From positions 27,488 through 91,487 of IMG/VR virus record IMGVR_UViG_3300028392_000048: a stretch of DNA of 64,000 bases. The stretch is one strand, 5' to 3'. Shown piece by piece: positions 1 to 64,000 of the stretch. Numbering within the stretch: the stretch's first letter is position 1; every line of letters begins with the position of its first letter. The position numbers and the translations under genes are program-made. The notes beneath the pieces were generated by a model. The model worked only from the letters and a program-made list of their open reading frames with translations. It ran no database searches and had not been told where the DNA came from. This DNA is from a virus.

Positions 1-3000
1 TAAACATTAATTTCAGTTCCTATCTTTGGAGTATAAGGTAGTTTGAAACTATGTGTATTTGCACCAACAGTAATAATATAATCATTAAATGTTGGATCAA
101 ATACATCCCATGCATTTACAGCATACGGTACATCATTCCAACCCTTGCTAGTGTTGAATCCAAGATTACCGACAATTGTTCCGCCGTAATCGATGCCTAG
201 CATTAGTTGATTAAACTCTTTGCCTATTTCGCCAGCTGCTGGATCATAGAAAAATTCAATCCTATCTATAGCATTTAATAACGATATATCTTTTTTGTAA
301 TTTACAACAATAGATGCTAGTGTTGTAGGCGCTGTTTCAAAAGTTATTGTACCAGAGTATTGGGTATATCCGCCTACTACTTTTGAAACAATATTTAAAG
401 TATATAATTCTCGCAGAACAATATTATTGTCTATATAAACTGAAGACTTTCCAACATGTACATTGGGTGCCCATTTTAAAGAATATTGTAGTTTGCTACC
501 TGTTCCAGTAAATGTTTCGGTAACATCCAATGTATTAACGTAATTTGTATATGTTAGTCTATCAAATTTTATGTTTACTGAATTAGTTCTAGCTAATCCG
601 TTACCGATGATAGCTACAATCCTAGCTGCTACACCGCCGGTTGATTGGCCGCCCACTAAACTAACAACAGGAGCAGTTAAATAGCCACTACCTTGTGTTA
701 ATAATAATATTCTATTAATTACCCCGTTAGTAAAAAATGCTTTGGCTGTTGCTCCTGCGCCACTATTACTAGATATTACTACTTCTGGTAAAGTAACATA
801 ACCGGAACCGCCGTCAACTATTTTTAGTTCTGTTACAGAGTAACCAACTGTATCAGCCCAGAATTTCCAAGGATATGTGTTTATAACTGAAGAATTAAAT
901 TTTAATACTTCATTTGCCACCTGAGTTTCTACTGGAACTAATGCATTATTAGAAAATACTGGAGGCAAGTCAAAATCTGTAACAGCAGATTCAGAAATAT
1001 CAGTTGATGTGTAATTGCTAATATATTCTCGAACTTTTGTTTTATAAGGTTTAACTTCAGAAATATAATCTTGGAAATTACTTAAATTATCCACAGGATA
1101 ATAAACAGGTTGTCCTAGATCTCCTACATTGTGTGTGGCACGAACAAAACTTGTTTTAAAGATCCAATCAAGATACAGTTGTTCACTATGCGCATAATGT
1201 ATGCTGCTGAAAAATAATTCTAAATAAGAACTCTTTAACTCGTTAATAAAAATATTATTTTTTAAAGTATTTAAAATTCTTCTTAATTCAGTTGCTGCTT
1301 TAATATCAAATCCAGTATTATCATATATACCAGAATCATAGCCTACAGTAGTTGAACTAGTTTCGTACAAGTTAGAATTTAATTGCAATGTACCATTTTG
1401 TATACCAACTAAACTATAGCTTTGTGTCCAATCAATACTAGAAGAATCAGCATACTTGTATAATAATTCCCAACCACCAGTATTAACAGTTAATACTTTA
1501 ACAAGTTGACCAATTTTTGTTGCTATAGAATTTAAATCTGCATAGGTTGCAACACTAAAATCCGCTGCGGTATACTGACTAGCGGTGAATAATACTTTCC
1601 CAGAAGTATCTGTGTATGATCCGTACCAGTCGGCATAAGTCCAATAATTTTTAACATCGTAACTTTGTGTCTGTGTTCGGGACCATATGCCAACTACTGA
1701 TCTTGTTGTATTATCAATATATGTAGGATCGTAAGAATATATACTCCACACACCATTTGCTGAAATATCGCTAAGAACTAATACACAGTAATCCCTTACA
1801 GAGCAAGTTGTATTATCATCGTATCCATAGCCTGAAGACTCTACAGTTGCTGATATAATTCTACCAGAAGAATCAATTACCGATCTTACAATGGCGCCTT
1901 CGCCTGATCCAGATATCTGAATGTATGGCGGATTTAAATACCCCTTGCCTGAATTTATAATCATAATTCCAGTAATTTTACCGTCTACTATAATTGGAGA
2001 TAAACTTGGTCTCTGGAATAAATTTGCATTTGTATATGATAGTTCTGCTTCGGTGTCCAGAGTGCTATCATACAATCCGTGTATTACTGTAGGATGAATA
2101 TCATACTCTTCTAGTTTGCTAATATCCCGTGTCTTAGTTATTTGATGCTTTAATAAAGAAATATTAGTTAGTTCAACAAATTCTTTTAAAGTTTCAATAC
2201 GATTTACAAACATACTTTGACGTGGACGATTTTCAATACCGTATCTTAGTTTAGGAGGTAATTCTGTATCAGGAACAACTCTTCCGGCAATATCAGATCC
2301 GCAAAGACTGTCAATCCATTTTTGCTCAATAGTATGAGGTAAATCTACAATACTATCGGAGCTAATTAATTTCCACTGACTATGGATATTTCTGTGTATG
2401 CTATCAGTTGTCCAGTATTCTACTGACAATACTGTATTATTTCCTTCTAGGTATTTGTAAGAATTTGATAATGCAAACGAATCTCCACCAATCAATGAAA
2501 GATATGTGTATCCTTCAGAAATTGGAGACGATATCAAATTTGAAACTGATAGCGCCGAAATACGGCGGCCTGTAATAGCCGGCGTCAATCGTCTATTCTT
2601 AACCCAGAAATAATAAACATTAGTAAATTTTTTAGTTATATTATTGTATCGTTGACGTACACTATAAACTTTATTACCATATAAACTTGTACCGCTAATA
2701 CCTAACGCAATTCCTGCAGGAGTATCGGCTTGAGCATCCCATGACTCGGGCAACACCGAAGAAGTAATCCATTCGTAAATATCAATAGTTGCGCCGGGTG
2801 CAAGATTATTCCAAGTATTAGACTTGTAAAGAATATTATTAAAATAAGGATCAATGAATTTTGCAGATCTTAAATCCCACCATAGTTGACCTAATTGATT
2901 TTTTGACCAGTATGTTTGTGTACTAACTGTAACCGATACTGTGCCGTCACTGTGCGAATAAACTGCAGGATCATAAAAAGTTTTATATTTCAATTCTTCA

Positions 3001-6000
3001 TCGGCTGGTCCTGCAATTTTACCTTGTATAGGATCTATTACATCTAGATAAGTTACAAGTTGATCTGTAGATTTATTATATAAAAAAGATTTTTTAAGTT
3101 TTTCAACATCAACTATTTTAGATTGAATATCTTTTCGTGTCCAACTATATACATTTTCAGTTTTTGTGTAAGAATACAATACTCCGGTATTTTCTGAATC
3201 AGTAATTAAGTTTCCGTCAGAATCAGTTGGGGTAAACAACGGTGCGCCAGCAAATATACTATTGTTGCCTACAGAAAATCCTGCTCCAAACGCATCAAGA
3301 TTTTCATCAGGATTAGCTAACGACTCGCCGAACACCCAATTGTTATTGTATCTGTCATAAACATCAATTCTTCCGCTACCAATAATAGATGAAATAATTT
3401 TAGTTGATGCTTTATCAAAGGTTACTGTTCCGCTATCAAACGAAGTTATTTGTGGGCCGGCAGCATTTTCGCTATAGACAACTAATGTATCATAGTTATT
3501 CATAAATGCTGCCAAATTGCCAAAATTACTACCTATATCAGAATAGTGGTCAGTAATATACTGAGGATTTTCATACTGATTAGTTTCAGTGTTCAATGAA
3601 TAGATACTAACTCGTCCATGACGACTTACGTTATCCGGATATGTACTATCAGTAATGGAAATAAATTCTCCATTAGTTGATATTGAGGTACTTTGACCAA
3701 AACTACTGTCTGTTCCTTCTAGTGTTTGAATTAAACTATAAGTATTTTCGTTATTTTTATAGACATAGACTACACCAATCATTATTGTTTCTGAAGGGCT
3801 AATTATTCTAGTTTCTATGGAAGAAACTAACAGGGTAGAACCGTCTTTACTAAATGAAAGCACACTTCCAAAATTAGAGTTGACTTGTTGGCCAGAAATC
3901 GTTCCTGTTAAATCATATTTCCAATTAGTAACAATGAATTGCAAATTACCCTCAGGCGTTTGATCTGGTTTACTAGATAATAATATAGTTGCATCGCTTT
4001 GTATATTATCAATTGTAAATTCTGCCGAGATTATTGAATTTGTAAATGTGACTGTTGTCACAGTTTGTAAGATATCTCTTTCTGAACTAACTAACACATA
4101 GTATTTTCCAGATATATCTACTCCTGATTTTACTACTTGTGTGCCTGGTAAAATACCGTTACCGGTAACAACTGTTGCTTGTGATATAAAATTTAAATTT
4201 ACATTATTATTTTGTGTATCACGAATATAATTTGGAACTCCTGGAATAGAAGCAAAAAATAATTTAGATAATACCGATTTAACTGCTTGTCCACTTGCAA
4301 ATCCAACTCCTCGAACAAGTTGTCCTGCTGATATACCAGCTGTACTAGTTACATGCATTGTTACACCAGAACTTCCAACCGCATCATAAAATGTGCTTGC
4401 CTGTACAGTATCAGTATTAATAAATTTATAAATTGCGCCTTGAGAATCATTTGCACCTGGAGCACTTATCCATAGTACATTATCATTAAGTACAATTGAT
4501 TGGCCAAATTGTTCATTATTGGCCGGCATTGGACTAATAACAGTATCTACTAATGTATAGGTATTATTGATATCTTTTTTGTATAAAGATACAGCACCTT
4601 GTGTAGATAATTCTGAATTATCTGATTGATTACTAACTGGAATGTATAGTATAGATTTCCAATATAACGATTTAGTTGACGGAGTTTGATGAGCAGGTGT
4701 TAATACTATTGCTTCGTAATAAGTGTCAATATACTTTACTATATCTCCAATATTGTATGCATTAGAAGAAACATATTCCCCAACATAAGCTGTAGCAATA
4801 TTTCCAGCGGCTGGAGATCCTGATAAGAACCATTCGCCCGATGGGGATATTGCTAGTACTGTAGCAAGTGTACTAAGTTCATTAACATCAGAATGTGCAG
4901 TAAACGGTGCTTGTATGTATTGTCGACTTATCCAACCAAGTCCTTTGCTAATTCTATCATATATGCTAACACTACCTGTTGCTGTTCCAACCGCAGAAAT
5001 AGTTCCAAGCTGATTTATCGCAGTAGTTTTTCCAAATTTTAAATTGCTCGGGCGAGTTTTTGGTTTGATTGTATTTTTAGAAAATGCCGGTTTATAGGTC
5101 CATACAGCCCACTTGCCCGAAGCATCATTGTCTGTCCATAATAAATCCCCCTGACGCAGATTTTTTGGTAAAATATTATCTATTAAATCAATGTTGGTAG
5201 ATCGTTGTGTTAATAGACCAAATATAACAAGTTGTTGCAAGTGCGTAAAGTGTGCAGGGAAACCTGCAATTTTAGCAGAAACCGTAAACGAATTTAAACT
5301 AACACTAGCTACTTGGAAAAATCCATCAAGCCCTTTTATTTTTTGCGAGTTTGGTAATTCTAAAACAATACCAACATACGACCCAACTTTAAGATTCACT
5401 AGATGTTTGCAAGTTATAGAAAGAGTATTATTAGAATAAGTTGCATTAGTTACTCGCAAGCCTATATCGGTAAATCTGTAGACATTCCAAGTGTTTGACA
5501 CAACAGTATCATCAAATGAACACCAAATGTAATCACCTTCTGTAAACTGTGTAACATCAACCGATACTGTACCGTCTCCTGTTCCTACAGAAGTAGCATT
5601 AAAAATTGTACCAGGATCGTTATTAGATGATCCTATTTGTGTAAAGTTAGTTGCGCCAGGAACTAATATTTTATAGTTAATTCCTGTTTTAATCGAAGCA
5701 ACCGACTGAGATACTAGCTGACTAAGATCTCGTATCCCTAATTTAACATCTAGCAAATTTACATGTCCGGCACTTCTTAAGAAAGAATTGTTACTTTCTT
5801 TAAGCGGAAACGGATTAGAATTATATCCTAACGGTTTTAAGTATACAGAGTTAGCTGGTTGTTGATTAACAAATGTACTAACCGATGAGTTAAATTGTTC
5901 TACTAACAGAGTAGCTTGCGGATTATTTCTATTATAATCTTCTTGATTTAAAATAAATTCAACATTTTCAAATGCATTTGCAGCACCATATTGTCCGACA

Positions 6001-9000
6001 CGAATCGCCCACTCTTCATAAAATACCAAACTTTCAAGATTATCAGAACTTAACACATCAAATAATTTGTTAAGGACATTTTGTGTTCCCTTTTCTCGAA
6101 TCATTCCTTGATAGAATTTAAATTCGCTTACATCATCTTGAATAATATTATCAAGATACTGGCGTTTTTGATAGCCGATCAAATGATGAGCCATCGATTG
6201 TTGGTCAGTATTAAAACTATCAACTTCAAGATTATAAAAATCTGTAAATTGAGTTGCAACGTTTGTCCAATTTGGTAAAATCTGGCTTGATGGCTTTTTA
6301 GGTAATAAGGTCCAGTCGCTTGCTGAAAATACTGCAGTTCCTCCTAATAGCTTAGGAGCACTATAATAGTATCCTTGATGGTTAACAATATCACCAATTG
6401 AATAGTCTTGATAAGGTTCCCATAATTTTATTGCTGCTGAGTCAAATATGAACCCTGGTATGTCAAGGCCGCCGTACCAATCAGTAGTAACATATCCGGA
6501 AACTTTTAATCGTTCCTGTCTATATCCACTAGCAGGACTGTAAATTATATCGTTAAATATTGTTTTATTGTTTACAACAATAATATGTTCGTTTTGAACT
6601 AGGTAAAAACTTGCACCAAAAATTCCATCTGTGGTACGAGGACTATAAGTTACAGTGTTCTCTTGTCGGTAACTATCTATATGAGCTATTTCAAAGGGGG
6701 TTCCGTCAACTTTAAAAATTTCATAAGGATTAAAATTACTAGTAATGCTATCCACTACAGCCAAGTCAGTGACAAAAGTTATACCATTTGCGCTAGGACT
6801 TAAACTAATTACACTACTACCAACATTACTCAAACCTGGTAATATTGACCATTTTGTATAATCAAAAGTAGTTGCAGGCGCAATATTGAATAATGCGCTA
6901 TAGTAGTCGCCATCGTATCTTACAATTGTGCCGTATGTATAAGGTTGCGATGCAGACCAATCACTCCATTTATCTTGTTCAGTACTCCAAGTTTGAGTTG
7001 ACCAGAACATAAATTCTTTTGCACTAGTTTCCCAGTTAGCAACTGCTGAAAGATTTCTATTAAAGTCATCAAATAAGAATCCTTGATCTTTTAAATATTC
7101 TCCGTATCCTAATAAGAAATCAACAACATCTTGTAGTTTTGTAATTAAAGTTCCGTACGGTGCAACATTAACAGATGATCGATCCCATGAATTTTTTAAT
7201 TTGGCCGATACCCCGCCCGACATTGGCAAGTCAGGCAATGCAACAAAATAATCTGAATTAAATGTGTTAGATGAAACATGTGTAACTGTTGTTCTATAGT
7301 AAACATTATCAGATTTTACTACATGACCGGTTGCATATTGTTGACCTGCGGTCCATGTTGAATAGTTTTCAGATATACCACCTACATTTATTGTAACTCC
7401 AACATTGTTAGGGCTATAATAATTAAAATAAGGTTGTGTTATACTATAACCTTTAATTTCAAAACCTGTAGATAGCTTTGTGATAATAACACCACTATAG
7501 TTTAATTTTTTTATACTACTGGATTTATTTAGAAATATCTTATAGTCATCGGTTGGGACAAAAACATTACCAGAACTGGTTGGTGTTTTAGATTCTAATA
7601 ACAAATTAAATTGACCTTGATTAGAAAACGCACCCATGCGATAACTTAACTGAGGTAACATTGATCTTAAATCAGATTGATAAGAATTATAATTTGCAAG
7701 ATTATTACTAAAAATATAATTGAATATTAAATCAACCGAATAATTTATAAGTCCAGCTGTTTGTTCCCTAGACTTACTTGAATATATACTTGGCAAAATA
7801 ATATCTGCAGGTGTTATACGTAAACCAGTTGCGGTATATATTAATTGGCCTGCAAGGTTTCGTTTAATGCGAGATCTGTCTAACAAAATTCCGAACGTTT
7901 TTGCAGGAAATAATAAAATACTAGAAATTAAAACACTAAACGGATAGTGACTACTTCTTGACCACGCTGTTTCAACTGGACTGCCGTCTCCGAACACAAA
8001 GTTATTATCTATGTTTGGATTTAACGAACCTCCGGCAATTCCCGAATCTAACGGACTAATAAGATTTCCAGAATCATCAACCGGTATGTGATTTAATATA
8101 AAAGGCTTTGCATATTTTTTAGAATACATTGCCGATTGATTTGGTATACGAATTGTGCCGTTTGCAATATCTTGCCATAATGGTAAATTATTGCTAGTAT
8201 AAGGTGCTGGTCCGTAAACATCTTGCCACCAACTAGGTTCGATAGTAAATCCAAGCATTTCCCACGGACAGATATTAGGACGATCGGTATCTAACAAATA
8301 TCTATAAACTCCTCTCCAGTAACCTGGAAGACTAGTAGAAGCATCGGGCGCATAGTTTAACGAGTAATTATACGTAAATGAATTTGCTCGGTCATAATTT
8401 AAAGGAGTAGTTAAATCTTTTCCTATTAAGTTAGTCCATTTGTAAAAATTAGGAGCTAATACTTGATTAAATTCAGATAATGTATAATCTGTATTTCTGT
8501 TATAACTAGGAATAACGTCAGATATATCAAAGATATCAGTATTGTATTTTACTTTAATGTTATTAAAAATTCTTTTTTCTAACTCTAGCAACAAATCATC
8601 TCGATAATCGCCGTATGCTAAAACAATACTGCCATCGTGTCCTTGAATTACTGTTTGGGGATTAACTAATGTTGTATCGGTATAAATCTGTGGAATAAAT
8701 GATGGATACATTCCTAGCTTAGTAGGAGTTGCTGGTACAAAGCATCCGTCGGTACTATCGTACTCGTAGGTAGTAATAGTGTCGCCATTTTTAAGATTAA
8801 CCCGATCAGCAATAATAACAAAACTTTGATTACTAAACGAATAATCTTGTTCATTTATCAATTGTGTACCATTTAAATATACACCAACTGCTTTGTTACT
8901 TAATTTGTCTAAAGTGAAAACTGTGCTTAAAGGGTATTTTTTAATTCGATAATCTACTACTGAAAGATCAGAAACTATGCATGCACCGTAGGGCACCATA

Positions 9001-11696
9001 TCACTAAAATAATATGGAGCAGTATTTGGTTTGTTTGCATTTATTTTTTCTAAAACTAAATTTGTTATAGTTATAGGGTCGCCATCTTTTCCTAAGTTAC
9101 TAGCTGTATCAATAAAAACTCGTTTAAAATTATTATAATCATCTCGAGATTGTTGAATTGCTTTTATAATGTTATTAGTTTCTGATGTAACATGATATAT
9201 GCCTAGACTTAGTGGGCCGCTATGTTGGACAAATCGTGTTCCATAACGAGTTATATTTCCTAAATCTCTTAATGTACTATTGCCTGGAAAAACTCCTGTA
9301 AATCCTGGCAAATTGTCTACAATAGTTCCAACGTGATCAATAACTTCACCTAGTGTAAAGTTAAGCATATTATCGTTTAACGGATTATTTTGTAAATTAA
9401 GCGGAACCTCGTAGTATCCGTTAGCATTAATAGGCTGAGAAGAAAATGCTCTTACAGTAAGAACATCTGTTAAACTAATAGGTGTAGTTAAAACAATTCG
9501 TTTGTAAGGAGTTGAATTAACTAAATTCCAATTAGAGCTAGATAGTCGATGGCCATTAACATATACTTTGACTACTAAATCTTCTAATTTATTATGATTA
9601 TCAAATATATCTAACTGAAAAGATTTAGTTAATCCGGAATTTTTATAAATTCTAACAGCTGCTTGAACATTTTCAGTAGTACAGGTTTGCCAGCCATTTT
9701 TATAAATTGTATTGCCGCCGTAGTTTAAAGAAGACAAGTATCCAACATTTATGTTTTGCGATATTAATCCTAATTCTTTTTTATATTCAAAAGCATCATT
9801 TGCAAGGTCAAAGTTAAAAACAATATCCCCAATGTTATTCACATTTTGATAACTTAATGGGAATCCTAATTTAGAGTCTGTTTGTCCTGTTCCTATTTTA
9901 TAAGAAAAAATCTTAGAACCTTTAAATGTAGTTCCTGTGTAAACAGACTCATCTCCAAAACTTGTTCCACTATCATCAACAATATCAAATAACGGTGGTT
10001 GATTTACTTTTAATTTCTGTTGTGCTTGTATCCAAGAACTACCGTTAAACCAAAACATCTGACTTTGATATTTTCCTTGTCTAACTAACACTACTTGATT
10101 TAACTCAGGTGATGCAATTTCAACCAAGTGAAGTTGTTTACTGCCCGACGGTGAATTATCAGTAGGTGCAACATGTTTTACATCAATATATTCTACTCGA
10201 TAAATTTTATTTTGCACTAACGGATCAGGGTCGCCTGTAAATAAAACTAGCATACCATCCGATAATGGTATAGAAACCGACGGATTGCCTGTAGGTGCTT
10301 GGTAACTTGTTGTGCCTTCGATGGCTGTAAAAACAGGCAATGCATGTTTATTCAATGCAGTATTACCAGTAGTATCATCAAAGATGTCAATGTCAAAAAT
10401 TGCGGTTGTACCAAAATTAAACAATCGAATATCTGCTTCAAATTCAATAATAGGACGAACAGCACGAAGAGTTTGATCTAAGCCAACAGTAGTGTTATTG
10501 TACAATGCACTTGCGGTAATAACATCTTTATGGAACCATCTGTTATATCGACTCCAAGGGTTGTGATCTCGACTAGAGCGATTAATTGTTATATAATCTA
10601 CTTCGCTAGCATAACTTGTGGCATCTTCCCATGGTGCTTTATCAAAAGGAGTTGAATCAAAAGGTATTGATTCATCCACCGACCATGGACTGATAACTTC
10701 TAATACAGATGCTGGAACTAGTATAATAGATTTACCAACACCTTCAACATAATATTGATCTACAGCATAACTTGCCGGTTGTACGTTGCCACCAAATGCA
10801 ATTTTCATGCCGTTACTTAATAAAGTGCCATCGCTTAATGTAACTGATTTTTTACCTAGAATTTCTAAAGTAACATCAATATTTGTATTTTCATCTATTG
10901 ATAATATTTGAATCACGCCACCGGATGTTATATCAGTTTCGCTTTGATAATATAAAATGCTTGGAGCATCTTCTGGTATAGAAATTGTAATAGTTCCAGA
11001 TTCAACTGCATAATTGTCCACAGCATTTAAACGCTGATAGCGATTTAAAGATCCAGTACTTCTAGTTGTTTTAAAACTAAATGGATTGCCAGGACTGTCA
11101 ATATCAAATTTGTATGTTTTACCCCTATAGAGTATTAAGTCAGGATTAGGAGTTGAACCGTCTGGTGTAAAAACATATTGATTGTTGGATCCTTCTGTTT
11201 GTAACTTAACAGTATATGTTGTACTAATAACATTCTGAGGACCGTAAATTGTAATTGTGTCAGGACCGTAAGGCAACCAGTAATAATTTTGAAAATTAAC
11301 AAATTTATCCCAATCAATATGGGGGTCCCAGCTGTAAAATTCTTGTTTGTTTAATCTTGCATGATTAGAAGTATTGCCGCCAAAAATACTAATTTGATTT
11401 ATATAATCAATATAGTCTTTAAAAAATGCAATATTATCCGATGAATCTTTAATTACAAGTCCCGGTTCTAACTGATAGTTTTGTCTAATCTGATTTGCAG
11501 ATTTAAGATAAACATCATTACCAGTACTTGCTTTTGCATTTTCTCTACCAATATAACCTTTAATTTTTGTAAGCGTACCAGGTTGAAATAATTGATCTAT
11601 AGTGCTTTGTAAGAATTTCTTGTTTGCAGGAGTTTGATAAAAACTTGGCAATAAATTTGCGCTAAGACCTTTTTTACCATTGATATTTGTTGCCAT
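1..11696 (-). CDS. Giant virion structural protein at the gp7 position (3' end outside window)
   Basis: The minus frame stays open from the ATG at 11696 to the left edge, at least 3,898 codons, so the gene is incomplete in this window. Its ATG overlaps the stop of the gp6-like gene (TAATG), and it follows gp6 where T4 has gp7, so a baseplate-wedge or baseplate-attached role is inferred from order. The N-terminus (MATNINGKKGLSANLLPSFY, then motifs like DWDKFVNFQNYYWLPYGP) resembles very large structural proteins of marine T4-like phages. By eye it holds four CBM5/12-like modules (about residues 1447-1487, 1575-1619, 1749-1795, 2299-2352), FG-GAP-like propeller repeats (about 2210-2850), and GxGY-type repeats near residue 3250 and near the edge (about 3620-3700). 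T4 gp7 is only about 1,030 residues. Short plus-strand ORFs inside it are shadows. Confidence 0.8.
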   Translation of the reverse strand, partial: MATNINGKKGLSANLLPSFYQTPANKKFLQSTIDQLFQPGTLTKIKGYIGRENAKASTGNDVYLKSANQIRQNYQLEPGLVIKDSSDNIAFFKDYIDYINQISIFGGNTSNHARLNKQEFYSWDPHIDWDKFVNFQNYYWLPYGPDTITIYGPQNVISTTYTVKLQTEGSNNQYVFTPDGSTPNPDLILYRGKTYKFDIDSPGNPFSFKTTRSTGSLNRYQRLNAVDNYAVESGTITISIPEDAPSILYYQSETDITSGGVIQILSIDENTNIDVTLEILGKKSVTLSDGTLLSNGMKIAFGGNVQPASYAVDQYYVEGVGKSIILVPASVLEVISPWSVDESIPFDSTPFDKAPWEDATSYASEVDYITINRSSRDHNPWSRYNRWFHKDVITASALYNNTTVGLDQTLRAVRPIIEFEADIRLFNFGTTAIFDIDIFDDTTGNTALNKHALPVFTAIEGTTSYQAPTGNPSVSIPLSDGMLVLFTGDPDPLVQNKIYRVEYIDVKHVAPTDNSPSGSKQLHLVEIASPELNQVVLVRQGKYQSQMFWFNGSSWIQAQQKLKVNQPPLFDIVDDSGTSFGDESVYTGTTFKGSKIFSYKIGTGQTDSKLGFPLSYQNVNNIGDIVFNFDLANDAFEYKKELGLISQNINVGYLSSLNYGGNTIYKNGWQTCTTENVQAAVRIYKNSGLTKSFQLDIFDNHNKLEDLVVKVYVNGHRLSSSNWNLVNSTPYKRIVLTTPISLTDVLTVRAFSSQPINANGYYEVPLNLQNNPLNDNMLNFTLGEVIDHVGTIVDNLPGFTGVFPGNSTLRDLGNITRYGTRFVQHSGPLSLGIYHVTSETNNIIKAIQQSRDDYNNFKRVFIDTASNLGKDGDPITITNLVLEKINANKPNTAPYYFSDMVPYGACIVSDLSVVDYRIKKYPLSTVFTLDKLSNKAVGVYLNGTQLINEQDYSFSNQSFVIIADRVNLKNGDTITTYEYDSTDGCFVPATPTKLGMYPSFIPQIYTDTTLVNPQTVIQGHDGSIVLAYGDYRDDLLLELEKRIFNNIKVKYNTDIFDISDVIPSYNRNTDYTLSEFNQVLAPNFYKWTNLIGKDLTTPLNYDRANSFTYNYSLNYAPDASTSLPGYWRGVYRYLLDTDRPNICPWEMLGFTIEPSWWQDVYGPAPYTSNNLPLWQDIANGTIRIPNQSAMYSKKYAKPFILNHIPVDDSGNLISPLDSGIAGGSLNPNIDNNFVFGDGSPVETAWSRSSHYPFSVLISSILLFPAKTFGILLDRSRIKRNLAGQLIYTATGLRITPADIILPSIYSSKSREQTAGLINYSVDLIFNYIFSNNLANYNSYQSDLRSMLPQLSYRMGAFSNQGQFNLLLESKTPTSSGNVFVPTDDYKIFLNKSSSIKKLNYSGVIITKLSTGFEIKGYSITQPYFNYYSPNNVGVTINVGGISENYSTWTAGQQYATGHVVKSDNVYYRTTVTHVSSNTFNSDYFVALPDLPMSGGVSAKLKNSWDRSSVNVAPYGTLITKLQDVVDFLLGYGEYLKDQGFLFDDFNRNLSAVANWETSAKEFMFWSTQTWSTEQDKWSDWSASQPYTYGTIVRYDGDYYSALFNIAPATTFDYTKWSILPGLSNVGSSVISLSPSANGITFVTDLAVVDSITSNFNPYEIFKVDGTPFEIAHIDSYRQENTVTYSPRTTDGIFGASFYLVQNEHIIVVNNKTIFNDIIYSPASGYRQERLKVSGYVTTDWYGGLDIPGFIFDSAAIKLWEPYQDYSIGDIVNHQGYYYSAPKLLGGTAVFSASDWTLLPKKPSSQILPNWTNVATQFTDFYNLEVDSFNTDQQSMAHHLIGYQKRQYLDNIIQDDVSEFKFYQGMIREKGTQNVLNKLFDVLSSDNLESLVFYEEWAIRVGQYGAANAFENVEFILNQEDYNRNNPQATLLVEQFNSSVSTFVNQQPANSVYLKPLGYNSNPFPLKESNNSFLRSAGHVNLLDVKLGIRDLSQLVSQSVASIKTGINYKILVPGATNFTQIGSSNNDPGTIFNATSVGTGDGTVSVDVTQFTEGDYIWCSFDDTVVSNTWNVYRFTDIGLRVTNATYSNNTLSITCKHLVNLKVGSYVGIVLELPNSQKIKGLDGFFQVASVSLNSFTVSAKIAGFPAHFTHLQQLVIFGLLTQRSTNIDLIDNILPKNLRQGDLLWTDNDASGKWAVWTYKPAFSKNTIKPKTRPSNLKFGKTTAINQLGTISAVGTATGSVSIYDRISKGLGWISRQYIQAPFTAHSDVNELSTLATVLAISPSGEWFLSGSPAAGNIATAYVGEYVSSNAYNIGDIVKYIDTYYEAIVLTPAHQTPSTKSLYWKSILYIPVSNQSDNSELSTQGAVSLYKKDINNTYTLVDTVISPMPANNEQFGQSIVLNDNVLWISAPGANDSQGAIYKFINTDTVQASTFYDAVGSSGVTMHVTSTAGISAGQLVRGVGFASGQAVKSVLSKLFFASIPGVPNYIRDTQNNNVNLNFISQATVVTGNGILPGTQVVKSGVDISGKYYVLVSSERDILQTVTTVTFTNSIISAEFTIDNIQSDATILLSSKPDQTPEGNLQFIVTNWKYDLTGTISGQQVNSNFGSVLSFSKDGSTLLVSSIETRIISPSETIMIGVVYVYKNNENTYSLIQTLEGTDSSFGQSTSISTNGEFISITDSTYPDNVSRHGRVSIYSLNTETNQYENPQYITDHYSDIGSNFGNLAAFMNNYDTLVVYSENAAGPQITSFDSGTVTFDKASTKIISSIIGSGRIDVYDRYNNNWVFGESLANPDENLDAFGAGFSVGNNSIFAGAPLFTPTDSDGNLITDSENTGVLYSYTKTENVYSWTRKDIQSKIVDVEKLKKSFLYNKSTDQLVTYLDVIDPIQGKIAGPADEELKYKTFYDPAVYSHSDGTVSVTVSTQTYWSKNQLGQLWWDLRSAKFIDPYFNNILYKSNTWNNLAPGATIDIYEWITSSVLPESWDAQADTPAGIALGISGTSLYGNKVYSVRQRYNNITKKFTNVYYFWVKNRRLTPAITGRRISALSVSNLISSPISEGYTYLSLIGGDSFALSNSYKYLEGNNTVLSVEYWTTDSIHRNIHSQWKLISSDSIVDLPHTIEQKWIDSLCGSDIAGRVVPDTELPPKLRYGIENRPRQSMFVNRIETLKEFVELTNISLLKHQITKTRDISKLEEYDIHPTVIHGLYDSTLDTEAELSYTNANLFQRPSLSPIIVDGKITGIMIINSGKGYLNPPYIQISGSGEGAIVRSVIDSSGRIISATVESSGYGYDDNTTCSVRDYCVLVLSDISANGVWSIYSYDPTYIDNTTRSVVGIWSRTQTQSYDVKNYWTYADWYGSYTDTSGKVLFTASQYTAADFSVATYADLNSIATKIGQLVKVLTVNTGGWELLYKYADSSSIDWTQSYSLVGIQNGTLQLNSNLYETSSTTVGYDSGIYDNTGFDIKAATELRRILNTLKNNIFINELKSSYLELFFSSIHYAHSEQLYLDWIFKTSFVRATHNVGDLGQPVYYPVDNLSNFQDYISEVKPYKTKVREYISNYTSTDISESAVTDFDLPPVFSNNALVPVETQVANEVLKFNSSVINTYPWKFWADTVGYSVTELKIVDGGSGYVTLPEVVISSNSGAGATAKAFFTNGVINRILLLTQGSGYLTAPVVSLVGGQSTGGVAARIVAIIGNGLARTNSVNIKFDRLTYTNYVNTLDVTETFTGTGSKLQYSLKWAPNVHVGKSSVYIDNNIVLRELYTLNIVSKVVGGYTQYSGTITFETAPTTLASIVVNYKKDISLLNAIDRIEFFYDPAAGEIGKEFNQLMLGIDYGGTIVGNLGFNTSKGWNDVPYAVNAWDVFDPTFNDYIITVGANTHSFKLPYTPKIGTEINV

Positions 11697-14600
11697 TAAA
11701 TAGTTCCTCCGATTGAATTGCTAGTCACTGTTTGGTTGGTCGTAAGACTATTTGTTGGTGATGCGCCAATGGTTTTTAAATTGCTGCTAGTTAATCCGTT
11801 TACAATAATAATATTATCTGTTGTAGCACAACTTAAAAATATACTATCAGTAGAGCACTGTATTTCAAATAATGCTCCGAAGAAATGATTAGGTTGCACT
11901 GGAACTATTACAAATGAAATTAAGTCAGGTGCTAGTTGATTCATTACATATGTACTCAACTCCGTAAAATAAAATGTGTCTCCAAAATCCCAGTTATCTA
12001 ATGCAAAGAATGTATTAATTGCTTTTAATATTCGTGCCTGTACGTCTGAATTCGATACAGCACTATTTGAATTTATCATAGCATTAAAATTTGCTTGCAA
12101 GGATATATCAGCATTTGATCCAAATAATAATGTATAATTTACTGGATGATATATTATTTCGTCACTTATAGATTTAATTAAATTTAAATTAGAACTTAGT
12201 ATACTGTTTAACTCACTACTACTAGGAGGCAACGGTTTGACTCCTGTTGTTCCGTTAGTTACCCATTGTCTAAATAATGTATCGTAACTAGTAGTTAATA
12301 TATAGATATCCATGATATTACTATTACCTGGATCTATTCTACTATCGTAGTCTGCACTATGAACATACTGAAACTTCAATCTATCTCTTCCAACGTATAC
12401 TTTATAATCTAAAGTAGGAGATAATTTTCCTGTAGATGCTGTTAACTTAAACACTGTAGCAGAATCAACAAAGTAAAAATACGATCCATCTGCATATTGT
12501 TGTAACGATCCTAGTCTAGGATCACTTCGACTGTTAAAAATTCTTACTGGACCATTATATGGATCATTTAATACATATTTGTAATCTTCTTGTCCTGATG
12601 ATATAGAATATCTCTGTTCAACAACATACTTACGTAATGGGTTAACTGATGGATCAACTATATCTAAAAATAGCTGAGGATTATCCACTACATTAGATCC
12701 GCTAGAATTTGCAAATGTTAATATAATCTTTTTAGGATCAATATAGCCATCTTTTCCAGTATAAGCTGAAGTGACTTCCCATGTTAAATCTAATGTAAAC
12801 GGATTAGTACTGTCAGGTTTAGTATTGACACCGAGTACTTTAATTGTATCTAACACAGTTGTACTCGATACAGTATCATAAACAACTGCATTTGTATCAA
12901 AATAGAAAGTGACATCTTTATCACTTTCAAAAATATAACGTAAATTTCTTGTTGTTATAGTATATTTTTCAGTGTCTGTGGTAAACAATAACAACCAACT
13001 AGAATCTAATTGTAAATTATCTGTATTACCCTGATTACCTAAACTAAACTGATCAACTGTGTTTAAATTAGCTGCTGAAATTAATTGCCAACTTTGTGTA
13101 GTTGCATCGTAGCGTAAACCAAAATTAAGATTAGCAAATATTTTATCTATCATACCAGTAACAACTGTGGGACTAATAGTAACAGTGAATTGAGGAATTA
13201 CCTGTGTAGCAATGGCAGTAGTTGGAATTGATTTATTCAATGTTATTGGTCCAGCATTTGTTGGTAATATGCCTTTGCCACCAGCTGTTCCATTATCAAC
13301 AACATTTACTACTTCTGCCCAAACATATGTTGAAGAATTTAAAACATTTGCTGTTCCTGAAATAAGAACATTATTATTAGCTGTATCAAAATAGAATCCA
13401 GTTGGTGCTACAAATTTAATTAGAGATCCCACTGTAAGATATTTTAAATCAGTTGATGCATAAGTTCCAACTTTAAGCGGAGAAAGAAAAATTCCCGGAG
13501 TGTTATTAATTAAACTTATATAACCAGTAGAACTATTACTATCAGAAGTAACAGCATTCCATTGTATATTAAGACTAACGTTTAAAAAATCTAAGTAATT
13601 TGCATAATAGAAATTTCGTAAGTCGGGAGTATTTAATAAATCGTAAACAGTATTATAAATCACACCTTGAATATCAGTTTGTGTAACATATGAAAAATTT
13701 ATATCAGAAATATAAATCTCTTGGTATAATACTCCGTCGTCAGCAAACAAGTTTGTTTTAGAATATTTTCCAGTAGGATCAGTAAGGTCAAAGTATCTAC
13801 TAATACCACTGCTTGTTCTATTAATAGCTTTAACTTTAGCTACTGATAAATTTGCACTTAGCGGACCAATGTTATAATCTTCACCTGTAACCATACGATC
13901 TTGCATATAGTATGTTTGGGGTGCATTAGTTTTAATGCTAGCATTTGTTTCTGCCGTAGTTGAATTTGACACACTAGTTGGTAAACTTAAACTAATAGTA
14001 AGTGTTTCAACTTTATTTTTTGTACTAATATAAGGAATAGCTACGCTAATATTGACAATATCAGCTGGATTTATTGAGTAGTGAAGCGCATTACTAACTC
14101 TATAATAAATTCTAAATTGTCCTAAAGGTAAATTTCCAAAAATTCCATCACTGAAATTAAGTGTAATTGCATCCCCTGCTCTAGTAACAACACTATAAAT
14201 GTTTTTAATTTTTGAATTTAAACTATTATAGATAACATTGTTTCCGGTAGTCGATGGAACTTGAGTCCATAGCTCGGTTTCTAATCCAGTGTTTTGATCA
14301 ATAGAGTATACCCAAATATCAGTATTGTTAATATTTTGTGTAGCAATATCCACTGTTTGATTGCTAACAGGATGCGTTACTGAGAAGGAACCATTGTTTA
14401 ATGTGCCCTGTGTAAAATTAAAAAAGAATCCAGTTGTAGGACTGGTTGCACCAAAGCCATCATCTCTATAGATAAAAGCAATACTATTACCCACTTTAGG
14501 TGCTTCTTCGTAAATGTATGTTTTTCCTTTGAAAGTTGTACTAGTTACTTCAAAATTCATACTACGTCCAGATACTGTTTTAGTAAAATTATAAATCGGA

Positions 14601-15187
14601 ACGTTGTTATTAGATGCATTAAATCTGTATTGTGCTGTAGGAATTCCGTAAATTTTAGCAGAATCAATAGGAGTACCAAACTGATGATTTTGTGGAAGTG
14701 CTGCGTTTATTATTTTAATAAATTGATCATACCAATTAACGTTACTGGGATCATTCCATTGAATAGTTTGTCCTGCAAGATTTCGACCATTACTGTCAAT
14801 AATAGCTTCGGTAGTACTAACTGTATTAAATTTTAAAAGTCCAGTTGCTGCTTGATTACGACTGGCATTATAGCCTATCATTCGACTCAATCGAAGTATG
14901 CTATCTCTGCGTTCTGCTAGTTCTAAGAAGTTTTCGCGAGCATTTAAGTCAACACGGAAAGCTATGCTTTGGCCCACAAATGCAATAAGGTCAATTAGGG
15001 CTAGGTATTCGCTAGACTCAATATAATCGTTAAAATCTTCAGGAAAATTTGTTCGGATATAGTCAATCATTGTGCGGCGTAAGTTCTCAAAGTCGTAACT
15101 TTGGAAGTCCGCATTTTTAAATGATTGATAAATTTTTTGCCAATTTTCAGCAATTAACAGGTTATTCTGTCTATCCGTTGAGCTCAT
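11696..15187 (-). CDS. 6: Baseplate wedge protein, gp6-like
   Basis: This 1,163-residue protein resembles T4 gp6, a core subunit of the six baseplate wedges. The N-terminal block (residues about 10-110, including NFPEDFNDYIESSEYLALID and AFRVDLNARENFLELAERRD) is the strongest family signature. It is nearly twice as long as T4 gp6 (about 660 residues), with Ser/Thr/Asn-rich beta segments after residue 150, so the middle may carry added domains. It has a 47-base upstream gap containing a late-promoter-like AATAAATA on its strand, suggesting transcription separate from the upstream baseplate genes. Its TAA overlaps the ATG of the giant downstream gene. The wedge assignment is firm; the function of the extra length is unknown. 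Confidence 0.85.
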   Translation of the reverse strand: MSSTDRQNNLLIAENWQKIYQSFKNADFQSYDFENLRRTMIDYIRTNFPEDFNDYIESSEYLALIDLIAFVGQSIAFRVDLNARENFLELAERRDSILRLSRMIGYNASRNQAATGLLKFNTVSTTEAIIDSNGRNLAGQTIQWNDPSNVNWYDQFIKIINAALPQNHQFGTPIDSAKIYGIPTAQYRFNASNNNVPIYNFTKTVSGRSMNFEVTSTTFKGKTYIYEEAPKVGNSIAFIYRDDGFGATSPTTGFFFNFTQGTLNNGSFSVTHPVSNQTVDIATQNINNTDIWVYSIDQNTGLETELWTQVPSTTGNNVIYNSLNSKIKNIYSVVTRAGDAITLNFSDGIFGNLPLGQFRIYYRVSNALHYSINPADIVNISVAIPYISTKNKVETLTISLSLPTSVSNSTTAETNASIKTNAPQTYYMQDRMVTGEDYNIGPLSANLSVAKVKAINRTSSGISRYFDLTDPTGKYSKTNLFADDGVLYQEIYISDINFSYVTQTDIQGVIYNTVYDLLNTPDLRNFYYANYLDFLNVSLNIQWNAVTSDSNSSTGYISLINNTPGIFLSPLKVGTYASTDLKYLTVGSLIKFVAPTGFYFDTANNNVLISGTANVLNSSTYVWAEVVNVVDNGTAGGKGILPTNAGPITLNKSIPTTAIATQVIPQFTVTISPTVVTGMIDKIFANLNFGLRYDATTQSWQLISAANLNTVDQFSLGNQGNTDNLQLDSSWLLLFTTDTEKYTITTRNLRYIFESDKDVTFYFDTNAVVYDTVSSTTVLDTIKVLGVNTKPDSTNPFTLDLTWEVTSAYTGKDGYIDPKKIILTFANSSGSNVVDNPQLFLDIVDPSVNPLRKYVVEQRYSISSGQEDYKYVLNDPYNGPVRIFNSRSDPRLGSLQQYADGSYFYFVDSATVFKLTASTGKLSPTLDYKVYVGRDRLKFQYVHSADYDSRIDPGNSNIMDIYILTTSYDTLFRQWVTNGTTGVKPLPPSSSELNSILSSNLNLIKSISDEIIYHPVNYTLLFGSNADISLQANFNAMINSNSAVSNSDVQARILKAINTFFALDNWDFGDTFYFTELSTYVMNQLAPDLISFVIVPVQPNHFFGALFEIQCSTDSIFLSCATTDNIIIVNGLTSSNLKTIGASPTNSLTTNQTVTSNSIGGTI

Positions 15188-15205
15188 AATGTATCCTAAT
15201 AAGTG

Positions 15206-15213
15206 TATTTATT
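15206..15213 (-). promoter_or_regulatory. Late-promoter-like AATAAATA upstream of gp6-like gene
   Basis: On the minus strand AATAAATA lies 19 bases upstream of the gp6-like ATG, one base from the T4 late consensus TATAAATA. It sits within an inverted repeat (CTAATAA and TTATTAG arms). The nearby gp55 gene makes late-type promoters expected. Position and motif only; no start site is known. Confidence 0.45.
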
Positions 15214-15234
15214 AGATCAAATTATGTGGGTAGT

Positions 15235-15672
15235 TTATTGTCTCGTCAACCCGTTATTCTGATCAAACTTTAATCTCATGCTTTCTTGTATGTTGTAAAG
15301 CAGATATTCTAATGTACATTGTATTTCTAAACCAGTATCGTAAGGAGTAATAACTATACTCTTGGCTCTTACTCGAGGGTCACTACTAAAAATCTCATTT
15401 ACATTTTGCAAAATAAGATTTTGTATTTCATTAGTTAACGGTTCGAATATAACGTCCCAAATTATAGTTCCAAAAGCTGGATTCATTAATCGCTCGCCTT
15501 GCCTTACATAAAAGTGATTTAATAAATCTTGTTTTATTAATTCAAAATCAAATAAAGAAAAATTTTCAGTTGATTTACTAACTGTACTAAATCCACGATA
15601 GCGTCTTGTTATAGGCGGTGGGTGAGCTGGAAGAGTGTGAACTTCTTTGGTAGTGTATAAAGTATTTGCCAT
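15235..15672 (-). CDS. 25: Baseplate wedge protein, gp25-like
   Basis: A 145-residue protein of the GPW/gp25 family, a small wedge subunit that helps trigger sheath assembly and is shared with type VI secretion baseplates. The core motif RQGERLMNPAFGTIIWDVIF (about residues 57-76) matches the family's R-GER-x-NP-x-FG pattern, followed by a helix and a beta strand typical of the fold. Length is normal for the family (T4 gp25 is 132). It starts two bases after the gp5-like stop, within the same minus-strand operon, and is followed by the gp6-like gene as in T4. Confidence 0.9.
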   Translation of the reverse strand: MANTLYTTKEVHTLPAHPPPITRRYRGFSTVSKSTENFSLFDFELIKQDLLNHFYVRQGERLMNPAFGTIIWDVIFEPLTNEIQNLILQNVNEIFSSDPRVRAKSIVITPYDTGLEIQCTLEYLLYNIQESMRLKFDQNNGLTRQ

Positions 15673-15674
15673 AA

Positions 15675-17360
15675 TTATATTGTCTCAGAGTATTGGTCTT
15701 CTATTTGACCTTGTAGCGGAATATTACGAGAAAACGTATCAATTGAAGTAGAATATTGTTTCCATGCTGCGGGTGGATCTATTGCACTACCTGATTCCCT
15801 ATCTGTTAAATCTGTCTTAAACATAGTAGGATCTAGATTTTCGTGATGAGGGTACGGCTCAGTTGTAGGAATACGTAACATGATACTGGTAATAGTATCG
15901 CCTTCGACTTCTGTTGGATTATCAAAGGTACTAAGCGGCTCGGGAGCAGTAGCAGATGCCGCAGCTGTTGCAGCGCCTGCCGCAGGCCCGTTGAAATTAA
16001 TGTTACCTCCAGAAATGGTAGTATTAGCAGCTTTTATATCTGCATCTCCGCCTGATGTAAACTTATTTCCACCGCCGGTGTTGACATCAAAATCACCGCC
16101 TGATGATAGTTTTGTACCTGAGCCAACATCTATATCTAATGCACCTGCAATACTAATTGCTGTATCTCCAGTAATTGTTTCGTCATGAGTTCCGTCAACT
16201 TGAATAGCAACATTGCCGTTGACTATACAAATTTTATCCATGCCTACTTCTGTTTGATGACGTTCTGCAACTTTTAAATTAAAATTTCTACCAGCTTCAA
16301 TATTAATATCTCGATCTGCATAAAAATTTAAATCGTTTTGTGTACGTATACTAATACTGTCTTGAGCATAAACATCAATCTTACCGTCGCTGGTTAATTC
16401 AATCCATGCTGTGCCTCGACTGTTAGTGATATAAATGAGATCTTCACTATTATGCAATAGTATTTGATGGCCAGTTCGGGTACGTAGTCTGATTAATTCA
16501 TTATGCGGACGAGTAACATCACCGTCTTTTTCTTTTTCTTCTACAGCAGCATATTCAGGCGGACCTTCACTAGGAGATGTTTTTCTTAAAAATTTATCAT
16601 CTCCATCGTCCATTATAAAAGACGATCCGCCTAATCTGCTTACAGGACCATTTTTAATTAAATGTTCTGGTTTACCGTAATTTCCTGTTTGCGAACCCGA
16701 TTGCTTATCTAACGGTCCTGGGGTACTGATACCAAAAACCATACTAGGAGATTCTCTTCTAGAACTACTAGTTGTTATGCCGCGCACATCGTCTAATATT
16801 AATCCTTGATCTGCAAGTATTTGTGCAAATGGATGAATAGGTTTTTTAATCTTGTTTGGATCTGTTAATGTTTTATTTTCAGGTGCGTTTTTATTATATT
16901 CTGCAACTGGAACACGATCTGCATGACCGTATGGAGTATCTATTCCACCTTCTACACAATTTTCAGTTGCTGCTATACCTGGGGTCATAAAATTGGCGGC
17001 GCCGTCAGGAACACATCCCATCCAGTATCCTTGTTTAGGATCTCCGTCAATAAAAAATATCATTACAATCTGTCCAGGATTAGGAGGAGCCATCCAAAAT
17101 CCCGCTGACTTTTGTGTATTATTATAATCGTTATCTTCGCCGTTATAGTTTGTATTTGTTGCGGTAAAGAAAGGACTCATATATTTTACTTGATGTAATT
17201 GTCCTTCACTAGTACTTCCACCAGTTGGTCTTAATATTTGTACTTCTAAAATACCCATGTAGGTAGGATCGGCATTGCTAACCACTTTAGCTAAAAACGG
17301 GCCCGGTTTGGGATCCGGTTGTGCAATTGTGCTAATTCCTGGATCGTTGGATTTTCCCAT
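15675..17360 (-). CDS. 5: Baseplate central spike, gp5/VgrG-like, without lysozyme domain
   Basis: The start chosen is the ATG at 17360 (MGKSNDPGI...), which has an AGGAA Shine-Dalgarno and begins just after the upstream stop; the frame is open for 44 more codons but those overlap the hub gene. The 561-residue product has an N-terminal OB-fold region (about 1-130, with GILEVQILRP and KQGYWMGCVPDG) and a C-terminal stretch of short repeats such as DVGSGTKLSSGGDFDVNTGG and DINIEAGRNF, typical of the spike beta-helix in gp5 and VgrG. T4 gp5 carries a lysozyme domain between these parts; none is visible here. The C-terminal 70 residues, beyond the helix, are unassigned. Confidence 0.8.
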   Translation of the reverse strand: MGKSNDPGISTIAQPDPKPGPFLAKVVSNADPTYMGILEVQILRPTGGSTSEGQLHQVKYMSPFFTATNTNYNGEDNDYNNTQKSAGFWMAPPNPGQIVMIFFIDGDPKQGYWMGCVPDGAANFMTPGIAATENCVEGGIDTPYGHADRVPVAEYNKNAPENKTLTDPNKIKKPIHPFAQILADQGLILDDVRGITTSSSRRESPSMVFGISTPGPLDKQSGSQTGNYGKPEHLIKNGPVSRLGGSSFIMDDGDDKFLRKTSPSEGPPEYAAVEEKEKDGDVTRPHNELIRLRTRTGHQILLHNSEDLIYITNSRGTAWIELTSDGKIDVYAQDSISIRTQNDLNFYADRDINIEAGRNFNLKVAERHQTEVGMDKICIVNGNVAIQVDGTHDETITGDTAISIAGALDIDVGSGTKLSSGGDFDVNTGGGNKFTSGGDADIKAANTTISGGNINFNGPAAGAATAAASATAPEPLSTFDNPTEVEGDTITSIMLRIPTTEPYPHHENLDPTMFKTDLTDRESGSAIDPPAAWKQYSTSIDTFSRNIPLQGQIEDQYSETI

Positions 17361-17361
17361 A

Positions 17362-19797
17362 TTATGTTCCTGATTCCTCTTGGCCTTCTGTACTACCTGG
17401 CTCTGTGCTACCTGCACCTGATTCGCTTTGATCTTGCATTTCTGGATCTGACGATGCAGGAGACGATGCACTAGTGCCACCGCCTGTTTCATCCGAGTCA
17501 GGCGGTCCTTTGTATGGCTCAGTTCTAGTTACAGCTAGTGCAGCAGATGCTGTTCCTGCTCCGGCCAGTTCTTGATTTCTTATTCTAAATAGATGTAAAT
17601 CTTGTGTAAATTGATTTTTTGAAAATGTACTATCAATTGATTGTACTCTATATAAACCGCTAAAACTATGAACAGGCACAGTAGGATTGCTACCAAAATT
17701 ATACAGCCCTTTATTTAGATCAATATCAATAGGAGTTCTAAAATTAACCACGATGTGTACTTCTCCAGTTTGATAGCTTATTGACCCGTCTTCATTGAGA
17801 TTTTCAGTTGATGCTTGTGCTGTATAATTTCCAGTTCCGCTCATTGCAATATAATATGGGTCTCCTACTATTGTCATATCTAGAGACATCATATCAAAAC
17901 CTGCGGTAACGCTATCGTGAAACATTCTTGCTGCTCGTGTAGCTTGAGTTTCGGCGCCGCCGCCACCAAATTTATCAGTATTAGACAGTGTTTGAAAATA
18001 ACTTACACTAGTAGGAATAGAAGGAGCTGTTGACGGATTATTTCCTGGAGTGATAGCTTCAATTTCTGGAACATTGTTTTCTTTAGATCCACCAGTATTG
18101 GACTGAGTAACTACACTTTGATTAGCTGTGCCGCCATCTGCTAACAGCACTCCTCTGAAATTAGCTTTAAAGTTAATGTCAAATTTAAGTATATCAACAT
18201 TTTTTCCAGTGTAGATATAGTTGTATTCTTTTACTGCTTGTTTTTTAAGAGCAGCAACGCCAGCAGGTTTAACGTTAGGAGGAGTAGGTCCCGAACTCAT
18301 GTGTAATTTATAAGGTAACACTCTATAAACTAATAGTTTAGGAGGAACACCTGTTGCTTTATTCATCTCACCAATGATATAAACTTGTGTATCAATATTC
18401 CACCAACCTTTGTATCCTTCCGCAGTAACAGCTCCAGGGTCTAAGGTTTGATCAATAAATTCACTTTGTAGTATAACTTGATTTATAGCATTTAAAATAT
18501 CAGTGTCTTGTCTAAACTTCATATCTGATTGATTTACATCAATTGGATTTTGATTACGACTCATGATTTTGCCTTCGGCATCATATACGTCTTTATCGTT
18601 GCCCATAGGCGCATCGCCTCGACGAGTTTGAGAAAAACCCATTTTAGCTCTACCAATATCGTTAACATCATCTTTAGATTGTATTAAATTATGATGCTCA
18701 CTTTCAGTCACATTTAATTTTATGGTTACCGATTTGCTATCGCTAACACTGACCGGGTCCGATGCGGTTGTTGCAGCATTTGTATCAGGGTTAGCTTCTG
18801 TGTCACCAGAAGTTGATCCGCTACTAGCTGCTTCTGACGCAGCTTCTTTTGGAAATAAAATTAATATCCTATCTGGTCGTTCTATGTTATTAATTTTAGC
18901 AACTTCTCTTAGTTTTTGATTAATAACAGATTCTAAACTTTTTGGTCCTGACTGCAACATCTCTTGTACAGTTGTTCCTTTAATAGCCAAATCAGATTGA
19001 AAGTTTTTAAAACCATCTGTTAGTGCTGCTTGATTATACGGATTGGCCACACAATCGTAATGAGTACCTTCGTTGGTAACCCTCATTTGTATGTCAGTTA
19101 TATTAATTGGAATTTGTCTGTCTGTCTTGGGAATAAATTCCATCTGTCCAGTTTCTTTATTTCCCTGGAATTCAATTGTTATCATATAGGGCGCATCTGT
19201 CCAATTCTTAAACCCTAATTTTTGTGCTGTAACTTGTAGTGCTTCAAAAAACAATCCCATACTGTATGGTTCAAATATTTTAAATGACATTGTCTGTGCA
19301 TTACTATTTTTACCCTGTTCCCATCCTACCATACTATGTATTTTAAGATCATCTATATAAAATTCAAAAGATCCTTCTGCTAAACGAACTCGATTCTCAG
19401 GATCAATGCTGGCGGATTTTGCAATTAAAGGGGCCCTTGCTCCAACTCGATAAGTGCTATCGGGATTTTCTAAAAAATCTTTAGGCAATGCTGCCAATCC
19501 AATAAGACAGTTATAAGTTGCATAATCAAATAGAGGATTAGGCAAAGGAAATTCACTGTTTGCTGGTCCTGATAATGATACAAAAGAAGAACCAAAACTA
19601 TTTGCAACAGACAGAATGCCGGACACTCCGCCAGACAAATTTCCAAGAGCTGACGTTACACCAGATAATGCATTAGTTGCAGCAGACAGGCCTGAAGCTA
19701 GACCGTGCTCTACTGCTGTTATTGCATTAGATGCACCAGATACTAAACTAGATCCAACATGTGATATAGTGGAACCTAACGGATCAAATATTCCCAT
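17362..19797 (-). CDS. Large baseplate hub candidate (gp27-like position)
   Basis: An 811-residue protein encoded immediately upstream of the gp5-like spike and overlapping the gp53-like stop by TAATG. The first 90 residues are Ala/Gly/Ser-rich (MGIFDPLGSTISHVGSSLVS), like the start of the neighbouring gp48-like protein. A folded region follows (about 95-290, with RVRLAEGSFEFYIDDLKIHS and HYDCVANPYNQAALTDGFKN), then a low-complexity linker, a second folded region, and a Ser/Gly/Glu-rich C-terminus. The place next to the spike suggests the hub that caps it, as gp27 does in T4. I could not confirm gp27 homology from sequence alone; a fused or novel hub subunit is also possible. Confidence 0.55.
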   Translation of the reverse strand: MGIFDPLGSTISHVGSSLVSGASNAITAVEHGLASGLSAATNALSGVTSALGNLSGGVSGILSVANSFGSSFVSLSGPANSEFPLPNPLFDYATYNCLIGLAALPKDFLENPDSTYRVGARAPLIAKSASIDPENRVRLAEGSFEFYIDDLKIHSMVGWEQGKNSNAQTMSFKIFEPYSMGLFFEALQVTAQKLGFKNWTDAPYMITIEFQGNKETGQMEFIPKTDRQIPINITDIQMRVTNEGTHYDCVANPYNQAALTDGFKNFQSDLAIKGTTVQEMLQSGPKSLESVINQKLREVAKINNIERPDRILILFPKEAASEAASSGSTSGDTEANPDTNAATTASDPVSVSDSKSVTIKLNVTESEHHNLIQSKDDVNDIGRAKMGFSQTRRGDAPMGNDKDVYDAEGKIMSRNQNPIDVNQSDMKFRQDTDILNAINQVILQSEFIDQTLDPGAVTAEGYKGWWNIDTQVYIIGEMNKATGVPPKLLVYRVLPYKLHMSSGPTPPNVKPAGVAALKKQAVKEYNYIYTGKNVDILKFDINFKANFRGVLLADGGTANQSVVTQSNTGGSKENNVPEIEAITPGNNPSTAPSIPTSVSYFQTLSNTDKFGGGGAETQATRAARMFHDSVTAGFDMMSLDMTIVGDPYYIAMSGTGNYTAQASTENLNEDGSISYQTGEVHIVVNFRTPIDIDLNKGLYNFGSNPTVPVHSFSGLYRVQSIDSTFSKNQFTQDLHLFRIRNQELAGAGTASAALAVTRTEPYKGPPDSDETGGGTSASSPASSDPEMQDQSESGAGSTEPGSTEGQEESGT

Positions 19798-20096
19798 TAT
19801 AGTCCTAATGCCTTTACTAAACTATTTTTTTTGCAAATAAAAATGCCAGTACCTGGTACAAAATCTAGTATAGGATCCTGGATAACATTTAAATTTCTTT
19901 GCATGAATACCCACCATAAATTAGATGTACCATATAAGTCATACGCTAATAAATCTGGACGATATGCATATTGTGCTTCAATGTGATAAAAGAAATCATC
20001 AGTCTCGGCACTAACTGGACGAATAGTTAAAATATTTAAATAATTATTAGTTACTGGTGTCTTATACCAAGGACTAGTGTTTGAATATTTGGCCAT
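19797..20096 (-). CDS. 53: Baseplate wedge protein, gp53-like
   Basis: A 99-residue protein with the gp53 signature YAYRPDLLAYDLYGTSNLWW (about residues 44-63), then VFMQRNLN. In T4 gp53 is a wedge subunit joining wedges around the hub. T4 gp53 is about 196 residues, so this is a short form, as in many marine T4-like phages. The gene starts one base after the gp48-like stop and its own stop overlaps the hub gene start, so expression is probably coupled. Confidence 0.8.
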   Translation of the reverse strand: MAKYSNTSPWYKTPVTNNYLNILTIRPVSAETDDFFYHIEAQYAYRPDLLAYDLYGTSNLWWVFMQRNLNVIQDPILDFVPGTGIFICKKNSLVKALGL

Positions 20097-20097
20097 A

Positions 20098-21099
20098 TTA
20101 GATATATCCGAATGAATTATTTAAGTAGCCGCCTTGAACAAACGTATCGAGGCTGAAATTCTTCACGCTGCTTCTACTATAAACTGGTTGTAATGTTACT
20201 GAAAAACTACTTTTTGTAGGTACATGGCTAACATCGCCTGTTACGCTGCCGCCACCTAACTGAGAAACTGTGTTTGCTATATTTGCAATGGAGCCTAATC
20301 CAGAAGCTACACTACTTAGTTTGTTTGCAATGCCGCCAAGTCCAAGAGCGGATGCTCCGGCAATTCCTGCAATATCATTTAAGCCTGATGCAATTCCACC
20401 TAACCCACCTAGCGGGCCACCGGTGGCCGCTAAATCAACACTTATATAATCACAATCATTATCTAATTGAGTTGAGAATTGTGTTACAACTACTGGAACA
20501 TTTTTAAACACATGATTTCCATAACCGTTTAAGAAAATAACAGGAGGAGGATTTCCAGCTAGTGCATCAGGACCACTAAACATTTTTGTCAGGCTTCGTA
20601 AATAATGTACAGCTGCAATCCAATATAGGCCTTGTGTAGAATCTTCAACATTCATCGGAGCTGTGATAGTAATTGTTCCAGGGTCGCTATTTTGAAAGGA
20701 TTGCATTGTAAAATTTGTATGTATTGTACTAATTGGAGTATATTTGGCAGCACTGGCTATGTTAATCTGAGGAGTATAAGGAAATACTAAGCCGCCTGCA
20801 TGTTTTAAAGGAGCAAGGATAGGACTAGTTTGAAAGCTATACCAGCTACTCAAACTTAAACGGACTCTCCAATCATTTGGACTAACATCTCCGCCAAATG
20901 TTGCTGATGCCGCTCCTAATAGTCCTGCAATTGCTTGTCCTGCAGGAGGTAAATTAAGACTTCGCATCGCACTTGATAATGCGCCTGGAATATTTGCACC
21001 TGTACCAAGTGCCGCGCTCAGATTACTAGCAATACCAATGCCGGCCGCTATACCACCTACAGATGTTGCAGTGTTTAATAATGAATCGCCAAATGACAT
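20098..21099 (-). CDS. 48: Baseplate/tail-tube junction protein, gp48-like
   Basis: A 333-residue protein, first gene of the minus-strand baseplate operon. The N-terminus is Ala/Gly-rich and probably helical or flexible. A folded core follows (about residues 75-230), with NDWRVRLSLSSWYSFQTSPI, GGLVFPYTPQINIASAAKY and FLNGYGNHVFKNVPVVVTQF; these are typical of the gp48/gp54 group, which forms the platform from which the tail tube grows. A second Gly/Ala-rich stretch (about 228-285) precedes a C-terminal beta segment. Linkage to gp53, spike and gp25 supports the role. gp48 versus gp54 cannot be separated here; gp48 is preferred by length and neighbours. Confidence 0.65.
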   Translation of the reverse strand: MSFGDSLLNTATSVGGIAAGIGIASNLSAALGTGANIPGALSSAMRSLNLPPAGQAIAGLLGAASATFGGDVSPNDWRVRLSLSSWYSFQTSPILAPLKHAGGLVFPYTPQINIASAAKYTPISTIHTNFTMQSFQNSDPGTITITAPMNVEDSTQGLYWIAAVHYLRSLTKMFSGPDALAGNPPPVIFLNGYGNHVFKNVPVVVTQFSTQLDNDCDYISVDLAATGGPLGGLGGIASGLNDIAGIAGASALGLGGIANKLSSVASGLGSIANIANTVSQLGGGSVTGDVSHVPTKSSFSVTLQPVYSRSSVKNFSLDTFVQGGYLNNSFGYI

Positions 21100-21123
21100 A
21101 GTGTTTCTTTCCTTTTGATACTC

Positions 21124-21131
21124 TATTTATT
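21124..21131 (-). promoter_or_regulatory. Late-promoter-like AATAAATA ahead of the baseplate operon
   Basis: Minus-strand AATAAATA lies 24 bases upstream of the gp48-like ATG, with an AGGAAAG ribosome site between. It is in the 82-base divergent gap between the baseplate operon and gp55. It fits the T4 late -10 consensus at seven of eight positions. Confidence 0.5.
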
Positions 21132-21181
21132 TGACTTTATTATGTACGTAGTTTATAATTACATATAAGAGGGCTCTCAGG

Positions 21182-22015
21182 ATGACAGTAAAAGTTAACT
21201 ATTTAAACAACAAAGATATGTTGTTAGAAATACACAGAAGTAAGACATCATATTGTAGTTTTACAAAACCAGAATATCACCAATATGATCTAATTCTACC
21301 TAGTGTGGATAAAATTAATATCAGAAGCATAGCTGAAGCCAAGCGTGTTCGTGCTAAACGCATGGGTCAGCAAGAATTTGAGCGGAGAAAATCGCTTGGC
21401 GAAAAAATTAAAATCGCAGATTGTGAAGTTGATTATAAAAAAATAGCCAAAACAGATGTTGTTTTTAGGATTATGACATTTGATCATATTCCTTTAAACG
21501 GAACTCGTAAAAAGAATCCAAAAAGTCTTGCAGATCATAGAGACAAAGTGAACTTTCCTCCGTTCCAGCATTGGAAATTTGATGACGATGCGCCAGAAAA
21601 CTTAATATGTGTTGGAAAAAGTCACTGGAAGGGTGATCTAGAAAAGGGTCATTTTGACAAAGATGCTGGATCTATATCAAATACACTGGCTAAGATGATG
21701 ATCAAACTATGCGAACGATATGCTACACGAGGTAATGTTCGGGGTTATACCTATAACGACGAAATGAAAGGCATGGCTATTTTGCAATTAACACAAATTG
21801 GTCTACAATTTGATGAGTCTAAAAGCGATAATCCGTTTGCTTATTTTACCGCAGCTGTTACAAATAGTTTTGTTCGTGTTATCAATACAGAAAAACGCAA
21901 TCAAAATATTCGAGATGACATTTTAGAAATTAATGGTATGAATCCAAGTTATAGCAGAACCGGTTCAGGGGAGCATGCAGCCGCTGTTAAGCGATTCGAC
22001 GAAGGTGCCGAATGA
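21182..22015 (+). CDS. 55: Late-transcription sigma factor, gp55-like
   Basis: A 277-residue protein resembling T4 gp55, the divergent sigma factor that directs host RNA polymerase to late promoters when coupled to the sliding clamp. The best family match is in the C-terminal half, with KLCERYATRGNVRGYTYNDE, LQLTQIGLQFDESKSDNPFA and RDDILEINGMNPSYSRTG. T4 gp55 is 185 residues, so about 90 extra N-terminal residues are present, as in other marine relatives. The ATG follows an AGG a few bases upstream. The stop overlaps the gp47 start (ATGA). Its presence supports reading the TATAAATA-like sites as late promoters. Confidence 0.9.
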   Translation: MTVKVNYLNNKDMLLEIHRSKTSYCSFTKPEYHQYDLILPSVDKINIRSIAEAKRVRAKRMGQQEFERRKSLGEKIKIADCEVDYKKIAKTDVVFRIMTFDHIPLNGTRKKNPKSLADHRDKVNFPPFQHWKFDDDAPENLICVGKSHWKGDLEKGHFDKDAGSISNTLAKMMIKLCERYATRGNVRGYTYNDEMKGMAILQLTQIGLQFDESKSDNPFAYFTAAVTNSFVRVINTEKRNQNIRDDILEINGMNPSYSRTGSGEHAAAVKRFDEGAE

Positions 22016-23025
22016 CAAATTTATTTAAAAAAGTTGCTTGTTTTACAGATATACACTTTGGATTAAAGTCTAATAGTAACACACATAACCAAGACTGTGA
22101 AGATTTTGTAGATTGGTATATTGCTAAAGCAAAGGAGGAAGGTTGTGATACAGGTATCTTTATGGGCGATTGGCATCATAACCGCAATAGCCTTAACATT
22201 ACTACAATGGATTATAGCCTTAGGGCCCTGGAAAAGTTGGGGCAGGCGTTTGATCAGTTCTTTTTCTTTCCTGGTAATCATGATTTGTATTATAAGGACA
22301 AACGGGACATACACTCTGTGGAGTTTGGAAAATATATTCCTGGCGTCACTGTCGTACACGAGCCTACTACTATTGGAGATGTTACCCTTTGTCCGTGGTT
22401 GGTTGGAGAAGAATGGAAAGCTGTAGGCAAAAAAGGTGGCAAGTATATCTTTGGTCACTTTGAATTACCCAGTTTCTTTATGAATGCAATGATTCAAATG
22501 CCAGATCACGGAGAAATTCAACTTAGCAGTTTTAAAAACTATGAATTAGGATTTAGTGGACACTTTCACAAACGTCAGCAACAAAAGAACATGGTTTATA
22601 TTGGCAATGCCTTTCCCCACAACTATGCGGATGCATGGGACGATGAACGTGGCATGATGATTTTAGAATGGGGCGGGCAACCTGAATATCACAGCTGGCC
22701 AGCTCAACCTACATTTAGAACTATTAAACTAAGTCAGCTGATCGATGAAGCAGACACAGTTATTAAACCCAAGCAACATCTACGTGTTACACTAGACATT
22801 GATATTACTTACGAAGAAGCAAGTTTTATTAAAGAAAAGTTCATGGCTGATTACGACATCCGCGAACTTACACTTATTGCAGAAAAGAAAGAAACAGAAA
22901 TCAATACAAACATTGATATACAAGCATTTGAAAGTGTAGATCAAATTGTTAGCAACCAAATTATAAGTATTGATTCAGATCAATTTGATAAAAATACATT
23001 ATTAGCCATTTATAATAGCCTATGA
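22012..23025 (+). CDS. 47: Recombination nuclease subunit gp47 (SbcD/Mre11-like)
   Basis: A 337-residue calcineurin-like metallophosphoesterase, the nuclease partner of gp46 in the T4 recombination complex that resects double-strand ends for recombination-dependent replication. Metal-binding motifs are visible in order: TDIHFG (12-17), GDWHH (52-56), GNHD (88-91), a GHFELP segment and GHFHKR. Length matches T4 gp47 (339). It overlaps gp55 upstream by four bases and gp46 downstream by four bases, so the three are probably translated together. Confidence 0.95.
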   Translation: MTNLFKKVACFTDIHFGLKSNSNTHNQDCEDFVDWYIAKAKEEGCDTGIFMGDWHHNRNSLNITTMDYSLRALEKLGQAFDQFFFFPGNHDLYYKDKRDIHSVEFGKYIPGVTVVHEPTTIGDVTLCPWLVGEEWKAVGKKGGKYIFGHFELPSFFMNAMIQMPDHGEIQLSSFKNYELGFSGHFHKRQQQKNMVYIGNAFPHNYADAWDDERGMMILEWGGQPEYHSWPAQPTFRTIKLSQLIDEADTVIKPKQHLRVTLDIDITYEEASFIKEKFMADYDIRELTLIAEKKETEINTNIDIQAFESVDQIVSNQIISIDSDQFDKNTLLAIYNSL

Positions 23026-24803
23026 CAATTAAAATTAAAGAATTAACAGTTAAAAATTTTATGAGCGTGGGCAATCAAACCCAGGCTGTAAATTTTGCAC
23101 AAGAAAATTTAACTCTTGTCCTAGGTGAAAATCTAGATCAAGGCGGAGATGACAGCGGTTCGCGCAATGGAACGGGCAAAACAACTATTGTAAATGCCCT
23201 TAGCTATGCATTGTTTGGTAATGCGTTAACTAACATTAAAAAAGATAATCTTATTAATAAGATTAACAATAAGAACATGTTAGTTACACTAGCATTTGAA
23301 AAAGACGGCATTGATTATCGTATTGAGCGAGGACGCAAGCCAAATGTATTGCAATTCTTTGTTAATAATCTAGCACAAGAAACAGAAGAAACAGATGACG
23401 CACAAGGCGACATGCGTGAAACGCAAAAAGATCTAGATGATTTGCTAGGTATGAGTCACGATATGTTTAAACATATTGTGGCATTAAACACTTATACAGA
23501 ACCGTTTCTTAGTATGCGGGCTAATGATCAACGAGTTATTATTGAACAATTACTTGGCATTACTCTACTGAGTGAAAAAGCAGAAGCTCTTAAAGAACAA
23601 ATTCGTCAGACTAAAGATACAATCATACAAGAATCTGCAAATATAGAAGCAATTAAACGATCTAATGAAAATATTCAAAAAAGTATTGATGGTATTTTAA
23701 CTAGACAAAGTGCTTGGAATAATCAGCATACACAAGAACTAGAAAAAATAGGCCGTGCTATTGTCGAACTTGAGAATGTAGACATTGATAGCGAATTAAT
23801 TAAACATGCCGAGTTAAAAGATTACGAAGAACGAAACAGAAAATTAAAGAGTCTAAACAAAGAGAGGGCAACACTCGAAAGCGCGATAGCGCAAGCGGAG
23901 CGAAGCGTAAAAAAATACGCTGACGAGCTTGCTAAGTTGCAGGATAAAAAGTGTCACGCTTGTGAACAAGAACTACATGACCATAAGCATGAAGAAATGA
24001 GCAAGCAAGCACAGGCTAATGCTGATGAAGCTGTCATGTATTTTGATAAAGTCGGTAAGGATCTTACTAAAATTACAACTGAGATTGCCGGTACAGGCGA
24101 AGTTGCTAGTCGCCCAGAAACTTATTACGATACAATAGAGCAAGCACTTAAACATCAGAACAATCTCAAGACACTTGAAACACAATTACAAATTAAAGCT
24201 GGCGAAAGCGATCCTTATCAAGATCAAATTGATGAATTGACCAATACCGCTATGCAAGAAATATCTTGGGATAATGTAAACACACTTAATACATTAAAAG
24301 AACATCAAGAGTTCTTGCTTAAACTACTTACAAGTAAAGACAGCTTTATTCGCAAGAAGATTATAGATCAAAATCTAGCCTACTTAAACAATCGTCTTAC
24401 TTACTATCTAGACAAGATGGGCTTACCGCATACTGTTGTATTTAAAAACGATTTAACTGTGGAAATTACACAGCTTGGGCAAGACTTAGACTTTGACAAC
24501 TTGTCGCGTGGCGAACGTAATCGTTTGATTCTAGGCCTGTCTTGGTCGTTTAGAGATGTATGGGAAAGTTTGTATCAGCAGATTAATTTACTGTTTGTCG
24601 ATGAGCTTATTGACAACGGACTTGATGCATCAGGCGTTGAAGGCGCATTAGCTGTACTTAAAAAGATGTCGCGTGAACGTAAAAAGAATATTTTCTTAAT
24701 CAGTCACAAGGATGAACTAATTGGTCGTGTAAACAATGTGCTAAAAGTTATTAAAGAAAACGGTTACACCAGTTATGCAAATGATTTAGAGGTCAATGAG
24801 TGA
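23022..24803 (+). CDS. 46: Recombination nuclease ATPase gp46 (SbcC/Rad50-like)
   Basis: A 593-residue ABC-type ATPase working with gp47. The Walker A motif GSRNGTGKT is at residues 46-54, a coiled coil runs roughly from 180 to 430 with a zinc hook CHAC near 311-314, the signature LSRGERNRLILGL begins near 493, and the Walker B region INLLFVDEL follows. T4 gp46 is 560 residues. Within the coiled coil, 23,874-23,925 has a locally GC-rich, palindrome-rich stretch that keeps the frame open. The stop overlaps the GTG start of the next gene. Confidence 0.95.
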   Translation: MTIKIKELTVKNFMSVGNQTQAVNFAQENLTLVLGENLDQGGDDSGSRNGTGKTTIVNALSYALFGNALTNIKKDNLINKINNKNMLVTLAFEKDGIDYRIERGRKPNVLQFFVNNLAQETEETDDAQGDMRETQKDLDDLLGMSHDMFKHIVALNTYTEPFLSMRANDQRVIIEQLLGITLLSEKAEALKEQIRQTKDTIIQESANIEAIKRSNENIQKSIDGILTRQSAWNNQHTQELEKIGRAIVELENVDIDSELIKHAELKDYEERNRKLKSLNKERATLESAIAQAERSVKKYADELAKLQDKKCHACEQELHDHKHEEMSKQAQANADEAVMYFDKVGKDLTKITTEIAGTGEVASRPETYYDTIEQALKHQNNLKTLETQLQIKAGESDPYQDQIDELTNTAMQEISWDNVNTLNTLKEHQEFLLKLLTSKDSFIRKKIIDQNLAYLNNRLTYYLDKMGLPHTVVFKNDLTVEITQLGQDLDFDNLSRGERNRLILGLSWSFRDVWESLYQQINLLFVDELIDNGLDASGVEGALAVLKKMSRERKKNIFLISHKDELIGRVNNVLKVIKENGYTSYANDLEVNE

Positions 24804-25036
24804 AGGAATGGTCCACTGGTCAAGCCATTGAGCTTATAAAACGTATAAAAACTGAAGTAAACAGTCCTAGACGCAATACAAATAGTCAATGGGATTGTAA
24901 AAAAGACTTGTATTTGTTAAAATGGGCGTGTGAACAGGCCTTAAATCAGTGTGCAACTTATGACCAAGAATCAGAATATGTTAAAAAATATGAACATTAT
25001 CAACTGTTGGAGAAGATAAAAGGTCCAAATGTCTAA
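24800..25036 (+). CDS. Small hypothetical protein (78 aa)
   Basis: A short, charged, probably helical protein that starts with GTG overlapping the gp46 stop (GTGA), which argues for real, coupled translation. No known domain was recognised. Trp, Cys and aromatic residues are regularly spaced (QWDCKKDLYLLKWACEQALN). It ends eight bases into the next gene. A role in recombination or replication is suggested only by its neighbours. Confidence 0.65.
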   Translation: MKEWSTGQAIELIKRIKTEVNSPRRNTNSQWDCKKDLYLLKWACEQALNQCATYDQESEYVKKYEHYQLLEKIKGPNV

Positions 25037-25307
25037 GCATGTAGAGCCGAGTCCAGAACAAAATGAGGAATCTCATGAAAGACTCATGCTGGCTTTTAGA
25101 GAATATTTCAAGGCAAATCAAAATTGGCAATCAAGAGGCTCAAGACGAGCAGGCGAAAACATGCGCTACTGGTTGGCACAGATTAGAATTATAGCAAAAG
25201 AACGTAGAGGGCATGTTCAACAATATAGAATGTGGCTGGACAAAGACAAGGCAGCAAAGAAAGAAAATCAAAAGGCACAGTCGGAGGATCCAGATAACAC
25301 TAACTAG
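25029..25307 (+). CDS. Small hypothetical protein (92 aa)
   Basis: A hydrophilic helical protein rich in Arg, Lys, Glu and Gln, with a middle segment FKANQNWQSRGSRRAGENMR and a charged C-terminal tail. It overlaps the preceding small gene by eight bases and precedes the GIY-YIG-like gene by three, so all belong to the gp55-gp47-gp46 transcript. No known family was recognised; the basic middle could bind nucleic acid, but that is only a guess from composition. Confidence 0.65.
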   Translation: MSKHVEPSPEQNEESHERLMLAFREYFKANQNWQSRGSRRAGENMRYWLAQIRIIAKERRGHVQQYRMWLDKDKAAKKENQKAQSEDPDNTN

Positions 25308-25310
25308 TGT

Positions 25311-25748
25311 ATGTCTTGGTACTACGAAAATCAATTAATCACAGAATTGCCCGAAGATTGTGTTGGGTTTGTTTATAATATAACAAATACAATTACCGGG
25401 CGTATGTACATAGGCAAAAAATTAGCAAAATTTAGTAAAACGACCTACAAAACTTTAAAGTTAAAGAACGGCACAAAGAAAAAAAAGAAAATCCGTAGCA
25501 AAATTGATAGCGACTGGCAAGAATATTATGGTTCTAGCCCTGAACTTAGCAAAGATGTTACGCAGTTAGGTACCGAAAACTTCCGTAGAGAAATACTTTA
25601 TTACTGTAAATCCAAATCAGAATGCAGTTACATAGAGGCAAGAGAGCAATTTAGTCGTAGAGTTTTAGAATCTGACGACTATTATAACGGGCACATACAG
25701 GTTCGGGTACACGGTTCCCACATTAAAGGCAAACAATTAAACGGTTAA
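25311..25748 (+). CDS. GIY-YIG-like nuclease domain protein
   Basis: A 145-residue protein with an N-terminal GFVYNITNTITGRMYIGKK segment (residues 19-37), which matches the first two strands of the GIY-YIG fold with GFVY in place of GIY. A helical segment with YIEAREQFSRRVL (about 108-120), carrying a plausible catalytic Glu, and the ending YYNGHIQVRVHG are typical of small T4-like phage members. GIY-YIG enzymes cut DNA as homing, restriction or repair nucleases; T4 endonuclease II and I-TevI are examples. Which role applies is unknown. No split gene flanks it, so intron-homing is not supported. It is the last gene before the untranslated structured region. Confidence 0.6.
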   Translation: MSWYYENQLITELPEDCVGFVYNITNTITGRMYIGKKLAKFSKTTYKTLKLKNGTKKKKKIRSKIDSDWQEYYGSSPELSKDVTQLGTENFRREILYYCKSKSECSYIEAREQFSRRVLESDDYYNGHIQVRVHGSHIKGKQLNG

Positions 25749-26195
25749 AGCTGGCGCAGGCTAATTTCGTGCGCTCTATACCTGGACCTCGGGTCGCAGG
25801 GACGGAAATCTCTCGCCGTTGTGAGTACTCAACCACTATCCTTAACAGGACGATGATAGCAAAATGCCGCTGTTTGGTTGTTTAAAAATAGTAAAAAAGG
25901 CAAAAGGAGGGTGAAAAACCCACGTTTACAAATATGTTAGCGTATATTTGTAAGCCGCCGTTGTGATAAAGACTCTGCTCGTGGTACCGGACAACCGCCA
26001 CAGTAATGCAGTAACGCTAGTGTGACATTGTGCAACTCAGATAATGTTATTTTATTCTTTGCCCTGCCTGGGCAAAGTGTGACTGAACAATCTAGATAAT
26101 ATTAACAGTGCTTCGCACTTGATAATAATTAAAAAAGAAACAAAAAGTTCGAGCGAAAGCGAAGAACAGATGAACGTAGTTCATCTTTACAGTAT
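25749..26195 (+). ncRNA. Gene-free, hairpin-rich region; candidate structured RNA
   Basis: About 450 bases with no convincing ORF, between the GIY-YIG-like gene and a late promoter. The first 280 bases are clearly more GC-rich than the flanks. Hairpins visible: GCGCA/TGCGC (25754-25774); a bulged stem at 25782-25799; GACGG/CCGTT (25801-25820); CTATC/GATAG with CCT/AGG inside (about 25837-25859); a 10-bp stem at 25926-25953; GTGG..CGG/CCG..CCAC (25981-26001); CTTTGCCC/GGGCAAAG (26057-26077); AGTGC/GCACT (26107-26119); and AGATGAAC/GTTCATCT (26168-26186). GGTTGT near 25875 could pair with ACAACC near 25990. Not recognised as tRNA, tmRNA, RNase P or a complete group I intron. Strand is assumed from neighbours. 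Confidence 0.4.
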
Positions 26196-26203
26196 GATAA
26201 ATA
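26196..26203 (+). promoter_or_regulatory. Late-promoter-like GATAAATA
   Basis: GATAAATA lies 19 bases upstream of the ATG at 26223. The extended 14-base string GATAAATATCTTAT is repeated exactly at 28485, also upstream of a plus-strand gene, which strengthens both as promoters. Confidence 0.55.
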
Positions 26204-26222
26204 TCTTATAGGGATTAAAGTA

Positions 26223-27428
26223 ATGAAAGTCTACGAAATAATTGTTGAAAAGAAAGTTCATGAAGGTGCAATATCTCAAGGAATTGAGAAATTAGGCAGT
26301 ACCTTGGCTAAAGGAAAACAATTTATTTCAAGTCCTATCAAGACTCTTAGGGGTGCTGCAGGTGCTTTAGAAGATAAAATTGCTGATGAAATAGCTGTAC
26401 TTGCCCAAAACAAAAACATGAAAGCCGCAGATGCTGCTACTGAGTATTTGCGTAGAAATAATGCCAAAGTCAGTAGAGAAATGATGAATTTGGAAAGAGA
26501 GTATAAAGAAGCTGGCAAAGCAGTTCCTAATCAAACAACTCTTAGAGCACAAGCTATTGATAGTCTGGGCATGGAAGCAGAACAATTAGATGCGGCTGTT
26601 ATTAAAAAAGCAACAGCTACTGCTCAAATGAAAATTGGTAGCTTAGGTCTTGGTTTGGAAAAGATTTCAGCTTGGGGCGTAATTACTAAATCTGTAAAGG
26701 CTGCATTGTGGGGTTGGAATATTAAGGAATTGATACAGCCTTATTTAGATTTTGTAAGCAAGATGGATGGTTACAAAAAAACTAAACTAGATACAGGTGC
26801 ATGGACTGAAGACGAATACAATGCAGTATTGAATCAAGAAGCCACTATTATGTTGGCTCGTTGGGCAACAGTACTTGCTGGCACAACAGCTTTTTATGCA
26901 CTAACAGGTGGCCCATTTTTAAGAACAATAACAAAACACATTCCTGGATTTAATACAGTATTGTTAGGCGGTGCCGTTGCTATTAAATCTTGGATTAACA
27001 ACAAAGATAATGCAAACTATATTGCGGCATTAATAGCAGATAACATTCCTGAACTGGCTCAAACAATCGGCGAAACTATTAATAACGGATTACAATACGT
27101 ACCAAAGGCAATACGTCCTTCAATTCCTAATGCTGACAATCCTAATAGCGAATACAACAAAGCCGCAGCACCAACTGGAACAACCGGTGAGACTGATCCT
27201 CAAAAAGATATAGCAGCATCTAGTGATCCTGGGACATCAGCTAATCCTGTTAACCCAACTACTGGAAAAACAGCTGCTGGCCGTAAGATGTACTACAATG
27301 ACAACTGGCACAGTAACAATCAGGATATAACTGGCTGGGTAGTGGATCCCGATAATCAAAATATGATACAAGATCCTACTAATCCTGTCAAGCGAGCATT
27401 GAAACCGCCAGGATGGAAGCCAGATTAA
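26223..27428 (+). CDS. Possible internal head or ejected protein (401 aa)
   Basis: Not assigned to a named family. The N-terminus MKVYEIIVEKKVHEG resembles the opening of virion proteins in related phages and contains IVE, which fits the gp21 prohead-protease consensus (Leu/Ile-x-Glu), so a cleaved propeptide is possible. The middle is Ala-rich and helical, with hydrophobic stretches near residues 142-172, 215-234 (ATVLAGTTAFYALTGGPFL) and 243-258. The C-terminal 110 residues are Pro/Thr/Asn-rich and probably disordered. It has its own late-type promoter and meets the convergent gp51-like gene with overlapping stops. An injected membrane-active internal protein is my inference; a membrane protein of infection is the main alternative. 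Confidence 0.6.
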   Translation: MKVYEIIVEKKVHEGAISQGIEKLGSTLAKGKQFISSPIKTLRGAAGALEDKIADEIAVLAQNKNMKAADAATEYLRRNNAKVSREMMNLEREYKEAGKAVPNQTTLRAQAIDSLGMEAEQLDAAVIKKATATAQMKIGSLGLGLEKISAWGVITKSVKAALWGWNIKELIQPYLDFVSKMDGYKKTKLDTGAWTEDEYNAVLNQEATIMLARWATVLAGTTAFYALTGGPFLRTITKHIPGFNTVLLGGAVAIKSWINNKDNANYIAALIADNIPELAQTIGETINNGLQYVPKAIRPSIPNADNPNSEYNKAAAPTGTTGETDPQKDIAASSDPGTSANPVNPTTGKTAAGRKMYYNDNWHSNNQDITGWVVDPDNQNMIQDPTNPVKRALKPPGWKPD

Positions 27429-27613
27429 AGCAAAGGCATTTGGCTAGCTTTAGTTGCTTCGATGTTTTCTTTAATAATCTCGTACATGATCTGACGATCT
27501 TCGAAACCGTATCGCTCCATTAGATCGTTTACAGTAACTCCGCCACGCATGTACCACGAGATTCTAAACAAATCTTCTTTAAAAATCTTTGTTTCTTTTT
27601 CAAGCCTAACCAA
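27425..27613 (-). CDS. 51: gp51-like hub assembly protein, probably expressed by -1 frameshift from gp26-like gene
   Basis: The only start in the upper part of this frame is a TTG at 27613, with no ATG and no clear ribosome site. The 62-residue reading FKEDLFRISWYMRGGVTVND ... ENIEATKASQMPLL matches small hub-assembly (gp51-type) proteins of T4-like phages as I remember them. The same frame stays open upstream and meets the end of the gp26-like gene at a U_UUU_UUC string, so it may be made as a C-terminal extension adding about 77 residues. The stop overlaps that of the convergent plus-strand gene. The gp51 name rests on pattern and position. Confidence 0.55.
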   Translation of the reverse strand: MVRLEKETKIFKEDLFRISWYMRGGVTVNDLMERYGFEDRQIMYEIIKENIEATKASQMPLL

Positions 27614-27651
27614 ACTTTCGTGGATTTCTTGACCACTAAGTCCGATTAGGC

Positions 27652-28473
27652 TTAGTCGAAAAAATTACTTTGATCTAATTCCACAAAAAGTTTAGCTTCA
27701 GTACCGCAAGTGTCACATTTAACAGGATATGTAGGTGCTTTCCATTTGTCTCTGCTATCTTCAATATGTTTCTTGATACTGTCGTATACTTCTTTATCGC
27801 AGTTGTCTAGCCATTCGTTAATAAACGAACGTTCGGTAACAACTTTATTATTGACTTCTACAGATTCAACACATGCTTTGTACAATTCATTTTGAATTAC
27901 ACTTAGTTCTTCAAACAGTTTATTGATCAGTTGCTGTTGCTCAGCTTGATCTTCTATTGTTTCTGTTTGTCGAATCTTTTGTTGTAGTCTAAAATTCTTC
28001 AAATTAAACTCTGTGCTTTGACGATAGTTTAATGGTTGTAATTTTATAATTAATTCTTTTAAAACTATTTTGCTGTCGTAGACCACTGAACTAAAATGTT
28101 CAATAATTTTACTTAGATCTAAATCATAATCGTTTTCAGTTTTGCAACTGCTACAAGTGTTAGTAACAGCCATTTCATTACCAAATGTAGCAATGCGCAT
28201 GGCAGCAAATATAACCTGACTGTCTAAAATGCTCATGTCCCAGCCGTTTTTAATTCCTGGAACACAGCTTTCTATAACTTTAACTGAACTTTCGCCGGAT
28301 AGCAAAGCATCAGGAGTTTTTAAAATAATTTCATCCATGCCTGTTAAACTATACACAGGCATGTTACCCACGTCTCCTTGTATAGTTCCGGGCTGACAGT
28401 ACACACCCTGACTTGGTAATTTGATGTAAATTTTAGGTTGTCTAAAAAATTGCTGTAAAGGGTTCTGTACCAT
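27652..28473 (-). CDS. 26: Baseplate hub/assembly protein, gp26-like (T4_baseplate family)
   Basis: A 273-residue protein opening NPLQQFFRQPKIYIKLPSQG with GMDEIILKTPDALLSGESSV (about residues 45-64), which are hallmarks of the T4 gp26-type baseplate family in marine phages. Two cysteine pairs, CSSC near 107-110 and CDTC near 256-259, may form a zinc ribbon. In T4 gp26 acts with gp51 in hub assembly. A perfect TATAAATA lies 29 bases upstream on this strand. Its 3' end carries the candidate frameshift site leading to the gp51-like frame. It is divergent from a tape-measure candidate, a context shared with tail chaperones of other phages. Confidence 0.7.
   Translation of the reverse strand: MVQNPLQQFFRQPKIYIKLPSQGVYCQPGTIQGDVGNMPVYSLTGMDEIILKTPDALLSGESSVKVIESCVPGIKNGWDMSILDSQVIFAAMRIATFGNEMAVTNTCSSCKTENDYDLDLSKIIEHFSSVVYDSKIVLKELIIKLQPLNYRQSTEFNLKNFRLQQKIRQTETIEDQAEQQQLINKLFEELSVIQNELYKACVESVEVNNKVVTERSFINEWLDNCDKEVYDSIKKHIEDSRDKWKAPTYPVKCDTCGTEAKLFVELDQSNFFD
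27658..27664 (-). promoter_or_regulatory. Candidate -1 ribosomal frameshift site
   Basis: On the minus strand the gp26-like gene ends AAT TTT TTC GAC TAA. The heptamer T_TTT_TTC has the canonical X_XXY_YYZ form. One base downstream begins a stem-loop spanning 27635-27656 (ACTAAG/CTTAGT with CC/GG above it), and a GTGG/CCAC stem follows. A -1 shift enters the gp51-like frame with no intervening stop. The spacer is shorter than usual, which is a point against. Confidence 0.5.
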
Positions 28474-28484
28474 GTTTATCTCCA

Positions 28485-28492
28485 GATAAATA
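28485..28492 (+). promoter_or_regulatory. Late-promoter-like GATAAATA
   Basis: GATAAATA 42 bases upstream of the ATG at 28535, part of the 14-base string shared with 26196. It lies in the 61-base divergent gap and faces away from the minus-strand TATAAATA at 28503-28510. Confidence 0.5.
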
Positions 28493-28502
28493 TCTTATGT
28501 AG

Positions 28503-28510
28503 TATTTATA
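28503..28510 (-). promoter_or_regulatory. Late promoter TATAAATA for gp26-like gene
   Basis: Exact match to the T4 late -10 consensus on the minus strand, 29 bases upstream of the gp26-like ATG. Confidence 0.6.
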
Positions 28511-28534
28511 TACGCACATTTCCTGGAAAAAATT

Positions 28535-31500
28535 ATGGCAACACCATTATCTGAAGAAACCGCACAAAAACTGTTAGCACAAGGCTCGGGCAATAGTGCA
28601 GCTCAACCGCAACAAGCTGGTCTAAATGCTGCTGGCGCAAACAAAGGTTTAAAAGATCTATCCGATGGCGCGGCCAGTTTATATTTTGGATTTAATAGAT
28701 TAAACAGCGGAACTGATGCAGCCACAGCTGGATTAGCAGCGTTATCTAAAGGTGCTCAAGCTGTTGGATTGAATGCACTGGGTAAAGGTTTAGATTTATT
28801 TGGCGGTGCGTTATTACAACAAAAAACTAATATGGATAAAGCTAGTGCCGAGTTAGGCATTGGCGGCAATAATATTGGATTGTTTGTTAGAATGGCAGGA
28901 GATGCAGGACTAACTACGCAACAATTCTCTGAAGTAATCAAACGAGCTGATGGAAGTATTGGCGGATTAGGTATCACAGCACAGCAAAGTGCGTTAAATT
29001 TTAGTAAAGTTCAGAAACAAATTGTAGAAACTGGTGATCAGTTGAACAAGATGGGTATCAGTGCGCAAGAGCAAGCTGAAATCACAGCAATGGCTACAAT
29101 GAATGATGCCAAAAGAAATGCTAATGATAAAGCTGGACAAGCTGCTATCGCCAAGAGTGCTATTGATTTAGCAATGAGTTTAGATGAAACGGCAAAAATT
29201 ACTGGCCAAAGTCGTCAAGCTATCATGGACAGCATTAAAGCTGAAGAGAAAAAACCTTTAGCACAGTTAGCCATGATGCAAATGGACGAAAAGCAACGAG
29301 AAAATTACGAAAAAGTCCAACAGCAAGTGCAAAAACTAGGCCCTGGATTTATGAGCCTGACAACAGAAATTGCCACAGGTGGAGTGCAAACTAAAGAAGG
29401 TTTGGCCATGTTGCAGGCGATGGGACCAGAAGCAGCTAACAAATATCAAGCAGCTACTGAACTTATGTTGAATGCCAAAACTGACGAGCAGAAAAAAGTA
29501 GCGCAAGCTCAAATGGATGAAGCACAAGCGGCTGTTCAACGTCGTATGGCTGATGAAGAATTTAAACGGTTAGTCAAGAGCGGAACAGCAGAACAACAAC
29601 AAGCTGCGGCTAATCTTGTCATGGGCAATAAAGCCATGATGAGTGTACAAAGTGAAGCAAACAAAAACGGCGGCGACTATGTAAAAGCAATTAAAGATCA
29701 ACGAGAAGCTGTGCAAGCTACTCAAGCTGGTTTGAAAGTAGATGAAAACGGCAAAGCAAAAGCAACGCCTGAAGCAGACGAAGGACAAAAAGTTGCTCAA
29801 GATTTAAATGCAATGAACAAAGCAGCTGCAATAGCAGCCGGAGGCCTTTCTCATAATTTTGAAGATGTAAACAAAAAATTAGCTACCACGCCTGCTTATA
29901 TAGATGCTATGAACGCAGCTATGAAGAAAGTTTCTGGCGGTGCTACTACAATGGAGCAAGCTGAAAAAGCTCCTTCAAAAATTGCTAAAGGTTTAAACGA
30001 AATAGTTTCGGGAGGAAAAGAAGGTCCTACTAAAACTACAGGCGGTGCTAGTAGTTTGCCTAAAGACTACGAGCCAACTAAAAAACGTGCAGGCGGAACA
30101 CTAGCAGAAACTGGAAGTGCTGTAGAACCTGAAGATGCTATTGTCAAAATACACAAAGGTGAAACTGTATTAAATCCTGATGCTACTAAAGCTATGGGCA
30201 AACAACTAAGTGCTGGAAGTAAAGCTCCAGGAGGAGTAAATTTTTCTGAAATTAGCAAATCAGTATCCACTTCTATTAGTAGCATGTCAGGTGGCGGCTC
30301 AACTGAAACCAAACAAGTACAAAATGACAGTAGCAAAGCTGCTGAAAAAGAATTGGCAGCTGTTCGAGAACAGATGCAAGCTGAGCGAGCTGCTCTTAGA
30401 GAAAAATTAAAAGCTCAAATGGGTGACGGTAGCAAGTTAGGTGGAAGTAAAGTTTCTTATGAAATGCGGACTGGAGACGAAGGTAAAGCAATAGGTGACA
30501 AATATAAGGCTATAATGGAGCCTTTACAAAAACAAATTGAAGCTGGCATTAGTTGGGAAACTACTAAAAAAGCTTCTGCAATTGAAGAAACTAAAAAAGT
30601 AGTAGAAGAACAAACTAAAATATCATTTTCTGGAAATGCAAAACAATTAGAAGCGTTTAAATCAAAAACAAAAGATGAAGATAATTTCTTTGGAGACACT
30701 AAGAAAAAAACTTCTGCTGAATTAGCTGATCAGGCAGCTAAGAAAGATGAAATATTTAAAGCCGCTGAGCTTGCAAGAAGCGTTGTAGGATACAATGTTA
30801 AAGGTCTTAGTGATGATGCTATAGCTGCAATATTGCCTATTAGTGCAAGTATGGATGACTTTTATATAGATATGAACGATAATATACAAAGTTTTTCCAA
30901 TGACAGCGCAAATAATTTGAAAAAAATAACAGACAACGAGCAAGCATCTTCAACAATTAAGATATCGGCATCGGAAGCTGCGCGAAAAGTATCTGAAGAT
31001 ATGGGATTAAAAAGTATAGAATCTGCAACAGTTGCAGGAAAAGCCCAAGAACAATATCATTCACAATTTACAGAAAGTCAGCAAAAAATAATTGACGACT
31101 ATAAAGGATACAGTGAAGAAAACAGATCGTTCCATGCAAAAGCTATGGAAAAAGGAGCCAAAGAAGATGCTGAAACAGCACAGATGATCGGTGAACGAAT
31201 TATTAAAATGAAAGCAGAAATTGGTGATCGTCAAGCAACTACCGAAGAACTTGCTGCAATTGAAAACGAAACACTTAATAAAGCAATGTTTGAAAAGCAA
31301 GCGGCATCTAAAAGAGAAATGCAAGATGTCATGGAGAATCTTAACGAATATAGTGCTACAAGAGAAAAAGAATTAAAGCAACAAGCAGCTAACGAACAAG
31401 TAAGTATGCAAGAAGAAACAGTTGCAAAAATATCAGAAGTTACAAAAACAGCACAGGCAGACGCACTTGAAAATGCAAATACAACCGTAAAAATTAACGG

Positions 31501-32218
31501 AAAAATTGTAGATCCTAATAGTCCAGAAGCTAAAGCAGTTATTGCTCAAGCAGAATCTGCAAAATCACAGATGAATAAAATGCTTGGTGGAATGATTCCT
31601 AAAAGTGCAGACATAGCAGGTAAGGTAGGAGATTTGACTAAAGGAAAAAAATCAGGAGATGTAGGATATGTCACCGAGCAAGCTAACAAATTAACTGGAA
31701 GTTTTGGAGATATTATCGGTGGCAAAGGTGGCATGCTTGGCGATATGTTTAATCCTAAAATTGTTAACAAAGTAAGTGATGAAGAATTTGCCAAACTCAC
31801 AGCAAAAAATAAAACAGAAGGTGCACCAAAACCTGCTGCAACTGCTAGTGCTCCTAAAACTACTGAAGCGGCCGCAAAGAAAGAAGAAACAAAAACAACA
31901 GGTGCACCAAAACCTGCTGCAACTGCTAGTGCTCCTAAAACTACCGAAGCGGCCGCTAAGAAAGAAGAAACAAAAACAACAGGTAAACCTGGAGAATCAG
32001 AACAAGCAAAAGCTGCGGCAACTAAAGAAGCACCTAAAGAAGCACCTAAAGAAGCACCCAAAGCAAAAACAGCTGAGGCTACCTTAAAAGATTTGAACGA
32101 CCAGCTAATCATGTTAAATAGACATATGGTAGAATTAATTAATCACAGTGCCACTACAGCCGATGCTAGTAGCAAAACAGCAAAGACAGCGGCAAAATCA
32201 ACTGGTAGAGCATTTTAA
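28535..32218 (+). CDS. Tail tape-measure candidate (1,227 aa)
   Basis: A long Ala/Gln/Lys/Glu-rich, mostly helical protein. A Gly-rich break near residue 515 (KRAGGTLAETGSAVEPEDAI then VKIHKGETVLNPD) resembles the GG..G..xPE.i..hkGE.vl element often seen in phage tape-measure proteins. The C-terminus has two 27-residue tandem repeats (81-bp repeat, 31820-31981) and KEAP repeats. It lies between the gp26-like gene and the portal. T4's equivalent is gp29 (590 residues), so this would mean a much longer tail. An internal virion protein is the main alternative. The ribosome site is weak. Confidence 0.5.
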   Translation: MATPLSEETAQKLLAQGSGNSAAQPQQAGLNAAGANKGLKDLSDGAASLYFGFNRLNSGTDAATAGLAALSKGAQAVGLNALGKGLDLFGGALLQQKTNMDKASAELGIGGNNIGLFVRMAGDAGLTTQQFSEVIKRADGSIGGLGITAQQSALNFSKVQKQIVETGDQLNKMGISAQEQAEITAMATMNDAKRNANDKAGQAAIAKSAIDLAMSLDETAKITGQSRQAIMDSIKAEEKKPLAQLAMMQMDEKQRENYEKVQQQVQKLGPGFMSLTTEIATGGVQTKEGLAMLQAMGPEAANKYQAATELMLNAKTDEQKKVAQAQMDEAQAAVQRRMADEEFKRLVKSGTAEQQQAAANLVMGNKAMMSVQSEANKNGGDYVKAIKDQREAVQATQAGLKVDENGKAKATPEADEGQKVAQDLNAMNKAAAIAAGGLSHNFEDVNKKLATTPAYIDAMNAAMKKVSGGATTMEQAEKAPSKIAKGLNEIVSGGKEGPTKTTGGASSLPKDYEPTKKRAGGTLAETGSAVEPEDAIVKIHKGETVLNPDATKAMGKQLSAGSKAPGGVNFSEISKSVSTSISSMSGGGSTETKQVQNDSSKAAEKELAAVREQMQAERAALREKLKAQMGDGSKLGGSKVSYEMRTGDEGKAIGDKYKAIMEPLQKQIEAGISWETTKKASAIEETKKVVEEQTKISFSGNAKQLEAFKSKTKDEDNFFGDTKKKTSAELADQAAKKDEIFKAAELARSVVGYNVKGLSDDAIAAILPISASMDDFYIDMNDNIQSFSNDSANNLKKITDNEQASSTIKISASEAARKVSEDMGLKSIESATVAGKAQEQYHSQFTESQQKIIDDYKGYSEENRSFHAKAMEKGAKEDAETAQMIGERIIKMKAEIGDRQATTEELAAIENETLNKAMFEKQAASKREMQDVMENLNEYSATREKELKQQAANEQVSMQEETVAKISEVTKTAQADALENANTTVKINGKIVDPNSPEAKAVIAQAESAKSQMNKMLGGMIPKSADIAGKVGDLTKGKKSGDVGYVTEQANKLTGSFGDIIGGKGGMLGDMFNPKIVNKVSDEEFAKLTAKNKTEGAPKPAATASAPKTTEAAAKKEETKTTGAPKPAATASAPKTTEAAAKKEETKTTGKPGESEQAKAAATKEAPKEAPKEAPKAKTAEATLKDLNDQLIMLNRHMVELINHSATTADASSKTAKTAAKSTGRAF
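31820..31981 (+). repeat. Two 81-bp tandem repeats inside the tape-measure candidate
   Basis: Two adjacent 81-bp units (starting 31820 and 31901) encode two copies of GAPKPAATASAPKTTEAAAK plus KEETKTT. They differ at only two visible positions. Three imperfect 12-bp units encoding KEAP follow at about 32029-32064. Recent slippage duplication in a flexible linker is likely. Confidence 0.9.
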
Positions 32219-32230
32219 GGATAAGTCACA

Positions 32231-33952
32231 ATGACATGGAAAAAATATTTCAGCCCTGTGGAAGTCAGTGGACAGTTAAGTACTATTAGCGGCCAAAGCA
32301 GCGGTAATCGTCCAGGACCTGCTCGTACTAATTATAGTAGCTATCTTCCAGATGTATATACAGGAAGCCCAAATCGTATTGAACGTTATCAGCAATACGA
32401 AGTTATGGACAGCGATCCAGAAGTTAACGCGGCTTTGGATATTTTAGCTGAGTTTTGTACACAAAAATTAAAAGATAGTAAGAACCCATTTGCTATCAAA
32501 TGGCGTCAAAAGGCAACTAATTCTGAGATTAAAATTCTCGGAGAGTACCTGCAACAATGGAACACTTTACAAAAATTTGATACAAAAATATTCCGTATTG
32601 TGCGTAACACATTCAAATATGGCGATAGTTTTTTTATTCGAGATCCTGAAAATCAAAAATGGAATTATATTGATCCAAGCAACTTAATTAAAGTTATTGT
32701 CAACGAAAGCGAAGGCAAAAAACCTGAACAATTTATAATTAAAGACCTTGCGCCAAACTTTGTAAATTTAGTTGCAACACAGATTACACCAACTATTAAG
32801 CCTCAACAAGGTGCAGGGTCAGGACCACAACCAGTAGGCGGATACAGCGGTAGTGGCTCTGGAAGTAAAGGTTCAACGGGTAGTTCAAGCAACAGATTTG
32901 GTCTACAACAAACTGAACACGCTATTGATTTTGAGCATATTGTACATTTAAGTCTAAGCGAAGGACTAGATAACAACTATCCGTTTGGTAATAGTTTGTT
33001 AGAAAATATCTACAAAGTGTACAAACAAAAAGAATTATTAGAAGATGCTATTCTAATTTATCGTATACAACGTGCTCCAGAGCGCAGAGTATTCCACATT
33101 GATGTGGGTAATATGCCTAGTCACTTGGCTATGGCATTTGTAGAACGTGTTAAAAACGAAATTCATCAGCGCCGTATTCCGTCACAAACAGGAGGCGGAC
33201 AGAATGTCATAGACTCTGCATACAACCCTCTAAGCATTAACGAAGATTATTTCTTCCCTAAAACAGCAGACGGCAAAGGATCAGACGTCACAATGCTAGA
33301 AGGCGGTAAGAATATTGGTGAAATTGACGACTTGAAATATTTTACTAACAAGTTATTCCGTGGATTGCGTATTCCTAGTAGCTATTTGCCTACAGGTGCA
33401 GATGATTCACAAAGCAATTTCAATGATGGACGAGTAGGTACAGCTTACATTCAAGAATTACGCTTTAACAAATACTGTGAAAGACTACAAAGTTTATTAA
33501 CAACAGTGTTTGACGAAGAATTCAAAATGTATATGCATGGCAAGGGTTTGAATATTGATTCAAGTTTGTTTGAATTAAACTTCAATCCTCCAATGAACTT
33601 TGCAAGTTCACGTCAAGCAGCCATTGATGCAGAGCGTATTAATACTTTTAACACTATTCAAGCGGTTCCTTTCATGAGTAAACGCTTTGCCCTCAAACGT
33701 TTCTTAGGACTAACAGACGAAGAAGTAGCAGAAAACGAACGCTATTGGGCAGAAGAAAACGGTCAAGGACAACCAACTACTACAGATGCTGCTGGTGAAT
33801 TACGTAGTGCAGGCTTGAGTTCAAGTGGTATTGAAGGTGATTTAGATGCCGCCGGAGACTTAACAGCACCAGAAGATATGCAACCAGAAGAAAGTGCCGA
33901 TACCGCGCCAGGCGCACCTCCAGCAGGAACTCCTACAGCACCTCCAGCATAA
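32231..33952 (+). CDS. 20: Portal vertex protein gp20
   Basis: A 573-residue portal, the dodecameric ring at the head-tail vertex through which DNA is packaged. The N-terminal half (YQQYEVMDSDPEVNAALDIL, DTKIFRIVRNTFKYGDSFFI) and the C-terminal half (GGKNIGEIDDLKYFTNKLFR, SSYLPTGADDSQSNFNDGRV) are classic gp20. It is longer than T4 gp20 (524) through a Gly/Ser-rich insert near residues 190-220 and a Pro/Ala-rich tail. AAGGAT lies ahead of the ATG. Its stop codon lies inside CATAAATA, a late-promoter-like string. It heads the head-assembly module. Confidence 0.95.
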   Translation: MTWKKYFSPVEVSGQLSTISGQSSGNRPGPARTNYSSYLPDVYTGSPNRIERYQQYEVMDSDPEVNAALDILAEFCTQKLKDSKNPFAIKWRQKATNSEIKILGEYLQQWNTLQKFDTKIFRIVRNTFKYGDSFFIRDPENQKWNYIDPSNLIKVIVNESEGKKPEQFIIKDLAPNFVNLVATQITPTIKPQQGAGSGPQPVGGYSGSGSGSKGSTGSSSNRFGLQQTEHAIDFEHIVHLSLSEGLDNNYPFGNSLLENIYKVYKQKELLEDAILIYRIQRAPERRVFHIDVGNMPSHLAMAFVERVKNEIHQRRIPSQTGGGQNVIDSAYNPLSINEDYFFPKTADGKGSDVTMLEGGKNIGEIDDLKYFTNKLFRGLRIPSSYLPTGADDSQSNFNDGRVGTAYIQELRFNKYCERLQSLLTTVFDEEFKMYMHGKGLNIDSSLFELNFNPPMNFASSRQAAIDAERINTFNTIQAVPFMSKRFALKRFLGLTDEEVAENERYWAEENGQGQPTTTDAAGELRSAGLSSSGIEGDLDAAGDLTAPEDMQPEESADTAPGAPPAGTPTAPPA

Positions 33953-33955
33953 ATA
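33948..33955 (+). promoter_or_regulatory. Late-promoter-like CATAAATA overlapping the portal stop
   Basis: CATAAATA contains the portal TAA. The same string with the same flank (GCATAAATACAA) occurs at the stop at 38784. It is only four bases before the next ATG (33960), so a transcript from it would start at or just after that codon. Confidence 0.3.
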
Positions 33956-33959
33956 CAAG

Positions 33960-34199
33960 ATGATATTAAGAGAATTGTTTTATATTGATCCTGAAACTAG
34001 GCACGTGGCTAATGATTTACGCTACGAGCCTAAACGTGACGATTCTGTTTTGCACAGAGACGATACACGCAAAACTAGATTAACATTAAAACAAATTAAT
34101 GAACTACGTAAAAGTACTGAAGCACATATTCTAGAACAAGAAAACGAATTAGATTTCATACATTCAATGTATGCAACTCCGCCGGCCCCGCCCGCATAA
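33960..34199 (+). CDS. Small protein at the gp67 position (79 aa)
   Basis: The start chosen is the ATG at 33960 (MILRELFYIDPETRHVANDL), eight bases after the portal stop; the frame is open upstream but inside the portal gene. The protein is charged and helical in the middle (LTLKQINELRKSTEAHILEQ) and ends ATPPAPPA, echoing the portal's TPTAPPA end. In T4 the small prohead core protein gp67 sits here. Similarity to gp67 was not established. Small proteins of this type follow gp20 in related marine phages, to my recollection. Confidence 0.6.
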   Translation: MILRELFYIDPETRHVANDLRYEPKRDDSVLHRDDTRKTRLTLKQINELRKSTEAHILEQENELDFIHSMYATPPAPPA

Positions 34200-34268
34200 T
34201 TATAAAAATAGTCAAAAACGACTGTTTTTGCTATATAAGTACACTATTTTTTAACAATAGTGTAAATA
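34200..34268 (+). promoter_or_regulatory. Two hairpins and a TGTAAATA late-promoter-like site before the core gene
   Basis: The 112-base gap holds a bulged hairpin at 34208-34234 (CAAAAAC/GTTTTTG plus ATAG/CTAT) and a 9-bp hairpin at 34240-34264 whose right arm overlaps TGTAAATA (34261-34268). The latter is 43 bases upstream of the ATG at 34312. There is no U-run after either hairpin, so terminator function is doubtful. Confidence 0.35.
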
Positions 34269-34311
34269 TAATACAGCCTTGTATCAACAATCATACCACA
34301 GGAGAATAAAC

Positions 34312-35196
34312 ATGACTGACCGCGCTCAATTTGAAGCTATGCTTGAAGCTTTGATCAATGAAGATCAAGACGCAGCAAAAGAAATTTTTCACAACATCGT
34401 TGTTGGAAAATCACGTGAAATTTATGAAGAACTTCTAGCTGAAGATTTCAGCCCAGAAGAAGCTAACCGCGCAGCCGGTGGCCATACTCAATCAGAAAGC
34501 ATGGAAGAAGAAGGTGCTGAAGAAGATGTGGAAGAAGACATGGAAGAAGAAGGCGCTGACGAAGAAGGTGATGACGACAGCGAGGATAATCCCTTTGGCG
34601 GTGAAGACGATGAAGAAGAGCCAGAAGATGATGGTGAAGATGACGGTGAAGACGACGAATTCGGCGGCGAAGACGACGCAGAAGGCGGTGACATGGAAGA
34701 CCGTGTAATGGATCTAGAAGATGCATTAGAAGACCTAAAAGCAGAATTTGAACAACTATTGTCACAAGAAGGCGAAGAAGGCGGCCATGACATGGATGCT
34801 ATCCATGATGCAGGTATGGGCGGCGATGATGACATGGAAATGGGCATGGATGACGAAGGTTCACATATGCCAGTTATGGAATACTACAAGAAAGTATCTG
34901 TTAGCCATGGTGACAACGGACAAAATACTAAGTCAACAATTGACAACATGAAGAACGACATGGGCGGTTCTGCAAAGAACATTGCACAAAGTTTTTCAAC
35001 AGAAAAAGGCGGCACACAAGGTGGTTTAGCAGCTCCAACAACAAAGCCATTAATTGGTGATGTTCAGAACAGCGTAAAAGCCAATGCTGGTAAAACTAGC
35101 TTTAAAAAGCAAGAACCAGGCCACGGTGCTGAGAAGAAAGGCAAAGGCGAAAGTAATGTTGATAAGAAAAGTCTTATCGGCGGAAAGATTCGTTAA
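34312..35196 (+). CDS. Acidic prohead core protein, gp67/gp68-like
   Basis: The start chosen is ATG 34312, preceded by AGGAG; the frame extends 11 codons further up without a ribosome site. The 294-residue product begins FEAMLEALINEDQDAAKEIF, then has a strongly acidic stretch (about residues 60-190, mostly Asp/Glu with Gly and Met), a short conserved-looking MPVMEYYKKVSV segment, and a basic C-terminus. It lies between portal and prohead protease, where T4 has core proteins gp67 and gp68. These line the scaffold core and are cut by gp21. Position and composition support a core role; the exact T4 counterpart is unclear. Confidence 0.65.
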   Translation: MTDRAQFEAMLEALINEDQDAAKEIFHNIVVGKSREIYEELLAEDFSPEEANRAAGGHTQSESMEEEGAEEDVEEDMEEEGADEEGDDDSEDNPFGGEDDEEEPEDDGEDDGEDDEFGGEDDAEGGDMEDRVMDLEDALEDLKAEFEQLLSQEGEEGGHDMDAIHDAGMGGDDDMEMGMDDEGSHMPVMEYYKKVSVSHGDNGQNTKSTIDNMKNDMGGSAKNIAQSFSTEKGGTQGGLAAPTTKPLIGDVQNSVKANAGKTSFKKQEPGHGAEKKGKGESNVDKKSLIGGKIR

Positions 35197-35217
35197 TAGA
35201 TAGAGACATTGAAAAAT

Positions 35218-35844
35218 ATGTTATACCTCCGAGAGAATCTCAGTTTCAACGAAGCAAAAATGATCGTTGAATCTGATGACAAAGATGGGAAAAACTTATA
35301 CATGTCCGGGATTTGCATCCAGGGCGGTATACGTAACGCTAACCAGCGTGTTTACCCTGTTAATGAGATTGGCAAGGCTGTTAAGACCCTTAACGATCAG
35401 ATTCAGAACGGTTATTCAGTTCTCGGAGAAGTGGATCATCCAGATGATCTAAAAATTAACCTGGACCGCGTAAGCCACATGATAACAAATATGTGGATGG
35501 ACGGTCCTAATGGTTACGGGAAGTTGAAAATACTTCCAACACCTATGGGACAACTTATCAAGACAATGCTGGAAAGCGGCGTCAAGTTAGGTGTTTCAAG
35601 TCGCGGATCCGGTAACGTCAAGGACGACGGCACTGGCGAAGTATCAGATTTTGAGATTATCACAGTAGATATGGTAGCTCAACCTAGTGCGCCGGGAGCG
35701 TACCCAACACCAATTTATGAACACTTGATGAATAGTCGAGGAGGATTAAGTAGCTTGCGCATAGCGCAAGAGGTTAAAGGCGATCCTAAGGCACAGAAAT
35801 ATCTCAAAGAGAGCTTATTATCAATAATAAGCAAACTCCAATAA
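35218..35844 (+). CDS. 21: Prohead core protease gp21
   Basis: A 208-residue serine protease of the gp21/S80 type, which digests the scaffold and trims capsid proteins. Expected catalytic elements are visible: GEVDHP with the His near residue 74, GVSSRGSG with the Ser near 127-128, and an Asp in TVDMVAQPSAPGA near 151. The ATG at 35218 is chosen; a TTG at 35209 with AGAG upstream would add three residues and cannot be excluded. The usual T4 order (after core proteins, before gp22) is kept. Confidence 0.93.
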   Translation: MLYLRENLSFNEAKMIVESDDKDGKNLYMSGICIQGGIRNANQRVYPVNEIGKAVKTLNDQIQNGYSVLGEVDHPDDLKINLDRVSHMITNMWMDGPNGYGKLKILPTPMGQLIKTMLESGVKLGVSSRGSGNVKDDGTGEVSDFEIITVDMVAQPSAPGAYPTPIYEHLMNSRGGLSSLRIAQEVKGDPKAQKYLKESLLSIISKLQ

Positions 35845-35857
35845 CAAGGAGAATCAT

Positions 35858-36952
35858 ATGTTGGATGCGCTAAAAAGTTTATTTGAAAACAATGTGATTT
35901 CTGAAGAGATTAAAGAGTCAATTGAACAGGCCTTCGAAGCTCGCATTAGCGAGAGTCGTCAGGTTCTGACTCAACAACTACGCGAAGAATTCGCACAAAA
36001 ATACGAACACGACAAGAACACAATGATTGAAGCAGTAGATCGTATGATCTCTGAACAATTATCTGCTGAGATTGTTGAATTTGCAGACGATCGTCGTCAA
36101 CTAGCTGAAATGAAAGTTAAGCTAGTTCAAGAACGTAAAAAGACAGCTAAAGTAATGAGTGAATTTGTTACTCGTCAGTTAGCTTCTGAAGTACGTGAAC
36201 TACACGAAGATCAAATGGCAATGGCTAGTAAGTTCGGAAAATTGGAACAATTTGTAGTTGAAGCTCTTGCTCAAGAAATTACAGAGTTCTTTAAAGACAA
36301 ACAAGACTTAGCAGAAACTAAAGTACGTTTAGTTCGCGAAGGTCGTCAAGAAATCAAGAAGGTAAAACAAGATTTCGTTACTCGTGCAGCTAAGATGGTT
36401 GAAGGTGTTGTAAGCAAGAACTTACGTTCTGAAATTACATCATTGAAAGAAGACATCGAAGCAGCTCGTAGACAAGATTTTGGCCGTAAATTATTCGAAG
36501 CTTTTGCTCAAGAATATTCTGCAAGCTACCTAAATGAAAAATCGGAAACAGCAAAATTACTCAAGGTCATAGACTTGAAAGATTTGGCAATGAAAGAAGC
36601 AGCGGAAGCTGTTGTTAAAGCTGAACAAATTTTAGAAAGTAAACAAGCTGAAATCCGTGCTCTTAAAGAGAGCCAAGAAAGAAAAGCAATCATGAGTGAA
36701 CTACTTGCTCCACTTAACAGTGAGCAACGTGCAATTATGGGAGAGCTAATGGAGACTGTGAAAACAGAACGTCTAAACGAAAGTTTTGAAAAGTACTTGC
36801 CGTCAGTAATTAATGGTAAGGCTCCGCAGAAGAAACAGGCACTAGTAGAGGCTAAAGAAATTTATGGAAATAAGATTTCCAACACCAACCGTAGCAGCGA
36901 GGCAGTCGATAACATTATTGATATTCGTAAGCTCGCCGGACTTAAAATTTAA
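35858..36952 (+). CDS. 22: Prohead scaffold protein gp22
   Basis: A 364-residue, almost wholly helical protein with long heptad-like stretches, as expected of the T4 scaffold core around which gp23 assembles. It opens MLDALKSLFENNVISEEIKE and ends NIIDIRKLAGLKI, both typical of marine gp22. Many Leu/Ile-x-Glu sites would allow digestion by gp21. The ribosome site AAGGAG lies upstream. T4 gp22 is 269 residues, so this is a longer form. It precedes gp23 by 11 bases. Confidence 0.88.
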   Translation: MLDALKSLFENNVISEEIKESIEQAFEARISESRQVLTQQLREEFAQKYEHDKNTMIEAVDRMISEQLSAEIVEFADDRRQLAEMKVKLVQERKKTAKVMSEFVTRQLASEVRELHEDQMAMASKFGKLEQFVVEALAQEITEFFKDKQDLAETKVRLVREGRQEIKKVKQDFVTRAAKMVEGVVSKNLRSEITSLKEDIEAARRQDFGRKLFEAFAQEYSASYLNEKSETAKLLKVIDLKDLAMKEAAEAVVKAEQILESKQAEIRALKESQERKAIMSELLAPLNSEQRAIMGELMETVKTERLNESFEKYLPSVINGKAPQKKQALVEAKEIYGNKISNTNRSSEAVDNIIDIRKLAGLKI

Positions 36953-36963
36953 GGAGAATTTAA

Positions 36964-38139
36964 ATGTCAGAACTACTTAATGGACGTTGGGCAGAAACAA
37001 AAGAAGCCCTATTAGAAGGCTTACAAGGCACTAAAAAATCAGTAATGGGTGTAACTCTAGAAAATACTCGCAAGTATTTGATGGAATCTCCAACTGCTGG
37101 TGCTACTTCTGCTGGTAACGTTGCAACTTTAAACCGCGTGATTCTTCCAGTAATCCGTCGTGTTATGCCAACCGTTATTGCTAACGAGTTGGTCGGCGTA
37201 CAGCCAATGACTGGCCCTGTCGGTCAAATCCACACATTGCGTGTGCGTTATGCAGACTCATCAAGCGGCGCTAATGTGCTAGCTGGTGAAGAGGCATTAA
37301 GCCCATTCAAGATTGCTAGTGCTTACTCTGGCAACCAGAACGATGGCACTGCTAAAGCAGCTACTACAGCTTCTTTAGAAGGTCAAGCTGGTAACAGAAT
37401 GAGCATTCAAATCTTGAAACAAACAGTTGAAGCTAAAACTCGTAAATTGTCTGCACGTTGGACATTCGAGGCTGCTCAAGACGCACAAGCCCAACAAGGT
37501 ATTGACGTTGAAGCAGAAGTTATGGCTGCTTTGGCACAAGAAATTACAGCTGAAATCGACCAAGAAATTATCGCTTCGTTGACTTCATTAGCTGGTACAG
37601 CTACACAAACTTATGACCAAGCTGCCGTTAGCGGTACAGCTACATTCGTTGGTGATGAGCATGCCGCTTTAGCTGTTCAGATCAATCGCGTAAGCAACTT
37701 GATCGCTCAACGTACACGTCGTGGTGCAGGTAACTACGCTGTTGTATCACCATTTGCTTTAACAATTCTACAATCTGCTACTACTAGCGCATTTGCTCGT
37801 ACAACAGAAGGTACATTCGAAGCACCTACAAACACCAAGTTTGTTGGTACATTGAATGGCGCAATGAAGATTTATGTTAACAGCTATGCATATGACACAG
37901 CACCTATCCTAATTGGATACAAAGGCTCAAGCGAGAGCGATGCTCCTGCTTTCTATTGCCCATATATCCCATTGATGAGCAGTGGTGTTGTATTGGATCC
38001 ATCAACATTCGAACCAGTCGTTTCATTCATGACACGTTATGGTTATGTTGAGTTGTCTAACACAGCTTCTTCTCTAGGTAACGCAGCTGACTACTTAGGT
38101 CTAGTTGCTATCAATAGCGGTAACGTTAAGTTTAGCTAA
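36964..38139 (+). CDS. 23: Major capsid protein gp23
   Basis: A 391-residue HK97-fold capsid protein. Typical gp23 blocks are RKYLMESPTAGATSAGNVAT, LNRVILPVIRRVMPTVIANE and LVGVQPMTGPVGQIHTLRVR. The LME in the first block, around residue 38-40, fits the gp21 cleavage rule (Leu-x-Glu), so the mature protein may start near there. It is much shorter than T4 gp23 (521), suggesting loss or absence of the T4 insertion domain. An AAGGAG ribosome site precedes the ATG and a strong terminator follows, so the head module ends here. Confidence 0.95.
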   Translation: MSELLNGRWAETKEALLEGLQGTKKSVMGVTLENTRKYLMESPTAGATSAGNVATLNRVILPVIRRVMPTVIANELVGVQPMTGPVGQIHTLRVRYADSSSGANVLAGEEALSPFKIASAYSGNQNDGTAKAATTASLEGQAGNRMSIQILKQTVEAKTRKLSARWTFEAAQDAQAQQGIDVEAEVMAALAQEITAEIDQEIIASLTSLAGTATQTYDQAAVSGTATFVGDEHAALAVQINRVSNLIAQRTRRGAGNYAVVSPFALTILQSATTSAFARTTEGTFEAPTNTKFVGTLNGAMKIYVNSYAYDTAPILIGYKGSSESDAPAFYCPYIPLMSSGVVLDPSTFEPVVSFMTRYGYVELSNTASSLGNAADYLGLVAINSGNVKFS

Positions 38140-38165
38140 TTCAAACCTAGGGTTTGTAATAAATC

Positions 38166-38191
38166 AAAGGGCTCTTCGGAGCCCTTTTTTT
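38166..38191 (+). terminator. Rho-independent terminator after gp23
   Basis: AAAGGGCTC pairs with GAGCCCTTT around a TTCG tetraloop and is followed by a run of seven Ts. A textbook terminator 27 bases after the gp23 stop. Confidence 0.93.
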
Positions 38192-38204
38192 ATGTAAATA
38201 CATT

Positions 38205-38786
38205 ATGACCACTACAGCTTTCTTACTTCCTAATACAATTAACCAAGTAACTATTCCTAATGAAATAACAGGCATACCTAGTATTGATTGGAAAGACTTA
38301 AACTATATTACTGGCACAGGTTTATATGCTGTTAGCAAACAACCACTTTATACTATTAGTGGGTTGTGGATGGAAACGTTTCTTAGTAACACAAGTCAGA
38401 TATGGTTAACTGATTTTAACATACCTGTAAATGCTAACACATTAACTGGAATAGAATTTCAATTAAACATACAACGTGCTGCTCGTATCGAAGACTTACT
38501 GATACAGTTAACCTTAAACGGCGAATTAATTGGAGATAATCTAGCTAGTTCTATTAATCCTGTACAAAGCAGTATGTATATAAATGATTTAAAAGAACCT
38601 GTAGATCCCATAGGAGATTATAATATCTACGGCGGATCAAATAATTTATGGGGAACTACATTATCTAATACTGATGTTACTGATCCTACATTTGGCATTG
38701 TAATTAGTTTTAAAAGTAATCAAATATATCCACATAGAGACATTGCCTATGTTGATCAAGTAGCCTTACGAGTCACCTACGCATAA
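38205..38786 (+). CDS. Virion structural protein candidate (193 aa)
   Basis: A beta-rich protein with no recognised family. It opens TTTAFLLPNTINQVTIPNEI and has strands such as GIEFQLNIQRAARIEDLLIQ and a conserved-looking YPHRDIAYVDQVALRVTYA end, which resembles a jelly-roll-like virion module. It is the first gene after the capsid terminator. The ATG has no Shine-Dalgarno and lies only four bases after TGTAAATA (38193-38200), so a leaderless or near-leaderless transcript is possible. A capsid decoration or neck role is guesswork. Confidence 0.65.
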   Translation: MTTTAFLLPNTINQVTIPNEITGIPSIDWKDLNYITGTGLYAVSKQPLYTISGLWMETFLSNTSQIWLTDFNIPVNANTLTGIEFQLNIQRAARIEDLLIQLTLNGELIGDNLASSINPVQSSMYINDLKEPVDPIGDYNIYGGSNNLWGTTLSNTDVTDPTFGIVISFKSNQIYPHRDIAYVDQVALRVTYA

Positions 38787-38877
38787 ATACAAAGTAATGA
38801 CTCACATGGGGTGAGTTTTATGCGGAAATCCAACCGCGTATGGCCTAGAACGCCACTTTTCTTAAGGAGAAAATAAA
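38784..38877 (+). promoter_or_regulatory. Late-promoter-like CATAAATA and hairpin leader
   Basis: CATAAATA (38784-38791) overlaps the upstream stop. Three hairpins follow in the leader: ACTCAC/GTGAGT, ATGCGG/CCGCGTAT (with wobble) and TGGC/GCCA. An AAGGAGAAAATAAA ribosome site then precedes the ATG at 38878. The leader has no ORF of note. Confidence 0.4.
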
Positions 38878-40212
38878 ATGGGACGTCCTTTAAATAAAAA
38901 ATATTTTGGTAACCGCAACATAGGCACTGGCGGCTATCAAACAACACAACACGGTATTTCAAATACTGACACTGAAATAAATGATGGTGATGACCACATT
39001 GGCGGCGAAGGCTTTGCAGGAGTTACATTTGGCGCATCGGTAGCTGATACATCATACGGCAGCGGTGCATACTTGGAAAGAATCCCCACAATCTCAATAG
39101 CACCACCTACTATCGCTAACGGAGTGGCAGCTGTTGCCACCGTAAGTCATGTGCAAGCAGTTCACGGTGTAGTAAATACTGACGGTACTGGCCCTGGCGC
39201 AGACTACTTAACTGGTGATATTTTAACACTAGTTGGTACAAATATAACTCCAGCAAAATTCACAGTTGGCAATTTGGAAGTTTCTCAAGTGAGTATTGTT
39301 GCAGGCAATGACGGAACAAACGGTTATGCTGTTGGAGATCCATTAAACTTTGCCAATGGCGTTGTACTAGCTGTGGCAGCCATCAGTGGTGGCGGTGCTC
39401 TTGGTCCAGTAACTGGAGTAACTTTTACAAACCGTGGCACTTACAACGGTACTACTCCACCAACAGGCACAGTAACACATGTAAACTCATTGGGTGGTCA
39501 AGGATTTACTTGTAACTTTACTTGGGGTGTTAAAGATGTAACAGTGTTACAACAAGGCGATTATACAGCAGTTACTAGTGGTGCATCAGCAACTACAGTG
39601 ACACATGCAGATTTGTCAGCAAGTTCAGCAGCTGGATGCACATTGGATGTATACTACGGTGTTAAAACAATTACTGTAAGTGAAAAAGGCTCTGGTTACA
39701 CTGGAATAGAACCAGTTACATTTTCATCCGCAGTTGGTGGAAACAGCGAAACTCGTGCTACTGGTACTATGGTTTTAACAACTGATAGCGGAAATGTTGG
39801 CTCAGCAACCAATCAAGAAAACGCTATTATTGCTTATGCTTGGGTAGCTGGTTTGGAAGAAGTTGATATTATTAAACAAGTTTCAACAGATCGTTATCGT
39901 ATCAATTCAAATGACACTGGTAATAGCGATACAGGATATGTTATTGGTAAATTAAAAGTTGACGGTGTTGCTGGCAGCAGTTTTGTTGGTGCCGAAGGCA
40001 CACAAATGAACATCTGGGCATTTGATGCAGACGGCGGTTCATATCTTGTTAAGAAATTAACAGCTCGCAAAGCAGTTGTTTATCCATTTGCATGTGTTCG
40101 TTTAAGCAAATCAGCTGGCGCATTGTTTGCCGCTGGCCGAGCTGTACCTTGGAAGTTCTTTGAAGGTCAAGCAAATGCTTCAGCTGGTTATGTAAAGATC
40201 GAAAACGCTTAA
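38878..40212 (+). CDS. Virion structural protein (444 aa, MGRPLNKKYFG type)
   Basis: The opening MGRPLNKKYFGNRNIGTGGY is one I associate with structural proteins of marine T4-like phages. The body is Gly/Thr/Val-rich with repeats of the form ITVSEKGSGYTGIEPVTFS and VTFTNRGTYNGTTPPTGTVT, which look like turns of a beta-helix or stacked beta units; the same GxGY motif appears in the giant ORF and in the large fibres. The C-terminal 140 residues (TNQENAIIAYAWVAGLEEVD ... VGAEGTQMNIWAFDADGGSY) look like a separate folded domain. A fibre, collar or head decoration role is likely. Confidence 0.7.
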   Translation: MGRPLNKKYFGNRNIGTGGYQTTQHGISNTDTEINDGDDHIGGEGFAGVTFGASVADTSYGSGAYLERIPTISIAPPTIANGVAAVATVSHVQAVHGVVNTDGTGPGADYLTGDILTLVGTNITPAKFTVGNLEVSQVSIVAGNDGTNGYAVGDPLNFANGVVLAVAAISGGGALGPVTGVTFTNRGTYNGTTPPTGTVTHVNSLGGQGFTCNFTWGVKDVTVLQQGDYTAVTSGASATTVTHADLSASSAAGCTLDVYYGVKTITVSEKGSGYTGIEPVTFSSAVGGNSETRATGTMVLTTDSGNVGSATNQENAIIAYAWVAGLEEVDIIKQVSTDRYRINSNDTGNSDTGYVIGKLKVDGVAGSSFVGAEGTQMNIWAFDADGGSYLVKKLTARKAVVYPFACVRLSKSAGALFAAGRAVPWKFFEGQANASAGYVKIENA

Positions 40213-40224
40213 TAGAGAAAATTA

Positions 40225-41217
40225 ATGACAAAAGTCGTAAATGTTAGTGATGGTGATTATATACTGCGTGTTCAACCTAATGGCAACATTATTTTAGACA
40301 CGCAGTGGAACACCACTACTCTTAAATATGGTACAGTTACTATTTTAGGTAATCTTGATGTTAAAGGCACGAATTCCTATATTGAAACTCAAAATACACA
40401 GATTAGAGATAACATTTTACAATTAAATGTAGGACAAACTGGAAACGGTATTAGTGCAGCTAATGCATACATATCCGGTGTTGAAATTTTACGAGGATCT
40501 TATAGTGCAGCTCAGGTTATTTTTAGCGAGCAAGTACCACACTATGATCCGATAACTTCAACAACTGTCAACGGTACTTTTGTCATGCGAACCGCTGACG
40601 GAAAATTAAGCGGACTACAAGTAGCTAGCATTGCTAACTCAGGTACAACTGACTTTGTATTTGACATGCAAAATTCTACTAATGTGATACGAGTAGCAAA
40701 TGCTAGTGGCGGCTATGAAAACAATGTTAATAATGATAACGATCTTATTAACAGAAAATATTTGTATAACTATGTTGCAGCTAGCGGCGGAGTGGCCACT
40801 GTAGATAGAATTTATTTTCCTATTTCTGGAGGAATTGGTAGTTCAACAAGTAGTATTGAAGCGTTTGGATCCAGTATTGTATTTCAAATCTCTCAATTAA
40901 CTCGTGCTAGGTTAGATGCAGGCGGCTTGTCTATTGATAATATAAACGCTTATCAAAATACAATTACAAATACTGGAGCACATAATCTTGTACTGACAAC
41001 ATCATCTGGATACTCTGTAGAAGTTGCTACTGTCTTAGCATTGGATGATCAGACTTGGAACACACCTGCTTATTCGTCAGGCAATACAAAATTATATTCT
41101 AGTAGTACTGTAGGTGCTGGCGGCACAGGTTTGTACTTTACAAATAATCAAGCCGCGCAGACGCCGGACGAATTAATTAGTAGAAGACGTGCAGTAGCAC
41201 TAAGTATTTTACTATAA
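40225..41217 (+). CDS. Tail-fibre-like structural protein (330 aa)
   Basis: A beta-rich protein opening TKVVNVSDGDYILRVQPNGN and carrying GNLDVKGTNSYIETQNTQIR (about residues 46-65), a segment found in many phage fibre shafts. The middle, with YIFPISGG-like strands and short Asn/Ser/Thr-rich turns, fits a triple-stranded beta fibre. It ends LISRRRAVALSILL, a pattern resembling the end of the 351-residue fibre protein downstream. It starts 12 bases after the previous stop. No specific T4 counterpart was recognised. Confidence 0.65.
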   Translation: MTKVVNVSDGDYILRVQPNGNIILDTQWNTTTLKYGTVTILGNLDVKGTNSYIETQNTQIRDNILQLNVGQTGNGISAANAYISGVEILRGSYSAAQVIFSEQVPHYDPITSTTVNGTFVMRTADGKLSGLQVASIANSGTTDFVFDMQNSTNVIRVANASGGYENNVNNDNDLINRKYLYNYVAASGGVATVDRIYFPISGGIGSSTSSIEAFGSSIVFQISQLTRARLDAGGLSIDNINAYQNTITNTGAHNLVLTTSSGYSVEVATVLALDDQTWNTPAYSSGNTKLYSSSTVGAGGTGLYFTNNQAAQTPDELISRRRAVALSILL

Positions 41218-41226
41218 GGAAATATA

Positions 41227-41571
41227 ATGGCAATTTCAACAACAAGAATAACAACTAGTAGTACATCTTATACAGCATTTACAGGAGTAACGGTTGCTCC
41301 AATCACTGGAAATGCCATTACATGTATTATGATTTGCAATACTGGCAATGATGATACCGCTGTAATAAGTATGTGGGCTGTGCCCAATGATGCAGGAGCA
41401 GTTGGATCTCCGAGTACAAGCAATCAAATTGTCAACGCACTGGCTGTGCCAGGTGGTGAAACTGTAAGTTTTGATCAAGAAAAATTAGTATTTGGCAATA
41501 ACGACACACTGGTAGTTTCTAGTAACGTGTCAAATATGCTAACTGTACTAGTAAGTTGGATTCCAGTATAA
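41227..41571 (+). CDS. Small beta-sandwich virion protein, copy 1 of 3
   Basis: A 114-residue beta-rich protein. Its layout (a Thr/Ser-rich start, a middle strand pair on CIMICNTGNDDTAVISMWAV, then GGETVSFDQEKLVFGNNDTL and an ending VLVSWIPV) matches those of the proteins at 44429 and 58732. The three lie just before or between large fibre genes and are probably paralogous accessory proteins of the fibres or capsid. Family function is unknown. It begins nine bases after the previous gene, with AAGGAAATATA as ribosome site. Confidence 0.65.
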   Translation: MAISTTRITTSSTSYTAFTGVTVAPITGNAITCIMICNTGNDDTAVISMWAVPNDAGAVGSPSTSNQIVNALAVPGGETVSFDQEKLVFGNNDTLVVSSNVSNMLTVLVSWIPV

Positions 41572-41572
41572 C

Positions 41573-42130
41573 ATGCGATATCTCAAGCGTCAAAATATAA
41601 ATCGTAGGATTCCGCAAAGTACAACGGTATACTCAGATGCGGCCGATGCCAACGTCTATGTTAATCCTAGAAACTCTGGTAGTCTAGTATTACCGCAAGG
41701 AACAGATGCACAAATTCCAGGCAATCCAGTAAATGGAATGATGCGTTATAATGTTGACCATAATCAAGTACAAGTGTATCAAAGCGGAACTTGGAGAAGT
41801 CTAAGATTTAAAGAACCTGGTTTAATCACGCAACAAACGCTTGGTACAGGTGATGCCGACGAAGTCTATTTTGGCCCGTTAACTCCGTCCCCTATTTCGT
41901 ATGCTAGTACACAAAGTGACATGACTTGGGACATGGTACAAATGGCTAAAAATATTTTAGTTATTGTTGAAAATGTTATTCAAATAAGCGTAACAAACTA
42001 TACAATAGTACAAAACCCAGCGCCCACTATACATCATCCAGGAGCATATACAACAGGATATTATATATTCTTCAGTAGTCCAGTTCCACTAGGAAAAGTT
42101 GTTACTGTATTACATGGTTTTGACCAGTAA
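41573..42130 (+). CDS. Fibre-associated structural protein (185 aa)
   Basis: The segment NPVNGMMRYNVDHNQVQVYQ followed by SGTWRSLRF (about residues 51-80) is a short module common at the tips or collars of phage fibres. The N-terminus is basic (MRYLKRQNINRRIP). The C-terminal half is beta-rich with a Pro/His/Tyr-rich loop and ends VVTVLHGFDQ. It starts one base after the previous stop. A collar or fibre-tip role is inferred. Confidence 0.6.
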   Translation: MRYLKRQNINRRIPQSTTVYSDAADANVYVNPRNSGSLVLPQGTDAQIPGNPVNGMMRYNVDHNQVQVYQSGTWRSLRFKEPGLITQQTLGTGDADEVYFGPLTPSPISYASTQSDMTWDMVQMAKNILVIVENVIQISVTNYTIVQNPAPTIHHPGAYTTGYYIFFSSPVPLGKVVTVLHGFDQ

Positions 42131-42145
42131 TACAAGGAGTCTACC

Positions 42146-43222
42146 ATGGGGCGAGAACTAGGTAGAATAAGCGGTCCGTTATTAGCAGATAATCTAAAGC
42201 GTAACGGAATTGATCTCGCATTTGAAACAAATCTTTTATATTTTGATGTTACCAATAATCGCATTGGTATTAATTTTAACTCTCCTACAACTGATCTTTT
42301 TGTAAACAGTACCACGAATGCTCCAATAGTACGAATTGATACCGAAGCTGATTTTGCCAATTTTGTTGTCAATACTAACACTATAAGTGCTACAACTGGA
42401 TCAATTACTATATCTCCTGACCAGTCTAGCGACCCTACAATTGTTGTTCCGACATTAAGTACTGCTAATTTAAATTTTAATACAACCTGTATACAAAGTA
42501 CGCTTACAAGCGACGATATTAATTTTACAGCAACCGGTAGTATAAACTTAAACAACGATGTTTATATCACTGGAGATTTACATGCTACCGGTAGTATTAC
42601 CTTTGATGGAAATATCACGTTTGGTAATGAACCAACTGATACAGTAACATTTGACGCTGAAGTTGCAAGTGATATCTTACCAAGTGAAACGTTAAAAGAC
42701 AATCTTGGATATACAAATAATCAATGGTTGGCAGAATACTCAACTAATTTATATGCAACATTAACTAATATCAACAACAGATTATCATCTAATGATATTA
42801 CAATTGGATCGGTACACTTAACAAATAATCAAATTTACAATATAACTCCTGATAGTTCAGTTGTGTTTAGCCCCAATGGAGCTGGTGTAGTAAATTTAAA
42901 TAATTTTTTAACATTTAAGGATAATACAATCAGTAATACATCCGGAACTGTACTTACATTTGCACAGTCTGCTGATTTGCCTATAAAGGGTCTTTATAAA
43001 TTTACAACAGGCGATGTTGGTGCGGTAGTAATTCCACTGGGCGATGCTACAAATTATACTCCTGAAGTTGGAACCATACGTTTTAATCCAACACTTAATA
43101 CTGGACAGGTATACACAACAGATAACGGCTGGATCAGTTGGCAAGGCCCTCCAGGAGGTATTGCTAACCAAACAACTTACTCAGAGGAAGTACTAATTTA
43201 TACCCTTATGCTAGGGTTATAA
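42146..43222 (+). CDS. Tail-fibre shaft protein, paralogue A (358 aa)
   Basis: It opens with GRISGPLLADNLKRNGIDLA and LLYFDVTNNRIGINFNSPT, nearly the same blocks as the protein at 43367. The body repeats strand-turn units such as TGSITISPDQSSDPTIVVPT and ends each arm with GNITF-GNEPTDTVTFDAEV, typical of beta-helical fibre shafts. The C-terminal 90 residues, including GTIRFNPTLNTGQVY, resemble fibre-tip modules. The ribosome site AAGGAG precedes the ATG. It and its neighbour clearly arose by duplication. Confidence 0.7.
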   Translation: MGRELGRISGPLLADNLKRNGIDLAFETNLLYFDVTNNRIGINFNSPTTDLFVNSTTNAPIVRIDTEADFANFVVNTNTISATTGSITISPDQSSDPTIVVPTLSTANLNFNTTCIQSTLTSDDINFTATGSINLNNDVYITGDLHATGSITFDGNITFGNEPTDTVTFDAEVASDILPSETLKDNLGYTNNQWLAEYSTNLYATLTNINNRLSSNDITIGSVHLTNNQIYNITPDSSVVFSPNGAGVVNLNNFLTFKDNTISNTSGTVLTFAQSADLPIKGLYKFTTGDVGAVVIPLGDATNYTPEVGTIRFNPTLNTGQVYTTDNGWISWQGPPGGIANQTTYSEEVLIYTLMLGL

Positions 43223-43231
43223 CCAAAATCC

Positions 43232-43239
43232 TATAAATA
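43232..43239 (+). promoter_or_regulatory. Late promoter TATAAATA
   Basis: Exact match to the T4 late consensus, ten bases after the previous stop and 127 bases upstream of the next ATG (43367). Confidence 0.65.
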
Positions 43240-43245
43240 CTATTA

Positions 43246-43366
43246 CTGTAAAATCTGACCAAGGTTTTACGATATTCAACTGTGGTAAACCGACAAAGAG
43301 CCGAAAGGATGCGAGAGTGATCTCAAACTAGGTTAACCGTGAAACACGGGGTATACGGGAGCGTAA
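43246..43366 (+). promoter_or_regulatory. Structured 5' leader with alternative pairings
   Basis: About 120 untranslated bases follow the promoter. GTAAAA (43248-43253) pairs with TTTTAC (43265-43270), but the overlapping GGTTTTAC can instead pair with GTAAACC near 43285-43291. Further on are GAGA/TCTC (43312-43323) and CCGTG/CACGG (43337-43349), then a GGGAG ribosome site. Mutually exclusive pairing suggests a possible regulatory leader; no known riboswitch was recognised. Confidence 0.35.
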
Positions 43367-44422
43367 ATGGCTGTTGGTCGAATTTCGGGTCCGCTCTTAA
43401 AAGATAATTTGCTTCGCGACGGAGTAGATTTAGCTTTTGAGACGAGCCTTCTTTACTTAGATGTTAATCATAGCCGTGTCGGTATTAACACAGCCTCGCC
43501 ACAATACGACTTAGATGTCAATGGCACGATCCGTACTACCAATTTAATAGCAACTACAAGTGCCAAACTAGCTACTTTTACCTTTAGTGGTAATACTTTA
43601 AGTAGTTCAGATAATACAATTAATCTTACTCCTAGCGGTACAAATGCTGTAGTTTATCAAGGAAAAATCAGCGTAGGCAGTTTAAATATTGCTACAAATA
43701 CTATTAGTAGTGTTGGAACTAATGTTGACATTAATGTAAGCCCTAGTGGCACAGGCAAAATTAAATTAAACAGTAATACTCTTGTCAACGGAAACTTGCA
43801 TGCCACTGGTGATATAACTGCAGATGGTAATATTACTCTAGGAAATGCATCTACTGATACTGTAACATTTGATGCTGAAATTAACAGCGATATTTTACCT
43901 AACACAAATAATACCCATAGTCTAGGATCTCTTAGTTTAAAATGGAAAAATATATATGTTGGAACCGCCAATTCTGACAATGTTATCAGTACTTCTGTTG
44001 CCACATCCGATTTAAAAACTTCGGATTTAGAAATCACCGGAAATACGATAAGTACATATACAACTGACACCGATATTAATTTAACGCCTAACGGTGCCGG
44101 AAACGTAGTTTTAAGTAATTTAGCTTTTAGTAATAATAATATTACAAACACTGTAATAGGTGCTGTTACTAATTTTGTTTCAACTGGCAACGGGTATTAT
44201 AAATTTGGTGGATCGTATGGTTTAGTTATACCGGTCGGAGATAATGCTGATAGACCTCCGCTTATCTTAGATGAGATTGGTATGATTCGATTTAATACCG
44301 TGAGTCAAGGAGTAGAAGTTTATAACGGTGCTGCATGGGCTAGTGTTGCGGGAAATAACGGAGGCATAACTAGTAGTGCAGCATCTGATATTGGAATTGC
44401 AACAGTTTTAACATTTGGATAA
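43367..44422 (+). CDS. Tail-fibre shaft protein, paralogue B (351 aa)
   Basis: Closely related in plan to the preceding fibre protein: VGRISGPLLKDNLLRDGVDL, LLYLDVNHSRVGINTASPQY, then repeated units such as INVSPSGTGKIKLNSNTLVN and NITLGNASTDTVTFDAEINS. The repeat NTISS..TNVDINVSPSGTG is a beta-helix-like unit of about 35 residues. The C-terminus GMIRFNTVSQGVEVYNGAAW is a fibre-tip type module. Unlike its paralogue it has its own TATAAATA promoter and a long structured leader, so expression may differ. Confidence 0.7.
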   Translation: MAVGRISGPLLKDNLLRDGVDLAFETSLLYLDVNHSRVGINTASPQYDLDVNGTIRTTNLIATTSAKLATFTFSGNTLSSSDNTINLTPSGTNAVVYQGKISVGSLNIATNTISSVGTNVDINVSPSGTGKIKLNSNTLVNGNLHATGDITADGNITLGNASTDTVTFDAEINSDILPNTNNTHSLGSLSLKWKNIYVGTANSDNVISTSVATSDLKTSDLEITGNTISTYTTDTDINLTPNGAGNVVLSNLAFSNNNITNTVIGAVTNFVSTGNGYYKFGGSYGLVIPVGDNADRPPLILDEIGMIRFNTVSQGVEVYNGAAWASVAGNNGGITSSAASDIGIATVLTFG

Positions 44423-44428
44423 AGAATA

Positions 44429-44776
44429 ATGACATCAGTTTTTAAAAATGTATTAGCGGCAAATTTAGGTACAACACCTACCACGGTGTTAACATCAAAT
44501 GCATCAGCCACGACTACTATTATTGGTATGAGCGTTACAAACATAACAGCTGATCCTGTAACAATTAGCATAAAACTTACTGACCCAAATGGTGGCGGAT
44601 TTGGTGTTGCAACTACAGCATATTACTTGCGCAATATTATAGTACCTCCTTATCAAAGTTTACGAGTTATTAACGGCGGCGAAAAATTAATATTAGCAGC
44701 TAGTACGGCTGTTGTTATGACAGCTAATACAGATAATAGTTTAGATGTAGTAATGAGCTGGGTAGAGATTAGTTAA
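44429..44776 (+). CDS. Small beta-sandwich virion protein, copy 2 of 3
   Basis: A 115-residue protein similar in plan to the 114-residue protein at 41227: MTSVFKNVLAANLGTTPTTV, then a strand pair on IIGMSVTNITADPVTISIKL, IVPPYQSLRVINGGEKLILA and an ending VVMSWVEIS that parallels VLVSWIPV. It lies directly after a fibre paralogue, as copy 1 lies after a fibre gene. Function unknown; probably a decoration or fibre accessory protein. Confidence 0.65.
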   Translation: MTSVFKNVLAANLGTTPTTVLTSNASATTTIIGMSVTNITADPVTISIKLTDPNGGGFGVATTAYYLRNIIVPPYQSLRVINGGEKLILAASTAVVMTANTDNSLDVVMSWVEIS

Positions 44777-44787
44777 GGAATAAAATT

Positions 44788-45144
44788 ATGAGCTATATTG
44801 GACAAGATAATTCAAGTGGACTATTAGGTGGAACACCTCGATACTTTTACGGTTTGCGTAGAACTGATGCAGGCGATTTATACATTCAAAAAGTTGACAT
44901 GATCCAAGGAAGCGATTCTGTAACAATTAACAATGCAGGTGATTCTGCAAATAATTTTATACAATTTGCTGAAGGCGTAGATTTTTTTGAAGGCAGAGAT
45001 GTTAATCATAATTTAGTATTTGGTAATTTAAATTACGAACAATATCGATGGGCTGACGCCAATATTAACTATTATTTAGATCAAACTACTGGGCAATTTG
45101 TAGCTAGAGTTAATCAAGCATATTCATACCCAACAGGTGTATAA
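44788..45144 (+). CDS. Structural protein candidate (118 aa)
   Basis: A compact protein, MSYIGQDNSSGLLGGTPRYF, followed by YGLRRTDAGDLYIQKVDMIQ and a region rich in Asn, Asp and aromatics. The tone is that of small virion proteins, but no family was recognised. It sits between a small beta-sandwich protein and the first giant fibre gene, with an AAGGAATAAAATT ribosome site, and is clearly in the same transcript direction. Fibre-base or collar role is only inferred from position. Confidence 0.6.
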   Translation: MSYIGQDNSSGLLGGTPRYFYGLRRTDAGDLYIQKVDMIQGSDSVTINNAGDSANNFIQFAEGVDFFEGRDVNHNLVFGNLNYEQYRWADANINYYLDQTTGQFVARVNQAYSYPTGV

Positions 45145-45170
45145 AACTACTAATTAACAAGAGATAAACA

Positions 45171-48100
45171 ATGACTGAATTTCAAATAAGCAGAATTAGA
45201 TTTACATGGAAAGGCCCATGGGTTGCATCTACATCTTATACTAAAGATGATATTGTACAGTACGGCGGAAAAAGTTATGTTTGTCTAATTGGTAATACTG
45301 CAACTTCTAATTTTAATACAGACCTTGCCAGTGCATATTGGAGTCTATGGTTTGATGGATATACATGGAAAAATACATGGACCACTAACACCATATACTC
45401 AACAGGTGATATAGTAAATTACGGTGGAATAGTTTATATATGTTCAACAAATCATACTAGTGCAAGCTCAGCTTCGCTAGCATCTGCAGGCGGTCTTGAA
45501 GCTAATCAAAGTTCATGGACAGCGTATGCAATTACAGAATCTTGGAAATCTGTTTGGACTGTTGGTACACAATACAAAGTCAAAGATGTAGTACGCTATG
45601 GAGGTACCTTGTACATTTGTACAACGGCACATATCAGTGCTGCAACAGCATTACCTCCATCAGGCGGCTTAGAATTAAATTTATCATCATGGGCAACATT
45701 TAGTGTTTCAGATGATTGGAAAACAGACTGGACTCCAACAACAGCATATAAGGCTAACGATTTAGTACGTTACGGCGGTATACTATATCGTTGTACTACC
45801 GGGCACACCAGTGCTACCTACACAACACCTACATATTTAGGTCTTGAAAATGATTTAAGCAAGTGGACAGTAGTACACAACGGTATTCAATATTTGTCAA
45901 CTTACAACGGATCAAGTTATCGTTATAAAGCAAATGACGTAATTACATATGGTGCCAATGCTTGGATTTGCAGTACATATCATGTATCAACATCTACATT
46001 TAATCCTTCAAACTGGACACTATATACTCCAGGCCAAGAATTTGTAAATGCATGGGTCATAGGAACTACCTATCAATTAGGCGATGTAGTACGTTATGGT
46101 GGTTATACTTATACAAGCAAAATATCAAATAATACAGGAAACGTACCAAGCACTAGTAGTGCCAATTGGTTATTACTAACACAACAGTACAGCGTACAAG
46201 GTGAATGGAATAATACAACACCGTATAAAATTGGTAGTCTAGTTAGAAGAGACGGATATCTATATGTTGCAATACAAGATACAACAGCTGGCATAGAAAC
46301 TGATAACGGAACATATTGGACCGTAGTAGTACCAGGAAGATATTGGAAAAATATCTGGGCATCGACTACAACATATGTCGTTGGAGATGTTGTTTCTTAT
46401 AAAGGAACAAGTTTTGAATGCATACTCAGACACGTGTCATCAGTTGCTAGCACTCCGAGTAATACCGGTTCAGCTAGTACATGGTGGAAAACACTAGTAC
46501 AAGGTGACGAGTTTGATGGATTACTAACTGTTGGAGATTTACCAGTATATGCATCATCTAACCCAGCTTCGGCTTTATTGATTGGCACATACGGTAATGT
46601 TTTAAAATCAACAGGAACAGATCCTTCATGGTCTAACTTTGGTGCTGTACCAGGTGTATACTACGTATCAAACACCACAGGAACTGACAGTCTTACTAAC
46701 GGTACTACTATAAATTCTCCTTGGAAAACTATTGCATATGCTTGCGCCCAAGTTGCCGCCGGTACATTGTATACAAATGCCAATTATTTGCTGAAAGCCA
46801 ATAAAGCATGGGCTGTGGCAGAAATGTATAACTGGATGATTTATCAAAATAAAAATAATTTAAGTCCGTTTACAACTAGTTCGTCATACGATCCTCAAAA
46901 AACGCAACGCGATGCCGAATATATTGTAGACGCACTTGTTTACGACATGGGTCGAGGCGGAAATAGTCAGACAGTAGCGGCAGCATCTGCATATTTTATT
47001 CCTGGAACTAATACATTTATTAATACAACTGTGGCAAGTGAAATGCCTTATTTTATAGCGGCACTAAATTATCTCCAGACATTGTTATTAAATGCTGTTA
47101 ATAATACTGCTCCAGCAACAAGCTATCAATCAGCTAATAATGTTTCTTCAACGTCATTGGCAATTACAAATATAACATCATCTGGAGTGCAAGTAGTAAT
47201 ATCGTTTGCTACGCAAATTACTGAACCGTTTTCAATAGGCGAAACTATAACAGTAAGCGGTGTTATCCCATCTACTTATAATGGAACATATACTGTTTCT
47301 ACTGTAACAACCAGTAGTGTAACTTTTTTAAGTACAGTAGTTGATTCGTTTATAGGCGGTACACCATCGGTTGTAGGGTCCGCAATTAATCAAACTATTA
47401 ATCTTAGCTACACTGCAGAAACAAGTGCAGCTTCTTTGGTTACAAATTTAACAAATATTATAATATATGCGTTAACAAATCAAACTACCACAAACATTCC
47501 TCCAGCAAATCAAGGACTGACTGCTACAATTTTTATTAAAACAGGCACTTATCAAGAAATACTTCCAATTAGTGTACCAGAAAACACAGCACTAGTTGGA
47601 GACGAATTAAGAACTACAATAGTTCAGCCATCTCCGATAACTTCTAGCTTTAATGGATCTATTAATAACGGAAGTGGCGGATCTGGTACAATACTAACTG
47701 TGACTTCTATGGTTAGTGGCAGCAATCCAATTTCAATTGGTATGTACATTAGTAGTCCTGTTTGTACATTGCCAACACAAATTACCGCGCAAGTTTCGGG
47801 TACTCCAGGCGGTGCTGGAATATATACTGTTAGTAATGCTGCTAATTTTAATAGTATCCTTATTGTAGGCGGATATTCAACAGCTAATATGTTCTATGTA
47901 CGCAACGGTTCTGGTATCAGAAATATGACGTTATCTGGAATTGTTGGAGTATTACAATCTCCAAACATTTATAGAACTAGCAGACCAAATGCCGGCGCTT
48001 ATGTAAGTTTAGATCCAGGCACCGGGCCAGCAGATTCTTCAGTGTGGATTTTTAGAAAATCGCCTTATGTACAAAACGTTACTACATTTGGTACCGCATG

Positions 48101-50852
48101 CGTCGGAATGAAAATTGACGGAACATTACATAATGGCGGAAATAAGTCAATTGTAGCCAACGATTTTACACAAGTACTAAGTGATGGTATTGGTTGCTGG
48201 TGTACTGGGTCTGGAGCATTAACAGAACTAGTGTCTGTATTTACATACTATAATGCTGTTGGTTACTTGGCAGATGCTGGCGGACGTATTCGTGCTACTA
48301 ACGGAAATTGTTCGTATGGTACGTATGGTGCTATAGCCGAAGGATACGATAACACAGAAATTCCACTAACTCCTGTTGTTAATAATAGGGCAACACAAGC
48401 ACAAGTAGCTGAAGTATTTGCAGGTCAGGCTCAAAATAAAATTTTAGCATTAGAATTTAGTAATTTTGGACAAAATTACACAACAGCCAGCTATAGTTTT
48501 ACAGGCGCAGGTACTGGAGTTTCAGTTATTGCTGACGAATTTAGAGATAATGCAATATTTGAAACACGTATTACCGGAACTTCTATAGCGGCAGGTGGTA
48601 ATGGTTACTTAACAGCAGGTAATAATGCTCAAGGCGGCACCAGTTCTACAATTATATTTGCCAGTAATGATCAGAATTTGCCAGCTAATTATTTAGGTCT
48701 GCGTGTTTTTATTACTAGCGGAACTGGAGTTGGACAATACGGATATATCCAATCATATAATACGAGCACAAAAACAGCAACAATATACGCAGATTCTACT
48801 AGTTTAGCAGGTTGGGATAATATTTTGCCAGGAACTCCTATAGCATCTACATTGGATTCAACAACAGTATATTCAGTTGAAGCTAGAGTAGTTTTTAGTG
48901 ATCCTGCATATACTTCTACATCAGGTGTGTTGCCAATAGCATCATCGTGGAGTTCAATTGTCTATAGTAACGGATATTATGTTTCAGTAGACCAATCTGG
49001 TAATTCCTTATATTCTACCAACGGAACATCGTGGACTAGTACATTCATTAATGCTGCAGTATACACTTCTTTAGCAGCAGGAAAAATTAGCGGAACAACT
49101 TATTATGTAACAGTAGCCGCAGGCGCAACTACAGTTGCATATTCAACGACTCCAGGAGTATGGATACAATCTACATTACCAATATCAGATTTATGGTCAT
49201 CAGTTGCTTACGGTAATAATAAATTTATAGCTATAGGTGCAACTTATACAGCATATACTACAACTGGAACTGTTTGGATACAAAATGGTAGTTTACCTAG
49301 TACCACTACATGGTGCGGAGTAGTTTACGGATCTGGACCAGCTACATGGGTTGCGGTAGCCGGACAGTCTGTATCAACTACAACAGCCGCCTATAGTACT
49401 AACGATGGCGGAACATGGACGCTGACAACTATGCCAGTATCAGCTGTTTGGACTAGTGTTTCTTACGGCAACGGAAGATTTGTAGCAATTGCCAGTGGAG
49501 GAACAGTATCTGCATATTCTTTTGATGGTATTACTTGGATTGCTAGTAACGGATTGCCTAGTACACAAAACTGGTCCAAAGTTTCGTATGCTCAAGGTTT
49601 ATTTTTTGCTGTAGCATTATCTTCAACAATTGGAGCAACCAGTCAAGACGGTTTAAATTGGATCACTCGATTATTACCTCAAGTATCAAACTGGGTAGGA
49701 ATTGCTTTTGGCAACCCAACTATTGGCGGCTTAGTAACTCCAAGATGGGTAGCTATCACAGGCGGTGCAGGGCAAAGTACTAGTTTAACATCAATTATTA
49801 CAGCAGGAGCAACAGCTCGTGGAAGAACTGTAGTAGCATCTGGTAAAATTAGTTCTATTAGAATGTGGGAACCAGGATCAAGCTATAGTTCGACTCCTAC
49901 TGCAACTATAACAGATCCAAATATAGCCTTAAGTAGTGGAACAGCGGCAACTACTTTATGTAGAACAGCTACAGGAGTACTTGGTAACCCATCATTTACT
50001 AATAGGGGTAACGGATATCAAACGTCAACTACAAAATGTACACTAACTGGTGATGGTTTTGCAGATAGTTATCAAATATCTAGTTACCTTACTTTGAATA
50101 ATTTAGCATCGTTACCAGCTGTTGGATCTAACCTGGTTATTACTGGAGTATCTACAGTTTATAAAATAGTTTTAAACTATACATCTTTGGTAGGCGGTGT
50201 TGCTACTTTGCAGGTAACACCAGATATTGATAGGAGTATAAGCCCTATACACGGACAAGGTGTAACTATACGACAAAAATATAGTCAAGTTCGATTAACA
50301 GGACACGACTTTCTACTTATTGGAACTGGAAACTTCTCTAGTACAAACTATCCAAATGTGGATGTAAGAACAGCGAACGAAACATTCCAAACTGTTGAAA
50401 ACAATACCGGACGAGTATTTTATACAAGTACAAATCAAGACGGAAACTTTAACGTAGGTGGATTATTTGCTGTACAGCAAGCATCGGGAATAGTTACACT
50501 TGCAGCAAGTGTTGTTAATATTGGCGGTATCACAAGTTTAACCTTGTTAGGATCCCCAACCATAACGGTAAATTCTTTTTCAACTGATGCGTATTTCTTA
50601 CAAAACTCCGATGTAGTTGTTCCAACCCAAAAAGCAATTAAGGCATATCTGTCCAGAAATATTGCCAACGGTGGATCAAATGCATTTACCGCATTATTAA
50701 CAGCAGGTGTTACAGCAATTGGAAATCAACGAATTTACAATACAGCTGGCGGATCGGTAAAAATGGCTAAAAAAGTATTAATAACAAAAGGCATTAACGG
50801 AAATATGCCTGCAATGACAATGTTTTTAAAATCAGGATTTGATTTTACATAA
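45171..50852 (+). CDS. Giant tail-fibre protein A: CBM5/12-like array, beta-helix, propeller
   Basis: A 1,893-residue protein in four parts. Residues about 1-455 hold eight modules of 50-56 residues with the pattern W..Y..GDiVrYgG..YiC...H, resembling CBM5/12 carbohydrate-binding modules. Residues about 490-1200 form the domain shared with protein B (PWKTIAYACAQV, YDPQKTQRDAEYIVDALVYD, GAYVSLDPGTGPADSSVWIF), probably a right-handed beta-helix. Residues about 1255-1530 carry W..v.yG.g.fvai repeats with DG.tW turns, a BNR-like beta-propeller. The C-terminus (YSQVRLTGHDFLLIGTGNFS, TSTNQDGNFNVGGLFAVQ) is again shared. Probably a host-contacting fibre or spike. Length makes T4 counterparts hard to assign. 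Confidence 0.8.
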   Translation: MTEFQISRIRFTWKGPWVASTSYTKDDIVQYGGKSYVCLIGNTATSNFNTDLASAYWSLWFDGYTWKNTWTTNTIYSTGDIVNYGGIVYICSTNHTSASSASLASAGGLEANQSSWTAYAITESWKSVWTVGTQYKVKDVVRYGGTLYICTTAHISAATALPPSGGLELNLSSWATFSVSDDWKTDWTPTTAYKANDLVRYGGILYRCTTGHTSATYTTPTYLGLENDLSKWTVVHNGIQYLSTYNGSSYRYKANDVITYGANAWICSTYHVSTSTFNPSNWTLYTPGQEFVNAWVIGTTYQLGDVVRYGGYTYTSKISNNTGNVPSTSSANWLLLTQQYSVQGEWNNTTPYKIGSLVRRDGYLYVAIQDTTAGIETDNGTYWTVVVPGRYWKNIWASTTTYVVGDVVSYKGTSFECILRHVSSVASTPSNTGSASTWWKTLVQGDEFDGLLTVGDLPVYASSNPASALLIGTYGNVLKSTGTDPSWSNFGAVPGVYYVSNTTGTDSLTNGTTINSPWKTIAYACAQVAAGTLYTNANYLLKANKAWAVAEMYNWMIYQNKNNLSPFTTSSSYDPQKTQRDAEYIVDALVYDMGRGGNSQTVAAASAYFIPGTNTFINTTVASEMPYFIAALNYLQTLLLNAVNNTAPATSYQSANNVSSTSLAITNITSSGVQVVISFATQITEPFSIGETITVSGVIPSTYNGTYTVSTVTTSSVTFLSTVVDSFIGGTPSVVGSAINQTINLSYTAETSAASLVTNLTNIIIYALTNQTTTNIPPANQGLTATIFIKTGTYQEILPISVPENTALVGDELRTTIVQPSPITSSFNGSINNGSGGSGTILTVTSMVSGSNPISIGMYISSPVCTLPTQITAQVSGTPGGAGIYTVSNAANFNSILIVGGYSTANMFYVRNGSGIRNMTLSGIVGVLQSPNIYRTSRPNAGAYVSLDPGTGPADSSVWIFRKSPYVQNVTTFGTACVGMKIDGTLHNGGNKSIVANDFTQVLSDGIGCWCTGSGALTELVSVFTYYNAVGYLADAGGRIRATNGNCSYGTYGAIAEGYDNTEIPLTPVVNNRATQAQVAEVFAGQAQNKILALEFSNFGQNYTTASYSFTGAGTGVSVIADEFRDNAIFETRITGTSIAAGGNGYLTAGNNAQGGTSSTIIFASNDQNLPANYLGLRVFITSGTGVGQYGYIQSYNTSTKTATIYADSTSLAGWDNILPGTPIASTLDSTTVYSVEARVVFSDPAYTSTSGVLPIASSWSSIVYSNGYYVSVDQSGNSLYSTNGTSWTSTFINAAVYTSLAAGKISGTTYYVTVAAGATTVAYSTTPGVWIQSTLPISDLWSSVAYGNNKFIAIGATYTAYTTTGTVWIQNGSLPSTTTWCGVVYGSGPATWVAVAGQSVSTTTAAYSTNDGGTWTLTTMPVSAVWTSVSYGNGRFVAIASGGTVSAYSFDGITWIASNGLPSTQNWSKVSYAQGLFFAVALSSTIGATSQDGLNWITRLLPQVSNWVGIAFGNPTIGGLVTPRWVAITGGAGQSTSLTSIITAGATARGRTVVASGKISSIRMWEPGSSYSSTPTATITDPNIALSSGTAATTLCRTATGVLGNPSFTNRGNGYQTSTTKCTLTGDGFADSYQISSYLTLNNLASLPAVGSNLVITGVSTVYKIVLNYTSLVGGVATLQVTPDIDRSISPIHGQGVTIRQKYSQVRLTGHDFLLIGTGNFSSTNYPNVDVRTANETFQTVENNTGRVFYTSTNQDGNFNVGGLFAVQQASGIVTLAASVVNIGGITSLTLLGSPTITVNSFSTDAYFLQNSDVVVPTQKAIKAYLSRNIANGGSNAFTALLTAGVTAIGNQRIYNTAGGSVKMAKKVLITKGINGNMPAMTMFLKSGFDFT
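45180..46530 (+). repeat. Eight CBM5/12-like modules in fibre A
   Basis: Diverged protein repeats, each with an aromatic near the start, GDiVrYGG or similar, YiC, and usually an H-T-S turn before a closing W. They are repeats of a folded module rather than DNA-level tandem copies. Confidence 0.75.
47997..48094 (+). repeat. 98-bp block identical to fibre B
   Basis: This 98-base stretch matches 54519-54616 exactly by eye, although flanking sequence of the two genes has diverged at many silent sites. It encodes the YVSLDPGTGPADSSVWIFRK region. Recent recombination or gene conversion is the simplest explanation. Confidence 0.85.
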
Positions 50853-50863
50853 TGATAATTTTA

Positions 50864-50871
50864 AATAAATA
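50864..50871 (+). promoter_or_regulatory. Late-promoter-like AATAAATA
   Basis: AATAAATA lies 29 bases upstream of the fibre B ATG (50901) in the 48-base gap. It matches seven of eight positions of the T4 late consensus. Confidence 0.5.
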
Positions 50872-50900
50872 TAATAACTTGATAGTTTTTGGAGCTTACA

Positions 50901-53900
50901 ATGGCAGAATTTAAATTAGGAAGATTACGTTTTATATGGCAAGGTGCATGGTCTAGTGCCACAGCAACTTATGTTAAAGACGATATCGTTCGATACGGCG
51001 GCAAAACATATATGTGTGTCACTGGTCACACACCTAACGCTAATTTTTATACAGATTTAACTGTAAATTCCTACTGGCAACAAGTGTCAGACGGCTCCAC
51101 TTGGATGAACAATTGGGCCGTTAGTACCTATTATAAAGTTAATGATCTTGTAGCGTATGGCGGAAGATTATATATTTGTACAACAGGGCATACTAGTAGT
51201 TCAAGTCTTGGCACGGGCACAGCTGGCACCGAAACTACAACAGGTTTAGAAGCAGATATTGGAAAATGGAACTTGTATGCAACTGGTTTTAATTGGGTAT
51301 CCGCTGGATGGAATACATCAACTAGATACAAAATTGGAGATGTTGTAAAATATAACGGTATATCATACTATTGTAATACAGGGCATACTAGTTCTGCAAC
51401 AACAACATTAGGTCTTGAAGATCAATCAAGTTATTGGGATGTTTATACTAAAGGTCTTAATTGGATATCTGCTGGATGGACTACATCTACTAGATATCGT
51501 ATCAATGATGTTGTGCTTTACGGCGGCCAAACTTACATATGTAATCTTGGACATACCAGTGCATCATCTGCAACATCGGGCTTAGAAGCCGATCAAGGCA
51601 AGTGGGACTACTTTAACAAGGGTATTAATTATTTAGGAACATGGAGTCCTAGTTCTGTTCGTTATAAAGTTAATGACGTTGTAAAATACGGTGCGGATGT
51701 TTATATTTGTACAGCATATCATACTTCTCAAACAGCATTTGATTCAAATTCTTGGTCAATTTTTATTGCCGGCCTGCAATTTTATAATAGTTGGACTACC
51801 GGAGTAGTTTATCAAATTGGTGATTTAGTTACATACGGTGGCTATGCTTTTATAGCGCAAAGACTAAACACCAGTGTAAATCCTGAAAGCGATGTACTTG
51901 CATCAGGCGGAAATTGGCAGTTGTTTACTACTGGATTTAATTTCAGAGGTGATGCATTATTTGACGGAACTCAAAGTTATAAAGTAGGCGATGTAGTACG
52001 TCAAAACGGTTATACTTATACGGCATTACTTGATGCACCGAACGCAACTTCAGTACAAGGTACAGGCAATGCAACATACTGGTCTAGACTCAATAGTGGA
52101 ATTTATTGGAATCCAAGTTCTCAAACATTCACAGGAGTTACAGGAACCAATGTTGTAGGTACTGGACAAGACGCTACATTTAATGTTACTATAAGCAACA
52201 CTTATTATCTTGTTGTAAAGAATGCAGGTGGTACAGGTTATGCTACTAACGATACTATTAAAATTTTAGGAACAAGTGTTGGCGGAATTAGTCCAGCAAA
52301 TGATATCATTGTAACAGTATCGGCACAAACAAGCGGCGTGATTGGTGCTGTTACTAATACTGGTTATTCAACAACTTGGGCGACCAGTACAATATATGTA
52401 CTAGGCGATGCTATTACATACGGCAATAGCAGTTTTATTTGTGTACAAGCACATACCGCATCTAGCGGAAATTCACCAGCAAGTGACACAGTTGGAGCAT
52501 ATTGGAATTTACTAGCAGCTGGTGCAATTACAAGTGTTATGACCACACAGGGCGATATGATATATCAAGGCCCGTCAGGACCAACAAGATTGCCAATTGG
52601 ATCATCAGGACAAATACTTGGAGTAACTCCTTCAGGTATCCCTGCTTGGAATTATTTTGGTGTCGTTAGTAATGTGTTCTATGTGTCTGCAACTAATGGT
52701 GTAGATGCACCGTTGCCTTCATATGGAAATACATTAGACCGCCCATGGAAAACTATTGCATATGCTTGTGCCCAAGTATTAGCTGGAACAGCATTTACAA
52801 ATACTACAACGCTACTAACAAAAAACAAAAATTTCTTAGTAGCTGAAATGTACAATTGGATGACATATCAAGCAGCCAATAATAACACACCATTTAGCGG
52901 TTCGTCAGTTTACGATCCGTATAAAACTCAGCGTGATGCAGGATATGTTATAGATGCAATCATATACGACCTGGCACGTGGCGGCAATAGTCAAACAGTA
53001 GCTGCAGCATATTCTTATTTCCAACAAGGATCTAATTTATTCTATAATACAGCAACAACAAACGCAATGCCATTTATTATTGCATCGTTAGGTCGTCTTG
53101 CTACAATTTCACAAAATATTATAGCTAATAGTGCGCCAGCATCAACTTATCAAAATACAACAGGTGGATCTGCGGCATTAACAACGCTAGCAATTACTGG
53201 TATTACTAGTTTGAATAACCAAGTAACGTTTAGTTTTGCATCGCAAACTCGTTCACCATTTGTTATAGGTGAAACTATAACAGTTACTTCAGTTGTCCCT
53301 ACTAGCTATAATACAACATATACAGTAGTAGCATTATCAGCAACTAGTGTAACTGTTTCAAGTACAAATACAGCATCATATACTAGCGGTGGAAATATTG
53401 CAGGATCTGCTATTAGTCAGGCAATTGATACTAACTATACAGCTGAAACTGGTTCAAGTTCCGCTATTACTACATTATTTGGAATAATTACAACAGCATT
53501 AACAGCTCAAAGTACAGCAAGTATTCCTCCTGCAAACCAAGGTGTTACTAGCACAATTAATATTAAAAATGGAACATACCAAGAAGTACTTCCTATCAGC
53601 GTAGCTGAAAATACAGCACTAGTTGGTGATGAACTACGTGGTGTTGTTGTTGAACCTCTAATCACTTCGGCTGGATTTACTGGTTCTGTGAGCGGTAATA
53701 CCCTTACAGCATCAGCAATCACATCAATTTTATCAAGTCAAAATATTACGGCTGCAGCAGTTGGTATTTACGGATCAACTGGTAGCGGCGGTGTACTTAC
53801 AGTTGCTAGTACAACCGGTTTGCAAACTGGTAACAAATTTGTTATTACTGGCACTGGCGGTGGCGGTGTATCAGCTGGCACATATTTTGTAGGAGCTGTT

Positions 53901-56900
53901 TTAACTGCTACGACTTTAACACTCTCAAGTAGTTATGCAAATGCTCTTGCCGGAACATATATAACTTTAACTCCAGCAGCTACTATTACTGGTACTACTT
54001 TTACAGCAACTGGTAATATTATAAGCGGAATGTTTGTAAGCGGTTCTGCAACAATTACAGCACCATTACAAATAACAGCACAACTAACTGGTGCAAGTAG
54101 TACAGCGGCAGCGAATACAGCGTCAACAGGTTCAAGCGGAAGTTTTAACTTAACCGTAACCAGCAATACTGGTATTGCTGTTGGTATGTTTGTATCGGGT
54201 AACGGCGGTGCTATCAGCGGTATTCCAGCAAATACATATGTAACTTCTATCAATGGCACAACAATAAAATTAAGCAACGAATTAACTTCAGGCGTTAGTA
54301 CTACAGTTTATTTCTTCTATGCTGGCGGAACAGGAACATATACTGTTAATAATATTAATGGTTGGTCAATTAGTAGTACATCATTAGTTGCAAGTTATAA
54401 TACAGCTAACATGTTCTATGTACGAAATGGCGCCGGCATCAGAAATATGACTTTATCTGGTTTAACAGGAACGTTAACATCTGCAAATGCATTTGGATCG
54501 TACAGACCAACAGCAGGTGCTTATGTAAGTTTAGATCCAGGCACCGGGCCAGCAGATTCTTCAGTGTGGATTTTTAGAAAATCGCCTTATGTACAAAACG
54601 TTACTACATTTGGTACTGCATGTGTTGGATTAAAAATTGACGGAACATTGCACAACGGCGGAAACAGAAGTATAGTTGCCAACGATTTCACACAGGTACT
54701 AAGTGATGGTATTGGTTGCTGGTGCACTGGATCTAATGCCTTAACTGAATTAGTTTCAGTGTTTGCATACTATAACACAGCAGGATATCTAGCAGAAGCT
54801 GGTGGTAAAATTCGTGCTACTAATGGAAATAGTTCTTATGGAACATTTGGTGTAGTAGCAGAAGGTTACGATGCTTCAGAAACTCCAATTATTGCAAACG
54901 TAAACAATAGAGCATTTCAAGCACAGATTGCTAACGTATATACAGATAATTCAAATAAAATTTACCGTTTAGAATATTCTAATGCAGGTTCTGCTTACAA
55001 TACAGCAACATATTCGTTTAATAGTTCAACTGGATATGGAGTAAGTGCTGTTGCAAATGAATTTAGAGATAATGCTGCTTATGAAGTTCGTTTATTAACA
55101 AACGGATCTAGTTATGTTACCATTACAAATACAGGACAGACTGGTAATACATACCAAATAACAATTGCGGCAACTGATATTGGAATTACTAATGCATACA
55201 AAGGTATGCGATTAAATCTAATTGGCGGTGCAGGTGTAGGACAAACAGGTTTTGTTGCTGATTTCAATTCAGGAAGTAAAATTGCATTAATGGCTAAAGA
55301 AAGTTTTGCACCTTTAACTATTACTGTGACAACAAATGCTAGTGCAAGCAATACCGCCGCAATCATTAATCCTAATACGACTGGCGCAGGCGGTGGCTAT
55401 ATGACAGCTACTGGAACACTTACTGGATCATTTACTCCTGGTATGATTTTAACTAGTGCTGGAACTATTACAGCTGGAACATATATTACTAGTACTAATA
55501 GTGGAACAATTGGCTCAGCAAGTCTTGCAAGTGTTATTGGTAGCACTACTGGAACAATTGGCTCAATTACAGGAACTGGTCCCTGGTCAGCCACTATTAC
55601 CAACATGAGTTCAACAACTGGATTTTATGTCGGTATGCCAATAACAGCAACAACTGGTACTGGAACATTATACGGTGGAAGTCCTACTAGCGTATTAGTT
55701 ACAAGTATTGTTAGTACTACTAGTATAACATATACAGTTTTTGGAGGTACTACGCCAACAGCTGGTACGGTAACTAACGTTTCCAGTATATTGTTATCAG
55801 CTGGCGCAACAAGTACTGGTATAACACCGTATGCTTTATTGCTTGGTGGAGCTATAACAGCTGGAACTTATATTGTAGCGCAAATTAGCGCAACAGGAGC
55901 CACAGCTCTTGCAACAGCTACATTCACTGGAACTAGCGGAACTACTTCAATAACATTGACTTCGTTTACCGTTGGTTCTATTAGTAATGTAGTAATTGGA
56001 CAATTTATTGCACCAATTAGCGGTATGCTTGCTAACACATATGTAACTGCGGTTAACTATCTTACAGGTATAATTACTATTAGTAACACGTTAGTCGGTA
56101 ACGTAAGCGGGTCAACAAGTGTTTACACAGCTGGCGGATTAGGAACATACGGTATTAATCAAACTGCAACTGGAACGCCAACAACAAGTTTAAGCTATAG
56201 TGTCAGTGCAAGTCAAACACGTACTAGTGCAGCTATTTCTGCTACACAAAATACATTAACAGTTGGTAGCAACGTTAGTGTTTATAACGGCATGCCTATG
56301 TATGTAAGCGCCACGGTAGGAACAAATTTATTACCTGCTACATTATATTATGCAATGGCTGTAGTTCCTAACAGTAATTTATTCAGTGTTGGTACTAGTA
56401 GCGTTGCTACAAGTGCAATAATAATTACTAGCTCATCACCATCGCCTGTATCAGTATATGCAGCTGGGTGGGATCACGTTGTTCTAGGAACTCCTATTGT
56501 AGCTAATTTAGACGTTACCACTCAATACATTATTGAACCTCGACTAACATTCTCCAGTCCATCTTTCACTCCAAGTAGCTCTACACAAATATCAGGAACA
56601 TGGATTGATTGTGTATACGGTGATGATGTTGTTACATATTCTAACATAAGTAGTACAAGCTCAGGCGCAGGAACACTAGCTACGTTTAATGTAGTTAAAA
56701 CTGGAGTATCTTACGCAGTTACCCAAAGTGCATCCGGCGGCGGATATGTAATTGGGGAAGTACTAGTAATAGCAGGAACTAGTTTAGGAGGCTCGGCAAG
56801 TAATGCCATTAATATCGTAGTAACTAATATTGGAGTTAGCGGATCAATCACAAACTTTACATTTACTGGTACAGGTAGCGGTGGTAGATATATTGCAATT

Positions 56901-58718
56901 GCCAATAGCGGAACTGCAAACCAATATAGTACTAATGGTACATCTTGGACATCCGGTGGAGCACTATCTGCATCAGGAGCATGGACTTCAATAGCATACG
57001 GTGCTGGTGTATTTGTAGCAATTGGTGCTGGTACTTCATCAACAACAACATCCACTGGTACATCTTGGACATTAGGCGGCGCATTACAAGCAGGTTCGTG
57101 GAGTGCAATATGTTACGGTAATGGAGTTTTTATGGCCGTGGCATCTGGTTCAACAGCAGCCGCATATTCGTCAAACGGCTCATCGTGGGCAGCAACTGGA
57201 GCATTACCAGCTAGCACATCATGGTCTGGAGTAGCATATGGCAACGGAACATACGTAGCGATTGCTGCAGGTGGAACACAAGCAGCATACAGCATAACAG
57301 GTACAACTTGGGTTACAGCAACCTTGCCAACTACAGCATATTGGAGTTCTGTTGCATTCGGAAGAGGAATTTTTGTTGCAATAGCTACAGGAAGTAATGC
57401 ATCAGCATATTCTTTAGATGGAATTACATGGGTAGCTAGTCCAGCAGGATTACCTGCAACGTTACAATGGACAAAAGTTCGTTACGGACAAGGCTTGTTC
57501 TTTGCAGTTGCAGCTAATTCTACAACAGTTGCTACCTCTGAAGACGGCATTAATTGGACATCTAGAGCACTACTAACTGGAACAAACTGGCAAGGAATTG
57601 CGTTTGGAAATCCAACTAGTACTCCGTTATGGGTAGCCATAACTGCAGGAACAACTACAGCAAATTCTATAGTAGCAGGCGCAACAACACAAGCCAGAGC
57701 TGTTGCATCAGCTGGTAGTATTTCTTCAGTTAGAATCATTGAGCCAGGAAGTGGTTATGCAACTACTCCTGTAATGACTATAACTGATCCTAATGCAACA
57801 ATTGCAGCTACTTGGACAGTCAGAACTGGCGTTGGCGCACTTGCTAATCCGACATTTGCAAGTAGAGGATCATTATATGTAAGTGCAAGTGCTACAGTGT
57901 CCGGTAATGGATACAGTGATTCGTTCCAAACTGGTGCGTATGTTAATATATCAGGATTGTACACAACGCCAATATCAGGAGCAAACGTTGTATTCTCTGG
58001 TAATAGTACGGTTTATAAACTTGTATCAGTATCAAATGTAACATCAAGCGGCGGCGGACTTACTCCTAATAATGCATATTTTAATATTAATCCTGCATTA
58101 ACAGTGGCTAATGCACCTACACACAACACTACTACTACGATGAGAATTAAGTATAGTCAAGTGCGATTAACAGGACATGATTTCTTAAATATTGGAACTG
58201 GAAATTTCTCCAACACCAATTATCCAGGAACTCCGCTAATAGCTGCAGATTCAACAAAACAAACAATTGCAAACGGCGGTGGCCGTGTGTTCTTTACAAG
58301 TACTGACCAAGATGGTAACTTTAACGTTGGTAACTTGTTTAATGTTGTACAAAGTACAGGTTCTGCTACTTTAAATGCTAGTGCGTTCTCGCTAGCAGGA
58401 CTAACATCGCTGACATTGGGTACTACCTCATTAGGCGGATACAATGCTACAATTACTTCATTCTCGTCAGATCCGTATTTTACGGCTAATTCAGACAATG
58501 TTGTGCCAACTCAAAAGGCAATTAGAGCATATATAAGCAGCCAAATTGGTGGCGGCGGAAGTAATTTGAATGTAAATACCTTAACGGCAGGTGTGATTTA
58601 TGTATCTGGTAACACGATAACAACCACAACAGGCGTTTACATCAATGTACCGAGTAAAATGAATTTTACCGGTGGAATCGATGGAATGCCTTTAGCATTC
58701 AACTTTTTATTAAGATAA
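50901..58718 (+). CDS. Giant tail-fibre protein B, expanded paralogue of fibre A
   Basis: The start chosen is ATG 50901, with GGAG seven bases upstream; a TTG at 50889 is in frame but lacks a ribosome site. The 2,605-residue protein repeats the plan of fibre A: eight CBM5/12-like modules (to about residue 545, with a GxGY-type insert between modules 7 and 8), the shared beta-helix domain (RPWKTIAYACAQVL, DPYKTQRDAGYVIDAIIYDL), a BNR-like propeller (about 1890-2240, with SWSAICYGNGVFMAVASG) and a shared C-terminus. It is about 700 residues longer, mostly from Thr/Gly/Ser-rich beta repeats at about 53,690-54,390 and 55,320-56,460. A host-binding or virion-surface role is inferred. The two copies may be alternative or nested fibre parts. 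Confidence 0.8.
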   Translation: MAEFKLGRLRFIWQGAWSSATATYVKDDIVRYGGKTYMCVTGHTPNANFYTDLTVNSYWQQVSDGSTWMNNWAVSTYYKVNDLVAYGGRLYICTTGHTSSSSLGTGTAGTETTTGLEADIGKWNLYATGFNWVSAGWNTSTRYKIGDVVKYNGISYYCNTGHTSSATTTLGLEDQSSYWDVYTKGLNWISAGWTTSTRYRINDVVLYGGQTYICNLGHTSASSATSGLEADQGKWDYFNKGINYLGTWSPSSVRYKVNDVVKYGADVYICTAYHTSQTAFDSNSWSIFIAGLQFYNSWTTGVVYQIGDLVTYGGYAFIAQRLNTSVNPESDVLASGGNWQLFTTGFNFRGDALFDGTQSYKVGDVVRQNGYTYTALLDAPNATSVQGTGNATYWSRLNSGIYWNPSSQTFTGVTGTNVVGTGQDATFNVTISNTYYLVVKNAGGTGYATNDTIKILGTSVGGISPANDIIVTVSAQTSGVIGAVTNTGYSTTWATSTIYVLGDAITYGNSSFICVQAHTASSGNSPASDTVGAYWNLLAAGAITSVMTTQGDMIYQGPSGPTRLPIGSSGQILGVTPSGIPAWNYFGVVSNVFYVSATNGVDAPLPSYGNTLDRPWKTIAYACAQVLAGTAFTNTTTLLTKNKNFLVAEMYNWMTYQAANNNTPFSGSSVYDPYKTQRDAGYVIDAIIYDLARGGNSQTVAAAYSYFQQGSNLFYNTATTNAMPFIIASLGRLATISQNIIANSAPASTYQNTTGGSAALTTLAITGITSLNNQVTFSFASQTRSPFVIGETITVTSVVPTSYNTTYTVVALSATSVTVSSTNTASYTSGGNIAGSAISQAIDTNYTAETGSSSAITTLFGIITTALTAQSTASIPPANQGVTSTINIKNGTYQEVLPISVAENTALVGDELRGVVVEPLITSAGFTGSVSGNTLTASAITSILSSQNITAAAVGIYGSTGSGGVLTVASTTGLQTGNKFVITGTGGGGVSAGTYFVGAVLTATTLTLSSSYANALAGTYITLTPAATITGTTFTATGNIISGMFVSGSATITAPLQITAQLTGASSTAAANTASTGSSGSFNLTVTSNTGIAVGMFVSGNGGAISGIPANTYVTSINGTTIKLSNELTSGVSTTVYFFYAGGTGTYTVNNINGWSISSTSLVASYNTANMFYVRNGAGIRNMTLSGLTGTLTSANAFGSYRPTAGAYVSLDPGTGPADSSVWIFRKSPYVQNVTTFGTACVGLKIDGTLHNGGNRSIVANDFTQVLSDGIGCWCTGSNALTELVSVFAYYNTAGYLAEAGGKIRATNGNSSYGTFGVVAEGYDASETPIIANVNNRAFQAQIANVYTDNSNKIYRLEYSNAGSAYNTATYSFNSSTGYGVSAVANEFRDNAAYEVRLLTNGSSYVTITNTGQTGNTYQITIAATDIGITNAYKGMRLNLIGGAGVGQTGFVADFNSGSKIALMAKESFAPLTITVTTNASASNTAAIINPNTTGAGGGYMTATGTLTGSFTPGMILTSAGTITAGTYITSTNSGTIGSASLASVIGSTTGTIGSITGTGPWSATITNMSSTTGFYVGMPITATTGTGTLYGGSPTSVLVTSIVSTTSITYTVFGGTTPTAGTVTNVSSILLSAGATSTGITPYALLLGGAITAGTYIVAQISATGATALATATFTGTSGTTSITLTSFTVGSISNVVIGQFIAPISGMLANTYVTAVNYLTGIITISNTLVGNVSGSTSVYTAGGLGTYGINQTATGTPTTSLSYSVSASQTRTSAAISATQNTLTVGSNVSVYNGMPMYVSATVGTNLLPATLYYAMAVVPNSNLFSVGTSSVATSAIIITSSSPSPVSVYAAGWDHVVLGTPIVANLDVTTQYIIEPRLTFSSPSFTPSSSTQISGTWIDCVYGDDVVTYSNISSTSSGAGTLATFNVVKTGVSYAVTQSASGGGYVIGEVLVIAGTSLGGSASNAINIVVTNIGVSGSITNFTFTGTGSGGRYIAIANSGTANQYSTNGTSWTSGGALSASGAWTSIAYGAGVFVAIGAGTSSTTTSTGTSWTLGGALQAGSWSAICYGNGVFMAVASGSTAAAYSSNGSSWAATGALPASTSWSGVAYGNGTYVAIAAGGTQAAYSITGTTWVTATLPTTAYWSSVAFGRGIFVAIATGSNASAYSLDGITWVASPAGLPATLQWTKVRYGQGLFFAVAANSTTVATSEDGINWTSRALLTGTNWQGIAFGNPTSTPLWVAITAGTTTANSIVAGATTQARAVASAGSISSVRIIEPGSGYATTPVMTITDPNATIAATWTVRTGVGALANPTFASRGSLYVSASATVSGNGYSDSFQTGAYVNISGLYTTPISGANVVFSGNSTVYKLVSVSNVTSSGGGLTPNNAYFNINPALTVANAPTHNTTTTMRIKYSQVRLTGHDFLNIGTGNFSNTNYPGTPLIAADSTKQTIANGGGRVFFTSTDQDGNFNVGNLFNVVQSTGSATLNASAFSLAGLTSLTLGTTSLGGYNATITSFSSDPYFTANSDNVVPTQKAIRAYISSQIGGGGSNLNVNTLTAGVIYVSGNTITTTTGVYINVPSKMNFTGGIDGMPLAFNFLLR
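50910..52530 (+). repeat. Eight CBM5/12-like modules in fibre B
   Basis: Same module type as in fibre A, with YiC.tGHTS turns more regular here. Modules 3 and 4 are very similar to each other (both contain SAGW-TSTRY), suggesting later duplication. A separate beta insert of about 90 residues lies between modules 7 and 8. Confidence 0.75.
54519..54616 (+). repeat. 98-bp block identical to fibre A
   Basis: Second copy of the exact 98-base identity with 47997-48094. The match ends at GGTAC versus GGTAC followed by C/T divergence, and flanks fall back to ordinary paralogue divergence. Confidence 0.85.
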
Positions 58719-58731
58719 CGGAGAATTTATT

Positions 58732-59055
58732 ATGGCATCAGGAAGATTAGGAGCGATTGACATGACCAACGCAGCTACTGACACAGTAGCGTATACGGTT
58801 CCAATCAATACATTTAGCGTTGTGAATGTATCATTTTGCAACAGAAATACAACAACTATTACTATTAGATTATCAATTTCTGCTAGTAGTACTGCGTTGG
58901 CTACAGAATATTTAGAATATGAAACACAACTACTACCAAACGGTGTTCTTGAAAGAACCGGTATTGTAATGGATGCTGGAAAGATTGTATTGTGTAGAGC
59001 AAGTTCAACTGGTTGTACTGTAGTTGTTACGGGTATAGAAACATCAACAACTTAA
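58732..59055 (+). CDS. Small beta-sandwich virion protein, copy 3 of 3
   Basis: A 107-residue protein with the same layout as those at 41227 and 44429: a short N-terminal strand (MASGRLGAIDMTNAATDTVA), VVNVSFCNRNTTTITIRLSI, then ETQLLPNGVLERTGIVMDAG and a final strand. Similarity is in pattern rather than clear identity. It lies between giant fibre B and the adhesin candidate, with GGAGAATTTATT as ribosome site. Function unknown, probably a fibre accessory or decoration protein. Confidence 0.6.
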   Translation: MASGRLGAIDMTNAATDTVAYTVPINTFSVVNVSFCNRNTTTITIRLSISASSTALATEYLEYETQLLPNGVLERTGIVMDAGKIVLCRASSTGCTVVVTGIETSTT

Positions 59056-59073
59056 TTATCTGCTAACTTTACA

Positions 59074-59081
59074 GATAAATA
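59074..59081 (+). promoter_or_regulatory. Late-promoter-like GATAAATA
   Basis: GATAAATA is 24 bases upstream of the ATG at 59106, in the 50-base gap, and shares the G at position one with the sites at 26196 and 28485. Confidence 0.5.
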
Positions 59082-59105
59082 AACTTGAAATATTGGAGAT
59101 ATTAA

Positions 59106-60902
59106 ATGGGAAGAAGAGTCAATACACTGGGCGGAAATCCTGGAGGCGGTTCGTCGGTAACGAAGACCGCTACAACAGCATTTACAGAAACATATTTTAG
59201 TAGCGGACAATTAACACAACTTACAGCAACTAGTGCAGGTTATAATGTTACATTGCCGGCGCCTAGTGCTTTTCCAAAAGTATCAGTTTCATACTGGAAT
59301 GATTCTACTTACACGATGACTGTAACAACTCCTACCGGAGTATTTGCAGGCACCGGCGGAAGTCAAGTAACTGTACAAAGTATTGCTGCAGGTCAAACAA
59401 TACAAATTGTATCAGACGGTACAAACTATTATTTAGAATGGGAAAATTTACCAGCAAGATTAGCAACATCTGGTGGATTCCTAGCCCAAGCAGGCGCAGG
59501 TAATGCAGTTGCGTGGTCAAGTCCTTTTATTAGTGTACCAACAACATCGTTGACTCTTGGTACATATAACAAAAGCAATACAAACGTATCAAAATCACTA
59601 GCTGCATCATCTACAAACGGTTCTAGTTTAAGTTATGCAATTACTAGCGGTACTACGCTATTAACAGGATTATCATTAAACAGCTCTGGTGTACTAACTG
59701 GTACCATGGCTAACGCTGCAAATGCATCATATACTGTCGATGTTACTATTACAGACACTGTTGGCACTCAACGAGCTGTGTATACATTTTATGTGTCGTT
59801 ACTAAACCAAATTCCAGTATGGAGTACAACAAGTATTGGTAGTGCTTCAGGGTTGGTTAACAGTTCGTTTAGCACAACAGTTGTTGCTACCGCAGGTACT
59901 GGAACGATTACATATTCATTAGTTAGCGGAAGTTTACCTCCTGGTTTAAGTTTAAACGGTACTACGGGTGTTATTAGCGGTAACTGTAGTCAATCTCCAG
60001 GCACACAAACATATAATTTCACAATTAGAGCTACAGACGGCCCTTATACAACTGATCAGGCACTTTCTTGGGCAATTACAACCACAATACCTTCTGGAAC
60101 ACAATTGTATACTGGACGCGGCGGCCACTCAAGTTTTGGTGGTAACAGCAACTCAAACGGCGAACAAAACTACTACACTTGGACAGCACCATCAGGTGTA
60201 AACAGTGTGTCTGCAATTGTTGTAGGTGGTGGCGGCGGCGGTTACTATGGTTGGGCAGTTTGCGGCGGTGCCGGTGGCGCATTAATCTGGGCCAACGGTA
60301 TACCTGTAACTCCAGGTTCTGGCTATTTTGTAAACGTAGGAAATGGTGGTTGTTGGAGTCAATCTCCAGGCGGTTGTAGTGTATTTTGCGGAGATAGCAC
60401 ATTTATGATTGCCTACGGCGGATGCTGTGGATGCGGCGCAGGTTGCGCATACATGGGTGGATCAAACACAGGCTATTGTGCAAGTTATGGAAACGTAGCA
60501 TGGTCCAGCACAGCTGGCGGCGGCGGCGGCGCAGCTGGTTATTGCTGTAACAATACATATACATACTGTAACTGTGGATACGGCGGCGGTGGTGGCTCAG
60601 CTTGTCAATATCATAGCTCAACTTACGGTACAGCAGGCGGCGGCGGCGTTGGAATTATTACCCAAGGAACCAACGGCGCTGGCGGCTCAAACGGAATTTC
60701 AGGATGCGGAGGATCGGGTGGCCAAAACGGTGGACATGGAGAACCATATAGCAACGGTATTGGCAACGGTTACGGCCAAGGCGGTTGCTACGGCGGTGGC
60801 GGCGGCGGTGGCGGAACATCACACGGCGGCGGTTGGGGCGGCACAGGAGCGGTTAGAATTATTTGGGGTTCAGGCAGAAGCTACCCTAATGCTTCAAGTT
60901 AA
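59106..60902 (+). CDS. Adhesin candidate: Ig-like domains plus glycine/cysteine-rich tip
   Basis: A 598-residue protein opening GRRVNTLGGNPGGGSSVTKT. Residues about 140-330 hold two putative Ig-like (He_PIG type) domains, the second with YSLVSGSLPPGLSLNGTTGV. From about residue 360 the sequence is dominated by Gly runs (VVGGGGGGYYGWAVCGGAGG) with about 16 cysteines in the last 240 residues, ending GAVRIIWGSGRSYP. Gly-run tips of this type recall the polyglycine sandwich of gp38-like adhesins of T4 relatives. It is the last fibre gene before the chaperone, where distal adhesins usually sit. Receptor binding is inferred; the cysteine richness is unusual. Confidence 0.7.
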   Translation: MGRRVNTLGGNPGGGSSVTKTATTAFTETYFSSGQLTQLTATSAGYNVTLPAPSAFPKVSVSYWNDSTYTMTVTTPTGVFAGTGGSQVTVQSIAAGQTIQIVSDGTNYYLEWENLPARLATSGGFLAQAGAGNAVAWSSPFISVPTTSLTLGTYNKSNTNVSKSLAASSTNGSSLSYAITSGTTLLTGLSLNSSGVLTGTMANAANASYTVDVTITDTVGTQRAVYTFYVSLLNQIPVWSTTSIGSASGLVNSSFSTTVVATAGTGTITYSLVSGSLPPGLSLNGTTGVISGNCSQSPGTQTYNFTIRATDGPYTTDQALSWAITTTIPSGTQLYTGRGGHSSFGGNSNSNGEQNYYTWTAPSGVNSVSAIVVGGGGGGYYGWAVCGGAGGALIWANGIPVTPGSGYFVNVGNGGCWSQSPGGCSVFCGDSTFMIAYGGCCGCGAGCAYMGGSNTGYCASYGNVAWSSTAGGGGGAAGYCCNNTYTYCNCGYGGGGGSACQYHSSTYGTAGGGGVGIITQGTNGAGGSNGISGCGGSGGQNGGHGEPYSNGIGNGYGQGGCYGGGGGGGGTSHGGGWGGTGAVRIIWGSGRSYPNASS

Positions 60903-60927
60903 TCTAATCTAAAAGGACAAACATAGA

Positions 60928-61554
60928 ATGACGTTATATATTAAAATTGATGAAGACGGAAACCCAGTAGATTTTCCAATAACAGAAGAAAACATAGAAC
61001 ATTATTTTGAATTTATTGGGCCAATTACGCCTGAATCATTAAAAGAACATGGATTTGCAGAACTAATTAACGGCGAAAATCCTGGACTAGGGATCATGCC
61101 GCAATATGAAGTTCTAGATATAGTTCGAACAAATATTGTTAAAAATCCAGATGGCACCATTGAACAAAAATGGATTGTCCAGGAGTTATCAAATCACGAA
61201 AAAATGAGACGTTGGGTTCTTCCAGCAAGGGGTTATAAATTACTAATGAGTGACTGGACTCAAGTAGCTGATAGTCCATTATCTGATGAAGAAAAAGCAT
61301 CATGGCGAGCATATCGAGCAGCCTTACGAGATATGACAGATACTGATTTGACAAATATCAAAGATATTGCTGAAATTTCTTGGCCAGAAGCACCTGGTCA
61401 GCTATCAAGTTCTGATTCAAAATGGCTTCCTGAGCCACCAATATATATTGCACCTCCTAGCAATCCTGATTGGCCAGACGACGTAGATCCTAATTTAGTA
61501 CCGTTAACTCCTCAGCGACCCGCTCCGGCAAGTGGTAAATCGCTTGAAGAATAA
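60928..61554 (+). CDS. Tail-fibre assembly chaperone (Phage_TAC-type)
   Basis: A 208-residue protein with the segment GYKLLMSDWTQVADSPLSDE followed by WRAYRAALRDM (about residues 102-133). That segment (LL..SDWTQ, W..YR.aLRD, then WP..P) is typical of phage tail-assembly chaperones of the DUF4376/APC group. The N-terminal half (YIKIDEDGNPVDFPITEENI) is also seen in such proteins; the C-terminus is Pro-rich. It lies directly after the adhesin candidate, the usual place for a chaperone that helps fold or attach the tip, and is closed by a terminator. It is probably not in the mature virion. Confidence 0.75.
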   Translation: MTLYIKIDEDGNPVDFPITEENIEHYFEFIGPITPESLKEHGFAELINGENPGLGIMPQYEVLDIVRTNIVKNPDGTIEQKWIVQELSNHEKMRRWVLPARGYKLLMSDWTQVADSPLSDEEKASWRAYRAALRDMTDTDLTNIKDIAEISWPEAPGQLSSSDSKWLPEPPIYIAPPSNPDWPDDVDPNLVPLTPQRPAPASGKSLEE

Positions 61555-61569
61555 ACAACTAACAAATTA

Positions 61570-61596
61570 AAAAATCCCGCAAGTTGCGGGATTTTT
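61570..61596. terminator. Bidirectional terminator between convergent genes
   Basis: AAAAATCCCGC pairs with GCGGGATTTTT around a five-base loop. The stem is followed by T-runs on both strands. It separates the fibre operon from the minus-strand halogenase gene. Confidence 0.93.
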
Positions 61597-61600
61597 ATGA

Positions 61601-62785
61601 TTAAATTTTAAAATAATTGTAACCAAATACCGTATCTACTAAATCAAGTCCGCTTGGACCATAGACCCAATTAAAATTACCATAAAAGTTGTTTGTTTTT
61701 ATTTTTTTCATCAACAACAATGCATTGTGAAAACTCATACTTTCATTTAATTTTTCTTTTGATACGTTTACAGTTTTATTCCAAAATTCAGTACTATAAA
61801 TAGATCCGCCGTGATATTTGAAATAAAACATATCTTTTAATGCATGAACGTGTGTAATGTATCTAGAATTTATTGCTATGTCGTCAGTTTCGCCTGTAAT
61901 ATATTCAAAGAACAATCTATTAATTGCATCATAATTCCATAAAGAATTACCAAACATTGGTTCAAAGAATAATGCTGTGTTTCCATTTTTAATTATTCTA
62001 TTCTCTAAAACGTTTTTTGCATAGTAAGGAGTAAATTTGTATTCAATATTTTCTAATTCTTCTATTGAAATGTTTATTTCTTTAGCAAAGTTTTTCTTAG
62101 CATCTTCTATACTAACAAGATTATCGTTAAACAAATATCCATTACTAATTCTAGTAGACAAAGGAATCTGAAACATCCACCCATCGACAGTAGCACGATG
62201 TACAGTATATTGCCAATCTGTACCATCGCCCGGAATATTATGTATCAGCGCATGATTTAATACTGGACTTTGTAGAACAAAATAATTATCTAAATCATTA
62301 GAAAATCCTCTACTATCCATTACAAAATCATATTGATATTCTGCATCATCTACAGTTACAGTTGCATGTTCTACTCCATTTACTAACGAATTAACATGTC
62401 CTTCTATTATTTTGAATTTATTACCCCATGTATTTTTTAGTCTGGGCAATGCAAAATCTTTTAATTTAAATGTATTAAAATGCAAAGCAAATACGCCGTC
62501 GCCCAGTGTTAGTAGCGGCCCATGAAAATCTTGATCCCTCCAATTTTCATACTTAGTAGTCCATTTGATTGTTGCATCAAGATGATGCATGTCTTTTTCA
62601 AAATCAAAATTTAAACCTGCTTTGAGTGCTTTTGAAAATGTTCCGTTAGTACTTTCTCCGATACCAAAGGCTGGAATGTTAGGATTATATATCAGTGTAA
62701 CTTCCCAGCCTGCCGGAAGGTATGCTAAAAAATGGCAAGCAGATTGTATACCAGAACTGCCGGCGCCTAATATTGCCAGTTTCAT
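61601..62785 (-). CDS. Flavin-dependent halogenase-like protein
   Basis: A 394-residue flavoprotein of the tryptophan-halogenase family, which uses FADH2, oxygen and halide to halogenate organic substrates. Visible features: the FAD-binding LGAGSSGIQSA (Gly at 7, 9, 12), GIGESTNG (41-48), a Lys at 74 in DATIKWTTKYENW that aligns with the catalytic Lys of PrnA, DGWMFQIPLS (201-210) matching W-x-W-x-I-P with Phe for the second Trp, and FFEPMFGNSL. It is shorter than PrnA (about 540). The cyanophage Syn10 enzyme VirX1 is a characterised viral relative preferring iodide. Its ATG overlaps the upstream carbamoyltransferase stop (TAATG). Substrate unknown; a flavin monooxygenase without halogenase activity cannot be excluded. 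Confidence 0.75.
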   Translation of the reverse strand: MKLAILGAGSSGIQSACHFLAYLPAGWEVTLIYNPNIPAFGIGESTNGTFSKALKAGLNFDFEKDMHHLDATIKWTTKYENWRDQDFHGPLLTLGDGVFALHFNTFKLKDFALPRLKNTWGNKFKIIEGHVNSLVNGVEHATVTVDDAEYQYDFVMDSRGFSNDLDNYFVLQSPVLNHALIHNIPGDGTDWQYTVHRATVDGWMFQIPLSTRISNGYLFNDNLVSIEDAKKNFAKEINISIEELENIEYKFTPYYAKNVLENRIIKNGNTALFFEPMFGNSLWNYDAINRLFFEYITGETDDIAINSRYITHVHALKDMFYFKYHGGSIYSTEFWNKTVNVSKEKLNESMSFHNALLLMKKIKTNNFYGNFNWVYGPSGLDLVDTVFGYNYFKI

Positions 62786-64000
62786 TAGCTGTTCCTGATA
62801 GTAATTAGTTTGTTGAATTCTGGTAAAAACAGATATTCGATATCAGAATGCTGTAACGTCCAAATAGCATCTTCTAGTGTTTCAACTAACGGTTCGCCAC
62901 CTAAGTTGAAGCTAGTATTGAACAAGATGGGACATCCTGTTGTATTATGAAATTCTTTGATTAAGTTGTAGTAATGAAAGTTTTGTTCTTCTGTAACTGT
63001 TTGTATACGGCAAGTTCCATCTACGTGGATAATGCTTGGAATTTTTTCAGAAACACCAGGCTGGCAATTTACAGCATACATCATAAAAGGACTGTCTTCC
63101 ATGCCACGTAAATCAAACCACTCTTTAGCATATTCTGCTAAAATACTACCAGCAAATGGTCGGAAATATTCACGATGTTTTACACCATTAACAAAATCTT
63201 TTCCATCTTCAAACCGTGGATCAAATAATACACTTCTATTTCCTAATGCCCGTGGCCCGTTTTCGCTAGAGCCTTGGAATAATGTGACAATGTTTTTCTT
63301 AGTTAATAACTCTACAATATCACTATAAGTAGCATCTTGTATTTCAACATCATGTTGCATTGATATATCGATAACTTGTTCCGTTGTGTAACTATGAGCT
63401 GGGCCTAAATACAATGTATCATGTTTTGCTGGAGTACGATTTCCTGTTAATGAATGCCAATGCATTAGAGCTGCTCCAATAGCGGTACCAGCATCATTAC
63501 TAATAGGTTCTACATAGAAATTAATACCGTTGTCTTTAAGAGCTTGTAGGTAATGATAATTAGCAACACAATTTAATCCATACCCGCCGCTTAACACAAC
63601 ATTTTTATGTCCGCTTATATCTACGGCTTGTTGAATTAATTTAACAACTTGAGATTGTGTTTGTGTCTGGCAAGCATATGCAAGATCTCTTCGATTTTCT
63701 AGCATTGTCAAATCATCATTATTATGTTGATCTAAAAATTCAAATAATCCAGTATTAATCAATGCACCGTTAGGGTATGTTGGTACTACAATATTTCTAT
63801 TAGCAAGAGGTGCTATACTTGTATCATCAAAAAGTGGAGGTATTGCAGGATTATCTTTACCATAAGGAAATAACCCCATAGTTTTACCAGCTTCAATAGG
63901 ACTCCAACCGCAATATTGAGTTACAGCTTCGTATGTTTTAGTAATGCCTGCTCGATCTGTAATTAAAGCGTGATGCGTCTTACCCGGCTCATCGTACAAA
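62785..64000 (-). CDS. Carbamoyltransferase, NodU/CmcH/TobZ type (5' end outside window)
   Basis: At least 404 residues read from the right edge; the family is about 550-600 residues, so roughly 150-170 N-terminal residues, including the first His/Asp motifs, lie outside. A TTG at 63999 is not a credible start. Visible motifs: GKTMGLFPYGK, VVLSGGYGLNCVANYHYL, LFQGSSENGPRALGNRSVLF, REYFRPFAGSILAE and LFNTSFNLGGEPLVETLEDA, covering the YrdC-like and C-terminal parts. Family members move a carbamoyl group from carbamoyl phosphate to a hydroxyl on nodulation factors, antibiotics or, in some environmental phages, probably modified DNA bases. The stop overlaps the halogenase start. Confidence 0.88.
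   Translation of the reverse strand, partial: LYDEPGKTHHALITDRAGITKTYEAVTQYCGWSPIEAGKTMGLFPYGKDNPAIPPLFDDTSIAPLANRNIVVPTYPNGALINTGLFEFLDQHNNDDLTMLENRRDLAYACQTQTQSQVVKLIQQAVDISGHKNVVLSGGYGLNCVANYHYLQALKDNGINFYVEPISNDAGTAIGAALMHWHSLTGNRTPAKHDTLYLGPAHSYTTEQVIDISMQHDVEIQDATYSDIVELLTKKNIVTLFQGSSENGPRALGNRSVLFDPRFEDGKDFVNGVKHREYFRPFAGSILAEYAKEWFDLRGMEDSPFMMYAVNCQPGVSEKIPSIIHVDGTCRIQTVTEEQNFHYYNLIKEFHNTTGCPILFNTSFNLGGEPLVETLEDAIWTLQHSDIEYLFLPEFNKLITIRNS

Follow-up and report, generated by a model that had tools for sequence, protein, structure and literature searches.

The window, the whole 64,000-base stretch of DNA analysed here, ends in two minus-strand genes that face a tail-fibre locus on the plus strand. 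The last of the two is an intact ORF at 61601..62785 (-) for a short halogenase-fold flavoprotein of 394 aa (HALS family; Pfam Trp_halogenase 4.8e-31, 108.5 bits, cut-off 21); ahead of it, at 62785..64000 (-), a NodU/CmcH-type O-carbamoyltransferase runs past the record end, the C-terminal 404 of its 596 residues forming an open frame over 62785-63999 (-). The carbamoyltransferase has both Carbam_trans_C (1.1e-57) and Carbam_trans_N (8.7e-14), as well as GPRALGNRS and, in alignment, a conserved HHxxH, a motif with a metal role. A TAATG stop/start overlap at 62783..62787 (-) gives the two genes one base in common (CTAATG), and we infer that they are translationally coupled through it. The sequence-only reading had described this pair and its overlap and had proposed a profile search; both ORFs proved real, and all the expected Pfam families were matched. 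The carbamoyltransferase is incomplete here because the 91,487-bp record that carries it stops where the window stops: a 345-kb phage record (G002), which matches the window at 99.986% over 64,000 bases, holds the complete 596-aa ORF (L003:8211-10001), ruling out a frameshifted or absent N-terminus, and supplies the remaining operon genes past position 64,000.

The pair is separated from the convergent fibre genes by a bidirectional terminator-like hairpin at 61570..61596, with a 12-bp stem and U tracts on either side. Its folding z of -4.67 is equalled by 0/200 shuffles; a simple terminator scan, in which 1.7 such sites were expected and 2 occurred, is by itself no proof of a terminator. The earlier description of genes on the strand opposite the fibre locus and closed by a terminator agrees with this hairpin. 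On its far side lie i) a tail-fibre assembly chaperone (Phage_tail_APC) at 60928..61554 (+), which faces the cassette and is a recurrent neighbour of the block described below; ii) a fibre-tip-like protein at 59106..60902 (+) (phrog_4474, function unknown), which carries Ig-like domains and is rich in Gly and Cys in its C-terminal part (Gly_rich_2 at E 7e-4, under the family cut-off); and iii) upstream of the tip gene, a repeat-rich protein of 2609 aa at 50889..58718 (+), named fibre-like by eye. The last two are candidate substrates of the enzymes discussed here.

The G002 record comes from a T4-related jumbo phage whose portal is nearest to those of Phosso/CBB/BF-type jumbo phages rather than cyanophages. 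The gene order there is VirX1-like halogenase, 2OG oxygenase, GT9-like protein, 2OG oxygenase, carbamoyltransferase, and short flavoprotein, and the window is best explained, from gene content and order, as the 3′ end of this six-gene, operon-like, putative chemical-decoration cassette beside the host-recognition fibre of a giant lake phage. A cupin homolog and 2OG oxygenases accompany the carbamoyltransferase and halogenase in L003, and G002 encodes homologs of an NTase, a kinase, and an epimerase at 261-263 kb. A further carbamoyltransferase-halogenase pair, accompanied by IscU and IscA, was rejected as an independently conserved unit, the full arrangement occurring in only 4/15 loci found (L306-L309); these include G002 itself, and their flavoproteins are at least 98% identical.

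The window gene previously called halogenase-like keeps the fold and family of halogenases but not their halogenation motifs. The model of the short flavoprotein (pLDDT 94.4) matches SttH with Z 40.4 over 381 residues (rmsd 3.2), and the FAD motif GAGSSG (GxGxxG) is present; WxWxIP, a halogenase motif, reads WMFQIP; the Glu-Ser pair of EPLESTG is absent, EPMFGNS having Phe-Gly instead; and the substrate region is shorter by some 60-70 residues (main gap 62 against VirX1, 71 against 5LV9). Conserved throughout is Lys74, which corresponds to Lys79 of Thal, a catalytic position together with Glu358/Ser359 and the residue whose loss is not tolerated (PMC7948982). Alignment A3 comprises 52 sequences (50 representatives, at 85% identity, of 88 short flavoproteins of 350-420 aa, plus the proteins of the window and of locus B): Lys74 is invariant in 52/52, and also in 9 isolate-phage members; the Glu is E in 27/52 and absent in 25/52, being F in the window; and Phe takes the place of the second WxWxIP Trp in 52/52 and in 8/9 isolate-phage members, the short member of Campylobacter phage CP21 retaining WxWxIP.

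Given these replacements, the short flavoprotein is probably an oxidative tailoring enzyme rather than a Trp halogenase. It is unlikely to be a genuine halogenase using HOX chemistry in a rearranged active site, as could be argued from the invariant Lys on which Thal depends, the close fold match, and the intact CP21 motif, but not readily reconciled with the loss of Glu in nearly half the members, the uniform Trp to Phe replacement, or the ability of 2OG-like genes to occupy the same slot. QhpG, described as a flavin monooxygenase acting on peptidyl Trp (PMC7876137), is an example of a halogenase-like fold that hydroxylates a macromolecule; the short flavoprotein matches the QhpG NCBIfam model at 3.4e-4 and 19.6 bits, far under the cut-off of 240, and differs from QhpG in keeping Lys74. 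Many phage "tryptophan halogenase" annotations belong to this short subfamily, which diverges at the motifs for halogenation.

The conserved, motif-intact halogenase is a different gene, 3.9 kb upstream and outside the window (L003:4414-6054). Its 546-aa product aligns near full length, over residues 18-544 (2e-99), to the viral iodinating halogenase VirX1 (PDB 6QGM) and keeps the Lys, WxWxIP, and Glu-Ser (the KWWESNG pattern, with ESNG for ESTG, Thr = Asn); compared with VirX1, the window protein is a divergent short paralog lacking both WxWxIP and ESNG. Among the best 80 loci, the block HALL-2OG-GT9-(2OG)-carbamoyltransferase recurs in 10/63 VirX1-like-halogenase clusters, with a tail-fibre-chaperone gene within 8 kb in 10/10 of these and in 1/53 of the others; in the 10 block loci compared, which lie on 9 contigs (L068 and L155 being one contig), the halogenase has its Lys, Glu-Ser, and WxWxIP in place. 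Our locus sets are the best 80 of at least 586, at least 573, and 119 confirmed loci, so that all such tallies are biased to close relatives; redundancy removal at 90% identity took carbamoyltransferases from 80 to 65, short flavoproteins from 80 to 52, and halogenases from 80 to 63. Contig ends clip some of the neighbourhoods tallied, family labels come from purpose-built profiles with few seeds each, and the genome scan was based on two peptide patterns.

Seen from the carbamoyltransferase (again among the best 80 loci), the GT9-like gene is the partner that recurs most consistently, lying upstream in 62/65 clusters and never absent where there is at least 3.5 kb of room; tail-chaperone-like genes accompany 50/65 and Gly-rich tip-like genes 24/65, but a halogenase-family gene lies within 8 kb in only 7/65, which places halogenation outside the cassette core. 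The coupling of halogenase and carbamoyltransferase suggested by the sequence-only reading thus survives as a fibre-linked block with oxygenases and conserved synteny, but the gene it named is a variable accessory. An S-SSM7_119-type 2OG gene was rejected as a common partner, no more than 3 of the carbamoyltransferase loci having a phmmer match to it.

Depending on the phage, the slot 3′ of the carbamoyltransferase holds a flavin-type oxygenase, a 2OG-type oxygenase, or neither. Specifically, L049 and L158 have the block and its flanks in the same order at 73-95% identity, but a short flavoprotein gene that overlaps the stop codon of the carbamoyltransferase is present in L049 alone; in L229, L075, and L237 this overlap is with a 2OG-like gene. 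A swap cannot be argued from the window and L058, whose flavoproteins are 41.5% and carbamoyltransferases 88.4% identical, because divergence is almost as high in other genes of the block (the two 2OG genes at 43 and 52%); the case for a variable slot therefore rests on L049 compared with L158 and L155.

The GT9-like protein (L003:6657-7592) has a predicted GT9-class GT-B fold, its 311-aa model matching that class, TibC included, at Z 18.8-23.4, but also plant NDH-complex subunits at Z 19.4-20.3 (next class, 11.8). A donor-site D-S-x-x-x-H loop, with D226 and H231 in 59/59 members, aligns with WaaC/WaaF. However, in all 59, Arg15 occupies the position of the Asp that, in E. coli WaaC/WaaF, belongs to the GD motif after the first strand and is catalytic in heptosyltransferases (the N-terminal register was set by eye, hhalign having aligned the donor loop only), and because of this replacement the protein may not be a working glycosyltransferase. 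Weak NCBIfam matches to heptosyltransferase III occur at E ≤0.01 in 47/59 members (best 6e-8), and 1/59 matches the TibC model; the GT9-like profile found no true relative among PDB sequences, only 4 chance-like matches. Membership of the TibC family was rejected: the fold is about as similar to WaaF/WaaC, and the model covers TibC residues 92-389, leaving the stretch before 92, an important N-terminal extension preceding the GT-B core, without a counterpart.

The closest published relative is the sugar- and amino-acid-modification cluster of cyanophages S-SSM6a and S-SSM7 (Iyer et al. 2021, PMC7824862), with which the cassette has in common a carbamoyltransferase (64% identical), the GT9-like phrog_8954, a halogenase, 2OG oxygenases, a cupin homolog, and nearby fibre genes; unlike it, the cassette is a compact block that begins with the VirX1-like halogenase and ends with the carbamoyltransferase overlapped by the short flavoprotein. 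Neither S-SSM7 GmhA nor SSM7_129 (taken as a HemK-like methylase from its PF05175 note) has a tblastn match in G002, the latter at 1e-4, where a distant homolog could escape; GmhA (SIS_2) was likewise not found in G002. A related cluster is thus already in print (PMC7824862), and we judge the novelty of the block against the open PMC literature.

We tentatively favour, short of an even chance, the view that the cassette acts on the receptor-binding fibre or tip of the phage itself, a substrate absent from the options of the earlier reading. Late in infection, i) the oxygenases would install hydroxyls; ii) the GT9-like protein would handle a heptose-like sugar from the phage-encoded NTase, kinase, and epimerase homologs; iii) the carbamoyltransferase would carbamoylate an exposed hydroxyl; iv) the flavin enzymes would halogenate or oxidise aromatic positions; and v) a different oxygenase, or none, in the slot behind the carbamoyltransferase would diversify the decoration, both the late timing and the order of steps being presumed. 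Set against fibre tailoring are the compatibility of fibre-gene linkage with host-envelope modification, equally well; Arg15, the NDH-like fold match, the lack of GmhA in G002, and the missing TibC stretch; and the published interpretation of the S-SSM6a cluster, which favours capsule decoration or a secondary metabolite (PMC7824862). The stronger proposition, that these phages have a dedicated pathway that hydroxylates, glycosylates, carbamoylates, and halogenates their own fibre tips, and whose swappable last oxygenase alters host-recognition chemistry, we consider rather doubtful in full.

Alternatively, though we think it somewhat unlikely, the cassette could modify the host envelope (LPS, capsule, or O-chain) with a carbamoylated heptose-like residue and oxidised or halogenated groups, hiding the receptor and so blocking superinfection or loss of progeny to debris. 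A carbamoylated heptose is described in the Pseudomonas LPS core, with WapO as the putative HepII carbamoyltransferase (PMC8005017); that enzyme resembles ours, by description, in belonging to a heptosyltransferase pathway, but the phage locus is fibre-linked. Envelope modification also has in its favour the predominance of LPS heptosyltransferases in the weak NCBIfam matches of the GT9-like family, the heptose-pathway genes found alongside the carbamoyltransferase in S-CAM3, P-SSM2, and S-CAM1, and a printed hypothesis for cyanophages (PMC7824862); it fits poorly with genes embedded among fibre-tip and fibre-chaperone genes, and with replacement of the catalytic Asp. Quite improbable is a small halogenated, carbamoylated sugar or amino-acid metabolite, antibiotic-like or signalling: the families do match natural-product carbamoyltransferases and halogenases, and such a product was proposed for the S-SSM6a cluster (PMC7824862), but no carrier, NRPS/PKS, or exporter was found among the ten L003 genes scanned, and the steady fibre-chaperone linkage would go unexplained. 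That the bases of the phage DNA are carbamoylated (and oxidised), as in 5-carbamoyloxymethylcytosine phages and as the sequence-only reading had allowed, is very improbable: the MetaGPA carbamoyltransferase, of phage origin as predicted by its authors, likewise has both Carbam_trans domains and acts on 5hmC, but co-occurs with a thymidylate-synthase homolog (PMC8670742), and we disfavour this reading because no such partner was found (PF00303 in 0/2 records, G000 and G002, possibly incomplete, and in 9/14 control genomes; a Tet_JBP search, with no match in any control genome, carries no weight here).

Halogenases and carbamoyltransferases were counted among non-core cyanophage genes in 2010 (PMC3037559), and the synteny described here narrows the question of why phages carry them: one recurrent unit is the fibre-linked block of VirX1-like halogenase, 2OG oxygenases, GT9-like protein, and carbamoyltransferase, and the candidate substrates adjacent to it are accessible to virion mass spectrometry.

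The short flavoprotein gene (61601-62785, minus strand; 394 aa) forms the 3′ end of the cassette, and a 404-aa ORF that is still open lies upstream of it on the minus strand of 61601-64000, with one base of CTAATG common to the stop of the longer ORF and the start of the shorter. Because the window covers the final 64 kb of the 91,487-bp record, the carbamoyltransferase is cut by the record end; the complete neighborhood is found in G002, a near-identical jumbo-phage record of 345,369 bp (99.986% match to the window at full length). There, at locus L003, a 546-aa halogenase (L003:4414-6054) is followed by a first 2OG-Fe(II) oxygenase (2OG, L003:6035-6652), a glycosyltransferase-fold, GT9-like gene (L003:6657-7592), a second 2OG oxygenase (L003:7589-8203), the complete carbamoyltransferase (L003:8211-10001), and the short flavoprotein (L003:10001-11185); further up, on the opposite strand, lie halogenase-family genes of 490 aa (L003:2892-4364) and 494 aa (L003:1411-2895), and beyond these a DUF6445/2OG-like gene and then a cupin gene. 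A strong two-way hairpin lies between the cassette 3′ end and an opposing tail-fiber chaperone gene, and just upstream of the cassette a subtilase-family (Peptidase_S8) gene stands amid fiber-like genes (L024:5184-6419). The portal protein is nearest to those of the Phosso, BF, and CBB jumbo phages (47-50% identity), so by this marker the phage is no cyanophage. Elsewhere in the window, a direct repeat of ~81-bp period (31811-31984, within a 1227-aa ORF at 28535-32218) has two overlapping 93-bp pieces that align to shifted places in G002 at 95.7%.

The sequence-only reading had proposed a coupled halogenase-carbamoyltransferase pair beside the fiber locus; recurrent synteny upholds coupling beyond chance, but the unit is larger than that pair. 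Specifically, when the best 80 loci per family were merged at 90% identity, i) the short flavoprotein overlapped the carbamoyltransferase stop in 4 of 52 short-flavoprotein clusters, and a carbamoyltransferase lay within 8 kb in 8 of the 52; ii) the block halogenase-2OG-GT9-(2OG)-carbamoyltransferase occurred in 10 of 63 VirX1-like halogenase clusters (VirX1 being a viral iodinating halogenase; best 80 of 119 loci, on contigs that are often cut); iii) a tail-chaperone gene stood within 8 kb in all 10 block clusters versus 1 of the 53 others; and iv) within the 10, the short flavoprotein overlapped the carbamoyltransferase stop in 3, followed another gene in 2, stood at the opposite side in reverse orientation in 2, and went unseen in 3.

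The gene slot following the carbamoyltransferase differs from one locus to another. Two relatives, L049 and L158, have common genes in common order at 73-95% identity, yet the overlap of a short flavoprotein with the carbamoyltransferase stop occurs in L049 alone; L158 has its short flavoprotein on the other side, at 56% identity to that of L049. A 2OG-like gene (so labeled by PHROG matches for L229, L075, and L231, that for L229 being weak) overlaps the stop by TAATG in L229, where a search of the locus found no short flavoprotein; overlaps it by ATGA in L075 and L237, where the flavoprotein in turn overlaps the 2OG-like gene; and lies one base behind it in L231. Between the window phage and L058 the carbamoyltransferases are 88.4% identical but the flavoproteins 41.5%, a contrast that by itself is no proof of a swap, identity being similarly low for the two 2OG genes (43 and 52%).

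The 394-aa protein clearly belongs to the halogenase family and fold (Pfam Trp_halogenase, 4.8e-31; AlphaFold pLDDT 94.4; Z 40.4 over 381 residues against Trp 6-halogenase and 29.4 against VirX1). It retains GxGxxG and the catalytic Lys (Thal Lys79, Glu358, and Ser359 have equivalent positions in PrnA and PyrH; PMC7948982), and alignment to VirX1 and a Trp halogenase places EPMFGNS at EPLESTG and WMFQIP at WxWxIP; its substrate region has a single gap of 62 residues (versus VirX1) or 71 (versus 5LV9), and its C-terminus is shorter than that of VirX1. Among 52 aligned short members, the window protein included, Lys is invariant and Phe replaces the second Trp of WxWxIP in every one, while the Glu position holds E in 27, S in 15, Q in 7, F in 2, and D in 1; 8 of 9 isolate-phage members have the Phe, and Campylobacter phage CP21 keeps WxWxIP with Gln for Glu. 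A pattern-based scan of 84,980 species genomes found relatives at only 6 loci, 5 in metagenome bins. The short family is thus a subfamily of phage flavoproteins with the halogenase fold that for the most part has left the halogenase signature, with a strong departure in the window copy. We read the short flavoprotein as a putative oxidative tailoring enzyme, mainly because flavin and 2OG oxygenases can occupy one slot. In the 546-aa upstream gene, which aligns to VirX1 at 2e-99, Lys, WxWxIP, and Glu-Ser (in the form ESNG) are all present, and the same is true of the halogenases of all 10 block loci listed (9 contigs, the window phage included); the phage's two further long halogenase-family genes keep Lys and Glu and lack WxWxIP (GWILDVP, GWMFSTP).

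The carbamoyltransferase has both NodU/CmcH domains, and its solved relatives include 7XB6, GdmN, and TobZ. Its most constant partner is the GT9-like gene, which precedes it on its own strand in 62 of 65 carbamoyltransferase clusters from the best 80 loci and is missing from none of these with 3.5 kb of room. Compared by structure, the GT9-like model (pLDDT 93.1) scores Z 18.8-23.4 against GT9-class chains; plant NDH-complex subunits rank amid these (19.4-20.3), and the next class falls to 11.8. The top Foldseek match is TibC, near WaaF and others. Donor-site Asp226 and His231 are invariant in the family, but simple catalysis is disfavored because Arg15, present in 59 of 59 members, replaces the Asp of WaaC and WaaF (N-terminal register by eye). 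Carbamoyltransferase loci are fiber-tip regions, since 50 of the 65 have a chaperone-like family (5 of 5 scanned members match phrog_9740, 2 of these also tail-fiber-assembly families) and 24 a Gly-rich family. In three cyanophages the carbamoyltransferase and GT9-like pair is flanked by fiber genes and heptose-pathway genes; G002 encodes, at 261-263 kb, homologs of the heptose-pathway nucleotidyltransferase, kinase, and epimerase, and a search of it for GmhA gave no match.

Our tentative choice of mechanism is that the cassette, presumably expressed late, would decorate the phage's own fiber, a reading drawn from linkage to fiber genes rather than from chemistry. The main rival, that it decorates the host envelope, we consider rather unlikely, and production of a small metabolite improbable; for the S-SSM6a cluster of carbamoyltransferases, halogenase, 2OG oxygenases, and cupin, Iyer et al. 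2021 proposed capsule decoration or a halogenated metabolite (PMC7824862). DNA-base modification is very improbable: the known 5hmC carbamoyltransferase is accompanied by a thymidylate-synthase-family enzyme (PMC8670742), which a search of G002 did not find.

Among cyanophages, prnA and carbamoyltransferase are non-core genes in Sullivan et al. 2010 (PMC3037559), and by the count of a 2023 review 20 of 153 have tryptophan halogenase (PMC10452541). In the accessible parts of the open PMC literature we found no description of the compact block with its VirX1-like halogenase in a jumbo phage outside the cyanophages, of its fiber-chaperone link and GT9-like partner, or of the motif-poor short flavoprotein family and variable slot. 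The PHROG 274 label 'DNA endonuclease V' seems to mislead phage annotation: it matches genes at L003:819-1400, L026:10068-10727, and L229:14525-15046, and some matching genes also match DUF6445 or 2OG-oxygenase models. The S-MS29 genome paper names that phage's carbamoyltransferase pyrBI (aspartate carbamoyltransferase); despite this label, the place found (OQ504980.1, 172009-173601) encodes a NodU-type relative 43% identical to the window protein.

A second carbamoyltransferase of the window phage, 45% identical, is followed by IscU-like, halogenase-fold (381 aa, Glu kept as EPMETTP), and IscA-like genes (L023:9179-12660; G002 about 308.2-311.7 kb), an arrangement found in full in near-identical records only; on another phage contig (L096:482-3830) a short flavoprotein is followed 1.5 kb on by IscU- and IscA-like genes. 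Also at L023 (628-3925), the phage encodes heme oxygenase and ClpS (Pfam); two more genes there, Hsp20-like and DnaK-like (635 aa), were named by eye.
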